Shown one piece after another: positions 1-64,000 of a DNA stretch of 64,000 nucleotides. This DNA is from Ganoderma boninense (taxonomy: Eukaryota > Basidiomycota > Agaricomycetes > Polyporales > Polyporaceae). The position numbers and the translations under genes were made by a program. The stretch spans positions 372,001 through 436,000 of the forward strand of contig CM035310.1 in assembly GCA_002900995.3 (NCBI GenBank), written 5' to 3'. The notes below the pieces were generated by a model. The model worked only from the letters and a program-made list of their open reading frames with translations, was not told the origin of the DNA and did no database searches. Position 1 is the stretch's first letter. Each line of letters starts with the position of its first letter.

Positions 1-2
1 CT

Positions 3-140
3 GGACCGCCCCGGACGTTCGAGTTGAACGTTCTTGGCGCCGTCAGCTTCATCATCGTTGTCATTGCAGGTGTCATGGGGCTCTTCGATGGGGCAAAGTA
101 CGACGTCGCGTCGCGCATCCCCTCGAGTTCATGTTCGTAG
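3..140 (+). CDS. C-terminal end of an unidentified membrane protein (partial)
   Basis: An open frame runs from the window edge to a TAG at 138-140 and encodes about 45 residues. It contains one clear hydrophobic stretch (VLGAVSFIIVVIAGVMG) followed by a short polar tail ending in SSSCS, which fits a last transmembrane helix with a cytosolic or luminal tail. The start and all upstream exons lie outside the window, so the family cannot be named. The alternative is a chance open frame; the well-formed hydrophobic segment is the only support. Confidence 0.35.
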   Translation, partial: GPPRTFELNVLGAVSFIIVVIAGVMGLFDGAKYDVASRIPSSSCS

Positions 141-737
141 CACTCGCTGACAATGTGAGTCTGTGCCTGCACTTGCATTCCATCCGCCAGCGCCCTGGGT
201 GCTGACGCGAGGGCCTGCACCACTCGCCGATCGGGAAGAAGCTCGTGGAGAAGGTCGCCCAGGGGCGCGTGGCGATCGACCTGTAAGAGAGCTCGATGGG
301 ACCTCAGGCTGGAGAGGGCTGGCCGCATGTCCACCCTGCTTTACTACGGCGGCGACAGCCTGGGCGCAACTGAGGTCGTCATCATCGCTATCCCCATGAA
401 GGGGATGCGTTTTTGGCCTGACTTCGTAGTATCTGCCTGGTTGCGTCCTGCCCAAATTGACCAAAATGATGCTATCATCTGAGACGGTGCACGAAAGATC
501 TGCCATTAATTCTGTACTCGGACAACCGCCTAGAAGCCTTGATGTGAGGAAACTCAGGAGTGCCCCGATGCTCCTAGCGTTCGGCCATTCAATGATGGAC
601 GCCCCCCCCCCAATATACTCGATGCCACTACCTGACCACGTCAGATCGTGAGGCTTACACAGGGATCTCTTCGAGACACTCACATACCTGGGCGACTCTA
701 TCACAATCATGACCATGTCGAAGCTTGTCGCAGAGGT
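141..737. other. intergenic stretch, no gene seen
   Basis: Between the partial membrane-protein gene and the small secreted gene there are open frames on both strands, the longest about 195 codons on the minus strand. They are rich in Arg, Ser, Pro and Gly, show no domain or splice pattern, and look like by-products of high GC content. A run of ten C occurs near 603-612. Confidence 0.5.
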
Positions 738-979
738 CTAGACAACGGCCGTCGGCGCCGGAGTAGGTGAATCGTACGTGATCGTGAGGGTCGTTGCGTG
801 ACCATCCGACGACGTCGTGATCGTCGTGAACCACTCCGGAACAGGAGCGTCGAGTGGGGTCGCAACGGCTAAGGGGTGGTGGTCTTAACATCCGACAAAC
901 TAGAGAGAGGGCAGGCGTGATGCTTACCGTGTGCAACAGAAATCGCCAAGAAGGCAAGCACAGTGAGCAATGGCTGCAT
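738..979 (-). CDS. small secreted Thr-rich protein, copy 1 of family A
   Basis: Two exons (979-928 and 868-738) join across a 59-nt GT-AG intron with a branch-like GTTAAG, giving 60 residues. The first 18 or so are a classic signal peptide (MQPLLTVLAFLAISVAH). The mature part is short and Thr-rich with the core EWFTTITTSSDGHATT followed by TLTITYDSPTP. I do not recognise a named family; it resembles tiny cell-surface or secreted fungal proteins with Thr-rich beta segments. The model is supported by a paralogue at 48,544-48,797 with the same exon phase, the same intron length and an almost identical core. Neighbour family B at 1,554-1,847 has a related mature sequence, so A and B probably share an ancestor. 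A TATAAA lies 70 nt upstream of the ATG. Secretion is inferred from sequence only. Confidence 0.7.
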
Positions 980-1048
980 CGCGTCTGACGGCAAGTCCTC
1001 AGTCTGCCTTGGAATAGGCAATGGGTTGTGAACGAGCGACGTGCAGTC

Positions 1049-1054
1049 TTTATA
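1049..1054 (-). promoter_or_regulatory. TATA box of the family A secreted gene
   Basis: TATAAA on the minus strand, about 70 nt upstream of the ATG at 979. The spacing fits a TATA-driven fungal promoter with a short 5' leader. Position is the only evidence. Confidence 0.45.
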
Positions 1055-1553
1055 CATGAGCCTTCGGTGAAACTCACCTTCCAACGAGAGGCACGAGGAT
1101 GGAGCGGTGCTCACCGGGCGCGGCCTTGACTCGCCTGCAGGACGCCGAGAGTCGTGTTCTTGCTTCTGGATTGTTCGAGGATGTGGTTCGCGGGCAGGTC
1201 TAGCGACGCGCTTCAGCCCCGTGGCTCGCTGCCAAGGAAAAGGGGACACGGCGGGCGGGATTGAGCGGGCTAATCCTCGGACGGACGCCAGGCCGTGCAC
1301 CGTCCGGATCTCTCACCCGGGCGCACATGGGAAACCCCTCGGTGTTTAAACTCGGCATGGTTCGCTCACTTGTGCGAAGACAGGTTCATTACAGATCATT
1401 CCATGAGACTATGTACGAAACAAATGGACTGCGGAGTATTGCTGGCCTGCAATCCACAACGTTAGGCTCGATTGCCAGACATCCGGAAACAGCAGAAGTC
1501 ACTCACCATCTCTAGCATCGTGTCAGTCTACGGTCGACTCGTGCGGTGAGCCC

Positions 1554-1847
1554 TCATCTCGTCGGGAAGGGCTCAATGACGGTCGTGACAGTCGTCGGCG
1601 TGCCGCTCACGGTCTCGACGATGGTGGTTGTGTAGGGGGCGTCGATGGTCCAGACTGCCGTCGTGGTGTGCCCGTCGAGGGTCTGCGTGATGGTGGTCAC
1701 GTAGTCGGCGTGAGGGCCCTTGGCAGGCGACGCGGCCGCTGGTGGGGAGCTTAGCATGGTTGCATGGCGCCTCCGGACATGCGAAGCGCAACACTCACCG
1801 GAAACTGCAAGGGCAGCAGTCAGAACGAGGAGCTTGGCAGAGAACAT
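1554..1847 (-). CDS. small secreted Thr-rich protein, copy 1 of family B
   Basis: Exons 1847-1799 and 1738-1554 join across a 60-nt intron (donor GTGAGT, branch-like GCTAAG, acceptor CCACCAG) to give 77 residues. The signal peptide is MFSAKLLVLTAALAVS. The mature protein has a repeated Thr pattern: DYVTTITQTLDGHTTTAVWT, then PYTTTIVETVSG, and it ends in VIEPFPTR. The DGHxTT core matches family A at 738-979, so the two neighbours look like an old tandem pair. It is likely secreted or wall-associated; no enzymatic motif is visible. Without splicing the intron, the frame reads through 12 or so extra residues (ECCASHVRRR...), which an automatic call might wrongly include. A degraded copy lies at about 49,345-49,605. 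Confidence 0.7.
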   Translation of the reverse strand: MFSAKLLVLTAALAVSGECCASHVRRRHATMLSSPPAAASPAKGPHADYVTTITQTLDGHTTTAVWTIDAPYTTTIVETVSGTPTTVTTVIEPFPTR

Positions 1848-1961
1848 GGTGCTGGTCGTGATAAAAAGTGGTGTGGCTTGAACGTCCGTCTCCTCAGGCT
1901 TGCTTTGAGAGGAAGAAGCTGGGGTAGTAGAGTATGCTGCGAGGGGAACCCTGGGGGCATA

Positions 1962-1967
1962 CTTATA
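1962..1967 (-). promoter_or_regulatory. TATA-like box of the family B secreted gene
   Basis: TATAAG on the minus strand about 115 nt upstream of the ATG at 1847. Called on motif and spacing only. Confidence 0.35.
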
Positions 1968-1969
1968 CC

Positions 1970-2519
1970 CACCGCCGCCAGGCCGTGATTATGTACATTG
2001 TGTTGCAGCGACGGCTGTACAGGAAGACTCATAAGGTACAGAAAACGCACCTAGGCTGATGCAATTCCCATAAGACCGTCTCCCCGTTAATTCACTCCAG
2101 AGATTGCCGCTCATAGTCTTGTTTCGGCCGCGACCGGCGGACGCCTGAGCTTGCCAAGCAAAAGATGTTGGCTGACTACTGGTGCCTCATAAGCACGGCG
2201 GGGATGTAGATCTGTGAAGTTGTGAGCTCTGAGCTCCGCCGTTTCGGCAATAATCCAAAGCGACAGCTCCGAATTCCACAAGGGCATCGTGTCCCGAGAT
2301 TCAAAATCTGAAGCTGCTAAGCCTGAGACGTTGAATGTTGTGAATTTGGATCCAATAAGATGAGGATGGACTTGGCAGACATCGAGCTGATACGGGCAAC
2401 CTTCTCCGAGTCTGCCATGATTCCAGGTAACAATTCGATCATATGTTTGACGAGGTTGTGTTGAAGGACTCGATTGTCGTCGGCGCGCGCATTCGCTTGA
2501 GAAATCCCTAAAAGACGCT
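1970..2519. other. gene-free stretch upstream of the secreted pair
   Basis: Apart from the promoter of the family B gene no supported gene is seen. The minus strand at about 2,290-2,470 has a short readable stretch (HNLVKHMIELLPGIMADSEK) that could belong to the dynamin relic next door, but it does not match the intact dynamin clearly enough to include. Confidence 0.4.
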
Positions 2520-2830
2520 TACCGTCGTCTGGCTGACGGATGCAGAGGAAGGCGTGCTTGAGCTAGCAGCGAGGTCCCTCAAACATTTTGAGCCGCGTTT
2601 CCCGGCTCTTCATCGCTCCGGCTGGTAGAGCGCACGTTCCCGCGCATTTCGGGGGACATTGATCTGCAAGTAACAGCATCAGCGAAAATGAGCCACTGGC
2701 ACCGTAGAATAATGTGTGGGACCTTCGCTCAATCCTGAGATTGCTTACTCCTGAGATCGCGTCGACCAGGTCGGAATTGCCAGCACTTTGTTTCCGATGA
2801 GCGATGCTTGATCACTGTGGAGATTGCAGT
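2520..2830 (-). pseudogene. decayed dynamin-like GTPase fragment
   Basis: Three short minus-strand pieces in the right order match the intact dynamin gene at 3,236-7,385. The first is a P-loop relic, RKQSAGNSDLVDAISG (compare GNQSAGKSSLVEALTG), followed by a GTAAGC donor, at about 2,752-2,800. The second is INVPRNA after a CTTGCAG acceptor at about 2,641-2,663 (compare ISVPRDAGTC). The third is FLCIRQPDD followed by GTAAGC at about 2,521-2,555 (compare GYFCTRQPDD). The P-loop Lys is replaced by Asn, reading frames are broken and long parts are missing. It sits immediately downstream of the intact gene on the same strand, so it is best read as the remains of a tandem duplicate. Confidence 0.7.
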
Positions 2831-3235
2831 TGTCCGCCGTAAGCTAATGAAAAGAGGATTAGTAGGAGGAAGACAAACCCAGTGAGGCGAAGAGTGAATA
2901 CGAGCTGGACAAGTTCGCGTGTCGCTTTCGCATATCCTGTGGTCAAGATGAGGGGAGAGAACTTTGTTTGTTGGATCCAGCGCTGTGGACAGCATTAGGG
3001 AGGGTCGGGGGCAGGTGAGGGAGATGCGGAAGGGGACCTCAGGCTGGCCCATCACACCAATCGATGTCCTGGCGAATGCCATGCGCCGATCCGAATTGTG
3101 ACGCGAGAAACACGATACCATTCTTGGAACAGTATACGATGATGATACAGAACACCAATGCGGTGGAAGAAGAGGAACAGAAAAGCTGTGTGGCAGAGGG
3201 TAGCAGAAGCGCAAAAGGAAGGTACTGGCATTGGA

Positions 3236-6200
3236 TCACAGACCGAATTCGCTAATCGCCTTCTGCACCTTCACGAGACGCGCTTTTTTAGCGGTCAGCG
3301 CCTTACGCTGCCCGGCAACGTGGGGGTCTTCGGCGAGGTAGAAGTCGCACTTCGACCTCGCATCCGGAGCACCCAGCCCGAGCTTCTCGAAGACACAGTT
3401 CTGCAAGCTCTCGCAGAAGGCGTACAAAAATTGCAGGTCGATCGTCATTGGGACGGAGTCAATGATCCGCTGCAAGGAGGTACGTTAACTGCTGGCGGAT
3501 CGTGGAAAGCCGGCGACCCCGTTCCGTACCTGGAAGGCGACATCGAAGTATGCTCGAACATCAGCTATAAGCTCGATTTCCATTTCGTACGTCTTGAGCA
3601 ACCGCCCGCCATCTCGCGGAGCGTAACGCTTCATAGGCATGCCACGCATCGGACGGCCAGCATTACTTTGACCAGGGGTAGGCGACGCCCTGGCTGAGGG
3701 CGCTTGAAATGGCAGTGATATCGGCTGGATCAATATATTTGACAGCGTTAGTTATAACGAATGCTGTTTTTATATACTCAATGCTTATTGACGGGTGCTC
3801 AAATATTTGGTGCGGCGGGCGGTCCCCTGGCGAGAACCAGATAAATATTCAAGCTCAGGCGTGAATCAAATATTTAGGGTGAGGTTCAAATATTTGAACC
3901 GGATAAAAAGGGCATTAATGGGGATTGAACCCGCGCACACACGGCTTTGTGAAGGACGTGAGCGATGTTCTAACTGGGCCATAAGGCCGATACATGGGTA
4001 CAAATTAATATCATTATGTCACGTCTTTTCAGCGCTTGTCCTACCATACTTGGTCACCTTCTACTCAACGCCGTTATGTCCAGCATTGTCCTCCTATCAA
4101 CCATTATTTAATATGAATAAAATCTTTGTTATAACTAAACTTAAAGGTCGTAGACTCCGACCTAAATATATCCAGTAGTTATTACTAGTACAACTTGTAC
4201 AAGTACCTTGAATCCGGGCCAGTGACTGTGCCAGTGCATAGTGGAATATTTTAAAATGCCTTCAAAAAAGGGAATTGACATCATCAAATACATACAAAGA
4301 TGAAAGATATTGCACCAGATGCTACTCTATAGGTGGTACATTTCTCTGACACTCTACTGAGGGGAAAGAGGAGCATTGGCATGTGTGGTAACAGGGGGTA
4401 CTAGTATGCACCTGCCACCAATTTGAGCCAGAACCAGCTACTGTCATTATTAGATATACAGTGAACATGGATGTAATATGGTCAAAGGTTGTGTCAGTAG
4501 AACCTGGACAAGCTACCTGCAGGGAATATTAGGGAATATTTCCCGGGAATGCTGGACATGACGGCGTTGAGTAGAAGGTGACCAAGTATGGTAGGACAAG
4601 CGCTGAAAAGACGTGACATAATGATATTAATTTGTACCCATGTATCGGCCTTATGGCCCAGTTAGAACATCGCTCACGTCCTTCACAAAGCCGTGTGTGC
4701 GCGGGTTCAATCCCCATTAATGCCCTTTTTATCCGGTTCAAATATTTGAACCTCACCCTAAATATTTGATTCACGCCTGAGCTTGAATATTTATCTGGTT
4801 CTCGCCAGGGGACCGCCCGCCGCACCAAATATTTGAGCACCCGTCAATAAGCATTGAGTATATAAAAACAGCATTCGTTATAACTAACGCTGTCAAATAT
4901 ATTTATCTAACCAATACTGGTGGAAATGGATTATCGCTGTCGCGCGCTTTGCAATTAGTAAAATCCGAGAACTTCTGAGCAGTAGGGGCCGCTGTCCCTG
5001 GAACCCCAGATCGCGGAGGTTGCGGGGTTGATCGAGGCTCTAACGGTGGCATCAGCACAGCGATTCAAAGGCAACTCAAAGATAATAATTGCCGACCTGT
5101 GGGAGGAGTAGGATCGTTGGGCGCCGACTCTTGAGATGAACCAACCAGGTTCTCGTCTGTCAGCGACTCCTGGTATAACTGCAGGTATTTGACCCGCCGT
5201 GAACCAAGGAAACCTTTGTTTTGAGTGTACAACAAGCGTGATTCGGATCGCACGACGTCTTGGATGCGGACCTCAGCCGCCTGGATGTGAGCAGACAGAT
5301 GATCCATGACGATCGACCTGGAACAAGTTAACCTTCAGTTCCGAAAGGCAAACATCGGACACAAGAGTTATACTGACAAAATGGCTCCCTTCAGGTTGCT
5401 GTATTGACCGAAGTGGAGGTCGATCGTGGCAGTAAGGGTGTCCTGGAAGGCTTTCTGGACTTCCTCGAAACACCGTATTACCGAACCCTCCCACGTGTCT
5501 TGAAAGGCTCGGATAAGTAACTCCTTCGCGGCATACGGAATGTTGTGCGGGAGCTGGCGCGTAATAGATCTGGATATGGAAATGAGCAACACCATACATA
5601 GGGAAGATTATGGCTGAGTACATACGCAGCGGCGCCAGCCTTGACGTTGTCCAAGTACACAGGCTTGATGGATTTGGAGGAGGCGTCCACAGGCAGGAAT
5701 GCCCGGACGTCGAAAGCGGGGTTCATGAATGATTCGCAGGGTACAAAAGGCGGTTGGGTGAGCGCAATCTCCCCCAGGAAATCCTCGTAGGTCCGATTGT
5801 TCCTCTGGACAAGCGCGGGATAAGCTGGGGAACCGTAGACGTAGTCCGCAACCTTGCTGCAGAAAGCGGAGACGATGTTCAGCACGGACAGATACGGCTC
5901 ATTTGCGACATCCCGTGGAAGCCTGCTGAGGTCCTTGTCGCACTCCTTCATTTGCTGAGCGACGTCGCGCAGCACCTTCGGGAAGCTGTTAGCAGCCGGC
6001 AGTCAGCTACGACTCAAGATTTGGGCAGGTGGGGCGGGCGACGCTTACGACTTCTGCATCATCTGGCTGAGCAATTCGCTCATCGTCTTCAGGAGGTTCT
6101 CTGTACCCAGGCGCTCCCGGCAGCTCAACTGCGCCCACGGTTCCTCCTTGTCAAAGAAGCGCTTCTCAGCCGCCCGTGCGTCTGCAGACGAGAGTCGCTT

Positions 6201-7385
6201 GGCGCGTTCTGCGTCGTCTGGTTGGCGAGTGCAGAAGTACCCGTGCTTCGTAGTGTGCTCCCGGCCCAGAAGGATGTCAACCCATTGCTTGCGCTTCTCT
6301 ATAGATCCGGAAGGAATGGTGTCGGGCTTCGTGAGAACACCTAACAGAGGGAGCCATAGTTACTTTTAGCACTGGCGATATCTCATCGGTCACTGTGGCA
6401 GCTTACCAATCGTGCGCTCGCCATGGGGATCCACTCGACGAGCGAGATGGGCAGCCTTCTGGTTCTGGATGTCGTCTACGAAGGACACCAATTAGACGAA
6501 CCTTCGGTCAAGAACCGGCCGACGAAACGTACCGCTCATGTTCAGCGTGACAAGAATCAGCGAATTTCCGCTGATGTAGGACACGACGAGGTCCTCCAAC
6601 AGCTTGACGACATGATCGTCGGCGTTTTGGATAATGCCTGAGCCCACACCAAGTCAGCGGCCGTCGGCAACGTATCATTAATCGCGAAGGCGGAAGCGTA
6701 CCAGGGAGGTCCACGAAGGACAAGTTCGTAAGGTCGGGTCCAGCCAGGTCGATGCAGACGACGTTACGCGAGAACCGGTCTCCCTTGACCGAGGCCTTCA
6801 GGTCGCCAAGAGACGCGTCCCCGAGAAGGACTGCCGCCTGTGCGCGGCGCAGCATCGGCTCTACGTCTTCCTTCTTCGTGATCCGCTGCTCAAATGGCAC
6901 CTCTTTGACCTCAGACAGCTTCATGCCCTTGTCGTCGTACTCCTTGCGGATGGAGATTCGACAAGACCACGCGTCTGGGCGAGTGCGTGAGCCGACACTC
7001 CATGGGCGTGCGGGTGCAAGTCCCGGCATCGCGGGGCACGCTGATCTGGGACACATAAACAATTTAGATAGATATCGTATACGATGAATGCCAAGCACAT
7101 TACTCACCCCGGTGAGAGCTTCGACTAAGCTGGACTTGCCGGCGCTCTGATTGCCGATGACGACGATGCGCGGGAGGTCAAGGTCAGTTTGAGCGCTTCC
7201 ATGAAACGTAAATCATCAGCCAAGGGTCGGAGCGGGAGCTCTCGGACAGACAGGACGACGTACCCTTCAGCACGAAGCTGGTTGAACAACGCATGGAACT
7301 CGTTCAACTTCTTCGCGAAGTCGGTGGCAGATATAGAGAAGGTCTCTGTCGCGGGCGACGTAGGCAACGAATCCGAGGATAGCAT
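3236..7385 (-). CDS. dynamin-like large GTPase
   Basis: Twelve exons can be joined: 7385-7264, 7195-7108, 7045-6702, 6637-6533, 6475-6407, 6340-6049, 5985-5626, 5569-5378, 5317-5097, 5039-4918, 3724-3530 and 3469-3236. They total 780 residues once one extra base in exon 3 is ignored. GTPase motifs are present in order: P-loop GNQSAGKSS (about residue 56), switch I RDAGTCTRTPMECRL, G3 DLPG, G4 TKPD. The helical stalk follows (TRQPDDAERAKRL, AYPALVQRN). A Pro-rich linker leads to a C-terminal GTPase effector domain (RRIID-type segment RIIDSVPMTIDLQFLYAF, then EKLGLG and YLAEDPHV). The family self-assembles on membranes and drives fission or fusion; this one lacks a PH domain, as in fungal Mx/Vps1-like members. 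The start at 7385 was chosen because it gives the usual short N-terminus before the P-loop. The frameshift lies between THSP and AWSCRI near 6,980. Intron 10 (3725-4917) is about 1.2 kb instead of about 65 nt because a palindromic element lies inside it. Confidence 0.85.
3738..4087 (+). repeat. left terminal inverted repeat of the palindromic element
   Basis: About 350 bp, matching the reverse complement of 4549-4897 with at most a few differences (for example CCGTTATG against CCGTCATG near the inner edge). Near-identity suggests a recent insertion or arm homogenisation. Confidence 0.85.
3910..3988 (-). ncRNA. tRNA-derived Pol III-type unit in left arm
   Basis: Mirror copy of the unit at 4647-4724, read on the minus strand towards the left end of the element, with a T5 run (AAAAA on the plus strand at 3905-3909) as possible terminator. 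The cloverleaf is imperfect, so this is a tRNA-derived relic or SINE-like promoter, not a functional tRNA gene. Confidence 0.4.
4549..4897 (-). repeat. right terminal inverted repeat of the palindromic element
   Basis: Inverted partner of 3738-4087. The inner edge is where the two arms stop matching, just after AATGCTGGACAT. Confidence 0.85.
4647..4724 (+). ncRNA. tRNA-derived Pol III-type unit in right arm
   Basis: Contains an A-box match TGGCCCAGTT, a B-box match GGTTCAATCCC about 50 nt later, a 6-of-7 acceptor-like pairing between GGCCTTA and TAATGCC, and a T5 terminator at about 4725-4729. An anticodon-like loop TTCACAA would read CAC (valine), but the T-stem pairs poorly. I read it as tRNA-derived, possibly supplying a Pol III promoter that fires outward from the arm. 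Transcription is inference. Confidence 0.4.
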
Positions 7386-8002
7386 GCCTAGCAATACGAT
7401 CTGGTACACGGAAATAAAGCAGAGTACGGGATCCAGCCTGAGAGTAGTGACTGAAGGTGGGGTGAGGGTGGAGAACTTGGGGGGCCGAACGATACTCTTC
7501 CCGTCCTTATAGATGCGCAAAGTCTGGGGAGACAAACAATGTTGAGAATCGTCGGCTGGGAGGATCAAGGCCACGACTCACCAATGTACAACAAACGTCC
7601 TTGGACCGCCATTGACTAGAACAAATGCATGTCGTCAAACAACATCCTAGCTCGGTTGCGTAGACAATAGAGCAACAATCATTGAACCAAAGTGTATTGG
7701 CATGCCGTACACGTTGCTTTGTGCTCACCTGCAATGTACTCAAAAAGGAACCAGATTAAGTTAGTCGCTTCCTGTCGTAGACGCTCTATACCACGAGGCT
7801 ACCAACCTACTGACGTCACCAGCGGACAGCGTTGAGTTTGAGAAGGGTCACGACCTCAAATTCCAGTTGAGTTTCAATGACTGAATGCCAAAATAGAGTC
7901 CTCTCATATTCCTGGTCACTAGGGTATAAGTCTCTAAGCGAAATCAGCCCGGTTCGACTCCCAGCACAGCGATAAACGTACCTATTGTAAGGATCATGGA
8001 CC
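7386..8002. other. 5' flank of dynamin and 3' flank of the oxidoreductase
   Basis: The interval holds the dynamin leader, which may include one intron (donor GTGAGT near 7,581, acceptor TCCCCAG near 7,530). No further protein is supported. A GGTTCGACTCC B-box-like string occurs at about 7,954 without a surrounding cloverleaf. Confidence 0.4.
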
Positions 8003-9926
8003 TCAAACCACCTGCCCCAACACGACACCAAGTACAACTCCCGCTGCCCCCACCGCAATCGTGAACCACCACAGCCATTCCTCCTCTCCGTCGCCCTTGC
8101 CGACATGCGGGGCGGGAAGCAGAAAGAACCTCGCCATCGATCCGATCGTACCAACGGTCCAGTCCACGTCCTTCCCAAACGCGTACCGTCTCATGACGTA
8201 GTTGTACCAGTTCACGTTCGCGGTCGCGCCCACCACACGCCGCAGCCGCGCGGGGATATACGGCCACATCATGAGACACACGTACCACAGCGCCCGCTCG
8301 AGTGCGCGCCAACTCAAGTAGGAGTCTGGAGCGTCGCCGAGCTCGCTGGGCGCCGGCGGGGCCGACTGGAGGAAGGTAGTGTCGTTGTTGGAAAGGGCGG
8401 CAGAGATCTCGAGCGGCAGGCGCGGGTGGAGGACGGACAGGCGGCCGATGCCAAGGAGGTGCGCGTGCTCGTGCCCGATTGCAGACGCCATGCGCGGGAG
8501 GGTGTTGAGCCCGCCCGTTAGGAGGACGAGAGGAGGCGGGCGGGAGGTCGCTGTTGGTGTGCAAGAGGCGAGGACGGACATGCTGCGTTCGGCGAAGGAC
8601 TCGAAGACGACTTGACGAGCAGATTTGTATTGGAGGGTGGTGTCGATGAACTCTGCCCATGACAGTTAAGCCCAACCCAATCCGGAGAGAGAATAGTACA
8701 CGCACGAGGATCCTCGTAGTCCCCGCCGCTGACTTGGATCGTGTCGACGAGACCCCATGTTCCGATCTCACGGACGTGCTCCAGAGCACGAGTCTCCTGC
8801 AACTCGCTCGTATCTCTTGCGTAGTCAGCTGCGTTGAGTTTCACCCCAACTACGAAATCGTCTGGCACCACGCCGGGCGCCCGAATGGCTTCGACAACTT
8901 CCCGTAGCAAGCGGAGGGGATCCCGTTCCGCCGAATACTCGTCCGTTCGACGATTCGTCTACCCATGTTGTCAGAAGTCATCCAAAAAGGGGTATGAAAT
9001 CGTTAACCTTTGGCGAGATGAACTGACTCAGCAGATCTATCACCACATCATCAGCATGCGTTACGGACAATTGACGTCGTCGCACTCACATCCATGTGCA
9101 GCATGCAACTCGATGCCGTCAAACCCACTCCGAGCCGCCAATTGTGCCCCGAGCACGAACTGCTGGATCGTCCGACGGATATCGTCGTGCGTCATTTTCT
9201 TCGGGACCTGCAACAGCAACCAGTGCGCCAGCCGCGACAGCCAACCGTCCTTGCCTCCGTGCATCTCCCCAACCCGCACTGGGCTCGGAGCGAGGGGTGG
9301 AGCGAACGGCGATCGGCCACCATAAAAGTTCAGCGACTGCCTCCCGCCGTGCGACAGCTGCATGATCGCGAGGGTCCGACTTGGTTCATCCGTGACCTTG
9401 TTGGGAGTGCTCGATACGGCGGGAGCGCCGTGATGGATGGTGTCGGCGAGGCGGCGCCAGGGTGCGAGTGTTTCGTCGTTGAGCATGTCCGGGAGCGTCA
9501 AGTCTCGGCCGAGCGGTAGATGGTCCTTGGCGACCTGGACGTTTCCTGTCATGACGATGCCCCAGCCGCCTGCTGCCCACTTCTCATAGAGAGCGATGAC
9601 GGCTTGGGTGGGGAGGGGAGCCCCAGATCGGCGCGAAGTGTTCGTACATGGGTGCCTGAATCGAGGTGTGTCAGAGACAGGAATTCGAATGAGAAGACTT
9701 CTTGGCTGGTAAAACGCTGTGCGGTCATGCATGCTCCCATGACCGTTCTTCAAGTTTGCTGTTGCATGAAAAACATACTTTGACAAGCCGATTTGGTACC
9801 ACCCGTCCATAGGGCAACGTTACGGGACTGAATATTTTCTGGACGTCGGCCAAGAGTTCGCCATCGTCATAAATACCTATGCATAACGACGCGTCAATCG
9901 CGTGCAACGCGCATACATGGATCCAT
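8003..9926 (-). CDS. Old-Yellow-Enzyme-like NADH:flavin oxidoreductase with C-terminal membrane anchor
   Basis: Spliced pieces give a TIM-barrel flavin oxidoreductase of the OYE/NADH oxidase family, which reduces activated C=C bonds with FMN and NAD(P)H. Visible motifs in order are FSPVTLPYGRVVPNRLVK, APMYEHFAP, LYEKWAAGGWGIVMTGNVQV, AIMQLSHGGRQS, FDGIELHAAHGY, LLSQFISP, FVVGVKLNAADY and VDTIQVSGGDYEDP. The HAAH pair is the substrate-binding motif of the family. After the barrel, about 90 residues end in a hydrophobic helix (FTIAVGAAGVVLGVVLGQVV), so the enzyme is probably tail-anchored. Introns are short GT-AG. One reading-frame break lies in a GGGG run near 9,615. The first exon is uncertain: 9926 is a possible ATG joined through a 40-nt intron, but other starts upstream are open. 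Confidence 0.75.
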
Positions 9927-11154
9927 ACCACACAGGGAAGTTGCACATACCAGTTGCGGGTGCCACCTGGCGCGGCGACGAAGAGGTCACATTGTCTATG
10001 CGTTGCATGTTGTGTCAGGCTGAGCTTGCGAATGTGACGACTAAACATTCCGGCCGCTTCTGTCGACGAGAACCAGAGAATGACAGAAGACTCTAGCAGC
10101 GGACATGCCTTGGCCGTGACTGCACAAGTTGAAGGAGGTCCAGCAACGCTATCATTTTCCATCTCCGCTTATGCAAACGCCCCAACGGAGACTGAATACT
10201 TTGACTCTATTCCGTCGCCGCCTATTTCTAATCAGGAATAGGCGCCAAATGAATAATGTTATGTAAGCCATTCAGCGCTTTACGCTCTAGCTGCAAGCGC
10301 CGGAGGGAGGGTTTCCTCCGAACCTCGTGCACGACGGGTGGGACCGTTGACATAACATTCTCTTGGACTCTCCTTCATCTTGTATTCCTTCCTTCCTTTT
10401 TCTTCCTTGTTGCCACACACCCGTACGCATATCATCCAGATCCGAGCGAACAATGTCCAAGGAAAGAGCTCACAGCACTAGCTTTCAGCAACATGCATAT
10501 GTTTAGTACGTTATCCTGTTTCTCTAGGTGCCTCTCAAGTTCTCGTCCATTCACCCGTGTTTCCATCTTCCAATTCTAGTCTAGGCAAATCCATGATCAC
10601 TATTGCCCATTGGAGTGTGTGCATTTCCAGCGCAAGTGCCGTTACAGCCCTCTGCAGCGCTACCACAGCCATAGCGCCACCGACACTGCTGCTGCAGGTA
10701 CTTCTTTCTGTTCTCGCAATCCTTCAAATTCTACTTGAGGACATGGACTTAGCATGCCAGTCTCTGTCCTCAAGCGCGGCTTGGTAGGCTTGATTTCAAG
10801 GACATTTCTTCACGCGCTCTTTCCGACCACGAAGTCCCGGTGCTAGTCTCTGAAGAGATTGTAGGTGATGTGAGGTTAAGAACACCGGAAATAGACCCAA
10901 ATATGAGGCATTCACCGCTGGCCGCCCTTCGGTAACGTCAAACTCTCAAGGTGGTCTCCTGCCTCGTGCCACAGACGTCCCAGAAGCTCGGCGACAGCGC
11001 TCTCGGTCCTTCAAGGTTTCCCGCGGACAGGATGAACCACCGGCCGCGCATTTAAGGTCCCGAGTCCGAGTGCATCGTCTCTGCATTCCGAACTTCCTAC
11101 AACAACCCTCCTCTCCCCTCCTGCACTTGTGCTTGTGTCGCTGCAAACTTCGCT
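9927..11154. other. intergenic region, no gene seen
   Basis: Over 1.2 kb between divergently transcribed genes, so it should hold promoters for the oxidoreductase (minus) and the helical protein (plus). Pyrimidine-rich tracts occur near 10,370-10,410 and just before 11,155. No convincing coding signal, RNA gene or repeat was found. Confidence 0.5.
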
Positions 11155-12705
11155 ATGGGACTCATCTATCGAGGTACCCCAGCTTCAACTCCTCTGCCAC
11201 TCACGTTCGTATGCGACGCGCTCACATTCCCGCTAGACAACCGGAAGCGCATGGTCCGCGTCCATCAGCTCGTCGACAGCGTCACCAACCTGCAAGCCGA
11301 CCTCAAGGGCGTCGCCAAACAGATGGACGCCGAGAACGCGCGGTACCGCCCCGCGATCGACGCACTCCTCAAGGCACACGGCATGGCGAGCGCGGACGAG
11401 GTGATCAATGCCGCTGCCGCCAAGCTGACCCCGGACGAGCAGAAGGTGTTCGAGGCTGTAAGCTCGAGTTTAAATATCACTCAAGTCGCCGTGGTGTGAG
11501 GCTCTGTGCAAGGAACTTGACACTGACCTCGCCGGTCTGTTTCATAGCTCATCAAGGCGAACCAGAAGACCAAAAGTGTCAGTCTAAATCCCTCCCCTGC
11601 AGTCCGGATAAGGCACGGTTCCTGACTAGTGTGCTGCTACTCAGGGCTTCGACACGACGTATTTCATCGCTGGCCTGCTCATGGCGCCAGCGAGCGTAGT
11701 GCTCACCGGTCAGTCTCCCGGTGCCGGTGCCGGTGCCCGTCCATGTATTATTTTCCTTTGTTCACACGCGCATGTCTATCCCCTCCAGGCAAGATTGTGA
11801 TCTCCATCGCTCAGTGGGGCGCGCGCATGGTCCACGTAGCGAGCCTCGCAAACTTCATCACCGCTGCAGAGGGGGGTGAGGCTGCTGCTGCCGCAGGTTC
11901 GTGTGCGGTCTTTACTGTCCCTTACTCTACGCTGCTTCTTCGCTCAGAGCTAACACCCGTTTTCCTGTGCAGCCGCGGCCTCCATCAGCGCTGAAGCCGA
12001 GGAGACCGCCGAAGCCCTGGACGGTCAGTCACCCCCTCATCAGCACACGGTAAATCTGACCTCATAGGGATTCCGAATCTAACAGGCGTCAGCGAGGCCG
12101 CCGAAGCAGCAGAGGTGGCCGCAGACGTCGCGGAGGCAGCGAGCATCGTGGGGAGCCTCAGCGCCTTCCTCGACGCCCTCGCTGGGGTCGGGCTCGTCGT
12201 CGGCCTCATCGCAGGCGCCCTCCAGATCTTCGAGGGCGCAAAGCAGTAAGTCCCTAAGTCCCTTCCTGCCATGTGCCCCCGCCACTTCCCCGTACGTCGC
12301 TGACGGGGCTACCGCAGGAAGAAAAAGCTAGTGAGAGCGATCCACCGGCTGCAGCCCGCGCGGCTCACGACGGCGCGCTTCACCCGGATGGGCGCGAGCA
12401 TCGTCGACCAGCTCCTAAACCTCGGGCTGTACCTCGACGCCTCGCCCGGGGGCGCGGAGCCCGACGCGCGCATTGCCGCCAAGGCGAGTTTCCATCTGCA
12501 TTTCGATTCTTGGGGTATCGGCTGACGGTTACGGGACGTGCAGTGTGCGGCGCAGATCATCGCGGGGATCAGTGCGGACAACAGCAAGATCGACGTGAGC
12601 AAGCTCGAGTCGGATCTCGAGGCGGAGGACCGCAAAGCGTCCAACTTCTACGGCGGGGCGGACTTGAGCCACGATGCGGTCGTCGCTGAGACCTCGAAGG
12701 CCTGA
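11155..12705 (+). CDS. helix-rich protein of unknown function with two hydrophobic segments
   Basis: Nine exons join in frame to 326 residues: 11155-11173, 11237-11457, 11548-11577, 11645-11708, 11789-11896, 11973-12023, 12086-12245, 12318-12483 and 12544-12705. The N-terminal third is a predicted amphipathic helix bundle (VHQLVDSVTNLQADLKGVAK). Next comes a hydrophobic stretch around FIAGLLMAPASVV, then a very Ala/Glu-rich helix and a second hydrophobic segment GVGLVVGLIAGALQIF. The C-terminal domain is basic, then acidic. There is no signal peptide. I recognise no named domain. The hydrophobic-helix layout could fit a protein that inserts into or bends membranes, but that is inference. Donors are often GTCAGT, and the last intron is GC-AG (AAG|GCGAGT...GTGCAG). 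The frame stays open through all nine exons, which strongly supports a real gene. Confidence 0.75.
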
Positions 12706-13865
12706 CTGTGATATGGACCACAGAGGGTCTATTATGATCGTCGTACAGGTTCGGTGTTTAGCTTGCGCTTTACGACTGTGTCCTTGGAAGCAGAAATCAG
12801 ATATCTTGTTCTCGTCCCCGCAAGAGTCTGTGATCAGGCTCTAGACGGGTGCAGAAGGAACCTGCACTAGCAGAAGATTAGGACACGGCCATCCGGGAGG
12901 TGGTGTAAAGGTTCGACAGCTGAGACCGCTTAACCTACGCGATTGAATGCCTCCCCTCCAATTCACGCGGCAACTCTCCCGTAACGCTCTCGAAGAAGAG
13001 GCAGATACGGCCTGCAATAGCCACAGAAAATGTGTTCCAGGTGATGGTTATGACACGCCGTCGATCGGAAGCGAACATTTGGCGTTTGTGTGCTTGAGCA
13101 CCGGTCGGTCCGGTAAGAAGGATGTCGAGGAATGTCAGATAAACGCGGGGAGCCGCCGAACCCAAGCCCTATCGCCGCCCACACAACGCTTCGCAGCTTC
13201 GTTGGAATGTAGTAGATTGGCAGTAGAGTTGGGCGGCGCGTCCAGAACGAGCAGAGAGCTCGCGGGCATCTCAAACACTTCCTGAAAGTATCCAGGTTGC
13301 CGATCTAGTACTTCAGCGAACACGCATAGCCAGGAGCCTGTGAACGTCACCTTCCAGCCCCATGTCCGATGAAAACCTGTCTATTCCTCGTGCGCCTCCT
13401 AGGTAGCGCTAATCTGCCGGCACGTTCTTTACCGGATGCGGGTTTCCTGTGAATGACGGGATGAATGGGGAGCAGACTTGCTGTGTCGCAATCGCGAGTG
13501 AGGGGACTAGCAAGCGAGTGGAAGGGAACCTCCCTGCCCGTCCACACAGAGCTTTGAGAACCATCCTCTCCTTTCTCCCGGTCTTTTCTACTTGTCGTTT
13601 TCAACGTGGTCCAAAAAGGGCCAAGAACAAGATTGCTAAGGCTTTTGAACAACCAGCGAGAGCAGCTGAACGACTGGCCGGACAGAGTGGCCTGTCATCA
13701 AAAGAGAACGAATAAGGGAAAGTGGTCATTATGAGGTGTATTAAGATGGGAGATAATGACGAAATAGCTATTCCGCCGTGCTGTGCGTGCAAGAACGCAG
13801 TACCAGTCAGTGACCAGAGGGCCGAGTGAGAACACAGAGGACGCACGGGTGAAGCAGCTCCATAT
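12706..13865. other. intergenic region between convergent genes
   Basis: No supported gene. Open frames of up to 112 codons overlap on both strands with no splice logic or conserved motif. It presumably carries the 3' regions of the helical protein gene and of bL31m, which face each other. Confidence 0.5.
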
Positions 13866-14387
13866 CTACTTTGATTTTGGCTTCCCCTTCCCCTTCCCCT
13901 TCTCGCTCTCCACGACCTGATCTCCCGCTCCATCGGCCTCGTTGAGCCAGTCCATGTTCAAGTCCGCCTTCTGCCCGCCCAAGTCGGCGAACCGCCTGCT
14001 GAACCGACCCATACGCCCAGTGACCTCATCCTCCTCCTCGTCCATGCCGACAAAGCGGGCCGCGTTCCAGAGCGGGTTGTTCGTGGTGTCGCGCGTGAGG
14101 CGGATGACGGAGCGCGGGGAGGTCGTCCAGTGGATGACAGTCGAGCCGTCTACGCGGACGAGGCGCTGGGGGAAGACGGGGACCATGGGATTCGGGAGCT
14201 TCCTCTGCCGCCTCTTCCAGACGTGTGTGCGGCCGTATGGCGAGGATGAAACGGCTCGTGCTTGGATTTGGAGGCGGGCGAAGGGGGAGAACGTAGCTGC
14301 ACTGGAAGTGGACGCCAGCGAGCGGGGAGCAGCGGCAGAGGTGATGCCAAACATCTTTTGAAGAAACAATCCAGCAAGGAGGGACAA
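13866..14387 (-). CDS. MRPL36: mitochondrial large-subunit ribosomal protein bL31m
   Basis: A single exon encodes 173 residues. The N-terminus is Ala/Ser/Arg-rich without acidic residues (to about residue 48), as expected for a mitochondrial targeting peptide. The conserved core VRVDGSTVIHWTTSPRSVIR then LTRDTTNNPLWN matches the pattern DGS...P...IRL..D..NNPLWN of yeast Mrpl36 (bL31m), a protein of the mitoribosome central protuberance. The tail is acidic and then Lys/Gly-rich (EKGKGKGKPKSK). A second in-frame Met at about residue 12 (MFGITS) could be the true start. The symbol follows the yeast orthologue. Confidence 0.75.
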   Translation of the reverse strand: MSLLAGLFLQKMFGITSAAAPRSLASTSSAATFSPFARLQIQARAVSSSPYGRTHVWKRRQRKLPNPMVPVFPQRLVRVDGSTVIHWTTSPRSVIRLTRDTTNNPLWNAARFVGMDEEEDEVTGRMGRFSRRFADLGGQKADLNMDWLNEADGAGDQVVESEKGKGKGKPKSK

Positions 14388-14964
14388 GGTGGCAGGTGTA
14401 GAGCACTAGTAACGGCGCGATCTGCTTGTGATGAGGGAGGGTTGCAAGTCGTCTTCGCCGTCGTCGCCGTCCAAGACGATGTCGAGCGAGCGGCCTGCCG
14501 CCTCGCGCAGGTCTCCCACAAGCGCCCTCGCAACGTGGCCGTCGGGCTCTGTCGGTGTGACGCTGGCGGCTTCCGGATAAGGAAGGCGGTCGCGGCACAC
14601 GGTCGAAGAGCGCTCAAGGGCAGGGACAGTTGTACCGACTGTGATTCTGTTCCAAGTACGCTAACGAACACTGCGTACATACAGGTCTTATATACGACTG
14701 CCGACAGGCACAGGAGAGAGGGGATTGAGTAAGGACAGAGGGGGCAAGCACGTGGACACGGGCGGGATGACAAAGGTAAGCTGTACTAACAGTAAGCACA
14801 AGCATTCTAGGTACGGGACCGGAAACGGGACAATGCGGGGATGAGAGAGGTACGGTAACGGGTCCGAGCGAGGGAACGAGCGCGGGCGGTTACATACGCC
14901 CTCCGGACGTACTGAGAAACGAAGGACGTCCAACTTAAAACCCCGAAATGGAATACGAGGCGCC
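14388..14964. other. flank of bL31m, no gene seen
   Basis: Contains the presumed promoter of the bL31m gene. Overlapping open frames on both strands reflect high GC and show no family resemblance. Confidence 0.4.
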
Positions 14965-15186
14965 CTAGGCAGCCTCCTTGCCCTTCCCCTTCATGGCGGC
15001 CAACGGAAGATCGTCCTCGGCATCCGAGAAGTCGATCAAGTCCTCCGACGGGTCTCTGACGGTCGCAGCGGCGCGGGTTCTAGAAGAGACCGGCGGCTCG
15101 GGCTCGTCCTCCTGCATCGGGCTCGGCGCACGCGGAAGAGGCCACCTGATCCTCACATCATTTAGATCAATATAAGCTGTCATCAA
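14965..15186 (-). CDS. short acidic/Lys-rich hypothetical protein, 3' exon
   Basis: The minus-strand frame ends with ...IDFSDAEDDLPLAAMKGKGKEAA-type acidic and Lys-rich sequence. It can be joined to an upstream exon encoding RKAAGVIGGAIG through a good donor (GTGAGT at about 15,227) and an acceptor at GATGACAG, giving GGAIGAYIDLNDVRIRW. The upstream exon and intron belong to a repeat that recurs at 55.7-56.5 kb, where the joint is out of frame. It may be a real small gene, or a piece of a mobile sequence that carries a captured exon. Function unknown. Confidence 0.3.
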   Translation of the reverse strand: MMTAYIDLNDVRIRWPLPRAPSPMQEDEPEPPVSSRTRAAATVRDPSEDLIDFSDAEDDLPLAAMKGKGKEAA

Positions 15187-15910
15187 AGTTTGGCTGACAG
15201 GCTAACTACGCCTTTTCGCCCAACAGCCACTCACCTCCAATAGCACCTCCAATAACTCCTGCCGCCTTCCTGTAACGGAAGGCATCTCTCCCGCCCATAT
15301 CCGTATGTTCCCGTATGTCTCCGGATGCCGTGTGGCGCACGGTCTGCTGATCGGCACGCTCGGCACCCGACATGGCGTTCCGTATCAGCGCCCTCCCTCG
15401 GCTATTCTGACAGCTCCCGCCCGCCATCCGTCTCCCGCCATCGCGCCTCCTGTCGAGCTCGCTGTCCCGCACAGCGAGCTCGCTATCTCCCCTTCCACTT
15501 GGGTGTTTCGCCCCGTTCTTTTCGTAAACGTGTATTAGTTTATGCTTAAAATCTATTCCTACCATCTACTTACCTACCTCATAGCCCCAACCTCCCAAGA
15601 GCCTATGTCGGGGGCGGGGGAGAAGCGCCGGCCGTGAACGCCACGCTGTCGTGTGATGGCACCTATCGCCTCCGTACAGATCTGATCTCATACCGCCGTG
15701 ACGTTCCGTATCCGCGCCCTCCTTCGGCTATTCTGACAGCCCCCGCCGAGGTACCGCCCAGCACCGGTCTCCCGCCCATCGCGCCTCCCCTCGAGCTCCC
15801 TGTTGTGCATAGCAAGCTCGCTATCCCCTCTCACGCTTGGGAAGAAGGGAGAAGGTCGGCGAGGGTCGGCGGCAGAATGCCGTTGATGCGAGCCGCCTTG
15901 CGAAGGGGTT
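15141..15910 (-). repeat. copy 1 of a 0.75-0.8 kb interspersed repeat
   Basis: The same sequence, inverted, is found at 55,735-56,464. Shared landmarks are the exon-intron unit around GGAGGTGCTATTG, the string GGCGCGATGGCGGGAGACGG, the string GATAGCGAGCTCGCTGT, and a homopolymeric C/G tract followed by CCGACATA. Within the copy, two diverged halves (about 15,370-15,500 and 15,690-15,830) resemble each other. I recognise no protein domain and found no terminal repeats or target-site duplication. Confidence 0.6.
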
Positions 15911-16099
15911 GACACCATCCGGCGCAGTCACCACGTGGACCCAGGCTCTGAATCCCGACCGCTGATAATCGCGGGGGGGCGCTGCGCCGCCCGCCCTACC
16001 AAGTTTGGTGTCGCCGGCGCTAGTCGGCCGCCCTGCAGCACCATCGATAGCAGTGCAGTGGTTTGTTCAGGCTGCAGTCTCCTACGTGCACTTACAGCT

Positions 16100-19000
16100 A
16101 TGGTTAAGAAACGACTATCTCGTAAGGTCACGATCACTGGCCCAGCCAAGAGCCAGGCTATAGGAACATCCAAGATCCTGCGGCCGCTAGAAGAAGGAAA
16201 GCATGGAGCAAAGGCTCAGGCAGAGGCGCGGAAGCGGGCACAGGAGCGATTCACAGCGCTGACTGCGGGCACGTCGTCCCTGCAACGTCTCCTCCGTATG
16301 CTAATACCATGTGCACAGGCTTAGACTCTCAATCTCTCCGTGTTTTAGCTGAGCTTCGAGGTGATCCGACGGAATTTCCAGACGATCCCACCGATGCAGT
16401 GGTCGACTCGGTGATGGCCTTCGACACGGACCAGCTACCGGGAGATGAGGCATCCGAGGACGACCCAGGCTCCGGCCTTCGTGAGGACGAAGCAGTTGCG
16501 CACGCGCTTCGCGGCCTTCTCGACCCACGGTGAGCGGCCTTTGATCGCGCTCACCTGGTTTTACTCACGCGTACTGGACGCTAGCCTCCGGCGCCGACGC
16601 CTGAAGGACACCCGCACCTGGCGGCATCGCCTACACAATCTTGATATCCGGTGGCAGGAGATCCTCCCCCGCCTGACAGAGACCTACGTGCGCTGGAAAA
16701 CGCGTCATTCCGAACCTATCCCACCTGCATCCCCATCCGATGAGTACGACTTCAAAATTGACGTATTAGATATTGATACCTTAGACATGAACCGCCTAAT
16801 CCCGAGGCGAGGCGTTCCTGCAGTTGAGGCACTCATTTTAGAAGGATTCCTTGGTGCCACCCCTGAGAAGCCCACAATTGCGGTTTCACTTGCGGCGTTG
16901 GAACTATACCGCACCCTCAGGCTTGTAAAGCCCTCGCTCAGTGTTGAGGGATTTACCAAATTCTTATGCTATAAGTATTCGGTGAGTTCAAGTAATTATT
17001 GTCCCGCAGACGTTGAAACTAACTCAGCTTCGCGCGCCAGATCCCATATCGACGGCGCTTCCGAAGGGCGATAGCCGACTCCTTCGACGTCTATCTCACG
17101 ATTCTCGAGGCGGTCAGGCACCGCGTCCTCGCCGCGCTCGGTAGAAACACTCCGCACTGGAGGGTCCTTCATGGTTGCCCTGCATGCAGCTATAAGGTAT
17201 GTGGAAGTCATGCTAGCAGAATTTTTCGCTTATAATGGCATTGGCAGGTCCAAGGGGAAACCCCACCAACCTTTGCTCGCATGGTGGTCATGGATGGGAA
17301 CAACTCCCTTAAGCGCTTCGCGCCCATCGGCAATCGCGCAGTGGGGGATACACGGATCTTCGAAAGTGACTATTACCTCCCCGCGGAGTTTGTTGACACG
17401 TTCGCGAACGAGGTGAAGAACCGACAGACCCAGCCACATGTCGAGGTTCCAGAGCACATCGATGGCGAGATCATCAATGACGATGCAGACAGCGATTGGG
17501 GGGACGAGGACACAGAAGGGGATCCCACGGATGGCGCTCCGGACTCCGCATGCGCAGCGAACTGGAAGGCCGCGGCCAAGGACGAGAAAAAGCGTACCTG
17601 GTCGGCATTCTGGGAGACCGGCATCTTCGCGAGCGCGTGTAGGCATGGCCGGATCGTGTGGCTGATCGACATGATCAAGAGTGGAGAGTTGTAAGTTGAT
17701 CGAAATCTCGGTTGTCGTTGCACAGCTCTGACGTACCGCTGACCAGGGCAAAGCTTCCCCTCGCGACTGTGGCGAAGCTCCTAGAGGTTGTCCAAGAGAA
17801 CATCCTTGTGGGTTTCGACATCGGCTGCGTCTTCAAGACAACATTGGCGAACAGCTCCCTCGGCCCAAAGTTCAAGGCTAGCGGCTCCCGAGTATGCGTC
17901 AATGCGTTTCACGGATACTCGCACTCGTATCCCTGCCAGGTCCAGCATCATCCCAACGTCATCGACGGGATCGGGCTGGAAGATCTTGAGACCCTCGAGC
18001 GCACGTTCAGCAAATCCAATGAACTGGCTGCCGTTACCCGATTCGCATCTGCTTACCGTCGCCGTGCGCTCATCCACATGTTCTTTCAGCAATACGACGA
18101 GGAGAAGTATACAGCGCTTGGCGCGATGCTATATGACAATTATATTCAAGCTATCGATATAATTCAAGACCTAACTCCGAAACTCGTCGACTCCCTGCGC
18201 GTCCTTGACATTGACCTTGCAACGCTCAAAGCATGGGAGGCCGAGGAGCAAGATTACTTCAAGAACCTTCGTGATGAGGCATCAGAGGACGTCTTCGCTG
18301 TGGCGTACGTCGAGGGGCTTCAAGAGCTCCGAGGATTGAAGTATGTTCCTCCACGCATTCATGCGAGATCTCGGCTACTAATCTTGATTTCATTGAGGAC
18401 GCAACTTGATGGCACCAACATGCGCTTCTTGGCACAGGTTCCGACCGATTACCAATTCACGATTACAACCGGCGCCACCGACTACGCCGGCGATACCTCC
18501 ACGACTCGGCGGCTTGAGCGGGAGCGGCGCGACCTCAAAGAGCGTATTCAGAGGCTCAACATCGAGCTCATTCAAATGGAAAAGAGCATGAATATACACG
18601 ATAGGTGGGAGCCGGGGGACTGTCAGTACCAAGAGACCCTCAAGTACATCGCGACGCGCCGCTACCAGCAGGCCTTAGGTCGCCTTCAGCGCCTAGTGAT
18701 CCAACGCCTTTTTGAATTGCAGAAAATGAATCTGTCTCACACTGGTACGCCGCCTTCAATGGAGCCATGCCTAAACTCTAAATTCGCGTTTTTATGTAGC
18801 TTATAGGGTCCGAACCCACATCGCCAAAAGCCTGCAGAAACGTTGTAAGACTATTCGCGCAGCAGTCAAGGCATACAACGCTGCAGCGCTAGCCCTCGAT
18901 CCTCCCCGTCCCACGCTCGACTGGTCGCGAGTCTCCCATTTCAGCTTTTTGGAAGAATTCACACTCCTCAATGACACCCGCAATGACATCCGGGACAAGG

Positions 19001-19542
19001 CATGGGGCCAGCCTCTTGTGCGCGAGACGATGCGAACGGCGCGGCGAATCAAGCGCGCAACAGAGGAGCTTGAGAACGTCCATCGCGAGGCACGACGTGT
19101 TCACACGTCTATCGTGGACGAGGATGCGCACTTCACACGCGTGCTGGCGGACCTCAAGGCTAGCGGTGATCCTCTGTACGGGGAGGTCGCCGAGTTCTGT
19201 GGGAGACGGCGCGCGAATAATGCGCACATCATCTCGTACCTCCGCCGTCTATATGCTCTCGACGGGTATGGAGGGAACCCCACCCCTGGCAGATATTCGG
19301 GCCTTACGCGGGAGCAATGGTCGCCACAGAACCTGAGCGGTTCTCCGCTTGGTGGCACATCCTTCCACGGTGGCGCCTCCTCTACCCACACTTCGGCATC
19401 TTTAATTGAAGATCTCGCACGCACAGAGGTGTCGGCAATCGCGCTAGAAGAAGACGAGGATGACCTCAACGTCGACGAGGATGGTGATGGAGGTGTAAGC
19501 TTGCTGGTGGATCATCTTGCAAACATTGCCGTGGTAATGTAG
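16100..19542 (+). CDS. KDZ-family (Kyakuja-Dileera-Zisupton) transposase
   Basis: Eight exons join in frame to 1,028 residues: 16100-16295, 16319-16529, 16585-16981, 17041-17196, 17248-17690, 17747-18340, 18398-18744 and 18800-19542. Hallmarks of the KDZ superfamily of DNA transposases are present: a Cys cluster HGCPACSYK, the catalytic-core segment VVMDGNNSLKRF, ESDYYLPAEFVDTF, a WKAAAKDEKKRTWSAFWETG block, GFDIGC, and VNAFHGYSHSYPCQ. The first D of DGNNSLKR and the D of FDIGC are likely members of the catalytic acidic set. Two coiled-coil-like, Arg-rich segments follow (RRLERERRDLKERIQRL) before an acidic tail. The first intron is only 23-32 nt whichever donor is used. The frame is otherwise undamaged, so the protein could be active. 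No terminal repeats were found. Confidence 0.85.
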
Positions 19543-20075
19543 AAGTAGTACTATTGTCATCCAGCATTCGAAATGCAAATCCATGTATTTTGGTGGGTCA
19601 GCAATGCAAGAGCTCTGTCGTACAGAATTACAGGAAGTGAACACAGTAAATATTCGAGGCCACGTTCATTCACTAACGGTGCGGACTATAGAGAAGAGGA
19701 GACACCAGAGTCAAAACCTGAACCTATGCATATGACGGCCGAAGCTTGAGACGAGCGCACATTCCCTGGGAAGCTTTTGCGCACAAATGCTCGGGTTTTT
19801 ACATCTCACGATACAGGAAGCTTTATGCAAAGATATTTGGGAGAAATGTAGGCAATCGTATATCGATTGCATACGTATGATGTTTTATTGAGGGACAACA
19901 AGATACAGAGACTGACAGCAGGATATGTTTTCGGGCGCTGGTCAGATCTCAAGCCCGATGGAAGCTCGGAGTAGGCGCCCTCGCGCCTCATCAGTCGGAT
20001 GTCTGACCTCGTCCTCCTCCATCCACCGTTCGTGCTCGTCGTCATACTTACCTGCTTTCCGAAACACACGCTGCC
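19543..20075. other. spacer between the KDZ transposase and its companion gene
   Basis: About 530 bp with AT-richer stretches near 19,550-19,660 and 19,800-19,900. It should hold the transposase 3' end and the companion-gene promoter. No RNA gene or repeat seen. Confidence 0.4.
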
Positions 20076-21184
20076 ATGACGAACGCTCCGGATTACATCC
20101 CCGATGACTGCGAGGGGCCCTGTTGGGTTGTATTGGGGGGTAGTGAGAACATCCGAGGCATCTACATGGGAGAACGGTGAGTCTTTTCGATCGCGTTCCA
20201 ACTACCTCAAGCTTCGCAATTCAATTCGTATCTCATGTCGCAACAGCCCCGCCAATATTGCATTGGGGAAGTTTCCGTCCCTCTTACCCATCGTTGTGGC
20301 GTGCCCCACCTACGGAGATGCTCGCCAGATCCAGGTGATCAACAGCCTCCTTGAACGGGCGGCGATGGAGCGCAATAACTACGCGGCCCTCAAGGACTTG
20401 TTTTCGGAGTCGACGGAGATCGCGGAGCTTTTGACGCGCTTTGAGAAGTGGTACACATTTCGCGTCGGGAAGGAGACCGGGATCTGGGTGGGCTACGACT
20501 GGTATGTCTGCGTATCTTCCTCGCCCCGTGTCGCATTGATGATCTCTCCATAGGGACGAAATTAAGCATAACAAAGGCATAAAGGATCCGGAGTATAGGG
20601 GGCACGACACAGCGAGGGAGGCGCTTCTCTACATGATAGAGAAATCGCCGTTTAATCGTCGTCCTCGGATATCTTCTTCGGTAAGCCCAAACTTTTATTT
20701 GCGTTGCTACTAGCTTCCTGATCGCACCCAGAAATCGGCACAGACCTCTCCTGTGAAGGCTCGCCCCGTCGCACCCATGGGGGCCCCATCATCTTGCACT
20801 GCCCCTCCATCCACCGAGCTCACGGAGCTTCTCGCACGTTGTACGTATTATCATTGTATGATGTAGCGCTTGCACTGACATTCAACAGTTTCGTGCCAAA
20901 CTCTGGCCAGTTCGCCTGGCTTGGATGCGCTTCGGGCGGTGATTCAGCCCCTCACATCTCAAGTTCCCGCTGCTGCAGGACGTGCAGCGTTCGCCTTCGG
21001 CCCGCGCGCGGATGCGTTTTTGCGCGGTCGTCGTGTGAACAACGAAGATCTTCTCAAGATCCTCCGCGCTCGTCTGCACACATCCACTGCGGCCGAGTTC
21101 GCCCATTACGTCAGTGTTGAGCTTGGGTGGGAGCAACCCGAGGGCGAGGAGCTTTGGAGAATGATTGAGCTCCCTGGTCTTTGA
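20076..21184 (+). CDS. companion gene of the KDZ transposon, function unknown
   Basis: Five exons (20076-20176, 20247-20501, 20554-20680, 20732-20840, 20889-21184) join in frame to 295 residues. The start MTNAPDYIPDDCEGPCWVVL is followed by GKFPSLLPIVVACPTYGDAR, a helical region with RFEKWYTFRVGKETGIWVGYDW, a Pro/Ser-rich linker, and a helical C-terminus (GRRVNNEDLLKILRARLH). No signal peptide, membrane segment or known catalytic motif is visible. It lies 0.5 kb downstream of the transposase on the same strand with the same GT-AG style. I read it as transposon cargo or an accessory transposition protein; it could instead be an unrelated lineage-specific gene. Confidence 0.65.
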
Positions 21185-21380
21185 GGGATTTTGGTGTCCC
21201 AGATCTTATAGTGCATGTCATACATAAACTTGCAATCCATACCTGTGTTGTTGTCTCTTTGCTTCAGTCACGTGAGAATTTTGTTGAATTTTTGGCCTCA
21301 TCCACGGAGGTGCACTTTTCTCCCACATCGCCCACAAAACTTCTTCCCACCGAGCTTCTCTTACCGTGCACGCGGCCACC

Positions 21381-22088
21381 ATGACAGACCCTCTCCTCAC
21401 CAATGTCCTCCGCCTACGTGCGAAAGCAAAGAAGGTCGGCAAGATGCGCGTCCGGACCCCATTTCGGTACCGCCGTAAGGCAATCAAGTTAACAAAGGAA
21501 GAACGCGCGGCTCGACAGCTGGTCCGCAACGAGAAGCGAGGAAGGTTCCACGCCGCGCTCACAGAAGGCCGCCACACGGTGATAGGCCCGGTGCCTCTCC
21601 ATGCTCCGAAACCCCCGAAATGCCCCCACTTTTCACACCGAGGAGTCCGCACCCTCGGAAGGCACTCGACCCGCGCCCCCCCCCCCCTGTTCCGAACGCA
21701 CGCCCCCGAAGCACCATCCGAAGCCCCCTTTAGTTTCCCGGTGGTCCCGCTGACTCCGCACTCCCGAAGTTTCCGAGTGCATCCCTCGCGCGTAGTCTCC
21801 ACTACCGGCGACAGGTGGATCGAGAGGGGACGGACCCCCGTTCGAGATCAAGACTTGTCCCCTAGTTTCCGTCGACTGGTCCTCGGGCGCCCGACGCGTA
21901 CACGTGACCGTGTCGCGACGCGTCGCACTCAAGCGCTCAAGACGCGGCCTCCGCGACCTATACGCGTCGATCCGCCGCACGAGGCCCAGCTAGCTCATAG
22001 ACCGGTGGCGCACAAGTCGAGGCTTACGGAGTCTGCGGGACTCCGGGAGGGGCTCGTGATTCCAGCGGAGGAGGACGTTTTCGCATAG
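21381..22088 (+). CDS. possible basic small protein next to the KDZ block
   Basis: An open frame of 235 codons starts at an ATG in a good context (GCCACCATG). The first 60 residues are strongly basic and helical (KAKKVGKMRVRTPFRYRRK, then LTKEERAARQLVRNEKRGR), as in a nucleic-acid-binding tail. The remainder is Pro/Arg-rich low complexity with a run of 13 C, and probably runs into non-coding repeat DNA. Only the first part looks gene-like, so the true 3' end may be at an unseen splice site. Low certainty. Confidence 0.3.
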   Translation: MTDPLLTNVLRLRAKAKKVGKMRVRTPFRYRRKAIKLTKEERAARQLVRNEKRGRFHAALTEGRHTVIGPVPLHAPKPPKCPHFSHRGVRTLGRHSTRAPPPLFRTHAPEAPSEAPFSFPVVPLTPHSRSFRVHPSRVVSTTGDRWIERGRTPVRDQDLSPSFRRLVLGRPTRTRDRVATRRTQALKTRPPRPIRVDPPHEAQLAHRPVAHKSRLTESAGLREGLVIPAEEDVFA

Positions 22089-22304
22089 TAGTAGTAGAAG
22101 GTCGGACCACGCGGGTCCCGTCCCGTTCCTGTATATATACCCGTCGCTCCCCATGATTATACAGCTTTTGGCACCCCACGCTTACGATCTGACTCGACGG
22201 AAGGATAGCGAATTCCTCCCCCCGGCCGACATCGACTCGACAGCGACCATCTGCTCACTCACTCTCATCCTCACCGCGCAAGCGTAGCGTTTACGAGATC
22301 GCTC

Positions 22305-22692
22305 GGGCAGTCCGCGCGTGGACTCTCGACGCTTACGAAGTCTCCGACCTCCCCGATCCCGCGTTCACCCATCATCGCGCCTTCTTCCGATAGCGCACTC
22401 GTCCCGGAGGTAGCGAAAGCCTCACGGGTGTGTTATCCCCCTTTCCTTTTGTTTCCCATCCGTTTCCAGCGTTCTCGTCCCCTTCCTGCACGACGTCCGT
22501 ACGTCGTTGTCTCCATCATCCACCATCCCTCGGATCGTCCACACGTCCCTCGGTCTATTCGCGAGAGCCGACCACCTTCCTCGCACCCTCAGTGACGGAC
22601 TCGTTGGTCTTTGCCCCATCCACGGTGTCACTCCACCTCAGCCTCTATCCCGCAGTATCCTAGCGGAGTCCAGACCGTCCGTCAGTGTATCA
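22305..22692 (+). repeat. LTR-like repeat, copy 1
   Basis: About 388 bp shared with 52,802-53,181, from GGGCAGTCCGCGCGTGGACT to GTCAGTGTATCA, with scattered single-base indels. A TATATATA lies upstream at about 22,132. After the repeat end comes TTTTGGAGCCCACCGCGAGG, which resembles a primer-binding site starting TGG. This suggests a retrotransposon LTR, but the 5' edge and a partner LTR could not be confirmed because a gap lies 180 bp downstream. Confidence 0.5.
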
Positions 22693-22872
22693 TTTTGGAG
22701 CCCACCGCGAGGGCCCAGTCGGATTCCTTCGCGATTAACCCGACAGACAGCAAATTTACCGCTTGCGGAAGATCAAGAGTTCCTGTCAGACCTCAGACAT
22801 CTCGCGGAAACTCTCGGGAGTTTTGCAAAGGAGACAACCTTCGAATCCTCCTGGACCCTCCGAATCATCTCA

Positions 22873-22972
22873 NNNNNNNNNNNNNNNNNNNNNNNNNNNN
22901 NNNNNNNNNNNNNNNNNNNNNNNNNNNNNNNNNNNNNNNNNNNNNNNNNNNNNNNNNNNNNNNNNNNNNNNN
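22873..22972. other. assembly gap 1 (100 N)
   Basis: Exactly 100 N, the convention for a gap of unknown size. Open frames that cross it are not real. Confidence 0.99.
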
Positions 22973-24899
22973 GACGGGGCTCGCCCAAGAGGTTACTGGG
23001 AAAGGAAAGCAGGGAGAGTACGAGAGACAATGGGCGGGGTCGACTGGAGACACATGTTAATGATGTTTGCTCCAACACACGCAACGAGAGTTTATATACC
23101 TGGAGACCGCGCGTAACGCGGTTCCGCCATACTGCGCCGTCATACTCGGACACAGTGATCGCAGGCGATGCGCCGGAAGTACTGGAGCCGTCACGAGAGG
23201 AGCGAAACATATACCCAGACTGATCCACTGTCCTCGGACAATTTTTGACAGGAGTCGCGGGCTCATCGGGTGCTTTGAGTCTTTGACTCCTCCTCGAGCT
23301 GGCGCTCGCCAATGCGCGACTCGATTCATAATTAATTCTGTCAAGAATGTCCTGAGGAAGGGTCTAAATCAGGCACACTGTACGATGTAGTCGTTGATAC
23401 GTAGGGCTCACCTATGTCCAACAACTACTCGGGAGCTATTAACACGACACACTAGTACTCGCTATCACCTGCACTCGTAAGCGAGTAGCCCAGTCTTAAA
23501 CAGAACGGCAATAACATCTCGCCGCCCCGCACAAGGAAGACTTGGGGACAAGCGCAACTCGATCCCGATCATACGTACCTGCTGGCCGTTTCCTCCAACG
23601 TAGACTTCACTTCTTCTTCCGTTTCCCCGAAGCATACGATGTCCAGCCTTTCCAACAACCGTCGCCCTCTCGACGCCACTCCAGCTGCCTCGAACGCCAG
23701 CATGAACGCGGTCCGTTGACGAGTACACCCGGCGGAGGGGTGGATGCTGGGAGAGAGGATCAGGTGGCTTATCTCCGTGTCGATCATGCATGTGTCGAGG
23801 GCTCATTAAAGTCCCGCAGGTTCGACGCACAAGGAAGATATGGGTAGTAGACCTGGCCGTGGACGGGGCCGAAGCCACAAAGGATGTCACTGCGGCCGGA
23901 ATTACGCCCGATGAGGCGGTCCCAGTGCATTTGACAGACGCAGAAGATGGCAGGGCACGTAAGGACGTACACTGGGTAAGAATCTGGTGAACGAGGGTGA
24001 TTGGCCATGCGCTGGAGTTGTAAGGAGGTCGTTTGTTCCACGCTGCTTGTAGGTCCGATCCAGAGCTTGTGAACGAGATGTGCAGGGGTGGTAGGGGATA
24101 AGGGGGTGTCTTCCGGGTTGAATGTGGTTTACTGCATCAGCGAAGTGCGCAATAACTCGAAGGAAGAGAGGGTGACATCGTCGTAGAGTAGAGGGAGAAT
24201 CCGAGCGAGCCGTGCGAACATACTCGACACAGCGTTGCTGCGCGAAGAGGGACGTTTGGACGCGAAAGCTGAAGACTGCATTCCAGGATGAGGATTCTAG
24301 TAAATCAAGTCATAGTATAGTGGCTCTCAACCCTAAGAAGTGCAGAAAGAAGAGAAGGACTGAGCACTGCCAGCGACGAGTTTGATGCCCTGATCGTACC
24401 GTGAGACCACCTTGTGGATGACTTCCATCGGCAATTTATGTTCCGATGCCGTGTGGGGGTGACTGTCGATCATCTTCCGAGTGGTCTCTGTGAATCGCTG
24501 CCTGCTCTGGAAGGTGCATGAGTTGCGAGGAAGAACTGGGATGAGGATGCTTGCAGAGTGCAGGTCGATATTTACTGGCACGCTAGTTCATTGACTTACT
24601 TATGGAAGCGCGCGCCCGACTCGCGTGCCCATTTTGACGAATCCCACACGAAAGACATTCAAATTTCCCCGAAGTATCTATTATCTCTGGCACGCTGGGC
24701 CCTTTTGTCCCTGGGAAAGGAAAAATTCGCACAGTAGCACGTACAAAAATTGCTGCACAGGCCCAGAAGAAGTCCGAGTCCCTTAGATATGGGTCTTCGG
24801 CGGGTTTGGGCCAAGATCGACTAGGGGACACTCCACGTATTTGGAAAGGTATCATCCACTTCGCGACAGTGTTGTTTCCTTCAGGAACTTAAAATTTCA
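22973..24899. other. gene-poor stretch after gap 1
   Basis: No supported gene. Two minus-strand frames read somewhat like protein (72 codons at 23,569-23,787 with an EAAGVASRGRRLLERLDIV helix, and 82 codons at 24,333-24,581), but neither matches a family I know, nor do they join to neighbours. TATATA-type strings occur near 23,093. Confidence 0.35.
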
Positions 24900-27100
24900 T
24901 TACGTCAGTGGGGGCACCCTCAACCCCTCCGTATGCGCGGCGTACCTGTTTTTCATCATGTAGGTCAGAAATGAGTCGTTGATGGCAGTCGATCCCCAAA
25001 AACCCGGGCTTGGAGGTGTGCTCGCGCGCAGCCCAATCCTTTAAAGTAGATTCTGAGAGCGAAATCCTTACCCCTAACCGTTCATCGCACCAGCGGGCGG
25101 AATCCGAGGCCCGACACCTTCTCGCGCCGTCGAATGGCGTGATCGGGTATTACTGTCGGGATTTTAGAACACGGGACCCCATACGGGGAGCAAGGACGTA
25201 CCGGTTTCCCATTACGAGGGGCGGTTGCGAGATCTTGAAAGGAAACCCCGGGACCGCTCGACCGCGCGCCCGGCCAGAAGGCGCAGTTGAATAGGGTGGG
25301 GGCCGATCGGCCCCCGAGCCAAGGTCATTAGGATAAGCCATTTTGAAAAAAGGGAAACGCAGTTTCCATTTTGCCGAGACGTTGTGGCCTGCTGATGACC
25401 GTGTGAAGACATTCTTCATCGTCGCGGGGTTGCTTTCCGTCCTATCCCCGTCGCCGACAGAAGGCCTGGGGCTGTACGATACCTGGAGTTCCGCCGTTCG
25501 CGATGCTGACGAGCGGATTTTAATGATGGCAAACTGCGAATATTAAAAGGGCAAACATTTCCCGCCTCATGAGTCGAACCGGGTTCGTGACGCTTCCTTC
25601 CCGACGAAAGTCAGTGAGCCCTGACGACTTTCGGGAGGCTCTCGTTTGTGCAGACTGGTCCACCTCGATGGGGAATATTTCCCCCGCCACACATTTTCGC
25701 TATTCGCAACGCTCAGTCCCCTTTCCCCAATCGAGGTGCAACACTCACTCCTCACGATCCCAGGGTGATGCACCCGACGCATTGGCCGCCTCCCTGATGT
25801 GCCACGATGATGTCCGGATTGGCCCTTTGCATCGAGGGCCGTCTCGCGAAGCAAGGCAAAACCCTTTCAGCCACGAGAGAAACAGCCGGTGCCCGGGGCC
25901 TTTTTGTAGCATCGTCAGACCCGAAGGGCGGGGCGCTTTCCCTTTACGATTGATCCCAGATAGATATAAAATCGCACGAAAAATTTTCCAAGATGCAGGG
26001 AAACCGGGAAAACCCTGCAGAATTTGAAAGACGTGGATAACACTCCGTCGAAATGACCGGCCCACGCGCTGAAAACCAGGGTTATTCGTGCTCCAACGCT
26101 AAAAATTAAGCTTGCCCCCCGAAACACTAAGCACAAATCGTGTAAGCAGAGACACGGAGCTTGGATGGCACGACACTTACTGGACAAACCAAGGAGGCGA
26201 GGGTCGTTCCGTAGACAGGCCCAGTAATTTTATCGGCGCAGCCATCAACGCATACCGCCAAAGCGAGCATGGGCGCGCACGTGCCGCTTTCCATTACGAA
26301 GTACTTCCGGACGAATTCCGCTGGCACCGGGACGCCAGTCCCGGTACTTCCGCTTTCCCTGATCCTTGCGGGCCCCAGGGCATGATCTCGGACATTGTGA
26401 AGTTCCGTCGGTTCTAAACGCCGACTCGATCTGCCCCCCAGAACGCATGTAATCGGCTCGTCTTTGAAGCAGGGACGTTCCCCGACTGCGCCCCAAAATT
26501 TAGCCCGATCAAAAAAAGTTTCGGAGCTGCGCAAAGACATTACAATGGTCCAACGGTCCCGACGCGCGGGGGTCCAGCTCACGATGTCGTAGCCACTGCC
26601 GAACTGTGCGCGCAGTAGCTCACTCGTCCTCATCCAGTGCATGGAGACAGAGAACTCCTGGCCGCCTGGTGGTACTGCTTAGTCGGTGAACTGTGGACGG
26701 CGAACGCCGGTGGTGGAAAGATGGACTAACCCGGGTTTACAAAAACTGTGCCACGCACGCTGCCGGTCGCATTTGCCTTGATGACGGCTAAGGCGACCCT
26801 TGCCGAAACCGAACGAAATTTGTGATAGTCGAGGGGAATGCTCGAAGCAACCCACAGGGTGAAGCGACGGATCCAATGAGCACCTGGGATGGGTCGCATG
26901 GTCCCCTTGAATCGACGAGGTGTTCGTTGCGTTAACCCTGACAAGGTAGTCAAAACGCCAGCTCCGGGCACTGTCCACCACAAGAAAAGCGGGATTACGG
27001 TGACGTTCGAATAAGTCGGCCCTCATTCGGGCGCCAACAGGGCATGCGCCAAAGGCGAGGAGGAGACTGGAAAGATGGTGAAGAAGGACGAAGAAGCGAT
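24900..27100 (-). pseudogene. relic of a TAP-like secreted alpha/beta hydrolase
   Basis: Pieces in broken frames follow the order of the better-preserved hydrolase at 35,784-39,821. The N-terminal segment reads FEHS/IPLDYHKF then AVIKANATGSVRGTVFVNPG at about 26,720-26,900. GSGYDIVSW lies at about 26,595. A ruined nucleophile elbow (compare INYLGYSYGT) lies at about 26,190-26,240. A remnant of the ASEGQSPADV region lies at about 25,780-25,880, and a remnant of ERAVERY...NPILVIGN lies at about 25,200-25,300. At least five frameshifts and diverged sequence separate these pieces, so this is an old dead paralogue rather than a sequencing artefact. Confidence 0.6.
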
Positions 27101-30100
27101 TGGTATGAGTTGGTCTGGGCTTAGCTGAGAGCCAGACTGGCCGAGGCGCCTTTATAACCCCGCCCCGGCAGGCGTAGGCTTGTAGGCCACCGCTTCCTCC
27201 GGATCCGTCGGCCTACGCGGTCGACATACTGCGTGCAGCAAGACTCGGGCCTGCGGAGCTTGGGGCAATTTCAAAGGATCGTTGTGTTGTATCGCACGAT
27301 GACCTTCTGGCCGCGGTGCAACCGTCGCCTCCTCGCAGTCGATCGGCCGCCAAGTGGAGAAATGCGTGATGAGGATTGGGTGAGGAAGCGGAAAATCGGC
27401 GCGGTGGTTCAATAGGACAATGTGTCAAGTCTGCAGAGGGCGGTTCTCGGCCCTGATTCTGAGAGAGGATGGGGTTCCCGAAATAAACTAACTTATGCTC
27501 AATGCGTGTTTTGAAGACGAAATCGCAGTTTGAAGGGCAAAGAGGCGGTTGGGAAGCTGTGCCTCATAGATGATGGGGGAGGTTAAACGGGACGGACTGC
27601 GCCAGGCCGTTTGCCGTGTCTGCTGGTAAAGCGAGCGCCAAAATCCTACGAAATACGGCCTCGTCAAGCGCTTCCTCGTGATCGTCGACCCGCCCCCAAA
27701 GCTCAACCAGAGCTCAAACGCCTGTGCTCGGCTATCTCTGCTGCTCTACTATCGTCCTCTACCCCTTGTGTCCAACAATCATTTCTCTTGGGGCTCTCAA
27801 CTCGCAGCAAGCAGAAGACGCTTCGTCCCTTGCACCTTCTCTAGTCGCTTGCTGCCCAGCTGTCTCTTCTGCTGTCCTTCGCCAACACGTAGCACTTCGA
27901 TGGTCCAAGAAATGTCACAGCACGAAGGAGAGTGATCCGCTTCCTAGCTCTATTGTTGCGGCGGTCAAAGTGGCATAGGTTCCTTCTAGTCTTGCAAACT
28001 GTTGTCCGGAGACTACAGCATGCGGTCCAATCAAGACAAAACGTCCCTTTTTGGCAGAACACTCGAAATGCACAAATAATCATTGGCTGTCGCCTCGAGA
28101 GGGTGTGCCAGTCGAACTGAAGGCCTTAGGTTGAGATCGTGGGCATGGAATATCTGCTGGTGCGCCATCATTATCGCAAAATACCTTTCGTTTTCGTAGA
28201 TCCTTGTAACCCACGCTTCCCCCGTATCATTTGTTGCTTTATCCTTTGTCATACCCCCCTATGTTTGTCTGAATATCATATTTTTGAAGTATCAGTGCCT
28301 GTTGCGGTGCGTCTCCGCTGTCTAACAGCAGTATGATCGCCGTTAGACCACCAATCCAAGGTCCGAAAGTTTGCGGGGTCCGCAGCAAATCGACATTGCT
28401 TCTGCACGTTAGCTTAATAGTGTCAGGCTGGGTCAGAGCTTGTTTATACGCCGAGGTGCAGCAAACAACGTTCGCCAAGAGGGAATTTACTTGTTCCTGA
28501 TTCCACAGCGTTGCTCTTTGCGTCGGCACCCATGGGTTTTTCGGGACAAGTGAGGTTATTGCGTCGCAGCTTTCATGACCTAAACGGAGTCGCGATATGG
28601 GCGCCCCTCAGAAATCTCGCTCGGAGCCGAATAGAAGGTCGAGTGCCGAGTTTGTTGTCGAGTTCTTCTCCAGTGCTTTTACCACCGCTTCTGCCTCCTT
28701 AATAAACGCGTCAACTAGCTATCTATGCGAACTGGTCATAATCAGCGTCTCAGAGAATCTCATAGGCCGCAATGCTTTTCCAACGGACAGGAGGAGAGAC
28801 CCAGATGAAATGGCGTCGAAAATCGTCGCCTCCAGTGCAGATTGTCCAAAGTATGTCTTGACCTCTATCACGTCGAGACAGAGGCAGCGCTGACATTCGA
28901 CCCTCGCAGTGTTGTGCGATGTGTGGAGATCCGAGCATGAAGGGTCTAAGGACTCACCTACCAGAGATGCGGATATACTTAATTACAGGAACTGGCGCAT
29001 GACGTGGACGGTCCACGGAAGGTCTAAACTCGAGCACTTCCGGGTCTGGAGTAAGGTCCTGTCGGTGGAGAGAGGTGAGTCTGTTTGCATAATGCGTAGT
29101 CGCAGAGCGTCTCACCATAACTGGACAGCATATACCCCGTCATATTATGCGGCATCGTCCGTCCTCCGATGGATGATATGCGCATACTTGAAGCTCTGGC
29201 GGCCTAAATCGTCCGCCGCCAGACATCGTGACACACCTAAACATAAGGCGGAATGTTTGCAAGGGCTTATGGGATCGTCTAACCTTCTGCTGTAGCCCTC
29301 GCGCTATTACTGATAGCTTGGGCGGTGGAGCGAGCATCGGTGACGGCTAATCGATCAGGGCCGCATATACCGACGAGACGAAACGTCGAGCGAGGGAGGG
29401 CTGCTCGTAGGCGGGAGGAGGGGGGGGAAGGATGACGGGGCAGAAAGGACGTCGCTCTGCATATATATGTGAATTTTCTGTCTTGAATCTGGGGGATCTT
29501 GATGATTCTTTGTCGACCCACGCCGAAGACGCGCTCAAGCTTTTGCACGCGTCGCGCGTCACGTTCGCCGTTACGTCACATGCTGACAAACCCGCGAGCT
29601 CCTCAGTTCGAATCTCCCGCGTGGCTTTCTTTTCTTTTCGCACCGGTTTTCTTTTCTTTCGTCTCACCTCAATCCCAAAGGCCCGAGCCACCTAGGATTC
29701 AAGCATTCTTCCTTCAGTTTGCGCCCATTGAAATTCTTGTTGATCGGCGGATTAGTATGTGCTTTGTCTTCACGCCCTTCCCTTGCATTGCGAGCTGAAT
29801 ATTATTACGGCAAGGGCGCCGCCCGTGCTCAGCTTGAGGACGATCGAGGGACCTCTGCAATCGTCCCCACCTTCCTGAATCGTGTGTATGAGTTTCGGTG
29901 GAGTCTTCTCTCAAAGACGATGTGTGGATCTGGAGTGCTCCGTCAGTTGAAAATATCGTCAAACATGGCCCGGAAACGACGTGCGTCCTTCCTAGTCCTA
30001 TGAAACTTTGTCGAGCTCCAGCATGACACTGGATTTTGCTATGACTGCAGATAACGCGCAAACATCAAATGAGTTGCCGCAAATACGAGAAGGACACTGG

Positions 30101-31599
30101 TCGCCCCTTCGCTCTCGTTCTCAATCTCTGTCAATCCCGACTTTCTGTTGCAGCAGCGCCCCCGCGACGAACGTCAAAGGCTGCGCTGCGTCAGCGGCAC
30201 CCAAAGACACCCGCACGCGCGTATTTTTACTGGAAGAAGCCTTACAGGCGCTGTCGGCAGGCTGCTCATGAACATCCTGACGCTAAAGCTGATTGAAAAA
30301 AGTCACATAGACAGCCTCTCCAGGGGCCCGGGAGTAACTATAATGGATGCTCACGACACTCATCGCGGGATTGGGAAGGCCGAGCTGAGGGAACTTGGTG
30401 CTTGGGAAAGATGCTCGTGAGTCGTCCTCTCGAAATGTTTTTTCCGCTGCCTCGCCCTCTCACCCCCTCCCCCTTCCGTCTCTCAATCTCCGAACATCGA
30501 ACCCTGAGCCCTCTATCGGCGGGACCCGAGGGGCCAGAGGCAGAGGGACGGGCACGCGGGCAGCCGGTAATTCAGTATCATGCATAGCTATGTACAAACG
30601 GGGATCCCGGCTTCGTTTCATGGCTCGCTGCGCACAGCCTCAAAAGATCTTCGTGAAGCCCAACTCGCTCGCCGAGAAAGAGGAGGTCTGCTTCAAGGAG
30701 TACCCGCTGAACGCCACTGGCGCGATCGAGAGCTTCGTCGAACGCAACCGCTGGGGGTTTACGGGCGGCGAAATCTCCCTGGGAAATCTTACGGGATCTT
30801 GGCGGCGGTGGCTGAGCGGTGGCGGTATACCAAGAGGAAGAAGGATGCGCGTATGGCGTCGGGACTGCGCAACTTGTAGTTAACACGCTTTGAGTCTCGT
30901 CTCCGAGATGTCGTAACCTGTTCCGAGAGACCTGGCTGCCAATACTGACGCTACATTCTATCACTCGCACGCCAAGGGGGAACGTTGCACCCTCGATTTT
31001 TCGAGGACCGCCGAAGTCAGGGAAGGAGACCTTCTATGTGTCTTGGTCGTTGCACATCGCACGAATATGGATTGAAAAACGGAGTGGTGGTAGCAGTCTA
31101 CGTAGATATACTAGCATGATAAGCATGAGCAGGCCAAGACGCAAACCTTTCTATGTGAGATATTCTAGTAAAGGAGAGGGGAGTCGTTTGCGTCGTCTAG
31201 ATGTCGGAATAACGACAGATAACAATGACATGAAACCCACGATGGTCTCGCCCGACGGTATCCGTGGGGCAAGGAACCACATTACCCGAAGAGAAGCCTT
31301 GTTTGATGGCACTGGTATGCAGGGCAGCGGAGGCGTACAGCGGGGCTGTTCGGCTACAGGAGAAGGCGGGCGATGATTGTGAGAGCTCTGTGAAATTCCA
31401 GCAGGTAAGCTCCATGCCCAAGGAATGAAAATGAATGGGGAACCACGTACGAGTACGATATGATCATGAAGGTGTCTAGCGGTGAGGCCAAGAAAAATCA
31501 GGGGGTTTTTTTTTTTTAGTTCCTTCCTGGGCGGGGAAATTTGCCTGGAGCGAAAGGTAGCAATTTTTACTCACATTGGAACGAGAAGAAAGGTCTACG
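27101..31599. other. long gene-poor stretch
   Basis: 4.5 kb with no gene I can support. A plus-strand stretch at 30,618-30,780 reads like coding sequence with GC-rich third positions (KIFVKPNSLAEKEEVCFKEY then PLNATGAIESFVERNRWGF) and may be an exon of an unrecognised gene. At 29,719-29,800 a signal-peptide-like string follows a TTG but no ATG. A TTCGAATC B-box-like string at about 29,607 is followed by T-rich sequence but lacks a cloverleaf. A T10 run lies near 31,507. Confidence 0.35.
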
Positions 31600-33450
31600 G
31601 AGGAACCATTAAGCGGCTGGAAAAAAGGGCAAGTGATGATAAAGGCTTACCGAGAGGGTGTCGACATATTCCGTGGCGAGTAAGAGCGGAGGCAACGACA
31701 ACTGGCTGTCCTCACAATTTGTCAGCCTTTCAAAGCGACTTCGAGAGCAAGAAACAAAAATGAACGGAGCAAAAGAACGAAAACTCACTTCACGGAGGTC
31801 GGCGTCCCGCTCAAGAATATCATGACAAACCGGAGGGCTATGTCGTCCTTTTGGATGAGCCAGCCCTTGGTCTGGGCCTGGACGAGGAAGACCCGACTTG
31901 ACCAGGGAGCAACCACCATCTTGAAACATCGTCGAGAGGATAATATGCCATGAGGGGCAGCCGCGAGATGGGGCGGGGTCATCTTGATGCGAGCGAAGCT
32001 CGCACCGAGGAGGATGAAGCGCAAGCGGGATGGTGATCCATCCAGGAGGTTAGCCTGAACGCCGAGCGGTCCAGGTAGATCAGCCAGCCGCTCTGCACAC
32101 ACAATTTGGAAACATGAGATTGAGAGAGGGCGTACCAGTGTCGATCAAGAATGCGAGCGGAGGGCGTGAGTCGGGCCCCGTTGAAGTGCGGTCCACCGGT
32201 CGCAGAGATGTCGACAAACAGCGGCCTTCAGCGGCTGGAATGAGGGCAATACGGGAGCGACAACGGCTAGAGCGGCACATACCCGGCCGTCAACGATTAG
32301 CGCCGAGCGGCGGATGGCCATCCCGCAGGCCTCTGAAGAGCGTCAGGGGTTGGATGGTCGCGCTGCGCTGTGCAATGCTTTGCGTGTCGAATTCGCGCAA
32401 AGAGATAGCTGTGGGTCAGCGGAGAGGATAGGGGAACCGCGGAGGCTCGTCGCATGCGCGTCGAGAGATGCTGGATGGGGTCAGAGGGCTGGCGCCGCGA
32501 TGCATCTGAGAAGGGACCTCGCAGGCCATGATGGACTGGCAGCACTTTCAACCACCGACGCCCTTCTCTTTCTCGATACATCGATATTTCGATTGTCATC
32601 CTCTTTGATCGTAATTAGTGGCGAGACCTGAAAAAAAAGTTGGGGGGACTCGTTGTGGAAGACGTAAAGCGCACGATGAGAGACCCGATAGGCTTCTCCT
32701 TCGCCAGGAGCTGTGGACCTCCGCTGCTTCATCCTGCGGGACGCAGCCGTAGTCCCAAGATAGGGAGTGCGCCGCACCGCATACCCAGAAGACGATTTGA
32801 TAAGCGATGATGAAGATAGATACGTAAGAACCCGACTGGAGATGAAGACCTCGGTCAGAAGAGGCACGGCTGAAGTCCCGCATGGTACGAAAGTACTCAT
32901 CGGCTGGGATCGTCTCTGGATTGAACGGGAGGGATGCTCCATGATAAGCGAGGAGACGACTGCCCATTGGCTGAAGGTGGCGAGCAAACAATAGCCGACA
33001 TCGAGCAACCGGTCTAAACGTGCGCGATACCTACGCAGTTACTCCCAGTTGGCTCATCGCTGTGAGGACGATTAATGCCTTGCCAGAAGTTGCGAGGGCG
33101 TAGCAGACTTCACGGATGACTATTCCGCAGAAGAAGCCGATGGCCTGATACGTGAACGCGACCAACAACAGTGGGCCGAGCGCTGACATGTTCGACGGCG
33201 TGAAGGCAGGGATGACACTGGCGAAGATGAGCGCAGGGAGCGCAACATTTCATGGGTGACGCTTAGGCCGCTCCCTCGGAGGCTGCCTTTGGGGAAGTAG
33301 TCGATCTTGGCTAGGACATAGCCAATAAGGATTGTAAACAACCTGGAGAAACGGGTGAGCATAAGATCGACAACCAAGAACAACGACGGAGAGGCACATT
33401 TTGAAGAGGGGCATGACACCCGAGTGGATCAGAAACGCGGCAGAAGGCAT
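31600..33450 (-). pseudogene. auxin-efflux-carrier-type membrane transporter with frameshifts
   Basis: The start MPSAAFLIHSGVMPLFKM and later segments match the fungal membrane-transport (AEC/PIN-like) family: IGYVLAKIDYFPKGSLRGSG, NVALPALIFASVIPAF (after one base is skipped near 33,250), LGPLLLVAFTYQAIGFFCGI, YVSIFIIAYQIVFWVCGAAH, DSRPPLAFLIDT, ILLGASFARIKM, and FLSGTPTSV. The family has about ten transmembrane helices in two bundles and exports small organic substrates across the plasma or ER membrane. At least three frame breaks are needed, one in an AAA run. It is either a recent pseudogene or a real gene with sequencing errors. The last exon is not certain; the coordinates cover what I can recognise. 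Confidence 0.6.
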
Positions 33451-35150
33451 GCTGGAACCGGAATTGATGTCCAGACGAGCGTATTTGGACCAGGGGTGGG
33501 CGGGTAGGTACGGCGGCGACTCGTCGGGCAGGACATGAGCCCTACACCTATGGCTTTATACCTCAAGCGACAGCGTAGGAGCATGCGAGAAGACTAAACG
33601 CGCGCTGGAATGAAAGACATAACCTTCCTTTACATCATGTCCGTCGCGCGCGATGCGTATCTGGCCTTACTGTGTCCCATACCTGGAAGAGGATGTGCTT
33701 CGCCGCACAATGCAGGCGCTCCATTCTGCGCCAAGGGACATTTAGGACCGGCTTAGCTTGATAACGCGTCCCCAGCGACACTGCGCGGCTCAAATTGTAG
33801 GATTCGCAGAGACTTGCTGTCGTCTCTGGTGTGGTTTGGAACTGTCCGTTCAAGCTCGTTGCTCTTGGAACACCGGACGGGTGCTCTTGGCTTCAGTCAC
33901 TAGGCCTGTGCCCGATACATGCGCAGCACGGGATAGGCATCGACGATCGCCTGCTTCAACGCTAAGTTTCAAATGAGGAAAAGACTTGCTACAGAGCCGC
34001 GGCCACTGGGAGCTACGTACCTTGGCAGCAAGCGGAGCTCGTCCTCAGGAGCGCCCTCTACCGCTCGTAAAACCAGCCAAAAATAGTGATATGGGCGCAC
34101 TCATGAAATGACCTAGATTTTAAGAGATGCTGGGTAAACATACAACGCAAGGTCTGAGTTGAGTTTGGAAGAACAGAGGCTGAAGGATTTGTCGGTGGCG
34201 GCAGCGCCGTACACTGGCACAGCATTCGAGCCGGCCCTGAAGCTGAAGAGCGGACGACGCTGACAAGACAACCCATACTGATGCTTGTTGGTTCGAATCC
34301 TACGCATGCGACTCTTTTTGCCTCGTCTCATCTCAGCTCCTCTGTCTGTCGGATCCGCGCCGTTAAGAATTCGAATATAAAGCTCAAATCTGTTTTCGCC
34401 AGTTCGTTTTCAAGGGCGACGGAGCCTTGCACGGAAATATCCTCTAATTTGAGGCGGCCACCCAGTCCTGTTGAACTGTGGCCCACTGGTCTCATCCTTC
34501 CTTCCATGGCAGGCTGAGACTTTCAGGACGCTCGCGGGTGTTACTGATGCTGGTATTCAGCTGGAGAGCGGCCGAGGGACTACCTCGTCCCGACCGCCGT
34601 TTGGACAAAATTCGCTGTCTCGGAATCGGACCGGCCTTCGGTCCGAATGCTCCGTCGCTGAAAAGGTGGCTTCACCTCGGTGCCATCCAGTGGCACAAAT
34701 CAGACCGTCTGGTCGTAAGCCCCAACCGTATCCTGGCTGGGCCACTCCCGTGGCATGTGAGTCAGCGAGATTGATGTAACAGTCTGAGGGTCAAGAATCG
34801 AGATAACCCTCTCTGTGCACAAACATCGAGATGACGGGTTGTGGCTCGATCTCCTGCGGGTGAGCTGGCTTCTAGACCTTTTAACAGTAGATTGATTGAG
34901 AATCGTACTAGTGTAGCAACAAGGTCCTGCTACCATGGCCGCAACGCTCCCGGAGGGTAGTAAAAACATGGTTACGAATATTCGGAGTTGAGTCGGCTGA
35001 TATATGAAAGCCATCCAAGCAAATGACGGTCTCTCACATGCGACAGCGATTTGCACAACTACTATACGGTCAGGGCCTTGGCCGCCGGCGCTCACTGGGG
35101 GAGACGCGTGCGTTGAGTTTATTAGCGGCCCCTCGGGGAACCGTCACGTC
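33451..35150. other. stretch with no clear gene
   Basis: Holds the promoter side of the transporter and about 1.5 kb of unassigned sequence. A tRNA 3'-half-like string (T-arm TTGGTTCGAATCC then TTTTT) lies at 34,290-34,320 without a matching 5' half. Open frames of up to 131 codons lack family signals. Confidence 0.35.
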
Positions 35151-35159
35151 TTCAGAACT

Positions 35160-35510
35160 CAGATAGCGAGAAGGAGGGCTTCGATGATGAGCACTCGGAC
35201 AGTGTAGAGGACATGGAGGAGGTATTGGCTGGTTCAGAGGAGGAGGGTGTTGACAGTGCCCTCGGGCCAGAGGACGACGAGGTCGCGATGGGCAAGGACG
35301 AAGTGGAGTTAGCGCAGCTGGGCTTCGCAAGGCTTCGCACCTATGTAACACGAATGGTACTTACATTTGCAATAGGTATGATCTTTGCAGCCATGTCTGC
35401 TGCGCTCGGACGCACCCTGACCCGCTCCTCGCCACATCTACGTTCTTCAAGAAGCGCGAGGAGTACTTCAATGACACGCTCGACGACCTCAAACGCAGCG
35501 CGGTCTTGAA
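35160..35510 (+). CDS. fragment of an unidentified acidic protein
   Basis: One exon-like stretch is strongly acidic (DSEKEGFDDEHSDSVEDMEE, then EEEGVDSALGPEDDEVAMG) and ends in LGFARLRTYVTR. A second at about 35,438-35,510 reads FFKKREEYFNDTLDDLKRSA. An intron with an AAT/GCAG-type structure could lie between them (about 35,355-35,435). Neither start nor end is visible and I do not recognise the family. Acidic linkers of this kind occur in nuclear and nucleolar proteins, but that is no more than a hint. Confidence 0.3.
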
Positions 35511-35783
35511 GCCTGCTACTCTACGGTGTTCATCACCAAGTCTCTGCCGCTGTGTTTGTGTTCCAAGGACCTGTAGGGTTATATTGGATGTGTACTACCA
35601 TGATCATTTCCTAAGTAAGTGCGGACAGGCACCCTGGGGCAAATGGTGCTCGAAAATACGAGGATTGCGAGGGAGCACGTTTCTACCACCCAAATTCGAC
35701 AGGATCGTGCGCCTGCGCGCTTATGAGCCTTGGAGGCTGCCTCTACACGCCCGGCGGATATATTTTCACTTTTGCTGATGACC

Positions 35784-38700
35784 TCACTGGAGGCCAGAAC
35801 CGGACATATTGCCTAAGATCGCGTTGGTGCTAACGCCAGGCCAGATCTCGAAGACGTCGTCCACGTCGCACACCGTATCATTGTCGCTTGGAAGCTGACA
35901 CAATCGTGTAAGTATGATCGACTGCCCGAGTCGTATTGAAAAGATATCAGCGTGCTTACCGTCCCATTCACCGCATATGCGAGGTAGACAGCATTGAGAC
36001 ACGTCGACGCGCCAAGATTTGCTGCGGAGGTGTGCTACAATGCCGTAAGGTTTTGGTGAGCAAAATGTACAGGCCAGCATAAGTATATGCAAGGGACTCA
36101 CTCCAAAGCCGTTCAACCGGACCAACTTGGCAGAGTCACCCAACTCATCTGCAAGAGCTTGCGCGCCAGAAAACGGCGTGACAGGATCGTACTGGATTCC
36201 CAAACGCCACGTCAGGGAACAGATAAACAGTGTGCATGGAGGGTGTGCGCACCGTATTGCCTATCACCAGGATCGGGTTCGCGAGTTTCTTGTTGAAGGG
36301 TCCTTCGTATCGCTCAACGGCGCGCTCCGGCCAGAAGGAACAGAGGTAGACATCAGACGGCCACACAGAAGCGACTAGTGTTCAGACGGAAGAATAAGCT
36401 GAGTTTCTACTTGCCAGCAGAGTTTGTGAACGTACACATGTGAGAGATGTTTTGCGAAGCGGAAACGATCGCCTCGAAAACCTCGGTCATGGTCACGTTT
36501 CCCGCAGAGTCCTTGCTGTCCGCGCATGTAATGGCGCCTGAGGTGTACGGTACTGTCTCATTCTCTGCACGCTTGACCAAGCTACACAAGAAACCCCAGA
36601 TCGTCAGCGCCACACACACGACCCTACGCACAGGGGAAGCGTACCTCCGGCCAAGTGATTGAGACCGCTTGGTGACGTTACTGCTGCCTTGAGACTCGGC
36701 TTCGACAACCTGGAGCACCTCGGGAAACACGCTGTTCGTCAAACTTTGCCACTGCGGCGGCCAGTACATGTACGCGTACAGCTCGGCTTGCCGCGACCCT
36801 CGTCAGCACCGAGATGTTTTATGCAATCCCAACTTGGCTACTTACGTCGCAGCTGGCCAGATGTCAAGGGTACGGACGAATTCTTCTGCGCTGCGTCGTA
36901 AGCCGTGTTGAAAATGGTCTGGATGGTTTTGGCGACATCGGCAGGAGACTGTCCCTCTGAGCATAGAGCTAATCCGGCCGGTCCTGCGAGGGCGCAGCCC
37001 GTGACGAATCCCTCGTACACGTCGTCTCATTGTGCATTTGGTGCTCCCAGCCCCTGTAAAGTCGCAGTTAATTTTGGTTTGAAACCCAGATGCCCGCTCC
37101 TGACGCACTAAGGGAGAGTTTCGATCGACCCGAAAAAAACTGGGGTCAATCACACCGTCGAGGATGACTCTGACCGATCACGCTAAAAAACGAGTGAGTG
37201 AGCTCTAGCCTGGTGGGCACTCACGCGGAACATACGCACATCCGGGAACACTAGACCCATGTCACCGGTCAGCTTTTACGCCCCAGATTCGAAGAGTATA
37301 AGGGAGGAGCACGTACTGTTGACGACACAAAACGAGGGATGGTGCCATAAGAATACCCCCAGTAGTTGATAAGGAGCTTCAGGACCATCCACGCGTCGAC
37401 CAGTGCGACCAGATCACGGACCGTGGCCGGCAGTTCCGATGTACTGAGGTATTTGCCATCAGAGTGCTCCTGGCACTTTTGCCGAGTTCCACGTACTTCT
37501 TCTGCCAATGTGTCTGCCTGCGCGAGGAGCGCGTCGATGTCGGACTGGTCGGTGAAGTTCCCGGTCATCCTCGATCCCGCTGAGCTCGATGGTGCCGTTG
37601 AAAGAAGGCGTCGTATTCGTCGACGCTGTCGAAGCAGTACACGTCTCCCGGGCTACACGACAGGCATCGTAATTAGCGCTTGTACACGGTCCAAAACCCA
37701 CAACAACTTACATCGATAGCGAGCCGACCCCACGGGGTCCCAGCTGACGATGTCGCTATATATCCCCCAGTTACCGTTGAGGAGGTAGCTGGCGGATGGG
37801 GCTGGTGCTCAGCTCTGCTAAGCAGACTGGCCAGTCCACCTGCCACGACAGGCGATATCAAGCAAGACTCCACGAGAAGGTAGATATCGCATGCATGCCT
37901 GGATTCAGGAAGTAGGTTCCACGGCGCTCGCCGGTCGCATTGCCTTGATGACGGCGATGCGNNNNNNNNNNNNNNNNNNNNNNNNNNNNNNNNNNNNNNN
38001 NNNNNNNNNNNNNNNNNNNNNNNNNNNNNNNNNNNNNNNNNNNNNNNNNNNNNNNNNNNNNAAGTAAAAGAAGGGAACTAAAACCCGCCCGGCCAATTTC
38101 CCGAGCACCCAAATTCTGCAAGAGCTTGCGGGGCCAAAAAACGGGGGTGGACAGGATCGTATGACAAGCTACACAAGAAACCCCAGATCGTCAGCGCCAC
38201 ACACACGACCCTACGCACAGGGGAAGCGTACCTCCGGCCAAGTGATTGAGACCGCTTGGTGACGTTACTGCTGCCTTGAGACTCGGCTTCGACAACCTGG
38301 AGCACCTCGGGAAACACGCTGTTCGTCAAACTTTGCCACTGCGGCGGCCAGTACATGTACGCGTACAGCTCGGCTTGCCGCGACCCTCGTCAGCACCGAG
38401 ATGTTTTATGCAATCCCAACTTGGCTACTTACGTCGCAGCTGGCCAGATGTCAAGGGTACGGACGAATTCTTCTGCGCTGCGTCGTAAGCCGTGTTGAAA
38501 ATGGTCTGGATGGTTTTGTCGACATCGGCAGGAGACTGTCCCTCTGAGGCAATAGAGCAACCGGCCGGTCCTGCGAGGGCGCAGCCCGTGACGAATCCCT
38601 CGTACACGTCGTCTGCATTGTGCATTTGGTGCTCCCAGCCCTGTAAAGTTCGCAGTTAATTTTTGTTTGAAACCCAGATGCCCGCTCCTGACGCACTAGG

Positions 38701-39821
38701 GAGAGTTCGATCGACCCGAAAAACTGGGGGTCAATCACACCGTCGAGGATGACTCGACCGACACGCTAAAACGATGTGAGTGAGCTCTAGCCTGGTGGGC
38801 ACTCACGCGGAACATACGCACATCCGGGAACACTGGACCGATGTCACCGGTCAGCTTTACGCCCAGATTCGAAGAGTATAAGGGAGGAGCACGTACTGTT
38901 GACGAGCCACAAACCGAGGATGGTGCCATAAGAATACCCCAAGTAGTTGATAGGAGCTTCAGGACCATCCAGCGCGTCGACCAGTGCGACCAGATCACGG
39001 ACCGTGGCGGCAGTTCCGATGTACTTGAGGTATTTGCCATCAGAGTGCTCCTGGCACTTTTTGCCGAGTTCCACGTACTTCTTCTGCATGGTGTCTGCCT
39101 GCGCGAGGAGCGCGTCGATGTCGGACTGGTCGGTGAAGTTCCCGGTCATCTCGATCCCGCTGAGCTCGATGGTGCCGTTGAAGAAGGCGTCGTATTCGTC
39201 GACGCTGTCGAAGCAGTACACGTCTCCCGGGCTACACGACAGGCATCGTATTAGCGCTTTGTACACGTTCCAAAACCGACAACAACTTACATCGATAGCG
39301 AGCCGACCCCACGGGGGTCCCAGCTGACGATGTCGTATAATCCCCCAGTTACGTTGAGGAGGTAGCTGGCGATGGGGCTGGTGCTCAGCTCTGCTAAGCC
39401 AGACTGGCCAGGTCCACCTGCCACGACAGGCGATCAGCAAGACTCCACACGAGAGGTAGATATCGCATGCATGCCTGGATTCAGGAAGTAGGTTCCACGG
39501 CGCTCGCCGGTCGCATTTGCCTTGATGACGGCGATGCGACCTTTGCCCGCTGAGGAGTTATGGTAGTCGATTGGGATCTCGAAGAAGCTGCAGGAGAGGG
39601 ACGAGTCCGTGACGATGGAGGGGTCACAAGGACCCCATTGAATGGAGGATGTATTAGTACCACCCTAGTGCGTGTTGTTCAGGTCCACGACAGCGAATAT
39701 AGAACCTTCAAGGACTGACCTTGTCGCAATCCGACTGGGCCCCTTGATCGATGACGAGTCCGAGAGCAGATCGTGAAGCCAAGAGCAGAACGAAAGCGGG
39801 GACGAAGGGAGAGGGCTTCAT
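35784..39821 (-). CDS. secreted TAP-like alpha/beta hydrolase (S33-type peptidase fold), broken by an assembly duplication
   Basis: The start MKPSPFVPAFVLLLASRSALG is a signal peptide. Family motifs follow: SCSFFEIPIDYHNSSAGKGR, IKANATGERRGTYFLNPG then GPGQSG (oxyanion region), YDIVSWDPRGVG, nucleophile elbow INYLGYSYGT with catalytic Ser, and DPVTPF with the likely acid. NGFG spliced to HTS supplies the His. The C-terminal TAP domain has SFWPERAVERYEGPF and NPILVIGN. Members act as secreted aminopeptidase- or esterase-like hydrolases on peptides or small substrates. Introns are short; one is GC-AG (CCAG|GCATGC near 39,465). The middle of the gene occurs twice (36,577-37,961 and 38,164-39,538) around a gap. 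The right copy has longer open frames, so the real gene is probably 39,821 to about 38,164 joined to 36,577-35,784. Confidence 0.75.
36577..37961 (-). repeat. redundant, error-rich copy of the hydrolase middle (left of gap 2)
   Basis: Near-identical to 38,164-39,538 in the same orientation but with many single-base insertions and deletions, mostly in short homopolymers, which break the reading frame between 37,050 and 37,900. The copy ends exactly at the gap. Best explained as the same genomic locus assembled twice. Confidence 0.85.
37962..38061. other. assembly gap 2 (100 N)
   Basis: Exactly 100 N, placed inside the hydrolase gene between two copies of the same sequence. Confidence 0.99.
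38164..39538 (-). repeat. better copy of the hydrolase middle (right of gap 2)
   Basis: Same sequence as 36,577-37,961, with the frame intact over the GDVYCFDSVDEYDAFF to LGYSYGT region. The 100 bp between the gap and 38,163 is a garbled version of 36,095-36,195. Confidence 0.85.
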
Positions 39822-40299
39822 TGCGGGGCTTGTGGTTTTCTACAGGCCTCCTGTGTCGAGGTTTTATACCGGTGATGCGACGTCCTTGGCAACGTCATAA
39901 CCGACACTATATTGATGGTGCACCGCACAGCTGCGCAAGTGGACGTACACACTGCGGGCATGGCAGAGGGCAGTGTACCGTGGAATCGGTCAGCATGGGC
40001 CATCATGACATACGAGCAAACAAGAAACATACCCGAGTTATGTTGGACGACCGACGGCCCACACCCTATGCCAGGAATTAATCGAGAAGGCAGAGAGACG
40101 GGTGCGCAAGGTGCAGCTAGAGAGTGTGAGACTCGGAGGCAGATAATCCTGGTGTTGGTTGAGTCAAAACGTGGGAACTAGGTGGGGTAGGACGAGATGG
40201 TGATCAAGGAGGCGGTCAATGGTCACCGTCGGTACCGGTAACCGGTTAACTGGTTGACCGGTGAGGTAAAACAGTGCCCGAGTATAGCGGGAATAGAGA
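39822..40299. other. promoter side of the hydrolase gene
   Basis: No gene seen. A palindrome-rich patch with ACCGGT/GGTTAACC-type strings lies at about 40,230-40,262. Confidence 0.4.
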
Positions 40300-40577
40300 C
40301 GGTGTTCTGTGGCCGCAACCAGGCTCCTTCCCACCACCACTCTTCGGTTGAGAGGCAATTCCAGGAGCGGGGGTCGAGGTGGATTCCGAGAGGCGAGTCG
40401 CGACCTTGATCATGTATAAGCGCCAGTAATGTGGAGTCACGTGTATTCGTAGAGTTGGCCTTCAACCTCAGAGGGCGGCTGGCATCAAACATATACAAAC
40501 AGCCGGAGCACGGGAAATAGGCGCTGAGAACCGTCCCCATTTGGTCGCTTCGGGTCCCGTCGGCTAACAGCATTTTT
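40300..40577 (-). repeat. left block of an inverted duplication
   Basis: The reverse complement of 40,456-40,577 matches 41,179-41,302 at roughly 90 percent by eye. The reverse complement of 40,300-40,445 matches 42,255-42,415 less well (landmarks GTGGTGGTGGGAAGGAGCCT and ACCTCGACCCCCGCTCCTGG). Both copies of the first part keep an open frame reading MLLADGT.SDQ.GTVLSAY, with amino-acid differences only at a few sites. Confidence 0.6.
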
Positions 40578-41178
40578 GCTCAGGATATTGAGATTCTACT
40601 GAACGCGCCTCACGTAGATAACTTCCAATACACTCGTTGTCTTCAGATTTTTGGACTTCGTGAACGGCTTTCTGCTTCTCGGACCGTCTCGATGGACGAA
40701 GACCGCTCAAGCTACTTGTGCAAAGTTTTCGTCGGAGCTGACCTCCGTCGCGGTCCTCATACTAGTAGTTCAATCGCTTTCTGCGAGCATCCAGCCTCAG
40801 GCACCGCAGTCTCCACTTGTCTGTGAGCCCATGGACAGGATCAAGCGTTAAATAACTGCAATTCAGAGCCCCCAAGGTTAGCACTGAGTTGGCGTCATGC
40901 ATGCCACCCCGGACCAAGTGCGCAACTCGGACGAGGACATACCGTGGTCTTCCCTACTCAGAAGGCTACCCCGGCGATCCCTACATTCTGCAACTCGGCT
41001 GTGTGCCACCTTAGACTGCCAGACACACGGCACACAGGCGAGGTCCGAGAAGCTCTTCTGTCTTCTCTGTCATATCACGGAGGGATGGAACTTCAGGGCG
41101 CTCTGCCTGCACGCTGGCAGTGGATGTCTTACCCACCCAACGCGCATACACGAGGCCAGAGCGCCTGGAACCATTTTT

Positions 41179-41302
41179 CAAAATGCTGTTAGCCGACGGG
41201 ACCCAAAGCGACCAAACGGGGACAGTTCTCAGCGCCTATTCGCCGTGCTCCGGCTGTTTGTATATGTTTGATGCCAGCCGCCCTCTCGAGTTGAGGGCAA
41301 CT
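41179..41302 (+). repeat. right block, part A, of the inverted duplication
   Basis: Inverted partner of 40,456-40,577. It encodes the LLADGTQSDQTGTVLSAYSP version of the shared peptide. It is separated from part B by about 950 bp that the left block lacks. Confidence 0.6.
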
Positions 41303-42254
41303 TCATCTCTTCACTTGGTGAACGCGACGCTCCGCGCGCCAAAACCGATTCCACGATAAAGCTAAATACATATAGGTGTTCTCCGGCCCCCCATGACGGT
41401 CCGTGTTGACCGACTGCGGCCATCTCTGTGGCACGCGATGACTGGGCGTCTACCGCCGATGCTCATCAACTTGTCTTCTATCCATTTGCCACTATTTAAT
41501 TGAAGTAGTTTATTTTCTGAAAACCCTCCAATAGCGGCAACACGTATACTGAGTGAGAACACGACGACCATTGACGGGCATGTCGCCGAACACCGATGTT
41601 CAGAAAAAACACGGTTTATGACAGATAATGACTGCCGGACGTCACGGGAGACGATAACACCATGAAGTCGTGCGATCTTTCGCATAGACAACAAAGTGCA
41701 ACCAACTCGCAGCATGCTCGCAAACGGAACTGCGAGCGCAACATAACACGGAGAGCGAGCACACATAGACTCGGCAATCTCTCGTGCAACAATGTCAACT
41801 ACCCGTGCGTCGAAGTCCCAATTTGGAAACTGACCACACACTAAGGGAAACATAGTTAAGTCCTTCTTTCCACAGTACCGGCGCCCTGCCCCAAATAAGC
41901 AAAAATTGAAGGCGAACGAACTGTCAGACACACCTTCAGGGAGACACGGCGAACTAGGCAAGTGGGGAGACTGGTCAAAAGACGACGGCATGGTCGGACA
42001 TGTCTAAAGGCGAGTCAGCAAGAGTGGGCGTCAGGGAAAAACCACTCACTTAGCGAGCATGCGATGTGGGACGGATTCAGGGAGGGCGCTGCTGAATCAG
42101 AAGGCGGAGACGATTATAACTAGCGAGGTCGTGGACCTTGAAACACCCGCCGACGTACACAGCATCTCACGTGACAGCGCGGGTGGTAGCAAAACCACGT
42201 GACCGCCAGCTCGATGGCAGATCCGCAGCAAGAGGACTTACCGATTCATGTGGA
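41303..42254. other. about 950 bp insertion between parts A and B
   Basis: Absent from the left block. Short inverted strings CCGATTCCAC (about 41,345) and GTGGAATCGG (about 42,252) sit near its edges and could be 10-bp terminal repeats of a small DNA element; no target-site duplication is clear. A 209-codon minus-strand frame inside shows no family resemblance. Confidence 0.35.
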
Positions 42255-42415
42255 ATCGGAACGTGACTAAACATGACTGGCGCTTAACATGATATAGCCT
42301 GAGTCCCGCTTCTCGGATTCCACCTCGACCCCCGCTCCTGGATATCGGCCCTCAACGAGAGAGTGGTGGTGGGAAGGAGCCTGGGCCGCAACCTGCTGCG
42401 TTGGAATGCGGAAAC
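42255..42415 (+). repeat. right block, part B, of the inverted duplication
   Basis: Inverted partner of 40,300-40,445, more diverged than part A. Confidence 0.5.
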
Positions 42416-42484
42416 TGGCAGAGTGTCACATGACAACCTTGCTCGACCTTGCCAGTATTTTTAAGTGATAGGCGATACGTTAAT

Positions 42485-42688
42485 ATGTTTAGCCTAGACC
42501 TGAAGGAGTCAGCCGAGATGTTCCTGGCACTGGAAAAGGCTGTGAACATGTACGAACCATACAGTGACAGTGCTGCGTCCGAAGATCGGAGCAGACGGCG
42601 TAAAACTTGGAGTTGGGGGAGCAAGTCGAAGGAGATCCCGCTGGAACACAAAGACAAGGATAACGTCGATGAGAGTCGGACGGCCTAG
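42485..42688 (+). CDS. possible small hydrophilic protein
   Basis: Starts MFSLDLKESAEMFLALEKAV and continues as a charged, helix-like sequence ending DNVDESRTA, about 67 residues. It lies just after part B of the inverted duplication. There is no homologous frame at the left block and no known domain. It could be an exon or chance. Confidence 0.2.
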   Translation: MFSLDLKESAEMFLALEKAVNMYEPYSDSAASEDRSRRRKTWSWGSKSKEIPLEHKDKDNVDESRTA

Positions 42689-42699
42689 CAGGGCGAGCC

Positions 42700-43880
42700 T
42701 TCCAGTGACAAGGTGAGCCCGGTCGATCATGATGACAAGCTTCAAGGCTCACTCAAGGTGCTCTCGAAGGACGCGACGGCGATCATTAGCATTTGAAGCT
42801 TGCACTTGCGCAACAGCACAGCGCGGCCGGAGGTCCAGGCTCTGCGAGACGACGCGGCATCGGTGGTGGGTGTGGCACATTGCTGGCAGGGAAATTACTG
42901 TGCACCTGGAGCCTGAGCCTGATCTGTATTCTTTCTTGTGTTCCAGCATTGTTGCGGCCTATGGTAGAGTAGTCAGTAGTGTCCAGCAGCGCAGTACGGT
43001 ACATCCCGAGCCCACGCTGGCGTCGTCGCATACTTGCACACAGCCACAGGCACAGTCTCGGATATTGAAGATATTCCCGCACCGCGGCTACTACAGCAAT
43101 AAGTTTTTGATCGTCTTCGTCTACCTCCCCATATGATCATACCATATTCCATCCCTCTTTGCCTCTCATGTATCTATCTCTGCCTCTAATACCAGCCTTC
43201 TCTCTATTCTCGAGCCCGTGCGACTGTTGGCAAATCGGCCGGAGGTTGAGCAGAGCAGCAAAAGCGGGTAGATTTCCGGTTGTCCTGTACGGTGGTCGTA
43301 GTACAGAGGCAAACGGATGAGCAATCGCGCGTTATCGTACATCGGAAAGTCCCGGCGAAGAAGCGCTCGCTTGCTCAAAATCCATGTTCCAACAGCGACT
43401 CTCCTCGTCGATTTCCGACCTCGAGCTCGTTCCTCGAATCTGAGTCTCTGTGTGTTTCGTCTCAGCGTTCCATCTCGACTTCGTCTTTTGTGTTCCCGAC
43501 TTTATCCCGTCGCTCCGCGACTTGGACCTCGCTCGCCCTCGGACTGCGTACACGGCCCCCAGATCCAGTCCACACCCACCACCACACTCATTGGACCACC
43601 ATCACTGCACCCACTCCCCTTGCCGGCACGCTCGAAGGACTCCTTGCACCTGCATCCTTCGATGATCCACCACCAGTATCCCTCAGCCCGTTGAACCTCA
43701 GCCTCGCTCTCCTCCTCCTCTAAATATTGTTCGCTGCTCGCACTGCCCCTTCCCCTACTTCCTCCTTGGATACCGGTGGCCCAGTGGCGGCTGGCTCAGG
43801 AAGGGCCCAACGGTGCATCCTTAAACTGGTCGAAAGCCGAGGATCAAGCTGATCTTGTGGCCCTAGATAACTACAGCATC
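42700..43880. other. leader and flank of the small conserved fungal gene
   Basis: No gene supported. A 147-codon plus-strand frame at 43,280-43,723 is Ser/Pro/Leu-rich low complexity and is probably promoter or long 5' leader. The region is pyrimidine-rich near 43,690-43,770, typical of fungal promoters. Confidence 0.4.
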
Positions 43881-44313
43881 ATGAGTGCTCAAGACACGAG
43901 CAGTACATCGTCGCCGCTTGCGCTTCCCACTCCATCCGATGTGCTCAAGGAGACGGAAAATGGTACCGTGAACGGGACTCAGACGTTCAAATTTGACAAG
44001 CTTGGCCCCGTGGTGGTAAACAAGGACGGGGTGCACTGCTTTCTTCGATTTAGTTTTCTATACTTGCACAGAGCTAATATCGGGGATCGCACAGACATTA
44101 TCACGTATTGCGAACTGGGAGGAGATGACACCTATCGAGAAGGAGCGAACGGTGAGGATCCTCGTGGCGCGGAACCAGTACGCTTTCTTCGCCCTCTGAA
44201 ATCCCGATGAGTACGCTCATCTTCTCTTTAGGGTTCGTCTCGTGAGTCAGGAAACCCAACAAGACGAATCGTCAGAGGACAGGCTGTCGATATTGACGCG
44301 ATCAGATGTATGA
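43881..44313 (+). CDS. small conserved fungal protein of unknown function
   Basis: Three exons (43881-44030, 44095-44177, 44232-44313) join in frame to 104 residues. The Ser/Thr-rich N-terminus (MSAQDTSSTSSPLALPTP) leads to the conserved core KLGPVVVNKDGTLSRIANWE followed by EMTPIEKERTVRILVARNQ. I recall this LGP.VVN.DGTLSRI.NW...T..E..RT pattern as common in small Ascomycete and Basidiomycete proteins without known role; the name is not settled. No signal peptide or membrane segment. The start was taken at the ATG nearest the core; a longer upstream frame (MAQWRLAQEG) lacks conservation. The C-terminus (SQETQQDESSEDRL) is acidic. Confidence 0.7.
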
Positions 44314-44772
44314 GACCTCGTCTCGGCGTGTCATATGACCGTCCACCGAGTGACCCTACGCAACAATCCCAACGTCATCTCTCGTTTCCCTCTGGAGAAA
44401 GTCTCAGCCTGAGTTCAGTCCCTGGATCACACTTGCATTGAGTCAGTCCCACTGCACGATGTCAAGCAGTCCGATATCCTTGTTGCCTCATGAATCCAGG
44501 CTCGTCGCGAGCTTCAGCTCGCAGCAAACGAGGCTGTATTAAACGGGTAGTACGACTATGTGACGTTATTCAGAGCAAAAGAGAGGGTTATTGACGAACA
44601 GCTCGCGGCTTATCAACATCATCCGCAACTGTAGCGCAAGACGACGCGTACCGTACCGTATGATAGATGAGGCCAAGTCCGAAGTTCTACGACAACTCTC
44701 TTCGCTATGTCCAATTAAAACGAGGATGAAATGAGCGGACTTGTTACTGAATCAGTGCGAGCTCTGAGTGCC
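44314..44772. other. intergenic, convergent gene ends
   Basis: Contains the 3' regions of the two facing genes; no other feature seen. Confidence 0.4.
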
Positions 44773-46119
44773 TCAGGCAGAGCCCTGGTGGCCAGCGGGC
44801 GCAGGCGGTGGCGGAGCGGGCTTCGCGGTGGTGTGCGGGGGAGGCACGCGGCGCACGGCGTGGTGCGGGTCCTTAGGCGGCTGGCCAGTCGGAACGGGGG
44901 GCACCCTCGTGTTCGGACGAGGACGGCCGTCACGGGCAGCGTGGGGAGAACCTCACGGGGCGGGCCCGAGGGAGCAGGTCCCGTGGGGGCGCCGTGCGGG
45001 GGAGGCTGAGGGACGTCCCGAGCTCCATGAGGCGGGACCCTAGGAGGCTTGCCCGAGGGAACAGTACCTGGCGCAGGAACACCGTGGGGGGCGTCGCGAC
45101 GGGGGTGGGGTGGGGCCTCGGGAGCAGCGCCGGTAGGAACAGGCGGGATGCCAGTGGGAGGGCGACGTGGCTCGTCACGGGGAGCACGAGGGTGGCCCTC
45201 CGGCGCAGGCTGACCTGTCGGGACGGGAGGAAGGCCAGTCGGGCGGCGAGGAGCATCACGCGCTGCATGAGGCGGCAGTTGCCGGGCAGGGCCCGTAGGA
45301 GCAGGACGGCCATCGGTCGGGGGAGGGGCGGCACGTCGCGTGGGGCATGCGGAGGGACCTCGCGCGCAGGGCCAGTCGGAGCAGGTGGAATGCCGGTCGG
45401 AGGACGACGCTGCTCGTCACGGGCCCCGTGAGGCTGGCCCTCATGAGGTGGGTTCGAGGGCGCAGGGCCTACAGGAACCCCAGTCGGACGACGGGCAGGG
45501 GCATCGCGAGCCGCGTGAGGAGGGAGCTGAGGAGGCAGGCCGGTCGCGGGGGGACGAACGTCCGTCGGCGGGCCGGCGGGCACCTCACGAGCTGCGTGAG
45601 GCGGGAGCTCAGGGGGAGGACCAACCGGAGGGACATCCGTCAGGTGTCCATGGGGCGCATCGCGTGCCGCATGAGGCGGGAGCTGTGCAGGAGGCGTGGA
45701 AACCGGCGGGACACCAGTGGGAGGACGGCGGGGGGCATCACGCGCGCCGTGGGCGGGACCCCTCGCGGGTGGACCAGCAGGAGCAGGCCCCGAAGGAACA
45801 GGGCCCGCCGGACGCACGTCGCGAGCCACATGGGGTCGCAGCGGAGAGGGAGCATGGCCCGAAGGGCCCCCAGCATGAGGCGGAGGAGGCAAGTCGCGCG
45901 GTGCATGCGTCGGCAAGACAGGCGGAGCAGGAGCGACAGGCACCCCAGTCGGGTGGGCCCCAACGCTGGGCGGGAGGGGAGGAACAGCCCCCACGGGAGC
46001 GGCAGCAGCTGCAAGGCAAACACTTGGTGTCAGAGAGCGTCTCGTCGTAAGACAGCTGTCTGATACTCACCTCGGCCAAGGACCAGTGCGGCGAGGACAA
46101 AGTTGAGCATGCACTTCAT
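44773..46119 (-). CDS. secreted proline-rich tandem-repeat protein
   Basis: Exon 1 (46119-46071) encodes the signal peptide MKCMLNFVLAALVL and is joined by a 62-nt intron to a long exon from 46,008. The mature protein is almost wholly Pro/Ala/Arg/His repeat: about a dozen copies of a 20-30 residue unit built around LPPHAARDAP and PTGVPPV. The frame shifts near 45,320, where a C5 run would need one more C to restore DGRPAPTGPARQLPPHAARD, and again near 44,945. The last frame ends in PAGHQGSA at 44,773. Both sites are homopolymer-type, so sequencing error is likely. It is plausibly a cell-wall or extracellular matrix protein; the regular His and Arg spacing is unusual. A TATAAA lies 114 nt upstream. 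Confidence 0.65.
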
Positions 46120-46232
46120 TGTAGCGAGTGTTTAAGGTAGTTTAAGTGGAAAGAGAGGCTGTGAGGTAGTACGTGTGCACTGGAAAGGAGAAGTGGACGG
46201 TACTGGGGAGACTGAGGGCAGACCGAAGGGTT

Positions 46233-46238
46233 TTTATA
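46233..46238 (-). promoter_or_regulatory. TATA box of the proline-rich protein gene
   Basis: TATAAA on the minus strand within CGTATAAAAACCC, 114 nt upstream of the ATG at 46119. Confidence 0.5.
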
Positions 46239-46239
46239 C

Positions 46240-48440
46240 GCGTCTAGGGTTCTAGGGAGCAGTCGGCAGGCGCTGACGAAACACCGTTGTACTGTCCACC
46301 TGCGCAGCAGCGTTAGCGAATGCGCTGATCATTCATGTTCGTACCCTTGCAAATGACCTTAGTTCAGAATAACGTCAGCACAGCTCGTTGTCCCATCGTG
46401 TCCAGCTCCACGCACCTATTTTCAAGCTGCGTCCGGACACATCTGGATCTGCGCTCAGCAAGCTGGCCTGGAGCAGCGACAGTCGGGTATGCCGTGCTCA
46501 GGGTATGTCCTTAGGAAAACGTTTTAGAATGTCCTCTACCCTGGATGGACTTGGCCCTCTCCGCGACCGGCATAATGTCCATGGGTCCGTGAATCGGGCC
46601 TTGCAGTGCTGGAGTTGAGCGGTCTGCGAACCTCCACCGTACATGTGTGCGATGTCCCGGTGGAATCTTGAACATTACCCTAACAAAGGGTGGAATGAAT
46701 CCTTCTGATGATAGACGAGGGTGTTGCCCAGCACCACGACTGATCAGGCGTGGACTGGAGCAGTCATGAATGACCGTGGTAGTGGTTCGGTTCACGCACT
46801 TTCGCGATGCGCTGGCCAAGCGCTGGCGTCACCGACATGATCACGTCGCGTACGGAGTTTCCCGAAGTAGAATGGCGTCAAGTTGAAGCAGTGCACCGCT
46901 TCAAGAAGTTCAAGCTGCTGCGCTTCTTCAAGCTTCAACGTTCAGGCCTGCTTGCGCCTCTCTAGACTCGGAGTGGCGTTCGATAGAATTGCAGCCCCAC
47001 CTTCGGCTGGATGAGCCATCATCAAACGCGGCATGTCCTCCTCTTGTTCTTGCCGCAGTTAAGGACTAAGCTCCGCAGTAGTACCACGAGTTGTAGTAAG
47101 TACTACGAATTCCGAGTCCTTCAAGGTTGCAATTGTCCAGGTCGGTTCAACCTGAGTCCGGGTCTGATGGAAAGCGGCCACTTGTACGCCGCGGGAGAAT
47201 GGCTGAAACGGAGTCCAACACAGGATACGGATACTTAGCCGCGGTGATGCTACATGTAATAATATGCTGCGGAGAAGGCGAATTGGATGGCCACCCGATT
47301 TTGAAAGCGTCTGCCAGTGAGGACACTGGAGGGGCGAGTCCAATCTCCGAGCCCGTTTCAAAGTTGGGGAATCCGATGTTCGGCTTTCAGTAGTACGGAC
47401 CTCAGAAATGCGCGAGCCTCGAGGCCAGACGCTAGCAGACGCGAGACCATGCAGTGCCCGGCTCTCATGACGGTATTGTCAAGCATTGCAAAGGCAGTCC
47501 TGCTGGTATGATCGCTTGTGGGCGTGGAGCCGCGGCAACTCTTGCGGTCATCTGCTATGGTACCGACGGTTCGTTTGTGACCCCCGGCCGCGTCTCTCTC
47601 CGGAGCCCAATCTCGCGCAGACGGAGTAATTTGGCCGCATTTACTCAATGCTTGCGGCTAAGCTTGCGAGTCGGACATGGCATCATTCCTGGGCCTTTAG
47701 AATTAGGGAACAGTACTTGACATCGGGCACGGATATCTTGACGACCCATCCCGGACTTGCTTCACCACGCCGTCTAGGCGTTGTAGGGCTCAAGTTGCTT
47801 CTGGCTTCATAGAAGCTGACGGCTGCCTCTTTGCGAAAAAGCACGAGGTCAACGGTGGAATATTCTGTGATTGCGGCATTTCAAGGTCCCGAGGCGGCCC
47901 TCGGTCGGGTACCGGTGCGTCGCAAATATTGGATGGAACGTTGCACGCGTGCTCCGCTCCTGAGTCTACCTGTTTTCGTTGCGAACTGCCCGGTTCTCAA
48001 ATTGTTATTTGGATTTGCTGGTGGTCCCGGTGACAGCGGCTTCTGCACCTCCAGGTGCGGCGGTCGGAACGGCCATGGAGTACAGAATTCTTGTCTTCGG
48101 CTGTTGACCTTGCATACTGTCATCGATGCCTTCCTGAAGCCCAGCGTGACGAAATCCAGCATCGTGGAGCCGAGCTTCGATACGAGTTCATGTAGTAACA
48201 GGAGGTAAATGTACGTCCTGCACGCTCTGCCGAAAATCGGATCTGACGCAGCCAGCGCTGCGGGGGCCCAAGGTCAACGCAGCCTTCAGCGGTTTTCCCC
48301 CGCGAACGTGGCGGATGGACAAGTGACGTCAATTGAGAAACAAGACACTCCCAAATTCCCCGATATCTTTCTGAAAAATTCGACCCGTTACCTGACACTA
48401 TATAACTGAGCACACAAGGACAGCCTATCGCCGGATACTA
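46240..48440. other. gene-poor stretch
   Basis: 2.2 kb without a supported gene. Frames of up to 125 codons occur on both strands. An imperfect inverted TTCAAG/CTTGAA cluster lies at about 46,895-46,945. Nothing resembling an RNA gene or a terminal repeat was found. Confidence 0.4.
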
Positions 48441-48543
48441 AGTGCCGTTCACGTCAGATTGTGAGCCAGAAAGAAGGGCTTCTTGGAGCGCACCTCGATG
48501 CGGATCATGTATGCCCTAGAGATGGGTCGATGATTGGAGCCAC

Positions 48544-48797
48544 TCAACCGAAGGTCGAGCCAGTTGCCGTGGCCATCGGAGTGGGCGAGTCGTACGTGAT
48601 CGTGAGGGTCGTGGCGTGCCCATCTGACGACGTCGTGATCGTCGTGAACCATTCCGGCGCGGGAGGGGCGAGCGGGGTCGCCGCAGCTAAGTTGAAAACA
48701 TCTTAACGTCCAGCACAATCGAGCGAGGAAGCGTGGAGCGCGTACTGTTTGCGACAAAAGTGGCCAGGAGGGCAATGATAGCGAGCAAGGGTTGCAT
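48544..48797 (-). CDS. small secreted Thr-rich protein, copy 2 of family A
   Basis: Exons 48797-48746 and 48686-48544 join across a 59-nt intron to give 64 residues. The signal peptide is MQPLLAIIALLATFVAN; the mature core EWFTTITTSSDGHATT is identical to copy 1 at 738-979, and the following TLTITYDSPTP also matches. The last residues differ (MATATGSTFG against APTAVV). Exon-intron phase and intron length are conserved between copies. An ATATATAT lies about 52 nt upstream of the ATG. It is probably functional, in contrast to its neighbour at 49.4 kb. Confidence 0.7.
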
Positions 48798-49344
48798 CGT
48801 GTCCGCTAATGAGCTTCTGCAATGGCTTGTGAGCGACGTCCAGTCCCAATATATATGAGGCTTCGGGGAAACTTACCTTCTCTCGGAGCGAAGGAATGCG
48901 GGGGCGACGCTGCCATGCCCACTGGGCGGGGTCTTGACTCACGGACAGGACGCCAAGAGCCATGTCCTTGATTCTGGATTGTTCGAGGATATGGTTCCCG
49001 GGCCGTCCTAAGAACTAAATTTCCCCCGTGTCTCATTGCCAAGGACCTGGGGATATGGATGTGATTGAATGGGCGAATCCTCGGATGCCACTCCGTAGAT
49101 CACCGCTCACGGGTACACATGGAACCCACCGCGTGTTCATCTGGGCATGGTTCGTCCACCTAAGAGAAAAAAAATAACAAGTCACTATAGAGCAAGAGAA
49201 CAAAACATGCGGCCTATTCCCGGCCCTGCAATCCAGAACAGTAAAGCTCGATGGGAAAGAGGACACAGGAGAACTTGCTCACTGGCACACCTCCAGCATC
49301 GTGTCAGCTGACGACCGATGAGTGCGGCGGGTCCTTTGCGAGTA

Positions 49345-49605
49345 GGGAAAGGCTCGATGATGGTCGCCACAGTCGACGATCAAGACGATGGTGGTCGTGT
49401 AGGGGCCGTCGACAATCCAGACCACCCTCGTGGTATGCCCGTCGATGGTTCCCGTAATTGTGATCAAGTCAGCGTGAGGGTCCGTCGTCGACGACGCGGT
49501 CGCTAGTATGCCAAGCTTAGCACAGCCGGACATTTCCAGACATACAAAGCGCAATACTTACCGAAAACTGCGAGGACGGCAGTCAAGACGAGGATATTGT
49601 CAACT
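49345..49605 (-). pseudogene. degraded copy 2 of secreted family B
   Basis: Corresponds to 1,554-1,847. The signal-peptide exon is recognisable (ILVLTAVLAVF before a GTAAGT donor), but no in-frame ATG precedes it. The mature part keeps DPHADLITITGTIDGHTTRV and GPYTTTIV. A deletion then shifts the frame, so the conserved end ATIIEPFPTR lies in another frame. A missing start and a frameshift together indicate a pseudogene. Confidence 0.65.
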
Positions 49606-49609
49606 GCTG

Positions 49610-50961
49610 GACAGCGACTGGGGTAAAGCCCATGGAACCCGCGAAGTGGCAAAGACTAGACAGGGAGAGAAATTTAGAACGAGAGGATCTGCCATTCAAT
49701 AAGGAAGCCCTATATGCATGGTACGAACTAGTTCCAGCTGAATATCATGAACTTCAAGTTGAGGCTACTCTGGTTTGACTTCGGAGCAGCAAGGTGGGTG
49801 GGCTGGCCCTACTCCTGTTGGACATCGAACGCCCTTGATGTCTATGTGGTACACCACGTTGTAGAGGGTTTTAGAAGGAAAAACAAGGAGAGGTGGTACC
49901 TTCGTAAAATGTGGGTCGCCGGTGCATTGCCATGGTAGGTCCTCGGGCAAGCCGCGTTTCCGCATGCTGTGCAATGCATCTCCGGGCGCCAGCGGAGTTT
50001 AGGTTGGTCGAAAGCTTCAAAGTCCGAAAGCGTTGCTGCCGCATGAGCTTCAAATCCGACAATTCTCAGCTTCGGCGCGTCAACGTGGGCCTCGGCATAG
50101 CTCGGCATTCACTCAATCCTCTTTCGTCAGAGATTAAAGACTAAGTAGGTTCGTTCCTTAGCTTATGCGTCTTCTCGCGCTCCTTCGGCATGCACGGCGG
50201 CGGACAGAATGCAAGCCACCAATATGAAGCCTTGCGAATTACGAAGACTGCCCTGGAATATGGCCTACCTTTCGGGGCAGCTCACGTCAATCACTGCCAG
50301 TGCCAACGCGGGTATGCAAGTGAGCCTTCCGAGACTCCAGGCTGTTCCGTGAGCGATGCCGAACCTTTGATACACTGTCATGCACAACATACGATGAGAG
50401 CCGTCTCTGGGTACCGGTAAGAGTCTTCCTATGTATGCTTGTATTCGTATGGGTAAGTGAAGCTGATTGGGAATGTCTCTCACCTCCTGATGGAACAGAG
50501 TACCAATGCAATTGTTCAAGGCCAAGCCCAAACTGTTCAACGAGTAATTTCGGTGTCATCGCCTGTCCGCGGCTCGAACGAGCCTCCGGGAGCGGTATGA
50601 TAGGGCCGAGGTGAGGCGCTGTGCATTTTGCCACTTCGGGCCACATGCATCGCACCTACTAAATCCGCAGGCGGGGAGCTTCCTCTACGTCAACGGCAGG
50701 TGTCCAGGCCGCAATTCTTGCCATACGAAGGAGCCGTGCTGCTATCCCCGTTCGCCGCCGTTGGCCCCGTCGTCGACGAATTTCCGGATCCCCGCAACGC
50801 CTCCACACTTCCTCCATGCCTCGATCCCCGTCCCCCGCGGCTTCCCACCTTGCGCCTCCCTCGTCGACTACCCGCGCGACCCGCTTCCTACCTCCTTCTC
50901 TCGCTCTCTCCTCCTCCCACCATCCACCCTGGATCGACCACCCGGGAGCTGAGCCTGGAGC
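49610..50961. other. gene-free stretch before the DUF6534 gene
   Basis: No gene supported. The last 250 bp are pyrimidine-rich (TCCCACCATCCACCC-type), fitting a promoter and leader of the next gene. Confidence 0.4.
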
Positions 50962-52701
50962 ATGTCGGTCATGGACAGCACCTATGGTGCGCTCTTCATC
51001 GGCGTCCTAGTATCTGCTGTGTGAGTCTCCCCTACACATCGCAGACCCCGGACTTGGAATTGACCAGCACGGACCCAAGGTTGTTCGGGGTGACCATGCT
51101 TCAAGCGTTCATGTATTTCCAGCAGTACCCAGCAGATCGGTGGTGGACCAAGCTTGCCGTATGTTGGCTTTGGTGAGTGCTCGATCATCCACTCCTGATG
51201 GCGTCGCGGCCACAACTTGCCCATTTTAGGTTTCTGGACGCGTTCCATCTATCGCTAAGCGCCCATTTCGTCTACTATTACATTGTCGTCAATTACGACA
51301 ACCCGTCCGCTCTCTTGTCCTTGACGTGGAGCTACAAGGTGCGCCATTCGATATGAAGGGAAGCGACCTGTCGTGGCTTAATTTCGCGCTTTGCAGCTCC
51401 GTTCGGTTGTAGATGTACGAGCTCTCTTCGTTCGCCGCGGCCATTACTGCTTCGCTAATTCGCACCCAGGCTTTGGTGGTTGTTTCCGTACACACGCAAG
51501 TGAAACCACATCATTACAAATAACTGTATCTCACGATATTTCCCGCAGTTTGTACACTCTCCGTTTGTGGACATGTTCGTACATTCTTTTCGACGGCGGC
51601 ATACCCTAGAACAGGCTCGGAGAACGTGTACGCGGTCTTCGAGCTTGTTTCGGGGAGACATCACCCACTGCTTTTTTTTCTATTGTTCTAATTCTGAAAG
51701 ATCCATGCAGTACTTGGCATTGATGAACGTGTCGAACCTTTCGGAAAGGAAGACCGACGGTGGAGTGCCCAGAAGGTCACCTTGCAGCAGTCCGTTGCGA
51801 GGTGGATCATGCGACGAGTAGTCCCGTATTTTGTGGTGATTTAGCTTTAGGTTCTTTGACCGCTTCCTGCTAAGTACGTATTGTGTACTCTAGATCTTCG
51901 TTGTCGTCATAGGTTACGGTTAGTGCAGTTCCGCGTACCATGTCGATGACAACTGATCTTTCACCTTTCTAGTTTTGGCTTTCGGTAAGTCATACGTGTC
52001 ACATTCCAGGGATCCCGATGATGTTGAGTCCGGTTGTCAGTAATGTGTCTAGAAACGTAAGCACCTTGTGTTCTTTCAGCGGGTGTGCTCGCCGTAAACA
52101 CCTTTGCAGGTTCAGACTAGACACCTTCAGTCGCTTATCGCACGCTCCCGTGAGTCCCTTCTCCGTTTTTTCCACATAGACGTGATGTCCTCATTCCACC
52201 CAGTTCGCAACATACGTGCCTCTCATTTGCTCGACATTCACGGATATCATCATTACCGGCTCGCTTTGCTACTTTCTCGCACGTTGTCAGACCGAGTCAG
52301 GAGCGTGAGTGGCCCCAATGTCGTGTGCTTCGGAGCCGTGTGTTGACATTTGTTGAATGTAGCATGAACGGCGTCCTTCGAACGCTCATGTTCTACATCG
52401 TGAACACGGGAATCATTAGCAGGTCAGTATTCAGAGCTGTTATCTCTATTTCAGCATGTATCTCAAGTCCTCCGTGACACCGTAGTATTTGCTCAGTCAT
52501 AGGCATTTCCATGGTCAGGGTGCATCTTCGATTTTCGCTCGAATATTACTCATCTCACAAAATATTAGATGGTCGCATACCCTAGGACATTCATCGCTCC
52601 TGCTATCCAATTCCTTGTGATTAAATGTAAGTACGTTTCCTGTCGACGTCCACCCGAAACTCACCCACTGCAGTGTACATCAATTCTTACCTTGCCATGT
52701 A
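50962..52701 (+). CDS. DUF6534-type multi-pass membrane protein, cut by gap 3
   Basis: The start MSVMDSTYGALFIGVLVSAV splices (51020/51080) to LFGVTMLQAFMYFQQYPADR then TKLAVCWLW, and (51172/51230) to FLDAFHLSLSAHFVYYYIVV, then NYDNPSALLSLTWSYK. These are helices 1-3 of the basidiomycete DUF6534 family, seven-helix proteins of unknown function with receptor-like topology. Later family landmarks are NGVLRTLMFYIVNTGIIS at about 52,372-52,420 and, after a GTAAGT...CTGCAG intron, LYINSYLAM just before the gap. The middle exons (51.4-52.3 kb) are hard to join and may be damaged. The 3' end is lost in the gap. Confidence 0.6.
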
Positions 52702-52801
52702 NNNNNNNNNNNNNNNNNNNNNNNNNNNNNNNNNNNNNNNNNNNNNNNNNNNNNNNNNNNNNNNNNNNNNNNNNNNNNNNNNNNNNNNNNNNNNNNNNNN
52801 N
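52702..52801. other. assembly gap 3 (100 N)
   Basis: Exactly 100 N. The DUF6534 gene enters it from the left and an LTR-like repeat begins at its right edge. Confidence 0.99.
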
Positions 52802-53181
52802 GGGCAGTCCGCGCGTGGACTCTCGACGCTGTACCGAGTCTCGACCTCCCGATCCCGCGGTTCACACCATCATCGCGCCTTCTTCCGATAGCGCACTCGT
52901 CGCGGGGGTGCGAAGCCTCACGGGTGTGTTATCCCCTTTCTTTTTGTTTCCCATCCGTTCCAGTGTTTCTCGTCCCTTCCTGCACGACGTCCGACGTCGT
53001 TGTCTCATCATCCACCATCCTCGGATCTTTCCACACGTCCTCGGTCTATTTTGCGAGAGCGGACCACCTTCCTCGCACCCTCAGTGACGGACTCGTGGTC
53101 TTTGCCCCATCCACGGTCACCTCACCTCAGCCTCTATCCCGCAGTATCCTAGCGGAGTCCAGACCGTCCGTCAGTGTATCA
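52802..53181 (+). repeat. LTR-like repeat, copy 2
   Basis: About 380 bp matching 22,305-22,692, in the same orientation, with many one-base differences. It ends with GTCAGTGTATCA only 6 nt before the ATG of the next gene. Its left part is lost in the gap. Confidence 0.55.
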
Positions 53182-53187
53182 ACGGTC

Positions 53188-54863
53188 ATGGGTGTCGCAG
53201 AGAAGCTCGCCGAGGAATTCCCAAGTCACGACAAGGACTACTACTACCGGCACCTCATGCAACTCCCCAAGGTCAAGGAGTCGAAGCGCCGTATCACCGA
53301 ATGGCAGGCGTACGTGCATCTGGAGATGAAGAGACGTAACAAGGGTACGCCAGGACTGATTTGCCCAATGCTTCTCCAAATGCTGATGTTCCCACAGAGA
53401 TCGTTGAATTGAATGGTGAGGATGCGCGTCTCGACCGCGTTTCAACCGCTGTCATCAAGGAGATCTCCGCTGCGTGGGCCCAGTTATCTGCCGAGGAGAA
53501 GACCGCCCTCACCGCCGAGACCCTCAAAGAACTGGAGGAGCGACGGGAGAACCGCCTTGAGGGCACTCACAACACGCAGGTAGCGGCGTGCCACGATGTG
53601 CGCGCAACCCTTAACAAAGTCAAGGAAGAGGTATGTGGACTACCAGGATAATAGATGCTTATTCTGACATGGGGGCGGTAGCTCGAGAACCTCCACGCGC
53701 GCACCGGCGTGGCGGTATTGCTCATGGCTACTCGTAGCGACCTAGACGCGTTCGGAAACCCTGTTGTTTACCACAGTGACGAGCGCGTGCAGCACTTCAT
53801 GGAGTCCACCACGGGGGCAACGCTCGAAGACACCGTGCTTCGCCTGGAAGCATACTGCATTTCGGGCCTGGAAGGTGAGTATTCGCGCGGGCGCCGGTAA
53901 TTTATGTAACTCAATATCTCTTAGGCGTTGTCGGCAACCAACTGGAACGGACGCTCGAGCTGAAGGCCAAGCTGCGCAGCTTGATACTGACCAAGCTTCG
54001 TGCGTATTTCCTTTCGTCATCTCGTATGTCTAGCATTGAATATTCAATACGTGCACCTAGAGTTCACATGCAAACGCGGCATCATCAAGAAGATGAACTA
54101 TGTCAACTTCGAGAGTGCAATCACTGTGAAGTTCGGCATCGTGCTCGAGAACTGGCCGGTCCCCAAGTTCCAGAGCCCGACGAATATGTCGTACACGGAG
54201 GCAGACATCTGCTTCCGCTCGTGGGAGTCCGGTGCGACCCGCTTCCGCATGCTCACCAACGACGAGTGGGCGGCATGGCTGAATGGCCAGTACGCTGCCT
54301 CGCCTGCGATGGAGCCGACGCCGCCCACTGCGGACTCCGAAGCCTCCCTCGCCCCCGACGCTGCCGCCGTCACTGCTCCCACCGCTCCCATGACAGATGT
54401 CCCTACCTCAGAGACGTCTCGCGCGCTGCCCCCCGGTGTCCCCTCTGCATCCCCTGCCAACACTGTGGATATCCCCGGTCAGAACGTCATTGCGATGACG
54501 ACGACGCCTGCCGAGACTCCCACATCCGCGACTCCATCGAGCACGACCGAGAAGCGCGCCGCGCCTGAGGCTGACATCGCGCCCCCGGCCAAGCGCGTCC
54601 ATGTGGAGACGATGACCCTCAACTTCGTCAACTCGGCAACACCGGCCGTCGGCGCTGCGTTCGTGGTCCCCAAGGCCACCCGGAAGAAGCGATCTGACGC
54701 AGGTGTCGCGCGGGGTCCTCGGAAGCAGCGTGCCCCACCTACCTCTGAGAACACAGCCCCTGCCGAGACCTCCGGGGTCACCGCGCCCAAGCCGCGCCCG
54801 CGCAAGAAGGCTGCCAATGCCCCTCAGGCTGCCGCTGCCACTCCTGGTGGGTTGTCGCCGTAA
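53188..54863 (+). CDS. helical protein of a lineage-specific Agaricomycete family, start next to an LTR-like repeat
   Basis: Five exons (53188-53344, 53398-53630, 53682-53874, 53925-53999, 54061-54863) join in frame to 486 residues. Visible segments are KESKRRITEWQAYVHLEMKR, the coiled WAQLSAEEKTALTAETLKEL, LHARTGVAVLLMATRSDLD, LRLEAYCISGLEGVVGN, and KKMNYVNFESAITVKFGIVL followed by ENWPVP. The C-terminal third is an Ala/Pro/Thr-rich tail with basic clusters (KRVH, RKKR, RGPRKQR, PKPRPRKK) that look like nuclear or DNA-binding signals. From memory, proteins with the pattern GTHN...HDVRATL...LHARTG are repeated in many copies in mushroom genomes and travel with transposons; no role is known. 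Its ATG lies 6 nt after the repeat, so repeat DNA probably supplies its promoter and leader. Confidence 0.7.
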
Positions 54864-55164
54864 TGTAGACTCTGTCCCATCTCCGTACTAGAATGTCGCT
54901 GTAAATGCTCAAAAATGAATACAACATATTGGTGCTGCCCCAGTCAAGAATTTCATAATGCCCGCCCCTCAACCCGCCTCGTGCGCCCTTCAAGCTATGT
55001 TGGCGCGAGAGGCTCTAGTTCAGTGCTTTGCGCTCTGTCATTGGCGCGCGAAGCCCTGCCTTCGCGCCCTTCCGTCAGTGCGCGCGAGAGGAGGCGGGTC
55101 CAGGCCGCCATAGTAAATGGCGTCATCACGCTGAGTGGAGTCGTTTGACAGCCCGCGCCCATGG

Positions 55165-55691
55165 TAAGGCTGAACGTAGGTCAACCTATGGTTGATTGGG
55201 ATCTGTACCTGCAGGTTTTGCCACTTTTAAAAGCTTGATTGGGATCTGTATAAATCAAATCAACTTTTCACCTACAACTCTACAGTAGCAAACTATAAGT
55301 TCATAGGTCAATCATTGATTGATTTGAATACTAAATATATATTTTCTCAGCTCTTCTTGAAGATGTTAACCATATTATTGAGTGTTAGCAGTCTTTTTAT
55401 GCTAGAATTATGCTTATACATGCAGTATTAAGCTATTATAAAGGACAATTTATCAAACTAAAGCCTTCAATTTATACTATTTTTGGCTATCAAAGTGTGA
55501 ATCAACCTACAAGTGACCATACCCAAACCTACAGACCAGGTCACTTTTTCAAGGATGGCTGATTCAGTTGATTTGGGCTGATCTCCAGTTAGCATGAGTA
55601 CCATATAACCTACAGATCACAAACCTATAGGTAAATATCTAGGTTCAAGCCAGGTTGAACTGCATGAAACCTGAACCTATGTTCAGCCTTA
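55165..55691. mobile_element. 527-bp hAT-type MITE
   Basis: AT-rich DNA with terminal inverted repeats TAAGGCTGAACRTAGGT, flanked on both sides by the 8-bp direct repeat GCCCATGG (55157-55164 and 55692-55699). Eight-base target duplications are the mark of hAT transposons. There is no coding frame, so it is a non-autonomous element. The composition is sharply lower in GC than the surroundings, and the string GATTGGGATCTGTA occurs twice near the left end. Confidence 0.85.
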
Positions 55692-55734
55692 GCCCATGGT
55701 ATGTTGGGGCCTTGAGGTCCCTCTGAAGGCATGA

Positions 55735-56464
55735 CTAATGTATTTGAGCAAGAAACTACAAGAAGCGACGAAATGCCACAGGACGAAGATAGCTAACTCG
55801 CTGCCGTGGACAGTGAGCTCAAGGAGAGGCGCGATGACGGGATGGGGCCGGGCGGGAGCGGCGGGGGTTGTCGGGGATAGCCGAAGGATAGGCGCTGATG
55901 GTCAAATGATCCGGTTGCTAGCTGCCAATCAATTGAATGACAGCTCCTGACAGCTTGGCCTGGGCCCGTCTTCCCCCCCCCCCCGCGGCCTCCGACATAT
56001 GTTCGTTGTATGTTTTGGCCAGAAACGGCGTTTATAGAAGGTAGTAATAGAGTCGCACTATGTACAAGACTGGATCTCTTAGAAAAAAAAAAACGAGAAG
56101 GAATCGCGAGAGGAAGGCTGAGATAGCGAGCTCGCTGTTGCGGACAGGCGAGCTCGACAGGAGGCGCGATGGCGGGAGACGGATGGCGGGCGGGGAGCTG
56201 TCAGAATAGCCGAGGAGGGCGCTGATACGAAACGCCTGTCGGGTGCCGAGCGTGCCGATCAGCAGACGTTGCGCCCACACGGCATCCGGAGACAACGGGA
56301 ACATACGGATATGGGCGGAGAGATGCCTTCCGTTTACAGGAAGGCGGCAGGAGTTATTGGAGGTGCTATTGAGGTGAGTGGCTGTTGGCGAAAAGGCGTA
56401 GTTAGCCTGTCAGCCAAACTTTGATGACAGCTTATATTGATCTAAATGATGTGAGGATCAGGTG
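55735..56464 (+). repeat. copy 2 of the interspersed repeat
   Basis: Inverted relative to 15,141-15,910. It carries the same exon-intron-like unit (GGAGGTGCTATTG then GTGAGTGGCTG...), but one base is missing there, so the joint AYIDLNDVRIRW is out of frame. It ends at ATCAGGTGG (56,464). A C12 tract lies at about 55,973-55,985. Confidence 0.6.
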
Positions 56465-56908
56465 GAAGAGGCGCAGTCGCGGTCGACGACGATCCGGATG
56501 GGGTAGGAGCCACAAGAGGCAAGACGGGCGCGGCGGAGTGGCCACCGACCGACGAGGGGACCAGCGATGGGGATGGATGGGCGCGGAGTTCGTGCAGCGG
56601 CGGCAGTGCCAGCGCCCGTAGCGCAGGCGATGGGGTTAGCGGCGGTTGCGGCGACGGGAGCGGCAGCGACGGTCTTCAACCCAGGGTACGGTTGCGGCCC
56701 ATGGCAGAGTCGCGAGCGCGTTATTCTTCACGCTTTCGAGCGACGGTCGTCGACCCTCTTGGCTCGGGCGGCCTCCCGCTTCTTCTCGAAGTATGACTCA
56801 CGACGCGCCGTGCTCCATAGCATTGTGCTGGATGAGGTCGTGCTGGCCCTCCGTGAACTCGTAGGTGGGGGGAGGAGTTCCAGAGCGCGGGGAGCAGGGG
56901 AGGGTCGA

Positions 56909-59900
56909 TCAGGTCGAGGAAGCCAGCGGGAAAGGGCGCACGACCGTGGTGACGGTAGAGGTCGCCGGGTCGAACGTCGGAAAACCGGTAGGGGGAGTTC
57001 GGGTCCTGGTTCCATCGGCTGGAAAACTGATCGTACCCCACAGTACTGCGCCTCCAGTACGCCCGTTCCGAATATCAACGTTGTAATTCGCGTAGGCACG
57101 GAAAAGCGCAGGCGGCGTGAACACGGTGGAGCCATCCGCGGCACCCAGCGTGACGGGGTTGGCGGACTGGTCCACGAAGGCGTTGGTATGTCGGGAGGCT
57201 GGTCCGGAGCGGCCATGAGTGCGAGGGGAAGGAAGAGGACGTAGAGCGTGGCAGGAGGAGGAAGCGGTAGGGGATGTCGGAGCCGAACGCTGGAGAGAAG
57301 GAGGTGAGTAGGTCTTCCATTTTATAGCCCGACGACGTCTCGACAACGTGCTGACGGCTCCTAGGAAAACCTGTGGGTCTGACGGCGGCGTTCCTTGCCC
57401 CGCAGACAACGCTGACACCTCCTCTATGCCCAAGACGTCAAAGTACGCGTTCAGCGCAGCCAACGGTCGGGCTGCCTCAAAGGGAATCCAGGTACGATCT
57501 CCCGACTTCCATATGGCTTCGAAAATCGCGTCCTCGCCCTGTCCTCGATGACTGACAATTTTATCGATTGCCCACTCATTATCAAGGTCCTCCATCTCTG
57601 CGACCTGGCTGTCCAGCCGACCGGGAAATAGGCGGTCATCGTTGGGCTGATGAACCCGGAGCAGCGAAGAGTGGAAGACATTGTGAATCCCCCGGCGGCG
57701 AAGATTGCCAGGCAACTCCAACCTGAAGGAGTTATTGCCGTAGTCCTGGAGGATCCGGTATGGACCAATGTATCTAGGTGCGAGTTTCCGCGCGTATCCC
57801 TTCGGTAATGAGATGTTCTTGGTAGATACATACACAAGATCGCCCTGCTCAAAAGGGGCAGGACGGCGCCGGCGGTTGGCGTCGCGCGTTTGCTTTACCC
57901 GGGCAGCGAGGATAGAATCGTGTGCTGCCATCACGGCGTTTTTCATCCGCTGGGCGAAGGCCCTGACACCAGGGTACTCATCAGTCCAGCTGAGTCCCAA
58001 ATCATCACACGAGCATTCTGCCCGTGTTGAGGAAGAATGGCGCGTATCCGCTGCTCTCCGAGCGTGCGAGGTTAATAGCAAACTCAATGCCAGGCAGCTT
58101 ACTGACCCAATCCTTCTGGTTAGGTCCTATGCACTGCCGGAGCATCTGCCCGACAGTACGATGAGCCCTTTCCGCAGAACCATCGGACTCAGGGTGATAT
58201 GCGCTCGACATGCGCAGCTCAACGCCAATAAGCTTATTCAGGTGAGCCCAGAACTGACTGGTAAACAAGACGTCTCGATCGCTCACTATCGAGCGTGGCA
58301 GGCCATGATGCTTGTAGACTTCCGAGAACATCAACTCAGCAACTTGTGGAGCCTTGTAGTCTTGACGACTCGGCACCAGGTGGACCATACCAGTGAGCAG
58401 ATCGATTATCGTCGTTATCTCGTCGAACGTTCTATCTCGGTTCCGAGACTCGGGCAGAGGGCCCACGAAGTCGACACCAATCGCTTCCCAAGGTTTTGAG
58501 GGGACAGTGAGGGGGTTCAGAAGGCCGTACGGTTTCTGATTGCTTGGCTTACTTCTCTTGCAGGTCATGCACGAGTCGCAGTAGCGCTGGACGTCCGGGA
58601 CCATCGACTTCCACCACATGTGGTCGCGGAGCAGGCTGAGGGTGCGGTGTGCGCCGAGGTGCGCAAGCAAAGAGTGGGTGTGTCGGATCACAAGTTCCCG
58701 AACGCTTCGTTCCGATACAAGGATGTTAGGTATGCACAGAAGCGATCGCTTCCTGTCCTGTAGGAAGACTAACCCGTCTTTTACTACGAAGTTCTTGTAG
58801 TGCTTCGGGTTGGCGAGGATCGCAGCGAAGAACTTGTCGTCCGAATAGCGGCCTTGAAGGGCACGAAGTAAGTCAATTCCCTCTGTATTATCAGCGAGGA
58901 ACTCGATGAACTGACTCTCCTGGCCCGTCACAGGTGAAACTGGTGAGTGCTCATCAATGTCAGGCTGTTGGAGCGGTGCTGAAGACCGTTCCGCAGGCTG
59001 CACGCCCTCCCGTTGTTCAACATGGGGCCCGTGGAGGACAACGCGCTTGATGCGCTTCGCGAACTCCTTCGCCGTCTCCGGTCGACCGGTCTCAGGCGGA
59101 GGAATGGTTGGGCGCGTCCGAACAGGACGCACGGTCGCCTCGCCGGCTGTCATGGGGCCCTCTGGGGCGGAGTGAGGGTGGGACTTCTCGTGAGAGCTTC
59201 CCTGCTCTTGTAGGGAGGACTCGCCAGCTGACGCGCCCTCCAGACCCTCCTCTCTTCCCCCCCGCGATGAGCCCGCAGTGGGGGCCTGGCGTTGTCGTCC
59301 CGGACGACTGTTCGCCGCCGTCTGAGGCACGACAACTGGCTTCGGCGGTCGAGGGTGAAGCACGCGCCCTCCAGTCACCGCAGTGGGTACAGGAGGTGAG
59401 GTGAGTTGTTCCAGCTCAACAAGTGACTCCGGGTTGACGCTAACAGGTGCAGAGATGCTGAAGCTTTGCAGGACAGCCGAGAAGTCGCCCTCCTCGTCGA
59501 ACTGGGTGTACTCGGAGGGAGCCCGCACAGTGCCAGGCCGGTCATGCGCGTAGATACGCGATAAAGCGTCAGCGAGGACATTCTCGACTCCCGGTATGTA
59601 TTCAATAGTGAAGTCAAACTCGGAAATGCGCTCTAACCATCGCGCCTGGCGACCTGACAGGTTCTTCTGCTTCAAGAGGTGGATCAGACCCTTGTGGTCC
59701 GTCACCCAGGTGAACGAGCAACCCAATAGGATATCACGGTGCCTTCGCATCGATTCGATGCCTGCTAACATCTCGATCTCATGCACAGGATAATTCATCT
59801 GCGCTGAGGACAGCTTGGCCGAGAAGAATGCGGCGACCCGACCACGGCGAAAGTCGTCGCCTTGGGTCACCACGCCGGCAATCCCACCATGGGAACCGTC

Positions 59901-62534
59901 AGTGACAAGCCAGATGCGTGGTGCGTCTTTCGAGTAATCCAACGGGACGCGATGGTGCTCACGGTGTGCATGCAGTAGCTTCTTGATTTCATTGAACGCA
60001 TGTTGGTGAGTAAATTCCCACTTGAAGCTTGCTTCTGAGCCGGTTAACGAACTCAGAATACCCATAGGAATCCGGACGGTTGCAATATCATCTGCAAGGT
60101 AGCCCACGGATCCGAGGAACCCCCGGAGAAGCTCGCGGTTCGTGGGGATCTTCCAGCTCAAGACGTTGTCGACCTTCTCGGGGTCCATCCGGATCCCGTG
60201 GTCATCGACAATGCGCCCAAGGATCTTCATCTCGCGACAGAGGAAGCGCAGCTTCGTCGCACTCAGGTAAAGTGTTTCCTTCCGCAGAATGTCGATGACA
60301 AGTCTGACGTGCTTGAGATGCTCTTCCAGAGTGTCGGAATAGACCGCGATGTCATCAAGGTAGACGTCCAGAAAGACGCCAAGGTATGGCGCGAAAATAT
60401 GGTTCATAAGGGTCTGGTAAGTGGCAACGGCGTTGCAGTCGCCCTGTTGCAACACCAGACTCACCATATTTCCATCAGGAGTTGTCATCGCGGTGCGAGG
60501 GACATGAGACGGCTCAACACGGATCTGTTCATAGGCATCCTTGCCGTCAATCAGCGTGCGATACGGCTTCCTGGAGACGCGCCGCAAAATGGCTTCCATG
60601 TCCGGGAGTGGAGACGTCACCTTGTGAGTGTTTGCGTTCCGCTCGCGTAAATCGCAGACGACTCGAAGCCGATGTGGTATGCCCTTAACACCTGTTCCAG
60701 GCTTCGTCAAGAGGAGCATTGGCGACGTGTTTCGAGCATTGCTCATTTGCCAACGGCCGGACTTCAAGTAAGCATCGCGCTTCTCGATCCAAAGATGACG
60801 CAGAGCGTCCGGACACTTGGACGGCCGCCACGAGTAAGTCTTGGACTCGTCTTTGAGCGGAATAGTATGATTGATCGTCCGCAGCGGCGGCAGCGGAGAG
60901 TCGCTCGCATCCATGCAGATCGGGGCGGCGTATTCACGCAGTTCCTGTCGCGCAGCCTCCAACCGGTCCGCGAATACTTCAGCAGCTCGAGACTCAAGAA
61001 CACGAGCCTGCTTGCCCTCGACGGGCAGGGGCTTCGAGCTGCCAACAACCACCTTCACAGGGTTAAAGCCTGCGAGCACTCGGTGCTGGAAGAAGAACGG
61101 GGTGCCGAGGATGATATCATAGTTGAGCAAGTTAATGATATCAAAATAACGCTTTGAGCTGATGTCCTGATACTCCAGCTGTGCCGTGCAGCCATAATTG
61201 ATTTTGGCGCGAGACCCCTGCACTGCAAGATGCAGCGGCATGGGCTTAGCCAGCTCAAACGTCTTGACTCCCAGTTGGTGAGCCAGCTTCGCGGACATAA
61301 AGTCGGAAAGTGAACCGGTGTCTAACAGTGCGCGGGCAGGATGCCCGTTGATCGTCACCACAACAACAATAGGCTCCGGAATGACACGGCGAAGATCGCG
61401 CGGCGCAGCGGCGTTCCGCTGCACAACTAGATCGTCAGGATCAAGCTTCGACTTTCCGCCCCGCTGAGCGGCGTTCAACTCAAGGTATGGCTTGGCTTGG
61501 GCATACCACTGCTCATCCAGATGCTGACCATATGCGATCGTCTCGAACAGGTGGTCAAGATCACCGCCGAGGTCGTCAGAGGTGCTTTCGTCGAGGGAGC
61601 CAGTTTCCAGTGCCCGATCGTGGTGCGCCCGACGCGCTGCATGTGCATACCAGTCCCGGAAGTCAAGCCGGGGATTCAGCAGCCGCTCGCACCCGATGTG
61701 AACGCTGAGTGCGAGGTACTGATCCTGAACTTCCACCACATCTCCAAGCTGGAAGCACTGAAAACGCGTTGTAGGCTCGCCCTGGGGATGTGTTTCAGGC
61801 CAAGGTATCGTCTCATTGAGACGCTGTTCCAGGACCAGGGCCATCACATCCCCAAGTGGCTCGCTCGCGCCCTCCAGAACGTCAGGATCGCCTGGCATGC
61901 GAATCGTCCTCAGCATCTGCCGGAAGGAGTTGGGTAAGTCCAAGTTCGGATTGTTGAGCTGAGCTGCAGTGACAAAGAATTCAAGCTCACTAGCTGTGTT
62001 CTCAACAGCATAAGTGGATGCCGAAATCTGGTGCACGATGAAGAACTCGTGCTCCTCCTCGATGCTTGCACCGTCCCAGTACGGTCGGTGGCGATTCAAT
62101 ACATCAGCGGTGCGCTGCTCGAACACATTTCCAAGTGCGTAGGCTTCCGCTCCCTCGGCTCTAGTGCGCGGAAGCTCAAGTTCGTCCCAGCTGAACTCCT
62201 GAACTCGAATACCGTCATCCTCAACTGGAATTGGACAACCTCCAGCTGAGGAAGTTGAGTCAGTGCGTGGCTGAGGACCAGGCTTGGGGCCAGAGACTAC
62301 TGACCATGTGTCATCTGACTGTTTGTCAGGTTCCTCCGGCTCGGAGCTCGAGTCCGAGACGGACTGCAAGGACGGCATGCCCTCGAATAAGTCTTCATCG
62401 TCGGGCTCCGAAGGATCGCCGACACTGACAAACCCGGTGAGTGGATCTGCACAAAAGCGAGGTTCAACCAGTTCCCAGGCGGGACGCAACTGAGGCAGAG
62501 ACCGATAGTCGAACTCGACCGAGTTCAAGTGCAA
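56909..62534 (-). CDS. Ty3/gypsy retrotransposon polyprotein (PR-RT-RH-IN-chromodomain)
   Basis: The first frame (62534-58005) has 1,509 codons. An acidic N-terminal region of about 380 residues is followed by protease ALLDTGSLSDFMS (about 403) and reverse transcriptase with LIDGKDAYEQIRV and VYLDDIAVYS (about 723). RNase H follows (WLVTDGSHGG, EIEMLAGI, VTDHKG), then a disordered spacer of about 200 residues. Integrase has an HHCC finger (HTHSLLAHLGAHRT, CDSCMTC) and DDE residues in GVDFVGP, VSDRDVLFTSQFW and HPESDGSAERAHR. The frame is broken at NTGRMLV (about 58,010). The continuation (58,087-56,909) gives the integrase C-terminus (RYIGPYRILQDYGNNSFRLE), then a chromodomain (WAIDKIVSHRG, AIWKSGDRTWIPFEAARPL) that targets integration to chromatin. 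No CCHC gag finger and no LTRs were found. Confidence 0.9.
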
Positions 62535-62640
62535 CTCGGTCGTCGCAGAGGTGGACTCGGCAAGGTAGGGTGTCAGTTGCCCGGATGCATCCGTTGGGAC
62601 ACAGATGTATCCGTCAAAACAACAGATGTATCTAATACAG
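56909..62640 (-). mobile_element. body of a Ty3/gypsy (chromovirus-type) element
   Basis: Defined by the polyprotein. The outer ends are not fixed: no direct repeat shared by 62.6-63.0 kb and 56.4-57.0 kb was found by eye. A triple GATGYATCYGT-like repeat occurs at about 62,580-62,640. It sits between the interspersed repeat copy 2 and a KDZ-associated gene. Confidence 0.6.
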
Positions 62641-63023
62641 TCAGCAACATTTATGTATTAGTCGCCCGCAAAGAACTGCATCAATGGGGTTCGAACTGCT
62701 GGCCGTATGGTCAGAGGCGAAACATTGGGGTGTCGCTGACAAGCAAGCCACACGTGTTTGTTCTGACATCTACTGCTGTGCAATACATGGAGCTATTGAA
62801 TTCTACTGTACATCAGCGCACTCAGCAAGAAGAGCGTCCTAGAGAGCTTGGTCAGTGCTGGATCTAATACCAGAAAAGATGGAACATACCATATCAATTG
62901 CACCCGCAAATTTCAACTTGCACTGATCAATGAGGCGAATATAACGATATGATTGTCTGCTCCCAGCCAGATACGAAGTCAGTCCACACATGAAACAAGG
63001 GCTTCAAGACCAACTATGTGTAC
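62641..63023. other. spacer with a tRNA-like trace
   Basis: No gene. At 62,680-62,720 GCATCAATGGGGTTCGAACT resembles the tRNA-derived GCATTAATGGGGATTGAACC in the left arm of the palindromic element at 3.9 kb, which hints at a shared SINE-like ancestor. Confidence 0.3.
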
Positions 63024-64000
63024 TTACTTGAGCGCATACGCGGCCGCGCCGGCATCTGAGTCCTTCCGAGCAGTTTCCCGCCATAGGTCATGGTAGTGGT
63101 GGAAGAAGATTACTGTGCGCCGCATCTCCTCGCGCAGGAGATTGACCTCCTCGCACCACCGAGTATGGGTTGCTTTTGATCGCGACCAGTGAACACGACG
63201 AGCTAAGCACCAATGAACTGGCTGCACTTGAGTGGAAGCCTCGCACTCACCTTCTTCATGAAACTCCTGAAACTTCTCGTCGTCGTCGTCTGCAGACGAA
63301 GAAAAAGCGAAATTTTCCCATATCCATGACGTGGAGAGAAGGCTTTGACCTAGGGTGGAGCGATCACTGGCCATTGTGAACGGTACTACTTCGCTTGTGG
63401 TGAGTCTCTTGAACCGTGGGTGCCACTGATCCATTCCTAAAGCAAGTAGCAGTACCCGATGGCGACGATATGCCTCAGCTGCTTTGTCAGCCTCCCGCTG
63501 CGCAGTCTGGATCTTGCTCTGAGCGCGAGTTGTGTGGACCTTTCGTTGCTTGGAGTGCTTGTCGAGCTGGAGGTACCCAACACCGAGGAGTGCTGTTCTT
63601 ACATCTTCGAGAGCTTGGTCCGCAGCTACAAAACGAAGGCTAAGCTCCACAGCGACGGCTTCTGCCATGCTGGGCTGTTGGAGAACATTCGTGAGATGCG
63701 CAGATGGCAAGGGGAGGGTAACTTCGGAGATCTCCAGCCAAGGCGCACTCTTCCCTCGGGTTGAACGAGCACGTGGTAAGCCATCATTGGAGTCTCCCGT
63801 ATCTTTGCTTGAGTTTCGCAATGGGAAGTCGGAACCAAATGCGATGGCCAAGGAGTCGACTGATTGTTCACTGGCCAGGTGGCAGATAGCATCGTCGATT
63901 CGCGGCGTGAGGTAAAGATCCTTTAGAACGCGCCATTGCTCAACTTCCGCAAGGAAAGTCTGACAATGACGATCCAGATCATCTCCTTTCTTGGACGCCA
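63024..64000 (-). CDS. CxC2-like KDZ transposase-associated protein, C-terminal part
   Basis: Two exons are visible: one from the window edge to 63,251 and the last at 63,202-63,024, joined by a 48-nt intron (GAAG|GTGAGT...GCTTAG). About 310 residues read in one frame: FLAEVEQWRVLKDLYLTPRI, a coiled segment SKIQTAQREADKAAEAYRRH, RVLLLALGMDQWHPRFKRL, GQSLLSTSWIWENF, ARRVHWSRSKATHTRWCEEV and NLLREEMRRTVIFFHHYHDL. This LSWIW then RWxEEVxLLxEEMRR ending is, from memory, typical of the CxC2-like cysteine-cluster KDZ transposase-associated proteins of mushrooms. The transposase core lies beyond the window. It represents a second KDZ unit, on the opposite strand to the one at 16 kb. Confidence 0.7.
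   Translation of the reverse strand, partial: ASKKGDDLDRHCQTFLAEVEQWRVLKDLYLTPRIDDAICHLASEQSVDSLAIAFGSDFPLRNSSKDTGDSNDGLPRARSTRGKSAPWLEISEVTLPLPSAHLTNVLQQPSMAEAVAVELSLRFVAADQALEDVRTALLGVGYLQLDKHSKQRKVHTTRAQSKIQTAQREADKAAEAYRRHRVLLLALGMDQWHPRFKRLTTSEVVPFTMASDRSTLGQSLLSTSWIWENFAFSSSADDDDEKFQEFHEEGECEASTQVQPVHWCLARRVHWSRSKATHTRWCEEVNLLREEMRRTVIFFHHYHDLWRETARKDSDAGAAAYALK

Follow-up and report, generated by a model that had tools for sequence, protein, structure and literature searches.

The window analysed here (the whole stretch of 64,000 nucleotides) carries a dynamin-like GTPase gene at 3236..7385 on the minus strand. Our exon model of this gene contains eleven exons, the second-last of which is split by an element of 1,210 bp (3713..4922, A end to B end). 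The closest proteins, among the best 120 of 868 matches, come from Ganoderma adspersum (80%) and G. sinense (78%), a species for which small-RNA and methylation data are on record (PMC4457147). An earlier sequence-only reading had described a conserved dynamin gene; exon 3 (6702-7045) has a one-nucleotide frameshift relative to Ganoderma homologues. The frameshift is either real or an assembly error, and because of it the dynamin-like gene may be dead; a PDB search with a frame of exon 3 gave no match. Elsewhere in the window lie KDZ transposase exons (17281-18806; PF18758, E 5.7e-27 and 2.3e-39) and three runs of exactly 100 N each (22873-22972, 37962-38061 and 52702-52801), which are probably scaffold gaps.

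The element consists of two inverted arms of 369 nt each (3719..4087 and 4548..4916), 99% complementary, with a spacer of 460 nt between them (4088..4547). Near-identical inverted arms of about 350 bp had already been recognised by the sequence-only reading, which placed the termini at 3738 and 4897 and took TATA as flanking sequence. When the flanks of the copies described below were compared, the copies were still alike beyond that boundary (TTTGACAGCG), and outside it lay a fixed A end, CAGTGATATCGGCTGGATCAATATA (3713..3737, plus strand), and a fixed B end, CACCAGTATTGGTTAGGTAAATATA (4898..4922, minus strand; minus-strand reading CACCAGTATTGGTTAGATAAATATA). The true ends are thus 3713 and 4922, 25 nt farther out, and both are common to 6/6 copies and, fused, to a micro-copy; TATA belongs to the element and is present across copies. 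The target-site duplication is a 7-bp GAAATGG (3706..3712 on the left, 4923..4929 on the right) and not the TA-type duplication that had been proposed, and a TA-duplicating element was rejected on these grounds.

To collect further copies, we searched the host assembly (55.6 Mb, 74 contigs); because searches of this kind pass over frequent words and give scores to the best candidates only, copy counts are lower bounds. At least 14 matches were obtained, of which 13 came from six copies (the window copy and further copies on C11, C2, C5, C14 and C4) and one from a related end on C12. A pattern search of the assembly (≤3 mismatches) located 6 A ends and 7 B ends, whereas the reversed control patterns gave 0 sites. 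The seventh B end (C1:2655043-2655071) is part of a 63-bp micro-copy (C1:2655009-2655071) in which the A end is fused to the B end. The search for copies with the same ends, which the sequence-only reading had put forward as a check, therefore returned five more two-ended copies together with this micro-copy. The spacer was matched only in the 6 copies.

Perfect 7-bp duplications flank the window copy (GAAATGG) and the copies on C11 (AACGAGA), C2 (TCTCCCG), C5 (TCTGAGC) and C4 (ATGTTTT), as well as the C1 micro-copy (TCGTCGT on either side), and the duplication on C14 is imperfect (CCACTCG/CCACTTG, 6/7 bases). Perfect duplications accordingly occur in 5/6 two-ended copies, in 6/7 with the C1 micro-copy and in 7/8 insertions when the C12 element is included. 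Termini are 5'-CA..TG-3' in the copies and in the C12 element, with the exception of C4, which ends in TA rather than TG. Six separately located copies, all flanked by a 7-bp duplication (at 6/7 bases on C14), are more than chance would give, and the palindrome is a mobile element. Long inverted arms round a spacer, found in several copies with target duplications, are the anatomy of foldback or long-TIR non-autonomous elements.

The copies are partly damaged: C5 and C2 contain nested insertions and C4 is without part of its B arm. The nested element in the left arm of the C5 copy is 1,194 bp long (ends CATCAGGAATC..GATTCCTGATG, TG on both sides), and its ends resemble the termini given for PlavakaB in the part of PMC12730594 consulted. 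The piece nested in the spacer of the C2 copy is 438 bp long (TGTGAAGG..CATCAACA, AAAAT on both sides) and by eye resembles a solo LTR. The C1 micro-copy, which sits in a 155-codon open frame, may have lost its interior after insertion or during abortive excision.

The arms of a single copy differ from each other by 0.3% in the window, 0.8% on C11, 0.3% on C2, 1.5% on C5 (over 260 nt) and 1.1% on C14, and between these five younger copies arms are 1.7-6.9% apart. Provided that the common ancestor had both arms, this likeness within copies means that the arms must have been homogenised within each of the five younger copies, presumably by gene conversion. Alignment of the A-end and spacer strands showed that the spacer is flipped relative to the ends in 2/6 copies (C5 and C14), a pattern that recombination between inverted arms is expected to produce. 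Within the aligned arm, variation is lowest in the outer 100 nt (4/100 sites versus 35/225, p = 0.003), as would be expected of transposase-binding ends. The arms of the C4 copy are 13.5-17.4% from the arms of the other copies and 16.4% from each other, and this copy looks old. Against the window arm, 33/50 and 29/39 of the differences in C4 are C>T or G>A, a bias of the kind left by methylcytosine decay or RIP-like mutation.

Each arm contains a 79-nt unit with an A box (TGGCCCAGTTAG) and a B box (GGTTCAATCCC) whose starts are 50 nt apart, followed directly by T5 and pointing outward; the boxes, the T5 run and their direction agree with the sequence-only reading. The left unit occupies 3910..3988 on the minus strand (A box 3981-3970, B box 3931-3921, T5 at 3905..3909) and the right unit 4647..4725 on the plus strand (A box 4654-4665, B box 4704-4714, T5 at 4726..4730). 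Boxes were searched for at ≤1 and ≤2 mismatches to the consensus A and B boxes. An A+B pair was found only in the element, with 0 elsewhere in the window background (125,540 nt, both strands counted), and among 3000 Markov-shuffled arms the pair occurred in 6 and the pair with T4 behind it in 1.

No tRNA was called by ARAGORN with default settings in the window, or by Rfam at the gathering threshold over the whole window and at E ≤ 5 over 3700-4950. At relaxed settings, ARAGORN labelled the unit tRNA-Val(CAC) rather than tRNA-Ala, but it also reported further tRNAs in the element that are doubtless spurious, for which reason we used a covariance model built from 16 host tRNAs instead (E-values from models of this type are approximate). 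Under this model, 10 arms of 5 copies scored 14.3-26.9 bits (window 21.4) and the next match in the 93,705 bases searched scored 9.0 bits; with filters off, the two window units, 3910-3988 (minus) and 4647-4725 (plus), scored 21.3 bits and the next match 5.2 bits. Neither arm of the oldest copy, C4, was matched by the host-tRNA model, and in the C12 region the model found no tRNA unit, only a single partial match of 8.2 bits. The tRNA check of 4640-4735 called for by the sequence-only reading is thereby positive with the host-tRNA model (4647-4725) and negative with standard ARAGORN and Rfam.

Aligned to a host tRNA-Ala gene, the unit scored 25.8, against a best score of 17.5 outside the element among 42,255 window 80-mers (the element's own included). 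We also compared the unit with 40 host tRNAs, sampled from 63 matches that were themselves scored among 1495 first-look candidates. All 5 host tRNA-Ala genes ranked first in this sample (20.3-25.8; next 17.0), which contains 17 tRNA-Cys and one untyped gene and has many amino-acid families missing, so that closeness to Ala refers to the sampled tRNAs only. Folded alone, the unit gave no cloverleaf (z -1.85 for the window, z -0.92 for the C14 copy). Variation in the boxes and T run (2/32 sites versus 35/225 in the inner arm, p = 0.12) was not significantly low in a test confined to the five younger copies, with both C4 arms dropped and 260 nt contributed by the C5 left arm. Judged by its sequence, the unit is tRNA-derived and, among those sampled, closest to tRNA-Ala; the earlier description of a foldback-type mobile element whose arms carry tRNA-derived units was right. 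A working tRNA gene was considered and rejected, as the unit is found only by the host-tRNA model and relaxed ARAGORN and standard ARAGORN and Rfam are negative. The suggestion that outward Pol III transcripts feed host sequence finds no support: the T5 run directly behind each unit, about 190 nt before the end of the element is reached, may stop transcription.

The related end on C12 belongs to an element of 21,356 bp (C12:449096-470451) with perfect 7-bp duplications (GATAGTA) and CA..TG termini. Its A and B ends are 80% identical to the outermost 95 nt of the window element on the left-arm side and the outermost 97 nt on the right-arm side, respectively, and are themselves inverted repeats from about 9 nt inward (85% over 92 nt). 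Among its coding sequences are a KDZ domain (E 3.4e-22), a CxC2 domain (E 6.2e-23) and a TET/JBP-like frame, the last with a Tet_JBP match (E 1.1e-7, 31.6 bits) below the curated threshold of 34.9. By eye, the sequence flanking the C12 element resembles a Gypsy integrase frame. TET+ Kyakuja elements are reported to have 7-bp duplications and CA..TG termini, and Kyakuja is the only TET+ lineage reported from the Polyporales, the order of Ganoderma (PMC12730594, in the part consulted). On the domains and ends found, the C12 element appears nearly to fit this description. The same part of that paper describes Kyakuja as being without TIRs, whereas both the element and its C12 relative have inverted ends, and we therefore use the label Kyakuja-type rather than Kyakuja.

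With ends only 80% identical to those of the element, the C12 element may not be its helper. A genome search found no places like the C12 left end besides the C12 element's own two ends, and the genome searches with the A and B ends and with the C12 ends found no helper with ends closer than those on C12. KDZ matches are plentiful in the assembly (152, counted exon by exon), so KDZ helpers for the element are plausible.

At the insertion site, removal of the element joins 5039-4923 and 3705-3530 into one open frame, which aligns to the G. adspersum protein (DNPFQAPS versus NKPFPQPS). This runs counter to the sequence-only reading, in which the element occupied an intron of the dynamin gene; since the element-free site reads through, it is unlikely that an intron already existed at precisely this position. 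From this open, G. adspersum-aligned frame, insertion into an exon rather than an intron is most likely. G. sinense is without residues at the site and more distant relatives are gapped there, from which the site is, as far as the alignments indicate, a variable linker. A small host intron just upstream of the site is possible, and G. adspersum is without 8 residues there. The genome search turned up neither a dynamin allele without the insertion nor a closely related DNA paralogue of the site. Unspliced, the dynamin frame meets a stop six codons into the element.

Given an exonic insertion, one alternative is introner-like behaviour, whereby the element was inserted in an exon and is spliced out, thereby forming a new intron. 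In the B-to-A orientation, which is that of both the dynamin copy and the C5 copy, either candidate donor combined with a CCAG acceptor leaves a multiple of three nucleotides including the duplication (24 nt with the sites of the sequence-only reading, 30 nt with the inner donor), no new stop arises in the dynamin or C5 frame, and CTAAC lies about 22 nt before the CCAG acceptor. The earlier claim of usable splice sites thus holds in that the frame would be kept on splicing and falters on the donors: GTATTG reaches 0.35 bits and GTTAGA 0.84 bits, whereas ten other donors in this gene lie at 4.7-8.2 bits, and 145 and 102, respectively, of 247 regional GTs score at least as high, by a matrix derived from only those 10 donors. 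The 30-nt residual intron that had been envisaged is composed of the element's own outer ends. At C14 and the C1 micro-copy, moreover, the longest open frames run in the A-to-B orientation, in which the element end is without AG. These two frames have no Pfam match and may not be genes, whereas homology supports a gene at the dynamin site only; frames at C11, C2 and C4 (75-126 codons) were judged uninformative by eye. On balance, we consider introner-like removal unlikely.

The origin of the element can be weighed in the same manner. A tRNA-derived SINE, or a head-to-head pair of SINEs, would account for a tRNA-like unit with A and B boxes and would not be a DNA transposon at all. In the assembly, the unit was found at E ≤ 1 only in 12 arms of the element, and no SINE relatives or independently dispersed unit copies were found elsewhere (best candidates scored in both cases); the CA..TG ends are defined, the 7-bp duplication is fixed, and the ends resemble those of the transposase-bearing C12 element, all of which make a SINE origin highly improbable. 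The duplication length would also suit other superfamilies, as hAT7 makes 7-bp duplications (PMC12730594, part consulted) and the P-superfamily element Galileo combines 7-bp duplications with foldback-like copies and long TIRs that exchange sequence (PMC3573991, part consulted). Here again the ends resemble those of an element encoding KDZ and CxC2 domains, and membership of hAT7 or of the P superfamily is very unlikely. Near-perfect palindromes can also arise as assembly artefacts. Six copies at separate loci, with arms that differ within each copy and with target duplications, leave hardly any probability for a fold-back chimera of this kind.

We conclude that the element is very probably a non-autonomous Kyakuja-type (KDZ group) DNA transposon of foldback shape, with captured tRNA-Ala-like units, in a Ganoderma-like fungus. 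Such an element would keep Kyakuja-type ends on two long inverted arms round its 460-nt spacer and would depend on a KDZ transposase acting in trans for its cut-and-paste movement. An ancestor would have captured a tRNA-Ala-like unit once, the unit, now decayed, having been duplicated along with the arms. Recombination of one arm with the other would keep the arms alike within a copy and sometimes invert the spacer. The window copy would have landed in the dynamin-like gene, most likely in an exon. A short foldback element would in this way be linked, by its ends, to a KDZ/Kyakuja-type transposon.

More speculatively, and in our estimate with the odds against it, the doubled units could be working TFIIIC/Pol III sites used by the transposon, keeping its ends open or forming a chromatin boundary and so aiding escape from silencing; in the same tentative joint reading, such escape would parallel the TET/JBP-like gene of the large C12 relative. 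If this were true, the element would be, to our knowledge, the first DNA transposon known to have acquired a Pol III promoter within its inverted arms, and if the units bind TFIIIC it would provide a natural setting in which to test whether Pol III factors are used by transposons to counter silencing.

Titles and abstract openings retrieved for foldback elements or MITEs with tRNA or Pol III, non-autonomous Kyakuja, KDZ MITEs and Ganoderma MITEs (best-listed matches, from a scope that took in few subscription journals) named no DNA transposon whose inverted arms contain tRNA-derived units. Comparison with known systems is based on the parts of the cited papers that were consulted. The element shares with TET+ Kyakuja (PMC12730594) the 7-bp duplication and CA..TG termini, and an element with KDZ, CxC2 and TET/JBP-like sequences and related ends is present in the same genome; unlike TET+ Kyakuja, it is 1.2 kb long, has no transposase, and has long inverted arms and tRNA-derived units. 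KDZ1-KDZ3 of Cryptococcus (PMC12810828) are likewise basidiomycete KDZ DNA transposons with TIRs (139-241 bp), but are about 9-11 kb long, carry transposase genes and make 4-8 bp duplications; in that study, no clearly non-autonomous copies were seen to move. IR-L and IR-R of S. pombe (PMC4502379) are also inverted-repeat elements with B boxes, but form a host chromatin boundary at the mating-type locus and are not transposons. The nearest precedent for the anatomy is Galileo of Drosophila (PMC3573991), a member of the P superfamily whose non-autonomous copies of long TIRs are foldback-like, with 7-bp duplications and exchange of sequence among TIRs; its transposase is unrelated, and no tRNA-derived unit is described in the portion of the text consulted. 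The nearest precedent for the capture is provided by Helenus and Ajax (PMC10886601), non-autonomous LTR TRIMs with captured tRNA or 5S sequence that are found in rust fungi among others and are conserved round the promoter boxes, with structures that do not support a working tRNA. Helenus and Ajax are LTR retrotransposons with the unit in direct LTRs, whereas the element described here is a DNA transposon with the unit in its inverted arms; capture of tRNA sequence, familiar from SINEs and LTR TRIMs, would thereby be extended to such arms.
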